Source of the DNA: Cupriavidus gilardii J11
GTDB taxonomy: Bacteria > Pseudomonadota > Gammaproteobacteria > Burkholderiales > Burkholderiaceae
Length of the DNA: 40,227 nucleotides
Reading direction: 5' to 3'
Assembly (NCBI RefSeq): GCF_007829435.1
Contig: NZ_VLJN01000067.1
Location: forward strand, 20,702-60,928
How positions within the stretch are numbered: the stretch's first letter is position 1; each line of letters begins with the position of its first letter. A program made the position numbers and the translations under genes. The notes under the pieces were generated by a model. It made no database searches, was not told where the DNA came from, and saw nothing but the letters and a program-made list of their open reading frames with translations. This document shows, in pieces, positions 1-40,227 of this stretch.

Positions 1-895
1 CCGCCTGCGGCACCAGCTTCTCCCGCGTGCCCCAGATGCGCAATTCGCGCGTCAGCACGCCCATCGGCTTGCCGGCCGCCAGCCCTTGCCGGACCTTGGA
101 TAATACGCGAATTTCCTCGGTCAGCGCCCACAGCACCAGCACCGTGGCCTCGCCCTCGCCGCGCAGCCCTTCCAGCATGCGCACCAGCCGAGGCACGTCG
201 CCGGCCAGCATGGCCTCGGACAGCTTGAAGACATCGTAGCGCGCGACGTTGAGCACCGCGTCGTGCACCTGGTCGAAGGTCAGCGTGCCGGCCGGATAAA
301 GCAGACCCAGCTTCTGGATCTCCTGATGCGCGGCCAGCAGGTTGCCTTCCACCTTGTCGGCGACGAATTGCAGCGCGCGCCGCCCGGCCTCGCCCGGCTC
401 GACGCGCTGGTCCTGCAGCGCCAGGCGTTCGGCCACCCAGGCCGGCAGCCGCGCGCGATCGACGTTATCGACCTTGATCGACACACCGGCCGCATCGAGC
501 GCCTGGAACCACGCCGACTTGGACGCGGCGAAGTCGAGCCGCGGCAGCGTGATCAGCATCACCACATCGGCCGACGGCTGCGCCGCCACCGCGCGCAGCA
601 CCTCGCCGCCTTCCTTGCCCGGTTTGCCGGACGGGATGCGCAGCTCGACGATCTTGCGGTCGCCGAACAGCGACATCGACTGCTGCGCCTCCAGCAGCTG
701 GCCCCACTGAAAACCCCGCTCCGACACCAGCACCTCGCGCTCGCTGAAGCCCGCCTCGCGCGCCGCGGCGCGCAGGCGATCGACGGCCTCCAGCACCAGC
801 AGGTGCTCGTCGCCGTGCACGATGTAAAGCGGCGCGAGGCCACGCGCCTGCGCCTGGCGCAGATGGGCGTCGAGAGCGTCGAGCTTGAGCTGCAT
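1..895 (-). CDS. holA: DNA polymerase III delta subunit (partial, C-terminus outside window)
   Basis: Delta subunit of the clamp loader, which opens the beta sliding clamp and loads it onto primed DNA. The reading frame is open from the ATG at 893-895 to the window edge, about 298 codons of a family usually near 340, so roughly the last 40-50 residues are missing. The N-terminus MQLKLDALDAHL, the following PLYIVHGDEHLLVLEAVDRL and the segment LRIPSGKPGKEGGEVL are typical of HolA; the AAA+-like N-terminal domain, middle domain and start of the collar domain are present. It lies 54 bp downstream of lptE on the same strand, the usual leuS-lptE-holA order of Burkholderiaceae, linking replication to LPS transport only by operon position. 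Confidence 0.93.
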   Translation of the reverse strand, partial: MQLKLDALDAHLRQAQARGLAPLYIVHGDEHLLVLEAVDRLRAAAREAGFSEREVLVSERGFQWGQLLEAQQSMSLFGDRKIVELRIPSGKPGKEGGEVLRAVAAQPSADVVMLITLPRLDFAASKSAWFQALDAAGVSIKVDNVDRARLPAWVAERLALQDQRVEPGEAGRRALQFVADKVEGNLLAAHQEIQKLGLLYPAGTLTFDQVHDAVLNVARYDVFKLSEAMLAGDVPRLVRMLEGLRGEGEATVLVLWALTEEIRVLSKVRQGLAAGKPMGVLTRELRIWGTREKLVPQA

Positions 896-949
896 GCCGG
901 ATGCCTCGGCGCTAACCGGTGAATGCAATGGCGTGTCTGGCCACGCGCA

Positions 950-1456
950 TCAGGCGGCCTTCGCCGCCGTCAGGCGCCGGAACAGCTGCTGCACGATGTC
1001 GCGCTGCATGTCGCGATACAGCTGCGCTTCCTCGTAGTCCTTGGCCAGCGCGTTGGCTTCGTTGTACGTCAGGTCGCGCGTCAGGATCAGCTGCGACGGC
1101 GGAATCAGTATCTGGCCCGACGGCGAGCGCAGGCGGAACGTGAAGCGCTGCGTCAGCCGGTACTCGCGCACCACGCCGGTGGTGGTGATCGACAGCACGG
1201 TCTTGGTGCGGTTGTCTTCCAGCACGTCGAGCAGCGCGTCGGCGTCCTTGGGGTCGCGGACCACGATGGTGTCCGAGCCACCGCGGATCGCCCGCGTCAG
1301 GTCAGCCGCCATCGGCGAGTTTGGCGGCATGCCGAGGTAGAGCCGCTTGAACGCGAAGTCGGCGGTGCCGCGCATATGGAAGCCGCAGCCGGCCAGCACA
1401 CCGGCGGCCAGCAAGGCGGACAACACGGCGCGGCGATGCGGATTGGGTCGGTCCAT
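950..1456 (-). CDS. lptE: LPS-assembly lipoprotein LptE
   Basis: Outer-membrane lipoprotein that plugs the LptD barrel and helps deliver lipopolysaccharide to the cell surface. The 168-residue product has a positively charged n-region (MDRPNPHRR), a hydrophobic stretch at about residues 10-20 and a lipobox LAGC with Cys24 as lipidation site. The mature start GFHMRGTADFAFKRLYL is the LptE signature, followed by the long beta-rich domain. Length fits the family. It sits between leuS (68 bp upstream) and holA (54 bp downstream), all on minus and probably co-transcribed. Identification rests on the GFxxRG motif plus position; sequence conservation in this family is otherwise low. Confidence 0.93.
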   Translation of the reverse strand: MDRPNPHRRAVLSALLAAGVLAGCGFHMRGTADFAFKRLYLGMPPNSPMAADLTRAIRGGSDTIVVRDPKDADALLDVLEDNRTKTVLSITTTGVVREYRLTQRFTFRLRSPSGQILIPPSQLILTRDLTYNEANALAKDYEEAQLYRDMQRDIVQQLFRRLTAAKAA

Positions 1457-1524
1457 GGTCGGCTCCTGTATTGCGATGCGAATGCGCTAATGGGTGCTGG
1501 GCAGCGCGCGGGACGTGTCCGCGA

Positions 1525-5201
<3,677 letters not shown>

Positions 5202-5368
5202 GGCGAGTCAGTTCCCGGGTGGGTTCCCTGCCCTCGCGGCAAGGAACGGTGGACAGAAAAAAGTGAGGGTAGCGAAGCCAGCGGCGGCGTCACGCATCGA
5301 TGCACGCCGCCGTTTGGCGAAGACAGGACACTACGGCAGGCGGCCAACAAAGCGCGTGCCGCGCGCCG

Positions 5369-5959
5369 TCATTTGGTCATATTGAGGCTGGCGTCCGCTG
5401 GCGCGGCGCTGGCCGCCTGCTCGGTCGTGCCGTCGCCGGGCACGCCGGACTGGCCCACCGGCCGGGGCGCGGCTTCGGTCGCCTTCGCGCTTTCCTTGTC
5501 TTCGGCCTTCTGCTGGTCCGCCTTGGCGCGCGGGCCGCCCTTGATGCCGTCGATTTCGGCGATCAGCTCATACTCGGACGGCAGCTCGTCGCCGGTAAAG
5601 CGTACCAGCCTGTCGTTCTCGAAGAACACCGTGAAGCGGCGCTGCTGCACCACCTGGGTATTGCCACGCTTGAACGAGAACACGTAGTCCCAGCGATTGG
5701 CATGGAACACATCGGTCAACAGCGGCGTGCCGAGCAGGAAGCGCACCTGGTCCCGCGTCATGCCCTCGCGCAGTTGCGCGGCGGCCTCGCGGGACACAAA
5801 GTTCCCTTGCACGATATTGATTCGATAGGGCGTGATCGCGCTGGCGATCTTCCGTGATGTGCTGTCGTAGGTGGAACACGCGGCGGCGGTGAGCGCGACG
5901 GCCGCCAGCAGGGTCGTGAGTCGCGCAGGGCGCAGGACGGACGATCGAATGGAATCCAT
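5369..5959 (-). CDS. bamE: Outer membrane protein assembly factor BamE (SmpA/OmlA)
   Basis: Lipoprotein of the BAM complex that inserts beta-barrel proteins in the outer membrane. The 196-residue product has a signal peptide with lipobox TAAAC (Cys28). The SmpA/OmlA domain follows (about 40-130) with YRINIVQGNFVS, EGMTRDQVRFLLGTPLL and RWDYVFSFKRG, the hallmark motifs. The C-terminal 65 residues are an Ala/Pro/Lys-rich tail of low complexity, common in Cupriavidus/Ralstonia homologues and probably disordered. It is transcribed away from fur, with 229 bp between the two starts, an arrangement (omlA-fur) conserved in many proteobacteria. Confidence 0.95.
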   Translation of the reverse strand: MDSIRSSVLRPARLTTLLAAVALTAAACSTYDSTSRKIASAITPYRINIVQGNFVSREAAAQLREGMTRDQVRFLLGTPLLTDVFHANRWDYVFSFKRGNTQVVQQRRFTVFFENDRLVRFTGDELPSEYELIAEIDGIKGGPRAKADQQKAEDKESAKATEAAPRPVGQSGVPGDGTTEQAASAAPADASLNMTK

Positions 5960-6188
5960 GTAACTCGCTGATCTCGCTACCGAAAGGGGTGGAAGGTTCG
6001 CGCACGCGCCGGGATGGCGGCGGGCGCGCGAGATGCCGGTTGCGTCGGCGGCACACCAGTGCGGACCCGGGAATGGTCACGCGGCGGGTGCCGCCTGTGC
6101 CCTTCACGCCAGTGGCGCCGGGCGACTTTTGTCGGCAAAACCCTTATGATTCAACAATCCAGACATTGTACTCTAGGGAGTCACGCCC

Positions 6189-6620
6189 ATGCCGAGTCCG
6201 GCGGAACTCAAAAACATCGGTCTGAAGGCGACGGTGCCGCGGCTGAAGATCCTCGAAATCTTCCAGACCAGCGAACAGCGGCACCTCAGCGCGGAAGACG
6301 TCTATCGCATCCTGCTCAACGAGCATATGGACATCGGCCTGGCCACGGTGTACCGCGTATTGACGCAGTTCGAGCAGGCGGGCCTGCTGTCCCGCAACAA
6401 CTTCGAATCAGGCAAGGCCATCTTCGAACTGAACGAGGGCAAGCACCACGATCACCTGGTGTGCCTCGACTGCGGCCGCGTCGAGGAATTCTTCGACGCC
6501 GAGATCGAGCAGCGCCAGCAGAGCATCGCTCGCGAGCGGGGCTTCGCACTGCAGGAGCATGCGCTGTCGCTGTACGGCAATTGCACCAAGACCGCCTGTC
6601 CTTACCGCATCAAGCGCTGA
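6189..6620 (+). CDS. fur: Ferric uptake regulator Fur
   Basis: Iron-responsive transcriptional repressor that binds DNA as a metal-loaded dimer. The 143-residue protein has the N-terminal winged helix (about 1-83, with [20 protein letters not shown] as recognition region). The C-terminal dimerisation domain carries [10 protein letters not shown] (86-95: His86, His87, His89, Cys92, Cys95) and a second pair Cys132/Cys137. The start is the ATG at 6189, preceded by a GGGAG-type ribosome binding site. A TATGAT hexamer at 6145-6150 could be a -10 element but has no convincing -35. No clear 19-bp Fur box was found in the bamE-fur gap, so autoregulation is not supported by what is visible. Confidence 0.98.
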
Positions 6621-6629
6621 CCCCGACTC

Positions 6630-6655
6630 CCCCTCTCCCGCTCGCGGGAGAGGGG
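6630..6655. terminator. Perfect 11-bp hairpin between convergent fur and LysR genes
   Basis: CCCCTCTCCCG / CGGGAGAGGGG with a CTCG loop, a perfect stem ten bases after the fur stop. There is no T-run on either side, so it is not a classic intrinsic terminator. Its position between converging genes suggests a transcription or RNA-decay barrier. It is also typical of a dispersed CCCTCTCCC element, related to the 15-mers at 19904, 23421 and 39731. Confidence 0.6.
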
Positions 6656-6679
6656 CCGGGGGAGAGGCAGTCTCAGCGC

Positions 6680-7666
6680 TCAGCCGTGGGCCTCCACGGC
6701 ATCCACAAGCTCCACGCCTTTCACTCCCACCTTCGCCCCCACGAATTCCCCCACCACCTCCCGGAACAGCCCGCGCGCCCACACCAGCATCGGATGGGTA
6801 TTGCGGCTGCGGTGCCAGAACATGTTCAGGCCGACGGTCGTGTCGATATCCGCGGGCAACGGGAACGCCTGCAAGCCGTAGGTCTTGCAGGCGATGTCCT
6901 TCGTCAGCGTATTGACGGTGAATATCAGATCGGTTTGCGCCGCCAGTTCGGCCTGCGCGCGCCACGAATGAACCGTCATGGTCGGTTTGCGCTTCAGGCC
7001 CCGCTGCTGCAGTGCGTAGTCGAGCGGAATCAGCGCGGGCGCCTGCCGTCCCGACGCGCCGGGATGCGCCATGAAGATATGGCCGCATTCCAGGTACTGT
7101 TCCAGCGTGCAGCCATGCCTGAGCACCGGATGGTCGGCGCGCGCGCAAACCCACAGGTTCAGCGCCGCCACCGTTTCCTCGACGATCTCCGGATGTCCGG
7201 TCGGATGCGGGGAGAACGCCAGGTCCAGTTCGTTGGCACGCATCGACGCGACGTCGGTTTCCCACGACGGCGACTCGAGCAGACGGATATGAAGGTCCGG
7301 CGCCAGTTGCTGGATGCGCAGCACGAAACGATTGAACACCGTGTCGCCAAGCTCGGCCGAGAAGCCGATATTGAGGACACCGGAAGCGATGGCGGGATCG
7401 AACGACTCCACGTCGCCCTGGTTGATCGAGGCCCACAGATCGAGCATCTCGCGCACCTTGGGGCCCAGCTCCAGTGCCCGGGGCGTTGGCGTCAGACCGT
7501 GCGGGACGCGGATGAACAGTGGGTCGCCGAAGATCTCGCGCAGGCGACCAAGCGAGTGCGACACGGCCGGCGCGGTCATATGCATTTTCTCGGCGACGTA
7601 GGTCGCGTTGCGCTTGCTGAGCAGCTCGGTAAAGATCACGAGCAGCTTGGTGTCAACGTTCACCAT
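6680..7666 (-). CDS. LysR-type transcriptional regulator
   Basis: Transcription factor of the LysR family, 328 residues from the ATG at 7664-7666. The N-terminal winged HTH (about 1-65) reads LLSKRNATYVAEKMHMTAPAVSHSLGRLR, then FGDPLFIRVPHGLTPTPRA, the LTTR linker start. This wording is closest to the NodD/LeuO-like subgroup. The C-terminal effector domain (about 90-305) is of the periplasmic-binding-protein type. An AGGAAG sequence lies upstream of the start; a GTG six bases earlier (giving two extra residues) is an equally possible start. It follows gap on the same strand but behind the gap terminator, so it probably has its own promoter. Target genes and effector are unknown; the usual divergent LTTR target is absent here. 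Confidence 0.92.
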   Translation of the reverse strand: MVNVDTKLLVIFTELLSKRNATYVAEKMHMTAPAVSHSLGRLREIFGDPLFIRVPHGLTPTPRALELGPKVREMLDLWASINQGDVESFDPAIASGVLNIGFSAELGDTVFNRFVLRIQQLAPDLHIRLLESPSWETDVASMRANELDLAFSPHPTGHPEIVEETVAALNLWVCARADHPVLRHGCTLEQYLECGHIFMAHPGASGRQAPALIPLDYALQQRGLKRKPTMTVHSWRAQAELAAQTDLIFTVNTLTKDIACKTYGLQAFPLPADIDTTVGLNMFWHRSRNTHPMLVWARGLFREVVGEFVGAKVGVKGVELVDAVEAHG

Positions 7667-7804
7667 GATCACGCCACTTCCTGGTTCGTATTGCTTTTTT
7701 CGGACGGGCATCGAATGCCCGCGAGGCCCGCCTGCGCGGGGCCATGCGGCTAGTTTAAGATCAAATCGCCACTTGGTGGCATCGAAAACGGCATATTTGC
7801 CGCA

Positions 7805-7833
7805 ATCGGAACCCCACCGTGGTGGGGTCCGAT
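7805..7833. promoter_or_regulatory. Hyphenated palindrome upstream of the LysR-type gene
   Basis: ATCGGAACCCCACC, then GT, then GGTGGGGTCCGAT: arms of 14 and 13 bases that match except for one extra A. It lies about 140 bp upstream of the LysR start and about 40 bp after the gap terminator. It could be a regulator operator or an RNA hairpin in a leader. There is no run of T after it on minus. Confidence 0.4.
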
Positions 7834-7871
7834 GCAGCATAAGGCATATTCTTCCAAGGTTTGACAAACAA

Positions 7872-7895
7872 AAACGGCGCCCGAAGGCGCCGTTT
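7872..7895 (-). terminator. Intrinsic terminator of gap
   Basis: AAACGGCGCC / GGCGCCGTTT, a perfect 10-bp stem with a four-base loop (TTCG as read on minus), followed on minus by a T-rich stretch (TTTTTGTTTGT). It starts 54 bases after the gap stop and is a textbook Rho-independent terminator. Confidence 0.92.
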
Positions 7896-7948
7896 CTGTT
7901 GGCCGCACCGCCGCGGTCCGGGGGCCACAGCGGCCATGGCGCGCGGAA

Positions 7949-11086
<3,138 letters not shown>

Positions 11087-11088
<2 letters not shown>

Positions 11089-12079
11089 GCGGCGGGAAAT
11101 AGGCGGCGGGAAAAGCGCGATTTTACCAGAAGGAGGCGACGTTTCCGGCGGCACGGCCGCCTCTGCGGGCGTTGCCGCACCATGGACCGAATGGCTTGCC
11201 GACGGCGTCGGCACCACGCTGGCCGGCGTCATGCCGCGCGCCAGCGTGCGGTCGGCCCACCAGCACATCGAAATCGGCTGGCATGCGGTGTTTGGCCATG
11301 TGTTCCGGCTCGATGGCCGCGTGATGAGCGCCGAAGCGGATGCCTTCATCCAGCATGAAGCGATGGTGCATCCGCTCGCCGTGGTGCACGGGCACCCCCG
11401 GCATGCGCTGGTGGTGGGCGGCGGCGACGGCGGATCGGCGCGCGAACTGCTGCGCCTTCCCGACATGGCGTCGGTGACGGTCGCGGAGCTGGATCCGCAA
11501 GTCGTCACGCTGGCCCGCCGCTGGCTGCCCGGCATTCACGATGGTGCGCTCGACGACCCCCGGGTCGCGCTGCGCTTTGGCGACGGGCTGGCCGCGATGC
11601 TCGCGCTGCACGATGCCGGGCGTCGCTTCGACCTGCTGATCTACGATCTGACCGAGGCCGACGATGGTGGGCCGGCCGCCGCGCTGTTTGCCGAGGCCGG
11701 ACTGGCGGCGGCCCGCGCATGCCTGGCGCCCGCGGGCATCATGTCGCTGCATCTCGGCCCGCCCTTTCACCGCCCGGCCGGTGCCCGCGCGCTGCTGGCG
11801 CGGCTGCGCCGCGCCTTCACCCACGTCGCCGTGATGACGGTGACGATCCCTGTCTACGGCGCGCCCTGGGCCATCGCCGTCGCCAGCGATGCGCACGATG
11901 TCGCCGCCGCCGATGCCACGATACTGCAGCAGCGCCTGCGCGATTGGCGGCTCGACGGCGCGCTCGGCTTTTACGATGCCGCCATGCACCGCGCGCTGTT
12001 CACGCTGCCGCGCCATCTTCGCATCGCCCTCGGCTTGGAACACGGCGGCGAGGACGGCGGCGGCCCCGCGACGGCATGA
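11087..12079 (+). CDS. Spermidine synthase-like (polyamine aminopropyltransferase fold) protein
   Basis: Rossmann-fold protein of the SpeE family, 330 residues as annotated. Visible motifs are [22 protein letters not shown] (75-96), the S-adenosyl-type loop [13 protein letters not shown] (109-121), acidic Glu135 at the end of beta 2 (VAELD), and [17 protein letters not shown] (185-201), with Asp187 in the place of the catalytic aspartate. The usual DEFxYxE reads DAFIQHE, so the tyrosine that contacts the polyamine is not kept and substrate is uncertain. The first ATG (11087) has GAGG six bases upstream. A stronger AGGAGG at 11131-11136 has no ATG, GTG or TTG at the right distance. The first about 35 residues are low-complexity, so the true start may differ. 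Confidence 0.8.
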
Positions 12080-12120
12080 TATGCTCGGCGCACTGCCGCG
12101 GCCCCATGCAGGAGATCATC

Positions 12121-12579
12121 ATGACGCGACCCGCCAACACGCCCTGGCTCACACCGTATTTGACGGTCGGCGATGCACGCCGGTCCCTGAACTTCTACCG
12201 GAGCGCATTCGGCTTCAGCGCCGGCAATGTCGTCGACGAGAACGGCGTGCCCACGCATGCGGAGATGCACTACAAGGGCGAACTGATCGTGATGTTCGCG
12301 CCCGAGGGCGCGTGGGGCAGCACCGCACGCACGCCGCGCTCCACCGGCATCGAATGCCCGCAGACCTTCTACCTATACTGCGACGATGTCGATGCAATGC
12401 ACGCGCGCGCGGTGGCGGCCGGCGCGACCAGCCTGATGGGCCCGGCCGACCAGTTCTGGGGCGACCGCTACTGCATGGTCGAAGACCCGGACGGTTATCG
12501 CTGGGGCTTCGCCCGGCCGCTGGAACGCTCCGCCAACAGCCAATCCGCATCCGCCGCGTCTCCGCCCGAAGCCGCCTGA
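12121..12579 (+). CDS. VOC-fold (glyoxalase/bleomycin-resistance, PhnB-like) protein
   Basis: Small vicinal-oxygen-chelate fold protein of 152 residues. The N-terminal module TPYLTVGDARRSLNFYRSAFGF and C-terminal ADQFWGDRYCMVEDPDGYRWGFA are the standard paired beta-alpha-beta repeats; HAEMHYKGELIVMF supplies a first-module strand. The last about 20 residues are Ala/Ser/Pro-rich. The start at 12121 is chosen because AGGAG (12110-12114) sits six bases before it; an in-frame ATG at 12106 overlaps that site. It follows the spermidine-synthase-like gene by 41 bp on the same strand. VOC proteins cover isomerases, dioxygenases and drug-binding proteins, so no substrate can be given. Confidence 0.88.
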   Translation: MTRPANTPWLTPYLTVGDARRSLNFYRSAFGFSAGNVVDENGVPTHAEMHYKGELIVMFAPEGAWGSTARTPRSTGIECPQTFYLYCDDVDAMHARAVAAGATSLMGPADQFWGDRYCMVEDPDGYRWGFARPLERSANSQSASAASPPEAA

Positions 12580-12669
12580 TGACCCGCGCGTGGACGCCAT
12601 GCCGTCCACGCGCGCCATTCGCGCATTTCGCATCCCTTTCGCCATACCGCCGCCGTTCCCGCCGACTCG

Positions 12670-13416
12670 ATGCCACCCCGTTTTTTCGTCGACACCGTTC
12701 TTTCCCCCGATACGGATCTGCCGCTGCCCGAGTCCGTGGTGCGGCATGTGCAGGTGCTGCGCCTGGCTCCCGGCGAACCGATGGTGCTGTTCGATGGCCG
12801 GGGCGGCAGCCACGCCGCCACGCTCGCGGACATCGGCAAGCGTCATGCGGTGGCGCGCGTGGGCCCGCACGATGCGACCGAATGCGAGCTGCCTTACCGG
12901 GTCACGCTGGCGCAGGGCATCGCCGGCGGCGACAAGATGGACTGGCTGATCGAGAAGGCGGTGGAGCTGGGCGTCGGCGCCATCCAGCCGCTGCAGACTG
13001 GCCGTGCGGTGGTGCGGCTCAGCGGTGAACGCGCGCAACGCCGTCAAGCGCACTGGCAGGCGCTGGTCACGGCCGCCTGCGAGCAATGCGGCCGCAATCG
13101 GCTGCCATCGGTGGCGCCGGTGGCGGGACTTCCGGAATGGCTGGCGACACTGGACCCGGGCGCGGGCCAGCGGCTGATGCTGTCGCCCCGCGCCACGCAC
13201 GGGCTGGTGGCGCTGGCGCGGGCGCAGCGCGACGACTGGATCGCGCGCGGGGTGGTGCTGCTGATCGGCCCGGAGGGTGGGCTGTCACCACAGGAGGAGG
13301 AAATGGCGGCGGCGAACGGATTCACCCCCGTCTCGCTGGGACCGCGCATTCTGCGCACCGAGAGCGCCGGGCTCGCCTGCCTGGCCGCGCTCAACGCGGT
13401 CCTCGGGGGATTCTGA
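12670..13416 (+). CDS. rsmE: 16S rRNA m3U1498 methyltransferase RsmE
   Basis: SPOUT-class methyltransferase that methylates N3 of U1498 in 16S rRNA using SAM. 248 residues, the family length. The N-terminal PUA-like domain (MPPRFFVDTVLS to about 70) has HVQVLRLAPGE. The knot contains DKMDWLIEKAVELGVGAIQPL, EQCGRNRLP, LLIGPEGGLSPQEEE (GPEGG at 200-204) and LGPRILRTESAGLA, all diagnostic. It runs toward the barstar-like gene and ends about 60 bp before a shared hairpin. 90 bp without a gene separates it from the VOC protein. Confidence 0.97.
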   Translation: MPPRFFVDTVLSPDTDLPLPESVVRHVQVLRLAPGEPMVLFDGRGGSHAATLADIGKRHAVARVGPHDATECELPYRVTLAQGIAGGDKMDWLIEKAVELGVGAIQPLQTGRAVVRLSGERAQRRQAHWQALVTAACEQCGRNRLPSVAPVAGLPEWLATLDPGAGQRLMLSPRATHGLVALARAQRDDWIARGVVLLIGPEGGLSPQEEEMAAANGFTPVSLGPRILRTESAGLACLAALNAVLGGF

Positions 13417-13474
13417 TCCTTGCGACGCCCGCCCGTCCCCGCGACGGGAGGAATGACCGGCAGATACAAAGCGA

Positions 13475-13496
13475 AAGGCCCGCATCGGCGGGCCTT
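13475..13496 (-). terminator. Hairpin terminator between convergent rsmE and barstar-like genes
   Basis: AAGGCCCGC / GCGGGCCTT, a perfect 9-bp stem with a four-base loop. On minus it is followed by TTTCGCTTTGT, enough T for intrinsic termination of the ribonuclease-barstar transcript. On plus (rsmE) it lacks a T-run but could act as a weak bidirectional stop. Confidence 0.75.
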
Positions 13497-13550
13497 GGCA
13501 TCATCGAAAGCCGGTGTCGAACCCCGCGCCGCGAAAAGCGCGGCGCCGGC

Positions 13551-14156
13551 TTACGCGAACGAATAGAACACGCGGAACTGCACCCGGCGTTCGGCCCAGA
13601 ATTCGGCCGCGTCGCGGAACACGTCGAGCAGCGTTTCGCGTGCTTCCTTGTCAAACTTCTGCGCGACCGGCAGCCCTTCGAGCACGATCACGAAACCGGG
13701 CTGCGCGCCCGCCTTGTGGATCAGGTCGGTCAGGCAGTCGGCCAGCGCGTCGTAGTTCTTGCCGAAGTGCTTCGGAAACAGGAACGCGGTGGCGATGGTT
13801 TCGAGCACCTCGCCCTTGGTGGCGCAGTGCGAGCAATTGGCGTACAGGAAATGCTGGCCCAGATCGGCCGCGGCCTGCGCCAGTTCGGGCACGCGGAACG
13901 CGCGGATCGACTGGACGATATTGGGACGGACGGTCTTGAACAGGTTCAACGCCGCCTCGCGGCCACAGGGAACTTCGGTGCCGCAGTCGGGCGACGCGGG
14001 GGGAAGCCGGTTGTGCGCGACCTCATAGCGGGGCATCATCAGCACACTGTCATAAAGGTTCTGGGCATGTTGCTGCGCCCGCTGCCAGCCATCTCCGGCG
14101 CCGCGCTCTTCGCGGGCGGCTAGGGCGTCGCCCAGTCCGAAAATGTCAGTCATCAT
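13551..14156 (-). CDS. Barstar-family ribonuclease inhibitor with N-terminal extension
   Basis: Predicted cytoplasmic inhibitor of the ribonuclease encoded just upstream. The C-terminal about 90 residues of 201 match barstar: FPKHFGKNYDALADCLTDL (128-146) aligns with the inhibitory helix of barstar, with Asp136 and Asp140 in the positions of barstar Asp35 and Asp39, which contact the barnase active site. FVIVLEGLPVAQKF and LLDVFRDAAEFW are the next strand and helix. Barstar itself is about 90 residues; here about 110 extra residues precede the domain, with Cys58/Cys64 and Cys108-x-x-Cys111 as possible metal-binding or disulfide pairs. Its ATG overlaps the ribonuclease stop codon by four bases (ATGA, 14153-14156), indicating translational coupling. 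Confidence 0.88.
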   Translation of the reverse strand: MMTDIFGLGDALAAREERGAGDGWQRAQQHAQNLYDSVLMMPRYEVAHNRLPPASPDCGTEVPCGREAALNLFKTVRPNIVQSIRAFRVPELAQAAADLGQHFLYANCSHCATKGEVLETIATAFLFPKHFGKNYDALADCLTDLIHKAGAQPGFVIVLEGLPVAQKFDKEARETLLDVFRDAAEFWAERRVQFRVFYSFA

Positions 14157-14527
14157 CTGGTTATCCGTTTGAAGCTGTTGTAGTGGTCTTCCGTGTAATA
14201 GCAGTCGTTGACGGCGCGCTCGGCGCCGCCACAGACGATGCGCTTCGCCCCCCGATTGCGGCTGCCTGGCTTTGCAACCGTATATTCACGGTAATAGCCG
14301 CGCGGTTGCCGCGGCAGGATGCGTTCGTAGTTGCCAAACCGGGAACCGTCCTTGGCATAGGGATAAGGTCCGCCGGCTTCGATGCGCTGCAGGGTCCGCT
14401 GTGCTTCATTGGGCAATTGCTGCACCGCAATGGTTCCCAGCCCGTTCCAATCCCGCACCGGCTCTTGCCTGGCCGCGACCGGCTGCGACAGGGCGGCGGC
14501 CACGGCGACACCGCCCAGTAGCCGCAT
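14153..14527 (-). CDS. Secreted barnase-like guanyl-specific ribonuclease
   Basis: Microbial RNase of the N1/T1/barnase family, cleaving single-stranded RNA by transesterification, probably exported. With the ATG at 14525-14527 it is 124 residues with a signal-like N-terminus (MRLLGGVAVAAALSQPVAA, about 1-19). The catalytic domain shows RFGNYERILP, YYREYTV, KRIVCGG and TEDHYNSFKRI. Glu81, Arg96 and His115 sit where barnase has Glu73, Arg87 and His102. Cys99/Cys109 could form a disulfide. The frame stays open to 14662; a GTG at 14570-14572 or the ATG at 14660 would give a longer, more basic n-region, and none has a clear ribosome binding site. The next gene is the barstar-like inhibitor. Confidence 0.87.
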   Translation of the reverse strand: MRLLGGVAVAAALSQPVAARQEPVRDWNGLGTIAVQQLPNEAQRTLQRIEAGGPYPYAKDGSRFGNYERILPRQPRGYYREYTVAKPGSRNRGAKRIVCGGAERAVNDCYYTEDHYNSFKRITR

Positions 14528-14891
14528 GGCCTGGCGCGCGGCGCGCCGGAAGGAATCGGAAAACAGCGGCACGCGGCGTGCCGGCGACGTTCGGGAACCC
14601 ACGTTTCTCTGGTCTGGTGCAGCGGTCACCGACGGCCTGCAAGGCCGACGGATCGCCCGCATCGAAGGCGGTAGGTTACGCGCATGCTGTCAAATAATCA
14701 ATCCCCGAACCGGGGCGGCACGGAAAAGGCTAATCGTTTCAAAGCGTTACAACGATGTGTGCGCATACTAACCGTTGCCTGACGGCATAGTCGGCGACAC
14801 TTTTGCCAGACAAGGAAAAGGCCGGGCAAGCCCGGCCTTGTATGCAAGACGGCGCTTTCGAGCGCCTGTCCCGCGGCGCCCGTAGCCCGCG
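14528..14891. other. Gene-free stretch between maeB and the ribonuclease gene
   Basis: It contains the maeB terminator (14818-14839), a short CCCCG-AAC-CGGGG dyad (about 14703-14715), and an AT-richer patch around 14688-14770. On minus a perfect TTGACA hexamer (14693 to 14688) could be a -35 element for the ribonuclease gene, but no good -10 follows at 16-18 bp. Part of it is the alternative N-terminal extension of the ribonuclease frame (to 14662). I see no other gene. Confidence 0.5.
14818..14839 (-). terminator. Intrinsic terminator of maeB
   Basis: AAGGCCGGGC / GCCCGGCCTT, a perfect 10-bp stem with a two-base loop, followed on minus by TTTTCCTTGT. It starts about 50 bases after the maeB stop, so the downstream ribonuclease-barstar pair probably has its own promoter. 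Confidence 0.85.
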
Positions 14892-17216
14892 TCAGCGCTT
14901 CGCCGCCGCGTCCACCACCACCAGCGACGTCATGTTGACGATGCGGCGAACCGTGGCCGACGGCGTCAGGATGTGCACCGGTGCATTGACTCCCAGCAGG
15001 ATCGGCCCGATCGCCACGTTGTTGCCCGCCGCGGTCTTGAGCAGGTTGTAGGCGATATTGGCCGCATCGATGTTCGGGCAGACCAGCAGGTTGGCCTCGC
15101 CCTTCAACGTGCCGTCCGGCACCAGCTGGTCGCGCAGCTTCTGGTCCAGCGCGCAGTCGCCGTGCATCTCGCCGTCGACCTCAAGATCCGGCGCACGATC
15201 GCGCAGGATCGCCAGCGTTTCGCGCATCTTCTGCGCCGACGGCGCTTCCGACGAGCCGAAGTTGGAGTGCGACAGCAGCGCGACCTTGGGTTCGATGCCG
15301 AAGCGCTTGAGCTCCTCGGCCGCCATGATCGTGATCTCGGCCAGTTGCGGCGCGGTCGGATCGATATTGACGTGCGTGTCGACCAGGAAGATCTGGCGGC
15401 CCGGCAGCACCAGGCCGTTCATCGCGGCATAGACCTCGTTGGTGCCGCCCAGCACCTGGTCGATATAGCGCAGGTGCGCCGCCGTGTTGCTGACCGTGCC
15501 GCAGATCATGCCGTCGGCCTCGCCCTTGTGTACCAGCATCGCGCCGATCAGCGTGGTGCGGCGGCGCATCTCCAGCTTGGCGTACTGCGGCGTCACGCCC
15601 TGGCGCGCCATCATGCGGTAATACGTGTCGGAGTAGTCGCGGAAACGCTCGTCGTGCTCGGGGTTGACCACGGTGAAATCCACGCCCATGCGCAGCCGCA
15701 GGCCGAACCGCTCGATGCGGTGGGTCAGCACGGCCGGGCGGCCGATCAGGATGGGGTTCGCCAGCTTTTCGTCGACGATCACCTGCACCGCGCGCAGCAC
15801 GCGCTCCTCCTCGCCCTCGGCGAAGACGATGCGCTTCTTCTCCATCGCCACCTTGCGCGCCGCCGCGTAAATCGGCTTCATCAGCGTGCCCGAGTGGTAG
15901 ACGAACTGCTGCAGCTGCAGCTTGTACGCCTCCATGTCCTCGATCGGGCGGGTCGCGACGCCCGACTCCATCGCGGCCTGCGCAACGGCCGGCGCGATCT
16001 TGACGATCAGGCGCGGATCGAAGGGCTTCGGAATCAGGTATTCGGGCCCGAACGACAGGTCCTGGATGCCGTAGGCGCTGGCGACGATGTCACTCTGCTC
16101 CTGGCGCGCCAGTTCAGCCACCGCGTGCGCGGCCGCCACTTCCATCTCCTTGGTGATGGTGGTGGCGCCCACGTCCAGCGCCCCGCGGAAGATGAACGGG
16201 AAGCACAGCACGTTGTTGACCTGGTTCGGGTAGTCGGTGCGGCCGGTGGCGATTACCGCGTCCGGACGGACTTCCTTGACCAGCTCCGGCAGGATTTCGG
16301 GGTTCGGGTTGGCCAGCGCCAGCACCAGCGGCTTGTCGGCCATGCGCTGCACCATGTCCTGCTTCAACACGCCGCCGGCGGACAGGCCCAGGAAGATGTC
16401 GGCGCCTTCGATGACCTCCGCCAGCTTGCGCTTGTCGGTGTTCTGCGCGAAGCGTGCCTTGTCCGGGTCCATCAGCTCCGTGCGGCCCTCGTAGACGACG
16501 CCTGCCAGGTCCGTCACCCAGATGTTCTGCCGCGGCAGGCCCAGGTCGACCAGCAGCTCCATGCACGCCAGCGCCGCGGCGCCAGCGCCCGATGCCACCA
16601 GCTTGACGTTCTTGATGTCCTTGCCGACCACCTTCAGGCCGTTGATCACGGCGGCGCCCACCACGATCGCGGTGCCGTGCTGATCGTCGTGGAACACCGG
16701 AATCTTCATCCGCTTGCGCAGCTCGCGCTCGACGTAGAAGCACTCGGGCGCCTTGATGTCCTCGAGGTTGATGCCCCCGAAGGTCGGTTCGAGCGACGCG
16801 ATGATGTCGACCAGCTTTTGCGGGTCCTTCTCGTCGATCTCGATATCGAACACGTCGATGCCGGCGAACTTCTTGAACAGGCCCGCCTTGCCTTCCATCA
16901 CCGGCTTCGATGCCGCCGGGCCGATGTCGCCCAGGCCCAGCACCGCGGTGCCGTTGGTGATGACGGCAACCAGGTTGCCCCGCGAGGTGTAGCGGAAGGA
17001 ATTGGCCGGATTCGCAGCGATTTCCTCGCACGCGGCCGCCACGCCCGGCGAATAGGCCAGCGCCAGGTCCCGCTGGTTCGACAGCGGCTTGGTCGGCGTA
17101 ACCGAAATCTTGCCCGGCGTCGGAAACTCGTGATATTCGAGAGCCGCTTTGCGCAGCGCCTCCCGTTGCTGCTGTTTCAGTTCGTCCTGGGACGTGGGCT
17201 GCGAAGGACTGGTCAT
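14892..17216 (-). CDS. maeB: NADP-dependent malic enzyme with C-terminal phosphotransacetylase-like domain
   Basis: Oxidatively decarboxylates malate to pyruvate with reduction of NADP. 774 residues, the length of the MaeB hybrid type. The N-terminal malic domain has [55 protein letters not shown] and [12 protein letters not shown]. The NADP domain has [16 protein letters not shown] and [12 protein letters not shown]. The C-terminal about 330 residues (from about 440) are a phosphate acetyl/butyryltransferase-like domain ([29 protein letters not shown]), thought to be regulatory rather than catalytic in this family. The gene diverges from thiL. Its promoter seems to overlap a perfect palindrome about 215 bp upstream, which points to repression by a dedicated regulator. 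Confidence 0.97.
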
Positions 17217-17612
17217 CGGCGCATCTTCCGGTCTGTGGAGCCGGGTTTGACGAAATGGAACAACGGAGGAACGCTGCGGCGGGCCGGCTCCACTTGCCCG
17301 CTGTCTCCTGCGTGGGCCGCCGCGCTGATCGCGAGGGCTCGCGTGTTTCCTGGCTCGCTGCTTTCTGGCACGCCGATCCTCGGCGAACGTGTGCCTGTAC
17401 CGGCGGCGATTTTCGTGATCGAACCTTGGATTTTATATTGTGAAATATTATTTCACAATAAGCGTTTTGCATGGGGCAGCTTTGCCTTTCTGTACAATAT
17501 GCCCGATGCGCCGGCCGCTGAACAGCGCGCCGGCCTCGCCGTCCGCCCCGCTTGCCGGCCCTGTGTTCCGCCATCTCCACCGCACCGCCACGATCGCCGC
17601 CCGTTTTCCATC
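17217..17612. other. Divergent maeB-thiL intergenic region
   Basis: 396 bp with no gene. It is GC-rich next to both genes but has a sharply AT-rich island at about 17425-17500. That island holds the maeB promoter/palindrome (17430-17460) and, facing thiL, a TACAAT hexamer at 17493-17498 that could be a -10 (nearest -35-like TTGCAT at 17467-17472, spacing 20, longer than ideal). The maeB transcript would have a leader of about 200 nt. Confidence 0.6.
17430..17460 (-). promoter_or_regulatory. maeB promoter overlapped by a perfect 11-bp inverted repeat (candidate operator)
   Basis: The arms TATTGTGAAAT (17436-17446) and ATTTCACAATA (17450-17460) are exact inverted copies separated by ATT. On minus, TTGTGA (17458-17453) and TAAAAT (17435-17430) form -35 and -10 hexamers with a 17-bp spacer. 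The palindrome therefore covers the -35 and the whole spacer, the position expected of a steric repressor site. The TGTGA/TCACA half-sites recall CRP, but the gap is nine bases rather than six. Confidence 0.65.
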
Positions 17613-18599
17613 ATGCCTGACGCCCGTGCCACGGCGGCCGACCTCTCCGAATTCGAACTGATCCGCCGCTATTTCACCCGGCCGGCGCGCAAGGCGGTGC
17701 TCGGCGTGGGCGACGACTGCGCCCTGATCGCGCCTCGCGCCGATCAATTGCTGGCGATCAGTACCGATATGCTGGTCAGCGGCCGGCATTTCTTCCCCGA
17801 CGTGCCGCCGCGCGCGCTGGGACACAAGGCGCTGGCGGTCAATCTCTCGGATCTGGCCGCGATGGGCGCCGAGCCCCGCGCCTTCACGCTGGCACTGGCG
17901 CTGCCGGAGGCGGAGCCCGCGTGGCTCGCCGAGCTGGCCGGCGGCATGCTGGCGCTCGCCGACGCGCATGGGTGCGAACTGGTGGGCGGCGATACCACCC
18001 GCGGCCCGTTGACGCTATCGATCACCGTGTTCGGCGATGTGCCGGCCTGCGGCGCGCTGCGCCGCGACGCGGCGCGCGCGGGCGACGATATCTGGGTGTC
18101 GGGGGCCATCGGCGACGCCCGGCTGGCTCTGGGAGACATCCGCGGCGAATGGCTGCTGCCCGAGCCGGATTTCACGCTGATCCGGGACAGGCTCGACATG
18201 CCGATGCCTCGCGTCGCGCTGGGCATGGCGCTGCGCGGCATCGCCCACGCCGCGGTCGACCTGTCCGACGGATTGCTGGGCGACCTGGGGCACATCCTGG
18301 CGCGGTCCCAGGCCGGGGCGGTCGTCGATGTCGATGCCTTGCCGCGCTCCGACGTCATGTCACGGCAGCCGCGGGACTTGCAGCTTCAGTGCCTGCTCGC
18401 CGGCGGCGACGACTACGAGCTGTGCTTCACCGCGCCCGCGCAGTCACGCGAACCGCTTGCCGACCTGGCGGCGCGGCTGCAATTGCCGTTGACCCGTGTC
18501 GGCACCATCACCGCCGAAGCGGGCCTGCGCCTGGTGGACGGAAATGGCGAGCCGGTGTCGTTCCGGGCAAGGAGCTTCGATCATTTCGCGAGCCCCTGA
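17613..18599 (+). CDS. thiL: Thiamine-monophosphate kinase
   Basis: Phosphorylates thiamine monophosphate to the active cofactor thiamine diphosphate with ATP. 328 residues from the ATG at 17613. Motifs of the ThiL/PurM superfamily are in order: SEFELIRRYF, VLGVGDDCALI (Mg-binding aspartates), ISTDMLVSGRHFF, GHKALAVNLSDLAAMGAEPR, LVGGDTTRGPLTLSITVFG, WVSGAIGDARLAL, AAVDLSDGLLGDLGHI and LAGGDDYELCFTA. The upstream open frame is non-coding. A TGACAC/GTGTCA dyad overlaps its stop codon. pgpA follows on the same strand after 134 bp, the widespread thiL-pgpA order. Thiamine diphosphate is the cofactor of transketolase, encoded nearby, but that is not evidence of co-regulation. Confidence 0.97.
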   Translation: MPDARATAADLSEFELIRRYFTRPARKAVLGVGDDCALIAPRADQLLAISTDMLVSGRHFFPDVPPRALGHKALAVNLSDLAAMGAEPRAFTLALALPEAEPAWLAELAGGMLALADAHGCELVGGDTTRGPLTLSITVFGDVPACGALRRDAARAGDDIWVSGAIGDARLALGDIRGEWLLPEPDFTLIRDRLDMPMPRVALGMALRGIAHAAVDLSDGLLGDLGHILARSQAGAVVDVDALPRSDVMSRQPRDLQLQCLLAGGDDYELCFTAPAQSREPLADLAARLQLPLTRVGTITAEAGLRLVDGNGEPVSFRARSFDHFASP

Positions 18600-18733
18600 C
18601 ACCGGCCTGCCGCCGTGTCATGATGCCGGGAGGCGATAGGGCGCAAAGGTCCGCGCAACCGTCCCGCGGCGGGCGATAACCCGCCGGCATGCCCCTCGCG
18701 CCACCCAATACAATAAAACGAGCCAAATCCACG

Positions 18734-19300
18734 ATGTCCGCCTATCCTCCGCAGCCCGCTCCGGGCGATCCCGCGATGACGCTGGAGGCCGGCCAGACCG
18801 TCAAGGTCCTGCGGCCGACCGCGCGCTTCATGCTGTCCCATCCCTTTCATTTCATTGCGATGGGATTCGGTTCCGGCCTGTCGCCGATCGTCCCCGGCAC
18901 GGTTGGCACGCTGTACGGCTGGCTGTCGTTCACCGTGATCTCGATGTGGGTCCAGCCGGCCGCCTGGCTATGGATCATCCCGGCCGCTTTCCTGCTCGGC
19001 CTGTGGGCCTGCGCACGCACGGCGCGGGCCATGGGCGTGCATGATCATGGCAGCATGGTATGGGATGAGATCGTTGCCTTCTGGCTGGTGCTGGCCTTTG
19101 TCACGCCAACCGGCTTCTGGGGACAGTTCGCCGCCTTCGCGTGGTTCCGGCTGTTTGACATGGCCAAGCCCGCGCCAATCGGCTATTACGACCGGACGCT
19201 GAAGGGCCCTGGGCTGCGCGGCGGCTTCGGCGTGATGTTCGACGACCTGGTGGCCGCCTTCTACACGCTGCTGGTGTTCGCGCTGTGGCGTTCGCTGTAA
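18734..19300 (+). CDS. pgpA: Phosphatidylglycerophosphatase A
   Basis: Inner-membrane phosphatase making phosphatidylglycerol from phosphatidylglycerophosphate. 188 residues from the ATG at 18734 (MSAYPPQP). An in-frame ATG at 18689 would add 15 residues, without a better ribosome binding site. Family motifs: MGFGSGLSPIVPGTVGTLYGW, VWDEIVAFWLVL and FRLFDMAKPAPIGYYDRTLKG, followed by GGFGVMFDDLVAAFYT with the acidic metal-binding residues. Three or four membrane segments are evident (about 60-90, 93-110, 120-150 and the C-terminus). It sits between thiL and pncC, as commonly found. Confidence 0.95.
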   Translation: MSAYPPQPAPGDPAMTLEAGQTVKVLRPTARFMLSHPFHFIAMGFGSGLSPIVPGTVGTLYGWLSFTVISMWVQPAAWLWIIPAAFLLGLWACARTARAMGVHDHGSMVWDEIVAFWLVLAFVTPTGFWGQFAAFAWFRLFDMAKPAPIGYYDRTLKGPGLRGGFGVMFDDLVAAFYTLLVFALWRSL

Positions 19301-19370
19301 GCCGCCGCCACGCCGTCAATCGCCCGTCCATTCGACCCGCGCCCGATTCCACTTCCGCGAGAGCCGCATC

Positions 19371-19868
19371 ATGTCCGTCAGCCGCCTGCTCGAACAACTC
19401 GCCGTCCAGACCGGCATCGCCCTGAGCGAGCGGTCCCTGATGATGGCCACCGCCGAATCCTGCACCGGTGGGCTGGTCGCGGCCGCGATCACCGAGATTT
19501 CGGGGTCGTCGGCATGGTTCGAGCGGGGCTTCGTCACCTATTCGAACGAAGCCAAGAGCACGATGCTGGGCGTGCCCGCCAAGCTGATCCGCGACCATGG
19601 CGCGGTGAGCGAGGAAGTGGCCCACGCGATGGCCGAGGGCGCGCTGCTGAACAGCCGCGCGCAGGTGGCGCTGTCGATCACCGGCGTGGCGGGCCCGACC
19701 GGCGGCTCGCCCGACAAACCGGTCGGCATGGTGTGCTTTGGCTGGAGCAACCGCATCGTCACGCGGGCCGAAACCCAACGCTTCAAGGGCGATCGCCAGC
19801 AGATCCGCCGGCAGGCGGCCGAGCATGCGCTGCGGGGCTTGCTGGAGATGGTGCGGAATGAGGCTTGA
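19371..19868 (+). CDS. pncC: Nicotinamide-nucleotide amidohydrolase (CinA C-terminal domain)
   Basis: Deamidates nicotinamide mononucleotide to nicotinate mononucleotide in pyridine nucleotide recycling. 165 residues, the stand-alone CinA-C form without the N-terminal MocF-like domain. Signature motifs: MATAESCTGGLVAAAITEISGSSAWFERGFVTYSN (starting about residue 25), KLIRDHGAVSEEVAHAMAEGA, ALSITGVAGPTGGSPDKPVGMVCFGW and RFKGDRQQIRRQA. The thiL-pgpA-pncC order is conserved in many proteobacteria. It converges on pyrF with 63 bp between, which hold a copy of the ACTGCCCTCWCCCCC repeat. Confidence 0.95.
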   Translation: MSVSRLLEQLAVQTGIALSERSLMMATAESCTGGLVAAAITEISGSSAWFERGFVTYSNEAKSTMLGVPAKLIRDHGAVSEEVAHAMAEGALLNSRAQVALSITGVAGPTGGSPDKPVGMVCFGWSNRIVTRAETQRFKGDRQQIRRQAAEHALRGLLEMVRNEA

Positions 19869-19892
19869 GGAACTTGGGGCTGAGGGCGTTGG

Positions 19893-19918
19893 ATTTTGCT
19901 GTTACTGCCCTCTCCCCC
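19893..19918 (+). repeat. Dispersed element copy between convergent pncC and pyrF
   Basis: ATTTTGCTGT, then ACTGCCCTCTCCCCC (19904-19918) after one T. The same text, with one base changed, is found at 39721-39745, and a shorter match at 23421-23435. All are on plus and all lie between converging genes. Confidence 0.65.
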
Positions 19919-19931
19919 GCCCCCCGCTCCA

Positions 19932-20792
19932 CTACCCCCTGAACCGGTTGATCTGATCCCGCGTCTGCTGCGCGACCCTGCGTGCGGCGGCCGCGAAATC
20001 CTTCTCGCGGCTGGCGTACAGGATGGCGCGGGACGAATTGATCATCATGCCGGTGCCAGCCCCGGTGCGGCCCGCGCGCACGGTGGCCTCGATATCGCCG
20101 CCCTGCGCGCCGATGCCGGGTATCAGCAGCGGCATGTCGCCCACCAGTTCCCGGACCTTCGCGATCTCGTTCGGGAAGGTGGCGCCGACCACCAGGCCGA
20201 TCTGGCCCGTGGTGTTCCACCGCGCCGCGGCCTGTTCGGCCACCACCTGGTAGATCGGCTTGCCGTCGACCTGCAGGAACTGCACGTCGGAGCCGCCCGG
20301 ATTCGACGTGCGGCACAGCACGATGACGCCCCGGTCGGCGTAGGCGAGATAGGGCTCGACCGAATCGAAACCCATGTACGGGCTGACCGTCACCGCGTCA
20401 GCCTCGTAGCGCTCGAACGCCTCGATAGCATAGTGCTGCGCGGTGGAGCCGATGTCGCCGCGCTTGGCGTCGAGGATCACGGGAATGCCGGGATGCGCGT
20501 CGTGGATGTAGTGGATCAGCTGTTCGAGCTGGTCCTCGGCGCGCTGCGAGGCGAAGTAGGCGATCTGCGGCTTGAAGGCGCAGACCAGGTCGGCGGTGGC
20601 ATCGACGATCTCGCGGCAGAACGAAAAGATCGCGCCGCCGGCGCCGGTCAGCGACAGCGGCAGCTTGCCCGGGTCGGGGTCGAGGCCGACACACAGCAGC
20701 GAATCGTTGCGTTGCCAGGCGGCGGCCAGTTGTTCGGTGAACGGCACCGACTGGCTGGCGCGGTTCGCGGTACGGGAGGTAGCTCGTGTCAT
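19932..20792 (-). CDS. pyrF: Orotidine 5'-phosphate decarboxylase (type 2)
   Basis: Final step of UMP synthesis, decarboxylating OMP. 286 residues, the longer group-2 form. The N-terminus has [15 protein letters not shown] (31-45) and [10 protein letters not shown] (71-80). The catalytic [11 protein letters not shown] (108-118) carries the Asp-Lys-Asp set (Asp108, Lys110, Asp113). The C-terminal part has [14 protein letters not shown] and the phosphate-binding [10 protein letters not shown]. Start ATG at 20790-20792. It is divergent from the EamA transporter gene, with 182 bp between. Confidence 0.97.
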
Positions 20793-20974
20793 GGGTCGCT
20801 CGGTTCGTGTCCCCGGCGCCCGGGATGGGCGCGGCCGGGGGACCGCGCCGCCGGCGGCTTGCGCGCCGACGGCATCGAAGGGTCGTTAGCGGCAATTTTA
20901 CCCGCTGCATGCTATCTTCCCTGCGGTTTCCAGCACAGAAAGAGCGGGACCACACGAAAAGACCCGCCATCCAC

Positions 20975-21859
20975 ATGACCCTCGATCGCCGCAATCTCGC
21001 CCTGCTCGTCGCGCTGACGCTCGCCTGGGGCATCAACTGGCCCGTGATGAAGATCGGCGTGGCCGATTTCCCGCCGCTCGGTTTCCGGCTGCTGTGCATG
21101 GCGGGCGGCCTGCTGGCGCTGGGCGTGGCGCTGGGCGCCAAGGGCATTCCGCTGGCGGTGCCGCGCGCGCTGTGGGGCACCGTGTTCAAGCTGGCCGTGC
21201 CCAATATGGTGGTGTGGCACCTGCTGGCGATCTGGGCGGTCAAGATGCTGTCGTCGGGCCGGGCCGCGATTCTGGGCTACACCATGCCGATCTGGGCGGT
21301 GGTATGGGGGCTGCTGCTGTACCGCGAGCGTATTCCGGGCAGCGCCTGGATCGGCATCGGCTGCGCGCTGGCCGGCACGCTGCTGCTGATGTCGAGCGAG
21401 ATCGGCGCGCTGACAGGCAGTCCGCTGGGCACGGTGATGATGCTCGCGGCCGCGGCGGGCTGGGGTCTCGGCACGCAACTGCTCAAGCGTACCCAGGTGG
21501 ACCTGCAGCTGGGCACGTTGACCTTCTGGATGCTGGCGGTCGCGCTCCCCTTCCTGCTGGCCGGCACCATGCTGTTCGAAAGCGGCTGGCGCATGCCCAA
21601 CGCGGTCGAATGGGCGGCGATCGCCTACAACGCCGTGGTGGTGTTCGCGTTCTGCCATCTGGTGTGGTTCGCGCTGGCGCGCAACCTGCCGCCCGTGGTG
21701 TCCAGCCTGTCGATCATGTTCATTCCGGTGGTTGGCGTGTTCTCGGGCATGTGGATGCTGGGCGAGCAGCCGCACTGGCAGGACTACGTCGCGATCGTGC
21801 TGATGTTCGCCGCGCTGGCGTCGGTGATGCTGCTGCCATCGCTGCGCCGGCGCGCCTGA
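20975..21859 (+). CDS. EamA/DMT-superfamily transporter
   Basis: Inner-membrane drug/metabolite transporter of the EamA family, 294 residues. The sequence is almost entirely hydrophobic, with ten likely helices in two five-helix repeats. The first starts ALLVALTLAWGINWPVMKIG (9-28); the second starts near GTVMMLAAAAGWGLGTQLLKR, both carrying the WG(I/L)-type EamA signature. It ends with the charged LLPSLRRRA. The substrate is not predictable: family members export amino acids, purines or other metabolites. Start ATG at 20975; no strong ribosome binding site is visible. Confidence 0.9.
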   Translation: MTLDRRNLALLVALTLAWGINWPVMKIGVADFPPLGFRLLCMAGGLLALGVALGAKGIPLAVPRALWGTVFKLAVPNMVVWHLLAIWAVKMLSSGRAAILGYTMPIWAVVWGLLLYRERIPGSAWIGIGCALAGTLLLMSSEIGALTGSPLGTVMMLAAAAGWGLGTQLLKRTQVDLQLGTLTFWMLAVALPFLLAGTMLFESGWRMPNAVEWAAIAYNAVVVFAFCHLVWFALARNLPPVVSSLSIMFIPVVGVFSGMWMLGEQPHWQDYVAIVLMFAALASVMLLPSLRRRA

Positions 21860-21921
21860 GCCGCCGACGGGACGTCCCGGCGCTGTCCCCTCGCCCATGC
21901 CGCCCTTCATTGAGATTTCAC

Positions 21922-21951
21922 TTAACAAAGCCGGCCGCGTTGGGCTACACT
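21922..21951 (+). promoter_or_regulatory. Candidate sigma-70 promoter of corA
   Basis: TTAACA (21922-21927, five of six -35 matches) and TACACT (21946-21951, four of six -10 matches) with an 18-bp spacer. Transcription would start near 21958, just before the structured leader. Confidence 0.5.
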
Positions 21952-21980
21952 CGCGCCCATCCATAATCCCGGAGAAATTA

Positions 21981-22128
21981 CGTGGGCAGTAGCATCGGGT
22001 GTTCGAGTTGGCGCGGCAAAGCCGCGAACCGCACGAACGCCATGTCACTGCGGGCTGCGTAACGACGAAACCCCAACGGACTTCCCGCCGGGTCCTTTCG
22101 TCGCACCGCCCGCAGCACACTGCGGGCG
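21981..22128 (+). promoter_or_regulatory. Structured corA leader: candidate riboswitch or attenuator
   Basis: Helices visible by eye: CGTGGG (21981-21986) with CCCAACG (22072-22078, one bulge); GGTGTTCG (21998-22005) with CGAACGCC (22034-22041); CGCGGC-AAA-GCCGCG (22012-22026). CGACGAAA (22063-22070) pairs exactly with TTTCGTCG (22096-22103), and CGCCCGCAG-CACA-CTGCGGGCG forms a perfect 9-bp hairpin (22107-22128). GCCCGCAG (22108-22115) can instead pair with CTGCGGGC at 22048-22055, so two folds exclude each other. GGGCAGTAGC right after the first strand recalls the GGGGAGUAGC of yybP-ykoY manganese riboswitches, but the rest of that consensus is not convincing. Confidence 0.5.
21982..22062 (+). 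CDS. Possible leader peptide (uORF) upstream of corA, 26 codons
   Basis: GTG-initiated reading frame preceded by GGAG (21971-21974) at seven bases, ending TAA at 22060-22062. The product would be 26 residues with a basic middle (SSWRGKAANRTN); no known leader peptide was recognised. Its last codons (CTG CGG GC) are the same bases that can pair with 22108-22115, so translation would compete with the leader helix. Salmonella corA and mgtA have regulatory leader ORFs (corL, mgtL), which is the reason to note this; coincidence is possible. Confidence 0.3.
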   Translation: MGSSIGCSSWRGKAANRTNAMSLRAA

Positions 22129-22431
22129 AGTGTCTTCCCGTTCCGCCATCGCACTCTCGCATGGCGCCGGACTTCCCTCCCCCGGCTTGCCAGCCATCAA
22201 CGGCAAACGTCATCGCCTTGCTCCGCCGTCATCGGCCTCCCGGCACGTCAACCCGATTGCACTTCGGGCCGTTTGAGCCGGTGAAGCACGGTTGTCCGGT
22301 CGGCGCTGGAGCGCGATCACGCTTGCCATCGAGCCCGGCCTTTCGCGCGCTTTGCGAAGGGCGAAGCTTGTCGTGCGCCGCAAGCCTGCCTGCCGCATTT
22401 CTTCGTCGTTCGGCACAAGGAAATACCGGGG

Positions 22432-23394
22432 ATGATCAACCTGTTCGTCCTGCAGAAGGGTCGGCTCGCGCAAGAGCAGGTCGACGACCGTGAAGAGCTT
22501 CTGCAGCACAAGCCCATCTGGATCGACGTCGTCAATCCCGACGACGAGGAACTTGCCTGGATCAAGGAAGCCTATGGCGTCGCGCTTCCCGAGCTGGAAG
22601 ACCTGGGCGACCTGGAGGCGTCCGCGCGCTACTTCGAGGGCGAGGACGAGAACATCCATATCCGCACCGACTTCCTGATCGACGAGGAAGACGCGTCGCG
22701 CAACGTGCGCGTGGCGTTCGTGCTCACGCGCGACGTCCTGTTCTCGATCCACGACGAGGACCTGCCGGTGTTCCGGCTGGTGCGGCTGCGCGCGCGGATG
22801 CGGCCGGGCTCGGTGCGCAACGCCAAGGACGTGCTGATGGACCTGTACGCCACCGACGCGGAATACTCGGCCGACTCGATCGAGGAAATCTACGAACGGC
22901 TGGAGGAAGCGAGCAAGCGCGTGCTGGCGGAAAACGTTACCGACGCGGCCGCCGCCGACGTGCTGGAGACCATCGCGCACGAGGAAGACCTGAATGGACG
23001 CATCCGGCGCAACGTGATGGACACGCGCCGCGCGGTGTCCTTCCTGATGCGCAGCCAGTTGCTGTCCGCCGAACAGCAGGACGAGGCGCGGCAGATCCTG
23101 CGCGATATCGATTCGATCGAGAACCACACCGCGTTCCTGTTCGACAAGATCAACTTCCTGATGGACGCCACGGTCGGCTTCATCAACATCAACCAGAACA
23201 AGATCATCAAGCTGTTCTCGGTGGTGTCGGTGGCGCTGATGCCGCCGACGCTGATCGCCAGCGTCTATGGCATGAACTTCAAGACCATGCCGGAACTCGA
23301 CTGGGCCGCCGGCTATCCGTGGGCGATCGCGCTGATGGCGGTGTCGGCGGCGATTCCGTTGGTGTACTTCCGGCGCAAGGGGTGGTTGAGCTGA
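22432..23394 (+). CDS. corA: CorA-family magnesium/divalent cation transporter
   Basis: Pentameric inner-membrane channel for Mg2+ (also Co2+/Ni2+ in some members). 320 residues. A large N-terminal cytoplasmic domain rich in Glu/Asp and long helices (about 1-250) is followed by two C-terminal membrane segments (about 258-278 and 293-313). The selectivity signature YGMNF lies at 279-283, with the periplasmic loop KTMPELDW. The C-terminus is basic (FRRKGWLS), as in CorA. The ATG at 22432 has AAGGA about ten bases upstream. The long structured leader implies control after transcription starts; the true cation is not determined by sequence. Confidence 0.95.
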   Translation: MINLFVLQKGRLAQEQVDDREELLQHKPIWIDVVNPDDEELAWIKEAYGVALPELEDLGDLEASARYFEGEDENIHIRTDFLIDEEDASRNVRVAFVLTRDVLFSIHDEDLPVFRLVRLRARMRPGSVRNAKDVLMDLYATDAEYSADSIEEIYERLEEASKRVLAENVTDAAAADVLETIAHEEDLNGRIRRNVMDTRRAVSFLMRSQLLSAEQQDEARQILRDIDSIENHTAFLFDKINFLMDATVGFININQNKIIKLFSVVSVALMPPTLIASVYGMNFKTMPELDWAAGYPWAIALMAVSAAIPLVYFRRKGWLS

Positions 23395-23420
23395 TTTTGG
23401 GTGGGATTCGGACGGCTTTG

Positions 23421-23435
23421 ACTGCCCTCACCCCC
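23421..23435 (+). repeat. Dispersed 15-mer copy between convergent corA and mtgA
   Basis: ACTGCCCTCACCCCC, one base different from the copies at 19904-19918 and 39731-39745. It directly abuts the mtgA stop codon (23436-23438). Confidence 0.6.
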
Positions 23436-24215
23436 TCAATCCGGCAATGTAGCCGACCCCATCCTGCGCGCAATGATGCCGGCCTTGGCCCGGAAGTTGA
23501 TGCGCACATGCGCGCAATAGGCCTTCTTGTCGAAGCACTTCGGCGCCGGCAGCGCCGCCGCGAGCCGCGCCGCCTGCCCCACCGACAGCCGCCGCGCATC
23601 GGTCTTGAAGTAGTGGCGCGCCGCCGCCTGCGCGCCGAACACGCCCTCGCCCCACTCCACCGAATTCAGGTAGATCTCGAAGATGCGCTCCTTGTCGAGC
23701 CAGAATTCGAGCATCCACGTGATCAACAGCTCCTGCCCCTTGCGCAGATACTGTTGCTCCGACGACAGGAACAGGTTCTTGGCCAGCTGCTGCGTGATGG
23801 TGGACCCGCCGCGCACGATATGGCCGCGCTTCTTGTTGCGCTCCCACGCGTCCAGCATCGCGTCGAGGTCGTAGCCGGGGTGGTTGACGAAGTCGGCGTC
23901 CTCGCTCGCGATCACCGCGCGCTTCAGATTGCGGGAAATTTCGCTGTAGGGCACCCATTCGCGCTCGATGCCGCAGCTCCAGAAGTTCGCGCCGCACAGC
24001 CGCCAGCGCTCGGCACGCATGAATGAGGTCGACGACGGATCGAACACCTGCCACGCGGCGATCTGCAGGAAGAAATACACCTGCATGGCGACCACGCCAG
24101 CCACCACGCAGCCGGCCAGCCACGCGAGCCAGCGCACCGGATGAAACGTGCCACCGCGGCGCGCCGGAGCGGCACCGCGCGCGCGGGCTGGGCGTTTGGG
24201 CTTGGCCACGGCCAC
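23436..24215 (-). CDS. mtgA: Monofunctional biosynthetic peptidoglycan transglycosylase
   Basis: GT51-family enzyme polymerising lipid II into glycan strands at the inner membrane. 259 residues: a basic, Pro/Ala/Arg-rich cytoplasmic N-terminus (1-27), one membrane segment (about 28-51), then the GT51 domain. Motif 1 is [14 protein letters not shown] with catalytic Glu105. Motif 2 is [17 protein letters not shown] (135-151), and [23 protein letters not shown] covers motifs 3-4. There is no transpeptidase domain. A cysteine-containing insert ([18 protein letters not shown], about 73-90) precedes motif 1. It lies 21 bp downstream of aroE and ends the mpl-to-mtgA cluster. Confidence 0.96.
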
Positions 24216-24236
24216 CTGGCGACGGCAACGATCGGG

Positions 24237-25136
24237 TCAGGCGCTGGCGTCCAGCGCGGCACGCAGCTGCGCCAGCACCGGGGCGGTGTCGGGCATCACG
24301 CCACGCCAGATCTCGAACGCCTCTGCGGCCTGCTCGACCAGCATGCCGAGACCGTCGGCAGTACGGGCGCCCTGGCGGGCGGCGTATTGCAGGAAGACCG
24401 TGGGCCTGGCGCCGTACATCATGTCGTAGGCCAGCACGTTGGCGCCCAGCAGCGCCTCGGGAACCGGCGGCACGTCGCCCTGCAGGCTGCTGGCGGTGGC
24501 ATTGATGACCACGTCGCAGCCGTCTTCGTCGGAGAGGCCCGCCAGCGCATCGAAGCCGCCGCCCCACAGTTCGACGCCGGCCTCGCCGGCCGCCTCAGCG
24601 AAGTTCTCCAGCATGTCGCTGGCGCGGCTGGCGGTACGATTGGCGACCACGATCCGTTCGGGCCCGCATTCGATCAGCGGCAGCATCGCGCCCATTGCCG
24701 CGCCGCCGGCGCCCAGCACCAGGACGCGGCGGCCTTCCAGATCCACGCCGAGCCGGTCGACGATGTCGCGGACCAGCCCAATGCCATCGGTGTTATCACC
24801 ATGGAGCAGGCCGTCTTCCATCCACAGCGTGTTGATCGCGCCCGCCGCTTCGGCGCGTGGCGTCATGCGGTCGACCATGTCGTACGCCTGCACCTTGAAC
24901 GGCGTGGTGACGTTCAGCCCCAGGCCCCCGTCGGCGAAGAACGCGCGCACGGTATCCGCGAAGGCATCCAGCGGCGCCAGCAGCCGTTCGTAGCGCAGCC
25001 GCTCGCCGGTCTGGCTTGCGAAGGCGGCGTGGATCTCGGGCGAGCGGCTATGGGCGATGGGGTTGCCGATCACTGCATAGCGGTCGATCGGCTCGACGCT
25101 CGTGGCGCCGGAAGAGGAGGACTGGTTTTCGGACAT
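24237..25136 (-). CDS. aroE: Shikimate dehydrogenase
   Basis: NADPH-dependent reduction of 3-dehydroshikimate in aromatic amino acid synthesis. 299 residues from the ATG at 25134-25136 (MSENQSSSS); the frame is open further but the extension overlaps the TonB-like gene and is non-coding. Substrate motif SRSPEIHAAF (30-39), NVTTPFK with catalytic Lys81, NTDGIGL with Asp117, and the NADP loop LGAGGAAMGAM (141-151) are all present. The first 17 residues are a Ser-rich extension before the fold. aroQ of the same pathway lies about 8 kb away on the other strand. Confidence 0.97.
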   Translation of the reverse strand: MSENQSSSSGATSVEPIDRYAVIGNPIAHSRSPEIHAAFASQTGERLRYERLLAPLDAFADTVRAFFADGGLGLNVTTPFKVQAYDMVDRMTPRAEAAGAINTLWMEDGLLHGDNTDGIGLVRDIVDRLGVDLEGRRVLVLGAGGAAMGAMLPLIECGPERIVVANRTASRASDMLENFAEAAGEAGVELWGGGFDALAGLSDEDGCDVVINATASSLQGDVPPVPEALLGANVLAYDMMYGARPTVFLQYAARQGARTADGLGMLVEQAAEAFEIWRGVMPDTAPVLAQLRAALDASA

Positions 25137-25167
25137 GTTGGCGAGATTCGGCTGAGGGGCGCGCCGG

Positions 25168-26148
25168 TCAGCGGGCTTGAAGCCGCGTTTCGAACCCGGC
25201 GCGCGAGAACGTGAAGGTGGAGACGATCTCAAGAATATCGTAGCGGGCGCGCATCTCGGGCGAGAATGCACCGAACGGCGCGGCCGCGCGCACGATCGCC
25301 ACGGCCTGCCGGTCCAGCGCCGGATCGCCAGAGCTTTTCACCACTTCGACGGCGCCGGCCTGATAGCCATCGCGGCGCCAACCGAGGCCGCCGTCGCGAT
25401 TGACGTTGATCACCACGATCAGCTGGCCATAGAGCGGCTTGCCGCCGCGCCGGGGAAAGTTGGCGGTGCCGCATGCCTCGATCCTGCGGCGCAGCCCATC
25501 GTAGTACCGGGCGTACACCGCCTCTTGCGCGCTGGTCGCCGTGAGCTGATGCCGCTTGGGGCGTTTGGCATAGTGCTGCAGCTTGCGACCGATCTCCGCC
25601 TCCAGCCGCGACATTTCGTCGAGCGAGTCGCGGGCATCGCGCCCGCGTGCGTCGGATGCGGGCGAATCCTCTTCGCCGCGCGGCGGCGCGGCGCGCATCG
25701 TCGCGTCGCGCTCGCGCGCCTGCGTCAGCAGCCGCATCTGCTCCTGTTCGAGCTGCGCGATGCGCCGCTGCACCTCGCGGACCGGATCGCCGTCGCGCGG
25801 CTCCGGTTGCGCCGGCAGCGGCGTGGTGGCGCGGGCGTCGTCATGCGCGCCGCCGCCATCGAGGTTGGCCTGTGCCAGCACGGTGGGCTGCCGGGGCCGC
25901 TGCGCCGACTTGGCGTTGACCAGCACCACATCGAGCCCGGCGTCGGCCTGCTTCAGCGTGAATGCCTGCGGCGCGGTGAAGCGTACCGCGAGCACCAGCG
26001 CGTGCACCAGCAACGAGACGGCGAACGCCTTGGCCAGCGTGCCGCTGGTGCGCCACCAGTGAACGAGCGGATTGGCGGGACGCGGGGCGGCGGGACTGAC
26101 GGCGGAACTCACGGCGGCAGACGCGTGATCAGGCTTGCGACGGGCCAT
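25168..26148 (-). CDS. TonB-like energy transducer protein
   Basis: Periplasm-spanning protein of the TonB family. 326 residues from the ATG at 26146-26148, which lies inside the end of the upstream RNase gene (20-bp overlap). N-terminal anchor: AFAVSLLVHALVLAVRF (41-57), with the Ser45-x-x-x-His49 spacing that TonB proteins use to couple to ExbBD. A proline/charged linker follows, including a coiled-coil-like stretch (REVQRRIAQLEQEQMRLLTQ). The C-terminal domain (YGQLIVVINVNRDGG, VEVVKSSGDPALDRQAVAIV) is the TonB fold. No exbB/exbD or receptor gene is near, so its partner is unknown. Position in a cluster with an RNase and aroE is typical of Burkholderiaceae rather than of iron-uptake operons. 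Confidence 0.9.
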   Translation of the reverse strand: MARRKPDHASAAVSSAVSPAAPRPANPLVHWWRTSGTLAKAFAVSLLVHALVLAVRFTAPQAFTLKQADAGLDVVLVNAKSAQRPRQPTVLAQANLDGGGAHDDARATTPLPAQPEPRDGDPVREVQRRIAQLEQEQMRLLTQARERDATMRAAPPRGEEDSPASDARGRDARDSLDEMSRLEAEIGRKLQHYAKRPKRHQLTATSAQEAVYARYYDGLRRRIEACGTANFPRRGGKPLYGQLIVVINVNRDGGLGWRRDGYQAGAVEVVKSSGDPALDRQAVAIVRAAAPFGAFSPEMRARYDILEIVSTFTFSRAGFETRLQAR

Positions 26149-28240
26149 CCTGGCCGGGACGTGCGGCGCCTTCCGCGCCCTCAACGGTATCCGGGAGCGG
26201 GGCGGCTGCCGCTTCTTCCGCGGCTTCCTCGGCCGCCTCTTCCGCGGCCGCCTCGGCGGCAATCTCCGCCGCGGCTTCGGCCGATACCTCGGCCGCCTCT
26301 TCGTCGACTTCCAGTTCCTCGGCCGGCACCTCGCCCTCGCCGGCAAACACTTCCAGCACGCGGCAGCTCACTTCCAGCGAGATCTCGTCTGTCTGGCCGA
26401 TCTCCAGCAACACCTGCGTGCCGCGCGGCGCCTGCGCCAGTTCCGGCACGCGCGTGATCAGCGGAATCTCGTTAAAGCGCACCGCGCCATCCTTCAGCAC
26501 CGTGGCCATCATCCGCTCACGGCGCTCCTGCACCAGCCAGCGCAGGCACCAGTAGCGCTCCATGGTGGCCTGATGCTCGGCATAGGCAGCGTACGTGCCC
26601 TCGAAATCGGCCACGGCGGCCAGCAGGTCGGCATCCTTGGGCTTGAACGGGGCCACCAGCTTGGCGGTGACCCCATGCTGCGCCACCGCGAGAATCTGCC
26701 ACTGGTTGACCAGATCGACGTAGCGGCGCAGCGGCGACGTGCTCCACGCATACTGCATCACGCCCAGGCCCTCGTGCGGCGCCGGGTAGGTCTGCATGCG
26801 GGTACGGTTCATGCCCCACGCCTTCTGCGTGCGGTAGATGCCCGGCACGCCATGGTCGGCCAGCAGCTTGCCCCACGTGCTGTTGGCCAGGATCATCAGC
26901 TCGGCGACGATCTTGTCCAGCGGCGAGCCGCGCCGGCGCTGCTCGATGCGCACGCGCTGGCTGCCATCCGGCTGGTCGTCAAGATAGAAGCTGAAGTCCG
27001 CGCGGCTATGCGATTCGGGACGCAGGCCGCTGGCGATGCGGGCCCGTTGGCGCTCGTCGTACAGGAAGCCGGCGAAGCCCCACAGCTGCGTGAGCGCCTC
27101 GCGGAACGGATAGTCGCCGGTGCCCTCGGTCAGCGCCGCCTCGGTGATCACGTCCTCGAGCAGGTTATGGCGCAGGTTCGCCTCGATCGGCACCAGCTCG
27201 GCGCGTGTCTCGCTGGAAAGGATCAACTGCGCGACCGGGTCATAGACGACGTACAGCGACACCGCCGGGCACAGCCGCCCTTCCTGCAGCGTGTAGCGCT
27301 CGACCACCGCGTCCGGCAGCATCGTGATCTTGTCGCCGGGGAAGTAGACGGTCGACAGGCGCTGGCGCGCGATGGCGTCGAGCCCATCGCCGCGCCGCAT
27401 GCCGAGCGCGGGCGCGGCGATATGGATGCCGACGCGGATGCGGCCGCCGTCCAGCGGCGTCACCGACAGCGCGTCGTCGATCTCGGTGGTGGTGACATCG
27501 TCGATGGAGAAAGCCTCGACCTCGGCGCGCGGCAGGTCGGCGGGCGGCTCGGGCACCGTCACATCGGGAAAGCCGGTGCCCTTGGGGAAGCACTCCGACA
27601 GGAACTTCGCTTCGTGCAGCGCCTTCGCGTTCTCGACGCCGCCGACCCTGATCATCAGCCGCATCGGCGACATGCCGAGCGCGGTGCAGGCGGCGTCCAT
27701 TGCCTTGTATTCGATGCTGTTCTTGTCCGGCTTGAACAGCAGTTGCAGCGCCTTGCCTCGGAACGCGTCGGGCAGTTCGCCGGCCTTGAGCTGCTCCTCG
27801 TAGCCGGCCTGCACCAGCGCCTGCTGGCGCTTGCGTTCGAGCGCCGCCAGCGCGGCCTTGAGCTGGTCTTCCGGCGCGCGCTGATAGCGGCCGCGTCCCT
27901 TGCGGCGGAAATAGACCGGATTGCCATGCAGCGCCATCGCCAGCGCCGCCTGCTGGGCCGGCCCGGCGCCCGCGCCATAGTATTCGGCGGCCAGATCGGT
28001 GAACCCGAACTCTTCCTCCGGCGCGCATTCCCACAGGAAGTCGAGGTCGATCTCCGCGCTCAGCGAGGCGGTCTGGCTGAGCAGCTCGGCGGCGCCCGGC
28101 TTGTCGAATTGCAGCAGCACATCGCGCGACTTGACCTTGGTGCGCTTGCCCGCGGGCAACTCGACCTGATAGGCCTCGCCCTGCTGGGTCAGCACGGTAC
28201 CGGCGCGGATTTCGCCGCCTTCCTCGAACAACAACTGCAT
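26129..28240 (-). CDS. RNase II/R-family exoribonuclease
   Basis: Processive 3'-5' exoribonuclease of the RNB family. 703 residues. N-terminal about 240 residues diverge from E. coli RNase II. The RNB core begins at FSIDDVTTTEIDDALSV (244-260), holding the metal-binding aspartates (Asp247, Asp248, Asp255, Asp256). It continues through GIHIAAPA, YFPGDKITMLPD and AWSTSPLRRYVDLVNQ. A short S1-like region follows (about 590-640). Residues about 647-680 are an unusual Glu/Ala-only tract, then a Pro/Gly-rich end. It overlaps the TonB-like gene by 20 bp, so the pair is co-transcribed. 237 bp without a gene separates it from ubiC. Confidence 0.94.
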   Translation of the reverse strand: MQLLFEEGGEIRAGTVLTQQGEAYQVELPAGKRTKVKSRDVLLQFDKPGAAELLSQTASLSAEIDLDFLWECAPEEEFGFTDLAAEYYGAGAGPAQQAALAMALHGNPVYFRRKGRGRYQRAPEDQLKAALAALERKRQQALVQAGYEEQLKAGELPDAFRGKALQLLFKPDKNSIEYKAMDAACTALGMSPMRLMIRVGGVENAKALHEAKFLSECFPKGTGFPDVTVPEPPADLPRAEVEAFSIDDVTTTEIDDALSVTPLDGGRIRVGIHIAAPALGMRRGDGLDAIARQRLSTVYFPGDKITMLPDAVVERYTLQEGRLCPAVSLYVVYDPVAQLILSSETRAELVPIEANLRHNLLEDVITEAALTEGTGDYPFREALTQLWGFAGFLYDERQRARIASGLRPESHSRADFSFYLDDQPDGSQRVRIEQRRRGSPLDKIVAELMILANSTWGKLLADHGVPGIYRTQKAWGMNRTRMQTYPAPHEGLGVMQYAWSTSPLRRYVDLVNQWQILAVAQHGVTAKLVAPFKPKDADLLAAVADFEGTYAAYAEHQATMERYWCLRWLVQERRERMMATVLKDGAVRFNEIPLITRVPELAQAPRGTQVLLEIGQTDEISLEVSCRVLEVFAGEGEVPAEELEVDEEAAEVSAEAAAEIAAEAAAEEAAEEAAEEAAAAPLPDTVEGAEGAARPGQDGPSQA

Positions 28241-28477
28241 GGATCGGTCTTTCAGAAATGCCCGGCGGCGTGATGCCTTCCGGGCCTATGGCGAGGCGTG
28301 GCCGGCCTCGCTGCGAAATCAAACGGCCGGCCGGCGAGCCGGGATGGATGGCCGCGAACGTCAGCGGAAATGTTCGCGCACGCGTTCGCGGCAAGGTGCC
28401 GGGACTGCCAGACGGCGAGCCGCGGCCAGATCGCCAATGATACCGTACGCCCGCCGCGCGGCGCCGTGGCGATGCCG

Positions 28478-29203
28478 TCAGGCGTCGACTACGGCGACCT
28501 TCGGCACCCCGGCTGCCGCCACCGCCGCGGCATCCGCCACTGCTTGCACCGCGCCCCGCGCCTGCGCGGCGGCTGCGGACATTCCTGCGCGCGGCGTCGC
28601 GCCGCGCAGCACGCGGCCGACCGCCCCCGTCGGCGCGCGCCGAGTGGCCAGGTCCGGCAGGAATACCTCCGTTACCATCATCACGCCGTCGCCGCGCCGG
28701 AATACGGAGCGCCGCGCCGGCAACGGACCGGCAACGACCAGGTCGGGCACCGCCCGACGCAGGCGCCGCACCAGCGGGTGATGCGGCAGCAGGCGCGCGA
28801 ACTCGAATGGCGCGCGGCGCACGCGCGGGTCGACGAACAGCGCGCCGCCCAGCGGACGATCGCCCAACCCGCCGAGAAAGGGCCAGTCGCGCGGCGCGTG
28901 ACGCGGATCGACCACGGTATGGCCGTAGACCGCCGGCACGTTGTCGCACACCAGCAGCACATCGCGCGCGATCACCGGCACCGGCGCGGCCAGCCCCAGT
29001 GCATGCCACTCGTCGGCCAGCGGCGCTTCCAGCCGCTGCGACAGCCGGCTGACGCGAAAGCGCGAAGATGCCGATACCAGCCGGGCGGTCAGCGAACCGT
29101 CGCCGGTGACCCAGCGGCGCAGATTGGCGCCCACGTTGGCGTCGAATGGCAGATGGCGGTGCCATTCACAACGGCGCACCCGCGCCGCGGCGATCTCACG
29201 CAT
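28478..29203 (-). CDS. ubiC: Chorismate-pyruvate lyase
   Basis: Releases pyruvate from chorismate to give 4-hydroxybenzoate, the first step of ubiquinone synthesis. 241 residues from the ATG at 29201-29203. UbiC-like segments: [56 protein letters not shown] and [23 protein letters not shown], matching the WGRRS...LTEVFLP pattern. The last about 40 residues are Ala-rich and outside the usual domain. An earlier ATG (29254) lies inside yqiA. The chosen start overlaps the yqiA stop by eight bases (ATGCGTGA), so translation is coupled. Confidence 0.88.
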
Positions 29204-29816
29204 CGTCACCGCCCGACGCATCGGCGCCATAGCCACAGAAGTCCAGCACCGCATCGACGTGGTCGGCGAATTCGCTGATGCCGTGGTCGCTGCCCTCGAT
29301 CACATGAATGCGCGCGCCGGCGTAGTCGCGCACCATCTCGCGGTAGTCCAGCACCTCGTCCCCAGTGGCGGCCAGCAGGAAGAAGCGTTCGGGATGCGAC
29401 AGCCGCTCGACGCGAAGATCGAGAAGTTCCTGCAGGTGCCGCCGCTGCACCGTCACGGTGCCGCCGCCATGCCACAGCGGCTGCTCGCCCAGATAGCGGT
29501 CCAGATCGGTCCACGGATGCACGGCCGGATTGAGCACAACGGTCGGACAGCCGTGCCGCTCGCCCAGCCAGCGCGCATAGAAGCCCCCCAAGGACGACCC
29601 GACGATGGCCAGCGGCCGCGCCGGACCGCCATCCGGCGTGCCGGCGCGCGCGGCGGCAATGGCCGCCTCGGCCTGCGCGATCGCACGGGCCGGCGACACG
29701 TCGAGCATCGGGCAGGCGTAATAACGCCCCAGGCCGCGCTCGCGCAGGCGTTCCTGCACCATCCGCGCCTTGAACGATTGCGGCGACGAACGGAAGCCAT
29801 GCAGATACAACAGCAT
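29196..29816 (-). CDS. yqiA: YqiA-family alpha/beta-hydrolase (esterase)
   Basis: Small alpha/beta-hydrolase of the YqiA/UPF0227 family, 206 residues. It starts directly with the first strand, [17 protein letters not shown], typical of YqiA. The nucleophile elbow is [10 protein letters not shown] with Ser75. [11 protein letters not shown] carries the likely acid, and [10 protein letters not shown] the catalytic His178. LNPAVHPW is also family-typical. E. coli YqiA has esterase activity on short acyl substrates; the physiological substrate is unknown. Its ATG overlaps the mpl stop by one base (TGATG, 29814-29818), so the two are translationally coupled. Confidence 0.92.
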
Positions 29817-31213
29817 CACGCCGCTCCGCCGCCGGACGACCCCAGCGCATCCAGCAGCTTCTGGTGCACGCCGCCGAAGCCGCCGTTGCTCATCACCAGT
29901 ACATGATCGCCGGCACGGGCCTCGGCACGCACCGCCGCCACCAGCGCATCGAGGTCGTGGAACGCGGCCGCGCGCTCGCCCAGCGGCGCCAGCGCGTCGG
30001 CCAGGTCCCAGCCCAGCGCATCCTTGCCGGACGGCGCCCCGTAGCCGAACACCCGGTCGGCCATTTCGAGGCTGGCCGGCAGCTGGGCCTTCATCACGCC
30101 GAGCTTCATCGTATTCGAGCGGGGCTCCAGCACCGCGAGAATGCGGGCGGCGCCAACGCGGCGGCGCAGCCCGGCCACGGTGGTCTGGATCGCGGTGGGA
30201 TGGTGCGCGAAATCGTCGTAGACCGTGACGCCACCCGCCACGCCGCGCACCTCCATGCGGCGCTTGACATTGGCGAAGCGCGACAGCGAGTCGATCGCCT
30301 GCGCCGGCGGCACGCCCACATGCCGCGCGGCGGCGATGGCGGCAAGCGCGTTCATGCGGTTGTGCAGCCCCTGCAGTTGCCAGCGCACCTGGCCCACCAC
30401 GGTACCGCCATGCCACACGTCGAACACGTCCAGCCCGTCAGCGCCGGCATCGGCCGCCGTCACGTCGCTGGCGCGCCAGTCGCGGTTGCCGAACTCCTCG
30501 ACCTCGCTCCAGCAGCCGCGCTCCAGCACGCGCGCCAGGCTCTCCTCCAGGCCGTTGACGATCAGCCGGCCCTGGCCCGGAACGGTGCGCACCAGATGGT
30601 GGAACTGCGTTTCGATCGCGGCCAGATCCGGGAAGATGTCGGCGTGGTCGTATTCGAGGTTGTTCAGGATGGCGGTGCGCGGCCGGTAATGGACGAACTT
30701 GCTGCGCTTGTCGAAGAACGCGGTGTCGTACTCATCGGCCTCGATCACGAAGAAGTCCGATGGCGTGACGCGCGCGGACACGCCGAAATTCTGCGGCACG
30801 CCGCCGACCAGGAAGCCGGGCTCGTAGCCGGCGTCCTGCAGCAGCCAGGCCAGCATCGACGTGGTCGTTGTCTTGCCGTGCGTGCCGGCCACAGCCAGCA
30901 CCCACTTGCCGCGCAGCACATGCTCGCCCAGCCATTGCGGACCGGACACGTAAGGCAGGTTGCGGTCCAGGATGGCTTCCATCAGCGGGTTGCCGCGCGA
31001 CACCACATTGCCGATCACGAACAGGTCGGGCGACAGCGACAGCTGGGAGGGATCGAAGCCTTCGATCAGTTCGATGCCCTGAGCCTGCAGCTGCGTGCTC
31101 ATGGGCGGGTAGACGTTGGCATCGCAGCCGGTGACGCGATGGCCGGCCTGCTTGGCCAGCACCGCGAGCCCGCCCATGAAAGTACCGCAAATGCCGAGGA
31201 TATGAATATGCAT
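29816..31213 (-). CDS. mpl: UDP-N-acetylmuramate:L-alanyl-gamma-D-glutamyl-meso-diaminopimelate ligase
   Basis: Cytoplasmic murein-recycling ligase, attaching recovered tripeptide to UDP-MurNAc. 465 residues from the ATG at 31211-31213 (MHIHILGICGTFMGGLAVLA), which distinguishes it from MurC by the HIHILGICG start. The ATP loop is VAGTHGKTTTTSM (108-120). YDDFAHHPTAI and VLEPRSNTMKLGVMKAQLP are Mpl hallmarks of the C-terminal domain. The upstream open frame is a pyrimidine-rich leader, not protein. No Shine-Dalgarno sequence precedes the ATG: the 40 bases before it are mostly T and C. It opens the mpl-yqiA-ubiC operon. Confidence 0.96.
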   Translation of the reverse strand: MHIHILGICGTFMGGLAVLAKQAGHRVTGCDANVYPPMSTQLQAQGIELIEGFDPSQLSLSPDLFVIGNVVSRGNPLMEAILDRNLPYVSGPQWLGEHVLRGKWVLAVAGTHGKTTTTSMLAWLLQDAGYEPGFLVGGVPQNFGVSARVTPSDFFVIEADEYDTAFFDKRSKFVHYRPRTAILNNLEYDHADIFPDLAAIETQFHHLVRTVPGQGRLIVNGLEESLARVLERGCWSEVEEFGNRDWRASDVTAADAGADGLDVFDVWHGGTVVGQVRWQLQGLHNRMNALAAIAAARHVGVPPAQAIDSLSRFANVKRRMEVRGVAGGVTVYDDFAHHPTAIQTTVAGLRRRVGAARILAVLEPRSNTMKLGVMKAQLPASLEMADRVFGYGAPSGKDALGWDLADALAPLGERAAAFHDLDALVAAVRAEARAGDHVLVMSNGGFGGVHQKLLDALGSSGGGAA

Positions 31214-31430
31214 GGAGGCGGAGAACGGAAAACGAAAACGGAAACGGCCGTCGATCTGGCGCGGTGAGTCAAAGGGGAACGCCGAAGCGACTGGGTGGCG
31301 TGCGCGGCGCCCGCGCTGTGCGGGCACCGTCCGGCGCGGGTGAGCGGAATTGTACCTGCTGCGCCTCCCCGCAAGAGGCCGGCCGCCAAGGTCTGCGGTA
31401 TCGATCGCGCCCAGGGGGTATCATCGCGGG

Positions 31431-32132
31431 ATGCCACGACGCCCTTCCATCGACCCTGCGCGGGTGCGCAGCGAAATCGCCCAGTCCGCGGCCCGGATGA
31501 TCGCCGAGGACGGGGCGGACTACGCTACCGCCAAGCGCAAGGCCGCCCGCCAATTGCTCGGCGATGTCCGCGTCGCCGGCGAATGGCTGCCTGACAACGA
31601 CACCATCGAGGCCGAGGTGCGCGCCTACCAGGCGCTGTTCCATGCCGACAGCCAGCCGCGCATCCTGGCGCTGCTGCGGCGCGTGGCCCTGCTGGCCATG
31701 GAGGACCTCGCCACTTTCCGGCCCTATCTGGCCGGCGCCGTCTTCAACGGCACGGCCACCGAGCACTCGGATATCTATTTGCAGTGCTTCTGCGATAGCC
31801 CCAAGGACGTGGCCTTGCACCTGCTCAACGCCGGCGTGGATTTCGACACCAGCGAATCGCGGCACTTCGCCAACCGCGGCGAGGTGGAGACGCTGAGTTT
31901 CCTGTGGCGCGGCCAATGGCCGTCGCTGCGCGAGGCCCGGCTGCTGGCCGGCGAAGTCCGCGCCGAGCTGGGGTCGCCAGTGGGTGTCCATATCGCGCTC
32001 TACGATGCCGACGACGAGCGCGGCGCGCGCAGCGACGCCTCCGGCCGGCCGGCGCGCGCCGACATCGACGCGGTGCGCGGCCTGATCGCGGAGGACGAGG
32101 CGCAGGCGGCGCAGCGGCCGCCGCCATACTGA
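31431..32132 (+). CDS. Conserved hypothetical protein
   Basis: 233-residue soluble protein that I do not recognise by function. It starts MPRRPSIDPARVRSEIAQSAARMIAEDG, then DYATAKRKAARQLLGD, a pattern of amphipathic helices. The middle (FRPYLAGAVFNGTATEHSDIYLQCFCDSPKDVALHLLNAGVDFD) resembles a nucleotidyltransferase-like fold in outline only: the GTATEHSDI turn recalls GSxxxxSDID. The C-terminus is Asp/Ala-rich. No signal peptide or membrane segment. The ATG at 31431 has a G-rich GGGGG stretch upstream. It is divergent from mpl (217 bp apart) and 83 bp before the TlpA-like gene. Confidence 0.8.
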   Translation: MPRRPSIDPARVRSEIAQSAARMIAEDGADYATAKRKAARQLLGDVRVAGEWLPDNDTIEAEVRAYQALFHADSQPRILALLRRVALLAMEDLATFRPYLAGAVFNGTATEHSDIYLQCFCDSPKDVALHLLNAGVDFDTSESRHFANRGEVETLSFLWRGQWPSLREARLLAGEVRAELGSPVGVHIALYDADDERGARSDASGRPARADIDAVRGLIAEDEAQAAQRPPPY

Positions 32133-32215
32133 ACACACCCGCTCCCCCTTCGGCCCCTATCGATCCGCGCCAATAAGGCCATCATCATCGCCCTCGCCAT
32201 CGCTCGACACGCGCC

Positions 32216-32785
32216 ATGACCGCTACGCCCTCCCCGCCCTCCTCGACTTCCTCGTCTCCGGCCAAGCCGCGCCGGGTGTGGGGCTGGATCGCCGCCGCCG
32301 TGCTCGCCACGCTGGCCGGTGCCATTGCCGGCCACTTCGCGTTCTCCCCGGAGCCGGCCAGCGATCAGGCGGTGGAAGCGTTCTTCCGCGCCGAGCTGCC
32401 CGACCCAACCGGCACCCCGGTGCGCTTGGACACCCTGCGGGGCAAGACGGTGGTGGTCAATTTCTGGGCCCCATGGTGCGGGCCCTGTGTCGAGGAAATG
32501 CCCGACCTCACGGCGCTGCATCAGGAATACCAAGCTCGGAATGTCGAGTTCATTGGCATCGGCATCGATTCCGCCGCCAATATCCAGCAATTCACCAGGA
32601 AGGTGCCGGTTTCTTATCCGCTCGCCGTGGCCGGCTTCGCCGGCACCGAAATGTCGCGCGCGTTCGGCAATGCCGCGGGCGGGCTGCCATATACCGTCGT
32701 GATCGGCGAAAATGGCGACGTTACGATGCGAAAAATGGGCCGCGTGACGCCGGAGGAGCTTCGCAAGGCGCTGCCGAAGGGTTGA
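32216..32785 (+). CDS. TlpA/ResA-like membrane-anchored thiol-disulfide oxidoreductase
   Basis: Thioredoxin-fold protein tethered to the inner membrane, acting in the periplasm, probably in reduction of disulfides such as those in cytochrome c maturation. 189 residues: Ser/Pro-rich cytoplasmic start (1-20), one membrane anchor VWGWIAAAVLATLAGAIAGHFAF (21-43), then the thioredoxin domain. Active site: NFWAPWCGPCVEEMPDL with Cys88 and Cys91. GLPYTVVIGENG carries the cis-proline. No cytochrome genes are adjacent, so the target is not shown by context. A 258-bp gap follows before aroQ. Confidence 0.92.
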   Translation: MTATPSPPSSTSSSPAKPRRVWGWIAAAVLATLAGAIAGHFAFSPEPASDQAVEAFFRAELPDPTGTPVRLDTLRGKTVVVNFWAPWCGPCVEEMPDLTALHQEYQARNVEFIGIGIDSAANIQQFTRKVPVSYPLAVAGFAGTEMSRAFGNAAGGLPYTVVIGENGDVTMRKMGRVTPEELRKALPKG

Positions 32786-33043
32786 AGACCGTGGAATGCC
32801 GGGACCGGAGCCCCGATCGCGACCCGGCGACGGTCATCCCACGCCCCCCATCACGCGGGTATATATCGACAAACGCCCTCGTACTTCGGCGTTCTTCAGC
32901 AAACATCGCGCTATTGACCGCCAAACAACAGATCGCCGGCCGGGAACGCCGCCACGCCACGATGACGCCGCGTGGCGAGCTAGACAAATCCCTCTAACCT
33001 ACGGTAATCTCCGCGCAATTTCGTTGAACTGGTCGAGCAGCCC

Positions 33044-33532
33044 GTGACCGATACCCGTCCAAGCCTACGCTCCGCCCGCTACCGCCAGGTGCTGGTCCTG
33101 CATGGGCCCAACCTGAACCTGCTGGGCACGCGTGAGCCGCAGACCTATGGGGCGACCACGCTGGCGCAGATCGATGCCGCGCTGGCGCAGCGTGCCGCGC
33201 AGGCCGGCGTCGGCCTGGATACCTTCCAGTCCAACCACGAAGGCGCATTGATCGACCGCATCCACGCCGCGCGGGAGCAAGGCGTGGATTTCATCATCAT
33301 CAATCCCGCTGCCTATACGCATACCAGCGTGGCACTGCGCGATGCGCTGGCGGGGGTGTCGATTCCGTTCGTCGAAGTGCATCTGTCGAACGTGCATCGC
33401 CGCGAGAGCTTCCGCCACCGATCGTACTTTTCCGACCTGGCGGTTGGCGTGATCTGCGGGCTCGGCTGGCAGGGCTATCTGCTGGCGCTCGAGTACGCCC
33501 TGGGACAGGAACAGGCGCCGCCTGGCGCCTGA
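33044..33532 (+). CDS. aroQ: 3-dehydroquinate dehydratase, type II
   Basis: Dehydrates 3-dehydroquinate in the shikimate pathway. 162 residues, type II class. Motifs: [20 protein letters not shown] (17-36), [32 protein letters not shown] and [21 protein letters not shown]. The start is a GTG (33044-33046), since no ATG lies upstream of the conserved core; ribosome binding site is weak. Upstream, TAGACA (32981-32986) and TAATCT (33005-33010) with an 18-bp spacer are a possible but weak promoter. It leads into accB-accC, the conserved aroQ-accB-accC order. Confidence 0.96.
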
Positions 33533-33670
33533 ATCCCGTGACTGCACCAACGCATTCCTAGGGCGTGCCGGCAGGCGTGCCCGTTGGCCGCATGCCGCGC
33601 GTCGGCGCTGTTTAAATGCGGCGGCGCTTCATGCATGCGGCCTTGCCGCAACGTTTTTTCCCGTCTGCCA

Positions 33671-33687
33671 CCGCTTCATCGAAGCGG
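33671..33687 (+). promoter_or_regulatory. Perfect hairpin in the accB leader
   Basis: CCGCTTC-ATC-GAAGCGG, a 7-bp stem with three-base loop, ending 19 bases before the accB ribosome binding site AGGAGG (33707-33712) and following a TTTTTT run (about 33654-33659). It could be a leader element; T-runs precede rather than follow it, so it is not an intrinsic terminator on plus. Confidence 0.4.
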
Positions 33688-33719
33688 CAGCCGGACAACC
33701 CGATTCAGGAGGATAGAAG

Positions 33720-34181
33720 ATGGACCTGCGCAAGCTGAAGACGCTGATCGACCTGGTGGCCGAGTCCGGCATCTCGGAGCTGGAGGTCACCGAGGGCGAG
33801 GGCAAGGTGCGCATCGTCAAGGCGCCGCCCCAGGTTATCGCGCAATCGATGCCGATGCCCGCCATGCCCGCGATCAGCGCCACGCCGGCTCCCGCTGCCG
33901 CGCCTGCCGCCGCGCCGGCGGAAGCCGCCGCGCCGCAGCTGCCCGCCGGACATATCGTGACCTCGCCGATGGTCGGCACCTTCTATCGCGCCCCGTCCCC
34001 GGGTGCCGCGCCCTTCGTGAACGTTGGCGATACGGTGAAGGAAGGCCAGACGGTCTGCATCATCGAAGCGATGAAGCTGCTCAACGAGATCGAGTCCGAC
34101 AAGGCGGGCGTGATCAAGGAAATCCTGGTGGAGAACGGCCAGGCCGTCGAATACGGCCAGCCCCTGTTCGTCATCGGCTGA
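33720..34181 (+). CDS. accB: Biotin carboxyl carrier protein of acetyl-CoA carboxylase
   Basis: Carries the biotin that is carboxylated by AccC and delivered to the carboxyltransferase, the first committed step of fatty acid synthesis. 153 residues: N-terminal dimerisation part [32 protein letters not shown] (1-32), an Ala/Pro-rich flexible linker (about 40-76), then the biotinyl domain [22 protein letters not shown]. The biotinylation site EAMKLLNEI has Lys119. ATG at 33720 with strong AGGAGG seven bases upstream. accC follows after 184 bp. Confidence 0.98.
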
Positions 34182-34365
34182 ATCTGAAACGGATGGGCAT
34201 GCCATCGCGGCTGCGGGCGGCGCGCGCCGCCCGGCGCGATGCGGCCCGGCCGATGCCGCGTCATCCGCGCGAGGCGGCAGCCGCTGCCCGCAATGTGCCG
34301 GCAAGACGCGGTATGTGCCGGGGCGACGCCCCCGAGGCCGCCAGCGCGCGGCGCAGAGAGAGACT

Positions 34366-35733
34366 ATGTTCGAAAAAATTCTGATCGCGAATCGCGGCGA
34401 GATCGCCCTTCGCATCCAGCGCGCCTGCCGCGAGCTGGGCATCAAGACCGTGGTGGTCTACTCCGAGGCCGACAAGGAAGCCAAGTACGTCAAGCTGGCC
34501 GACGAGGCCGTCTGCATCGGACCGGCGCCGTCGCCGCTGTCGTATCTGAACATGCCGGCGATCATCTCGGCGGCCGAGGTGACCGACGCGCAGGCGATCC
34601 ATCCGGGCTATGGCTTCCTGTCGGAGAATGCCGATTTCGCCGAACGCGTCGAAAAATCGGGCTTCGTCTTCATCGGTCCGACCGCCGACTGCATCCGCCT
34701 GATGGGCGACAAGGTCTCGGCCAAGCAGGCGATGATCAAGACCGGTGTGCCCTGCGTGCCCGGCTCCGATGGCGCCCTGCCGGACGACCCGAAGGAGATC
34801 ATGGCCACGGCGCGCCGCGTCGGCTACCCGGTGATCATCAAGGCGGCCGGCGGCGGCGGTGGCCGCGGCATGCGCGTGGTGCACACCGAGGCCGCGCTGC
34901 TGAACGCCGTCAACATGACACGCGAGGAAGCGGGCCGCGCCTTTGGCAATCCGGAGGTCTACATGGAGAAATTCCTGGAGAACCCCCGGCATATCGAAAT
35001 CCAGGTGCTGGCCGACCAGCATCGCCAGGCGATCTGGCTGGGCGAACGCGACTGCTCGATGCAACGCCGCCACCAGAAGGTCATCGAGGAAGCGCCGGCG
35101 CCGCACATTCCGCGTCGCCTGATCGAGCGCATCGGCGATCGCTGCGCCGAGGCGTGCAAGAAGATCGGCTATCGCGGTGCGGGCACCTTCGAATTCCTGT
35201 ACGAGAACAACGAGTTCTATTTCATCGAAATGAACACGCGCGTGCAGGTCGAGCATCCGGTGACCGAAATGATCACCGGCATCGATATCGTGCAGGAACA
35301 GATCCGCATCGCGTTCGGCGAGAAGCTGCGCTATCGCCAGAAGGACGTGCAGTTCCGCGGCCACGCGATCGAATGCCGCGTGAATGCCGAGGATCCGTTC
35401 AAGTTCACGCCGTCGCCGGGCCGCATCACCGCCTGGCACGCGCCGGGCGGTCCCGGCGTGCGGGTGGATTCGCACGCCTATGATGGCTACTTCGTGCCGC
35501 CGCACTATGATTCGATGATCGGCAAGCTGATCACCTACGGCGCCACCCGCGAGCAGGCCATCGCCCGCATGAGGATCGCCCTGTCGGAAATGGTGGTCGA
35601 CGGCATCCTGACCAATGTGCCGCTGCACCGCGAACTGATGCTTGACGCGAACTTCGTCGAAGGCGGCACCAGCATCCACTATCTGGAGCATCGCCTGGCG
35701 CAGCAGAACGTGGCCAAGGGCGAGAAGGTCTGA
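34366..35733 (+). CDS. accC: Biotin carboxylase subunit of acetyl-CoA carboxylase
   Basis: ATP-grasp enzyme that carboxylates biotin on AccB. 455 residues. [17 protein letters not shown] start; [15 protein letters not shown] (79-93); glycine-rich ATP loop [12 protein letters not shown] (160-171); [11 protein letters not shown]. The catalytic/metal segment [18 protein letters not shown] (284-301) has Glu288, Arg292 and Glu296 at the same numbers as the E. coli enzyme. C-terminal cap ends [12 protein letters not shown]. The chosen ATG (34366) is the canonical start; the frame is open a further 17 codons. The 184-bp accB-accC gap shows no hairpin of note. Confidence 0.98.
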
Positions 35734-35773
35734 CGCCTGCCTTGCGGCAGGCGACAACGGCGGCGGAGACGGC

Positions 35774-36673
35774 GTGGCATTTCAAGAGTGTGTGATCGAA
35801 ATCGCGCAGGACCGGGCGGAAGCCTGGTCCGATGCGCTGTTTGAACTCGGCGCGCTGTCGGTTTCCGTCGAGGACGCCGACGCCGATACGCCGGATGAGC
35901 AGCCGCTGTTCGGCGAACCCGGACTGGAGCCGACACGGCACGCGTGGCAGCATTCGCGGCTGGTGGCGCTGTTCGACGATGCCGTCGACCCGGCGCTAGC
36001 GCTGGCGGCGGCGGCCAACGCGCTTGGCGTGCCGGTGCCCGGGCACCAGTTGCGTTCCGTGGCGGACCAGGACTGGGTGCGCCTCACGCAATCGCAGTTC
36101 GAACCGATCCGCATCGGCGAGCGGATCTGGGTGGTGCCGTCGTGGCACGACGCGCCCGAGCCAGACGCGGTGGTGCTGGAACTGGACCCGGGTCTCGCGT
36201 TCGGTACCGGCAGCCACCCGACCACGCGGCTGTGCATGCAGTGGCTGGAGCAGAATCTGCGGCCGGGTGAAGCCGTGCTCGACTATGGCTGCGGCTCCGG
36301 CATCCTGGCCATCGTGGCGAAGAAGCTGGGGGCGGGCGACACGCTGGGCGTCGATATCGACCCGAACGCGGTGCAGGCCTCGCGCTACAACGCCGAACGC
36401 AATCGCGTCGATGCCGCGTTCGCGCTGCCGGACGACGCAGCCAACGCCCGCGGCGGCCAATACGATCTGGTGGTCGCCAATATCCTGTCGAACCCGCTGA
36501 AGCTGATGGCGGCCATGCTGAGCGCCCGCGTGCGACCCGGCGGCCGGCTGGTGCTGTCCGGCGTGCTGGAACGCCAGGCCGATGAGGTGGCCGCCGCCTA
36601 CGCGCCGTGGCTGCCGCTGTCGGTATGGCGCAGCGAGGAAGGCTGGGTGTGCCTGCACGGCACGCGCCCCTGA
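35774..36673 (+). CDS. prmA: Ribosomal protein L11 methyltransferase
   Basis: SAM-dependent enzyme trimethylating ribosomal protein L11. 299 residues. N-terminal L11-recognition domain (1-about 100, [37 protein letters not shown]), then [16 protein letters not shown] (139-154). The SAM loop is [18 protein letters not shown] (170-187), followed by [12 protein letters not shown]. Motif IV is [28 protein letters not shown] and the C-terminal [12 protein letters not shown] are typical. The start is GTG (35774-35776) with GGAG five bases upstream; ATG alternatives would cut the first strand. It follows accC after 40 bp, as usual in this order. Confidence 0.97.
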
Positions 36674-36751
36674 TAGCAGGAGCGCCAGGCAGGCGTGGCG
36701 CCTTCCATCTGACCGATACGACACCGCGCCAACGCGCGCCAGGGCGGCCCG

Positions 36752-37570
36752 ATGCAAGATCCGAAGCCTGATTCACTACCCGATTCGCTACCCGATTCGC
36801 AGCCCGACTCCCCGCCCGACCCGCAGCCCCGGCCGGGGCACGACAACGCCAACCGCGACACCGGCCGGGACGTCGCGCGCTCGTCCCCTCCCTCCTCCGC
36901 GGCCGGCATCAGCGCCGGCGAATATCTGCGCGCGCCGGCAGCCGACCGTGTCGACATCACCCCCACCGCGGTGGCCCGCGAAGAGGCGCTGCGCCGCTCG
37001 CTGCTGGGCGACGACGCCGCGTCCGAAGGCTTCAGCGATGTCTGGCGCGCCCGGCGGCGCCGGGCCCGCTTGCGCCGCGTGGCCGCGTGGTCGGCGCTGC
37101 CGCTGTGCATGGCGCTGGTCGGGGCCGCGCTCTGGACCCGTGCCGAACTGGCGGGACGGTTGCCGGCGCTGCGTCCGGTGCTGGAAGCCGCATGCGCGCC
37201 GCTGGGCTGCCGCGTGCCGCCGTGGCCCAATCTGGCGGCGCTGCGCATTGGCGCTTCGCAACTGGAGCGTCCTGGCCAGGGCGATGACGCCTACCGCCTG
37301 TCGCTGAGCCTGCTCAACGACAGCCGCGCCGCGGTGGCGCTGCCCGAACTCGAACTGACGCTCACCGACGACGATGATCACGCCGTCGCGACACATCGCT
37401 TCAAGCCCGCCGACTATCTGCCGTCCGGGCAGCGCGGCGCACTGGAGGCAGGCCTGGCGCCCGGCGGCGAGCTGCCGGTTCAGGTACGATTCCGGACGCA
37501 TGCAGAAACGCAGGCAGAGCCCGGCCCCGACGGTCCGGCGAACTACCGCTTGCGGATCCTCTACCGCTGA
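36752..37570 (+). CDS. DUF3426-domain membrane protein lacking the N-terminal zinc ribbon
   Basis: 272-residue single-pass protein. The N-terminus is a Pro/Asp/Ser repeat encoded by five 12-bp units, then a low-complexity stretch to about residue 50. A membrane segment lies at about 111-128 (VAAWSALPLCMALVGAALW) after a basic run RRRRARLRR. The DUF3426 domain (135-272) is recognised by LRPVLEAACAPLGCRVPPWPNL, LSLSLLNDSRAAVALPELELTLTD and HRFKPADYLPSG. Family members near prmA usually start with a CPxC zinc-ribbon (MJ0042) motif; none is encoded here and only 78 bp separates prmA from this ATG. Function of the domain is unknown. Confidence 0.85.
   Translation: MQDPKPDSLPDSLPDSQPDSPPDPQPRPGHDNANRDTGRDVARSSPPSSAAGISAGEYLRAPAADRVDITPTAVAREEALRRSLLGDDAASEGFSDVWRARRRRARLRRVAAWSALPLCMALVGAALWTRAELAGRLPALRPVLEAACAPLGCRVPPWPNLAALRIGASQLERPGQGDDAYRLSLSLLNDSRAAVALPELELTLTDDDDHAVATHRFKPADYLPSGQRGALEAGLAPGGELPVQVRFRTHAETQAEPGPDGPANYRLRILYR
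36767..36826 (+). repeat. Five 12-bp in-frame tandem repeats
   Basis: Units CCTGATTCACTA, CCCGATTCGCTA, CCCGATTCGCAG, CCCGACTCCCCG and CCCGACCCGCAG, encoding PDSL, PDSL, PDSQ, PDSP and PDPQ. The first three are nearly identical at DNA level, pointing to recent slippage expansion; the later ones have drifted. Confidence 0.85.
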
Positions 37571-37633
37571 AGCGGCAAGGCAACGACGCCGCGTCCATCA
37601 TCGATCCCACGCAACATCAAACAGGAGCAAGGC

Positions 37634-38134
37634 ATGAGCAACGTAACTCTCGGCGGCAATCCGATCCAGGTTGGCGGCAAGTTTCCGCAAGCGGGCGACA
37701 AGGCACCGGCGTTCTCGCTGGTCGGCAAGGATCTGAAGGACGTCACGCTGGCCGACTTCGCCGGCAAGCGCAAGGTGCTCAACATCGTTCCGAGCCTCGA
37801 CACGCCCGTGTGCCAGGCTTCCGCGCGCAAATTCAACCAGGCCGCCAGTTCGCTGCCGAACACCGTGGTGCTGACCATCTCGGCCGACCTGCCGTTCGCG
37901 ATGGGCCGCTTTTGCACGGCTGAGGGCCTGGACAATGTGGTGCCGCTGTCGCTGATGCGCGGCGCGGATTTCAAGCGCAACTATGGCGTCGACATCCAGA
38001 GCGGACCGCTGGCCGGGGTGACCGCGCGTGCCGTGGTGGTGCTCGACGAGAACGACACCGTCAAGTACAGCCAGCTCGTGCCTGAAATCAAGACCGAGCC
38101 CGACTACGACGCCGCGCTGGCCGCGCTGAAGTAA
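37634..38134 (+). CDS. tpx: Thiol peroxidase (atypical 2-Cys peroxiredoxin)
   Basis: Reduces hydroperoxides using thioredoxin, in the cytoplasm or periplasm. 166 residues, the family length. Tpx-type motif [20 protein letters not shown], with peroxidatic Cys60, and resolving Cys94 in [17 protein letters not shown]; the PSLDTPVC wording is specific to Tpx. ATG at 37634 preceded by ACAGGAGCAAGGC, a good ribosome binding site. It follows the DUF3426 gene after 63 bp and precedes the PfkB-type kinase. No OxyR site was identified in the gap. Confidence 0.97.
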
Positions 38135-38235
38135 GGCCACCGTCCCAGTACCTTTCGCGCCGCCGCATGGGCCCATCGGGTCCCGGCGGCGCGCTGCTGT
38201 CCTGAACCTGTCCCGAACCCTCTTCCGGAGTTTCC

Positions 38236-39183
38236 ATGCCCAGCCTGATCTGCGGCTCCGTCGCCTACGACACCATCATGACCTTCGATGGGCGATTCCG
38301 CGACCATATCCTGCCCGACCAGATCCACATGCTGAATGTGTCCTTCCTGGTACCCGGCATGCGCCGGGAGTTCGGCGGATGCGCTGGCAATATCGCCTAC
38401 AGCCTCAAGCTGCTGGGCGGGGACCCGATTGTGATGGCCACGGTCGGCGAGGACGCCGGCCCTTATCTGGATTACCTGCGCGGTCTGGACATCGACACCA
38501 CGCACATCCGCACGCTGCCGGGCACTTTCACGGCCCAGGCGATGATCACCACCGATCTGGAAAACAACCAGATCACCGCCTTCCACCCGGGCGCGATGGC
38601 CCAGTCGCAGCTGTCGCGCGTGCAGGACGCGCTGCAGGGGGAGCGCCGTCCGCGCCTGGGCATCGTCGCACCGGACAGCCGCGAGGGCATGCTGGCCCAC
38701 GCCGAGCAGTTTGCCCAGGCCGATATCCCGTTCATCTTCGACCTCGGCCAGGCGATGCCACTGTTCGACGGCGAGGCGCTGCGGCATTTCATCGAGCTGG
38801 CCAGCTATGTCACCGTCAATGACTACGAGGCCCAGGTGATGCTGTCGCGCACCGGCTGGAGCGAAGCGGAACTGGCCACGCGCGTGCGCGCCTTTATCGT
38901 GACCCACGGCGAGCGCGGCGCCACCGTGTTCGCCGATGGCCGGCAGTACAATATCCCGGCAGTGCAGGCCGAGCGGGTGGTCGATCCCACCGGCTGCGGC
39001 GATGCCTTCCGCGGCGGCCTGCTGTTCGGTATTGAAAATGGCTTCGACTGGGAAACTACCGGACGGCTCGCCAGTCTGATGGGCGCACTGAAGATCGCGC
39101 ACCAGGGACCGCAAAACTACAGGTTGTCCCGGGAGCAGATCGGCGAACGCTTCCAGTCGGCGTTCGGCTATCGTTACGCGTAA
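38236..39183 (+). CDS. PfkB-family carbohydrate/nucleoside kinase
   Basis: Ribokinase-fold kinase, 315 residues, closest in layout to bacterial adenosine-kinase-like proteins. MPSLICGSVAYDTIMTFDGRF start; REFGGCAGNIAYSLKLLG (44-61) is the substrate-side GG/N-rich motif. VTNDYEA-type VTVNDYEAQVM and VTHGERGATVF are the nucleotide-binding strands. The PfkB signature 2 is DPTGCGDAFRGG (250-261), with catalytic base Asp256. Substrate cannot be fixed from sequence: adenosine or a sugar are both possible. It sits 101 bp after tpx and 21 bp before the glycine-zipper lipoprotein, with which it is probably co-transcribed. Confidence 0.92.
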   Translation: MPSLICGSVAYDTIMTFDGRFRDHILPDQIHMLNVSFLVPGMRREFGGCAGNIAYSLKLLGGDPIVMATVGEDAGPYLDYLRGLDIDTTHIRTLPGTFTAQAMITTDLENNQITAFHPGAMAQSQLSRVQDALQGERRPRLGIVAPDSREGMLAHAEQFAQADIPFIFDLGQAMPLFDGEALRHFIELASYVTVNDYEAQVMLSRTGWSEAELATRVRAFIVTHGERGATVFADGRQYNIPAVQAERVVDPTGCGDAFRGGLLFGIENGFDWETTGRLASLMGALKIAHQGPQNYRLSREQIGERFQSAFGYRYA

Positions 39184-39204
39184 ACCCTCGCTGGGGAACA
39201 CACC

Positions 39205-39672
39205 ATGCAAACCCTGATCCGCACCTGCGGCATCGCGATCGTCGCGGCCGCTACCCTCGTGGCCGGCTGCGCCACGCAATCCAATTCCGCCAGCATCTAT
39301 TCGCCGGCACAGGCCATGCGCGAACAGACGCTGCGCTATGGCGTGGTCGAGTCGGTGCGCGAGGTCCTGATCCAGGGTGAACAGAGCGGTGCCGGCACGC
39401 TGGCCGGCGGCGCCATCGGCGGCGTCGCGGCGGGCAGCACCATCGGCCGCGGCGGCGGCTCCGTGGCGGCGGGTATCCTGGGCGCGGTGCTGGGCGGCAT
39501 CGCCGGCAGCGCGGCCGAGAACCGCATCAACCAGCGCCGCGGCCTGGAGATCACCGTGCGGCTGGACAACGGCGAGATGCGTGCGGTCACGCAGGACGCC
39601 GACGAGCTGTTCCGCCCGGGCGATCGCGTGCGGCTGCTGTCGTCCGGTGGAACGACGCGCGTGACGCACTGA
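39205..39672 (+). CDS. Glycine-zipper outer-membrane lipoprotein (SlyB-like)
   Basis: Predicted lipoprotein of 155 residues. Signal peptide with hydrophobic core IAIVAAATL and lipobox LVAGC (Cys22). The mature part has YGVVESVREVLIQGEQSG, then a glycine zipper, AGTLAGGAIGGVAAGSTIG and VAAGILGAVLGGIAGSAAE, the small-residue helix pattern of SlyB/Rcp proteins. A basic beta-rich end follows (LEITVRLDNGEMRAVTQDADELFRPGDRVRLL). SlyB-type proteins stabilise the outer membrane, often under PhoPQ in enterics; regulation here is not visible. It ends 20 bp before a strong intrinsic terminator. Confidence 0.9.
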   Translation: MQTLIRTCGIAIVAAATLVAGCATQSNSASIYSPAQAMREQTLRYGVVESVREVLIQGEQSGAGTLAGGAIGGVAAGSTIGRGGGSVAAGILGAVLGGIAGSAAENRINQRRGLEITVRLDNGEMRAVTQDADELFRPGDRVRLLSSGGTTRVTH

Positions 39673-39692
39673 CGGTCTTCGGGTTCGCATCG

Positions 39693-39724
39693 AACGCCGT
39701 CCGTTCCGGGCGGCGTTTTTTTTT
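39693..39724 (+). terminator. Intrinsic terminator of the lipoprotein gene
   Basis: AACGCCGTCC / GGGCGGCGTT (one U-G pair) with a five-base loop, followed by nine T. It closes the plus-strand block 20 bases after the stop codon. Confidence 0.93.
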
Positions 39725-39730
39725 GCTGTA

Positions 39731-39745
39731 ACTGCCCTCTCCCCC
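39731..39745 (+). repeat. Dispersed 15-mer copy between convergent lipoprotein and H1-like genes
   Basis: ACTGCCCTCTCCCCC preceded by TTTTTGCTGTA, matching the copy at 19893-19918 with one base changed over about 25. It sits between the two opposing terminators. Confidence 0.65.
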
Positions 39746-39758
39746 TCCCCATCCCCAC

Positions 39759-39794
39759 AAAAAAACCCGCCGAGGCTTTCACCATCGGCGGGTT
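39759..39794 (-). terminator. Intrinsic terminator of the histone H1-like gene
   Basis: AACCCGCCGA / TCGGCGGGTT, a perfect 10-bp stem with an 11-base loop. On minus it is followed by seven T. It lies about 110 bases after the stop codon of the H1-like gene. Confidence 0.92.
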
Positions 39795-39906
39795 GGCAGG
39801 ACTTCCATCTTGCCGGCCGGATACGGCGTATCCGGTCATATCGGCACGGCGTGCGTGCCGTGGGGATTCCCGAAGGAATCGGACGCGCTGGTATCGCGCG
39901 CCAAGC

Positions 39907-40227
39907 TTACGGGCGGCTGCCCGTCGGGAACGGCCAGGCTGCGGCAGGGCTCAGCGTCGTCTTGGCGGCGGGAGCGGGCGCGACAGCGGGGGCAGCGGCG
40001 GGAGCCGCGGCAGGCTTGGCGGAGTCGGTCTTCTTCGCAGCAGCCTTCTTCGCCGGCGCCTTCCTGGTCGCCGCCTTCTTCGCGGGCCCCGCCTTCTTGG
40101 CCGGAGCGGCCTTCTTGGCGGCGGTCTTCGAGGTGGTCTTCGCCGACGTCTTCTTGGTCGCCGCGGCCTTCTTGGCCGGAGCGGCCTTCTTCGCCGGAGT
40201 GGCCTTCTTGGCCGCTACCTTCTTGGT
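39907..40227 (-). CDS. Histone H1-like DNA-binding protein (partial, N-terminus outside window)
   Basis: Nucleoid-associated protein rich in Lys and Ala; the last 106 residues are in the window, ending at the TAA on 39907-39909. About 70 residues are repeats of the form (A/T)PAKKA and AAKK (for example ATPAKKAAPAKKAAATKK), the same composition as the lysine-rich tails of eukaryotic H1, bacterial AlgP and Bordetella BpH1. Then a Pro/Ala linker, and a lysine-free end SPAAAWPFPTGSRP that is conserved in Burkholderiales homologues. Such tails bind DNA without sequence specificity. The repeat is prone to length change by slippage. Confidence 0.88.
   Translation of the reverse strand, partial: TKKVAAKKATPAKKAAPAKKAAATKKTSAKTTSKTAAKKAAPAKKAGPAKKAATRKAPAKKAAAKKTDSAKPAAAPAAAPAVAPAPAAKTTLSPAAAWPFPTGSRP

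Follow-up and report, generated by a model that had tools for sequence, protein, structure and literature searches.

The RNA leader in front of corA, a major magnesium-transporter gene, in Cupriavidus gilardii J11 is probably a leader-peptide transcription attenuator of that gene, which is taken as corA1. The conservation of the attenuator anatomy, as distinct from its working, is well supported. The window, i.e., the whole stretch of DNA that was analysed, comprises 40,227 nucleotides of contig NZ_VLJN01000067.1. Computation reveals in it an open reading frame upstream of corA (uORF) and four segments, A to D, which pair in mutually exclusive ways, are conserved among relatives, show covariation in A:B and C:D, and are placed before corA. 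This switch probably decides whether corA is transcribed to its end. The features are listed below in window coordinates.

21922..21951, + strand: very probable corA promoter, TTAACA-18-TACACT, with conserved hexamers
21958..22431, + strand: corA leader RNA, start estimated from the -10, conserved in relatives
21971..21974, + strand: candidate Shine-Dalgarno GGAG of the uORF, 7 nt before GTG, present in 30 Cupriavidus leaders and in the outlying loci L044 and L054
21978..22005, + strand: segment A, 5' arm of the uORF hairpin, from folds and pair counts
21982..22062, + strand: leader ORF of 26 codons plus stop, (M)GSSIGCSSWRGKAANRTNAMSLRAA, GTG...TAA
22034..22062, + strand: 3' arm of the uORF hairpin, from folds and pair counts, containing segment B
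22048..22055, + strand: segment B, CTGCGGGC; B:C is mismatch-free in 34 of 35 rows
22063..22103, + strand: linker hairpin between B and C, from folds, variable in sequence and length
22108..22115, + strand: segment C, GCCCGCAG, the complement of B and of D
22120..22127, + strand: segment D, CTGCGGGC; C:D is a terminator-like hairpin, extended to 22104-22132
22128..22143, + strand: tail after C:D, GAGTGTCTTCCCGTTC, U-rich in relatives and weak in the window
22202..22327, + strand: hairpin of element II, GGCAAACGtCATCGC ... GCGATCACGCTTGCC, with an enlarged loop in the window
22432..23394, + strand: corA, taken as the corA1 orthologue (TIGR00383, 255.7 bits against a cut-off of 200.75; PF01544)

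The nearest corA loci among named genomes belong to Cupriavidus, with 96-97% identity. The corA product of the window contains VTDAAAADVLE, and an excerpt of PMC13192273 prints AAAAD as the motif for corA1 of C. metallidurans. The gene is taken as the corA1 orthologue because of this motif match, rather than by comparison with the C. metallidurans sequence itself. CorA1 of C. metallidurans is said to be Mg-regulated in a passage of PMC11112998. The tables excerpted from two further reports do not settle this regulation: corA1 RNA of strain CH34 stood at 0.55-fold under a metal mix and at 1.05-fold in a comparison designated E (PMC11647585), and CorA1 protein was detected only in control cells and was absent from metal-shocked and metal-starved cells (PMC11647595). 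The excerpt of PMC13192273 calls the individual contribution of corA1 small, among nine or more importers. Metal control of corA is thus plausible on the published passages.

A scan of 21500-22700 finds only one sigma-70-like site, at 21922-21951 (mean of 0.1 in shuffles), and both of its hexamers are identical across all 30 aligned Cupriavidus leaders. GGCTACACTCG recurs 47-49 nt before the corA ATG in 13 Ralstonia-type loci (L045-L053, L071-L074), and a similar -10 is also found at short range from corA in several other Burkholderiales loci. The identity of the hexamers in 30 leaders, together with the similar -10 near corA in Ralstonia-type loci, suggests that the site is very probably the corA promoter. 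The distance from -10 to ATG is 415-485 nt in Cupriavidus loci with the element; it amounts to 480 nt in the window, measured from the end of the -10, in agreement with the preliminary description of this DNA, which had placed its best promoter about 480 bp before corA. The possibility that the leader belongs to the upstream EamA-type gene was set aside: L016 and L022 (2 of 30), where no such gene was found, still have a conserved leader. A term search of the main texts of C. metallidurans start-site studies (PMC7563307, PMC9045368) returned nothing on a corA leader.

The element is found in 83 of 178 loci, in which genomes repeat. These 83 loci were collected by a pattern that includes GGAG and GTG with at most one substitution, so that the two motifs are no independent evidence in this set; in the aligned Cupriavidus leaders, GGAG, a 7-nt spacer, GTG and a frame ending in TAA or TAG are present in 30 of 30. 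None of the 34 distinct uORFs has an in-frame inner stop, against 4 and 40 stops in the other two frames, and the lengths of 75, 78, 81, 84 and 87 nt are all multiples of 3. The distance from the stop codon to segment C takes 11 values (17, 40-45, 49, 50, 52 or 55 nt) that cover all three residue classes. The encoded peptide is mostly VGSSIGC-S-x-(C/W)R...(N/D)AMSLRAA. The ends of the uORF are nearly fixed at the nucleotide level and the middle varies, with 14 of 51 nearest-neighbour changes synonymous vs 23% expected; amino-acid constraint was not seen, and the peptide as a functional product was set aside on this count. Fixed ends, a preserved frame and a middle without amino-acid selection are as expected if translating matters and the product does not. 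The uORF has mixed Gly, Ser and Cys codons and no run of one regulatory codon. Codon 10 (22009-22011) is TGG (Trp) in the window and in seven other distinct copies, and a Cys codon in most, giving CXXC. The longer ORF at 21999-22493 was rejected as a gene, its frame being different from the conserved uORF frame. The earlier proposal, that translating a leader ORF controls corA at a step later than initiation, gains support from comparative evidence (open frame, pairings and predicted switching).

The uORF sits inside the A:B hairpin (21978-22062), the leader's first stem. Segment B, in the last part of the uORF, is repeated downstream as D, and the complement C is situated between them. Since B and D are both complementary to C, the pairing B:C excludes A:B and C:D. 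The order of an 8-mer, its reverse complement and the 8-mer again occurs in the first 190 nt of the leader and in 0 of 1000 shuffles (15 of 1000 for a 7-mer); it is rare only for these first 190 nt, as shuffles of the whole 474-nt leader contain an 8-mer triple in 58 of 1000 and a 7-mer triple in 364 of 1000. The 38 aligned loci (35 distinct rows) were fitted to the covariance model, which favours the structure of the model; 98.6% of cells are paired. Changes on both sides of a helix occur in 6 pairs and 25 cells; the corresponding figures are 1.4 and 5.4 for shuffles and do not exceed 4 and 4 when the partners are slid. They are located in A:B (L044), in the tip hairpin of A:B, which accounts for most of the 25 cells, and in C:D (L054). 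B:C is nearly invariant and shows no covariation of its own in the 35 rows, and covariation was therefore discarded as proof of this helix. The GGG of B has no partner in A:B but is identical in 35 of 35 rows; such invariance is to be expected if B:C forms, although the coding frame constrains GGG as well. Long invariant nucleotide stretches are further observed in the aligned leaders.

The folding energies point to a structured RNA, as the preliminary description had claimed. The leader (21958-22431) folds at -212.1 kcal/mol vs -190.5 +/- 6.2 for shuffles (z -3.5; 0 of 100 as low), and its first 182 nt (21958-22139) at -86.7 vs -64.5 +/- 4.0 kcal/mol (z -5.55; 0 of 200 as low). The same description had named a lack of conservation or covariation in related species as evidence against its proposal; the helices are conserved and covary among relatives, and the element is absent from the examined loci of Ralstonia, a genus it had suggested for the comparison. 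Its resemblance of GGGCAGTAGC, correctly placed at 21985-21994, to the yybP-ykoY core did not hold: RF00080 has no match, and GGGCAGTAGC forms codons 2-5 of the uORF. No Rfam family, RF00080 and the M-box included, reaches its gathering score in the window, and a lax-filter scan of 21860-22480 gave four chance hits (best E 1.4), none of which is a metal riboswitch. The leader as a yybP-ykoY riboswitch, or as a member of any Rfam family, was accordingly rejected.

Element II, with the consensus GGCAAACG(C/T)CATCG(C/T) ... (G/A)CGATCACGCTTGC, is present downstream of D in 81 of the 83 uORF loci and is probably a further part of the same corA leader. Its arms are invariant, and thus without covariation, in the 26 rows of alignment A2. 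Inspection by eye shows coordinated changes in the loop-side stem: T after CTTG is mostly faced by A, and C at that position mostly by G. L004 combines T with G, and L001, L012 and L016 depart from the pattern. In L044, AUCGC/GCGAU is changed to AUCGU/ACGAU. Element II is absent from L054 and from L178 of the same genome. The arms are 96 nt apart in the window (22217-22312), compared with 18-50 nt in the 30 further distinct forms listed.

The covariance model R1 matches 54 of 59 Cupriavidus genomes (E 1.5e-29 or better) and, among 398 family genomes searched with strict filters, two further genera (G434, 1.1e-19; G448, 1.0e-12). The 399 order genomes, searched with strict filters that lose weak matches, gave three matches, all in Cupriavidus; the matches in twelve family genomes that gave nothing but weak ones (E 0.02-0.9) were treated as chance. 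A blastn search with a 581-base query gave hits in 36 of 60 genomes, a count that includes the genome of the window; every one of the 36 belongs to Cupriavidus. Five Cupriavidus genomes are without the element: G777 (78% complete) and G004, G005, G027 and G028, in which blastn matched the promoter end and/or the corA end only. G004 retains the promoter together with AATCCC and the 3' arm of element II, and the other three keep the promoter with a different short leader. The loci L070 (C. agavae) and L042 (G004), which have the same leader, and L174-L176 retain the promoter with no uORF or A-D, and show two different short leaders. In a quick tree of 75 corA genes, many forks of which are weak and long branches of which are flagged, the element needs four changes, three of them forced by starred branches. 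The two Cupriavidus groups without the element lie on separate branches, and the element was apparently deleted twice within the genus. L054 lies outside Ralstonia and Cupriavidus, so that either an old element has been lost in Ralstonia or the element was transferred between lineages. The contig of L077 is filed under a MAG of Thermoflexus hugenholtzii (Chloroflexota) and is probably misassigned; its corA is 76% identical to the Cupriavidus protein and groups with Polynucleobacter.

When folded from just upstream of B to the end of C, 16 of 16 copies form B:C; extending the fold by D yields C:D in 16 of 16. Partition functions of 18 copies likewise predict mutually exclusive structures. A:B forms in a transcript ending at the uORF stop codon. 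With the transcript ending at C, the mean P(B:C) is 0.84 (0.78-0.99 in 17 copies; 0.0 in L054, and 0.75 there once A is masked), and with D out P(C:D) is 1.0 and A:B returns. In 17 of 18 copies, the ribosome-free ensemble thus passes from A:B through B:C to A:B plus C:D with increasing transcript length. Masking A, as by an early ribosome, raises the mean P(B:C) to 0.98 with the transcript ending at C; with D out, C:D prevails at a mean of 0.91 vs 0.09 for B:C, with the exceptions of L008 (B:C 0.88) and L027 (0.42). As C:D beats B:C at equilibrium once D exists, read-through must be kinetic, and B:C acts only if the polymerase escapes before the helices exchange, as in known attenuators.

In the proposed mechanism, the polymerase would start at about 21958 and first produce the ribosome site and the body of the 26-codon leader ORF. 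Without translation, A:B and C:D would pair, and C:D would stop transcription before corA. A ribosome that completes the uORF would halt at 22060-22062 and cover B, upon which C:D would form again. A ribosome lingering at about codons 2-9, on the other hand, would cover A and free B, and B:C could pair before D is made; with B:C trapped in place, C:D would come too late and the polymerase would read on into corA. Slow early elongation would give more CorA, which would fit a low cytoplasmic Mg2+ that slows the ribosome. The gene itself and the one passage in PMC11112998 suggest Mg2+ as the signal.

Termination at C:D may be of the intrinsic type or depend on Rho. The tails after C:D in relatives (GAGTGTCTTTCC, GAGTGTTTTTTCC, GAGTGTTCTTCC, AAGGTTCGTCTTTCG and similar) have T-scores of 2.38-3.76 in 20 distinct tails when scored from 3 nt past the core stem, an offset chosen since GAG can extend the stem. 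The reference values of the window are a mean of 1.67, a 95th percentile of 2.45 and a 99th of 2.96; 18 of the 20 tails lie above 2.45, and L008 (2.38) and L044 (2.43) lie below. Scored from the core stem itself, the tails give 1.56-1.86, like the window mean. A consensus terminator scan flags C:D in all four relatives scanned (L003, L007, L022, L044), with 0.4-0.6 hits expected per scan; C:D of the window, with 4 T in 8 in its tail, is not flagged by the same scan. D is followed in the window by a C-rich stretch of 78 nt (offset 214 from 21958) where C minus G is 21, which leaves Rho a possible agent. An attenuator that works with Rho in the manner of corL-corA, in which the uORF and the structures gate the access of Rho to this stretch within the untranslated 370 nt before corA, and in which C:D is only a pause or folding element, is a serious possibility that falls short of being probable. 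It would account for the weak tail of the window, the best 78-nt stretches of L007 and L022 also reach 21, and corA of E. coli works via corL and Rho according to an excerpt of PMC11552253. Yet the C excess is lower in L044 (16) and L054 (13), and Rho would not itself require a hairpin with U-rich tails that differ in sequence among relatives.

The leader-peptide attenuator is supported by the retention of the promoter in lineages without the element. Counted against it are the weak U tract in the window, B:C without covariation and with a P of 0.0 in L054, the lack of a regulatory codon run and of amino-acid constraint in the uORF, and a C-rich stretch that suits Rho. The long nucleotide-invariant stretches and the switching of the ribosome-free ensemble in 17 of 18 copies would also be compatible with an RNA switch that senses a ligand or Mg2+ directly through A:B, B:C and C:D, or through element II, and whose open frame is a by-product. 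We consider such a switch rather unlikely: a pure RNA would not require the ribosome site kept in the outlying L044 and L054, nor a stop-free frame with frame-preserving lengths, and Rfam has no match. It is more doubtful still that the nascent peptide is the metal sensor, its N-terminal CXXC binding a transition metal imported by CorA1, altering elongation at codons 2-10 and so setting the A/B/C/D switch. CXXC is found in most uORF copies (24 of the 34 distinct ones, counted by eye) and at a different place in G448; such a device would join a CruR-like sensor to a trp-like attenuator, and copies with CSSW, as in the window, would have lost or changed the sensor. The promoter of its own and the terminator-like end in relatives might instead delimit a gene for a small RNA or small protein, C:D ending an RNA of about 175 nt with its own role; this is very improbable, given that no second sigma-70-like promoter was found before corA, that corA follows the element in 83 of 83 loci (genomes repeat), and that the uORF shows no amino-acid constraint. 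Two Cupriavidus lineages seem to have lost the element, which is dispensable there, as a merely long GC-rich leader without function would be. That explanation is scarcely credible in view of the z of -5.55 and the near-invariant segments shared with two outlying genera, and genus-wide matches and covariation already contradict it.

In the trp, his and ilv leader-peptide attenuators, the pairings follow the order 1:2, 2:3 and 3:4, the uORF lies on segments 1 and 2, and 3:4 is a GC hairpin followed by a U-rich sequence. The Cupriavidus leader has the same layout, with the U-rich tail in relatives: the overlapping 1:2, 2:3 and 3:4 pairings are present, B:C by invariance only and weakly in L054. 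It differs in that its uORF is without a single-codon run and its gene encodes an ion transporter rather than a biosynthetic enzyme. Bordetella is another member of the same order as Cupriavidus. Its CruR uORF (excerpt of PMC9426467) controls a metal-related transporter operon and has the CXXC motif found in most of the distinct leader uORFs; in contrast, CruR belongs to the DUF2946 proteins and carries a RAPP arrest motif at its C terminus, and the window peptide has no CXXC and no Pfam or NCBIfam match. The tandem attenuators of mgtCBR in Salmonella, as excerpted from PMC3641672, likewise employ leader ORFs and stem-loops to control transcription into Mg2+ transporter genes. They comprise two ORFs that respond to ATP and proline signals, whereas the uORF of the window is without proline, aspartate and glutamate.

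The closest parallel in logic is corL-corA of E. coli and Salmonella. Excerpts of PMC11552253 describe a long leader before corA, a short uORF with a weak start codon in the first stem, two mutually exclusive structures and premature termination as the likely control point. The Cupriavidus leader shares the first two features and is predicted to share the other two; inefficient elongation of corL is said to raise corA in enterobacteria. Rho is needed there, whereas the Cupriavidus leader has a hairpin that resembles an intrinsic terminator. In a search of the E. coli corA region (L179) up to E 10, R1 had no match. The ysgD frame before corA in K-12 is taken to be corL, from its place and UUG start, and its peptide LDTPSRYWLTILSSRINS looks, by eye, unrelated to the Cupriavidus uORF peptide. 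The best reading is that the Cupriavidus leader is corL-like in logic but not homologous, and not a member of the corL family. Searches of open-licence literature turned up no account of it, and the switch is apparently uncatalogued; we file it as a new variant of leader-peptide attenuation with an anatomy of the trp type.

The leader offers a concrete, testable mechanism for the regulation of corA1, and the species without the element are natural controls. If the mechanism is true, it would constitute, together with enterobacterial corL, a second and apparently independent case of a uORF and a switching leader before corA. Such a second case would suggest that the speed of translation is a good gauge of cytoplasmic Mg2+.
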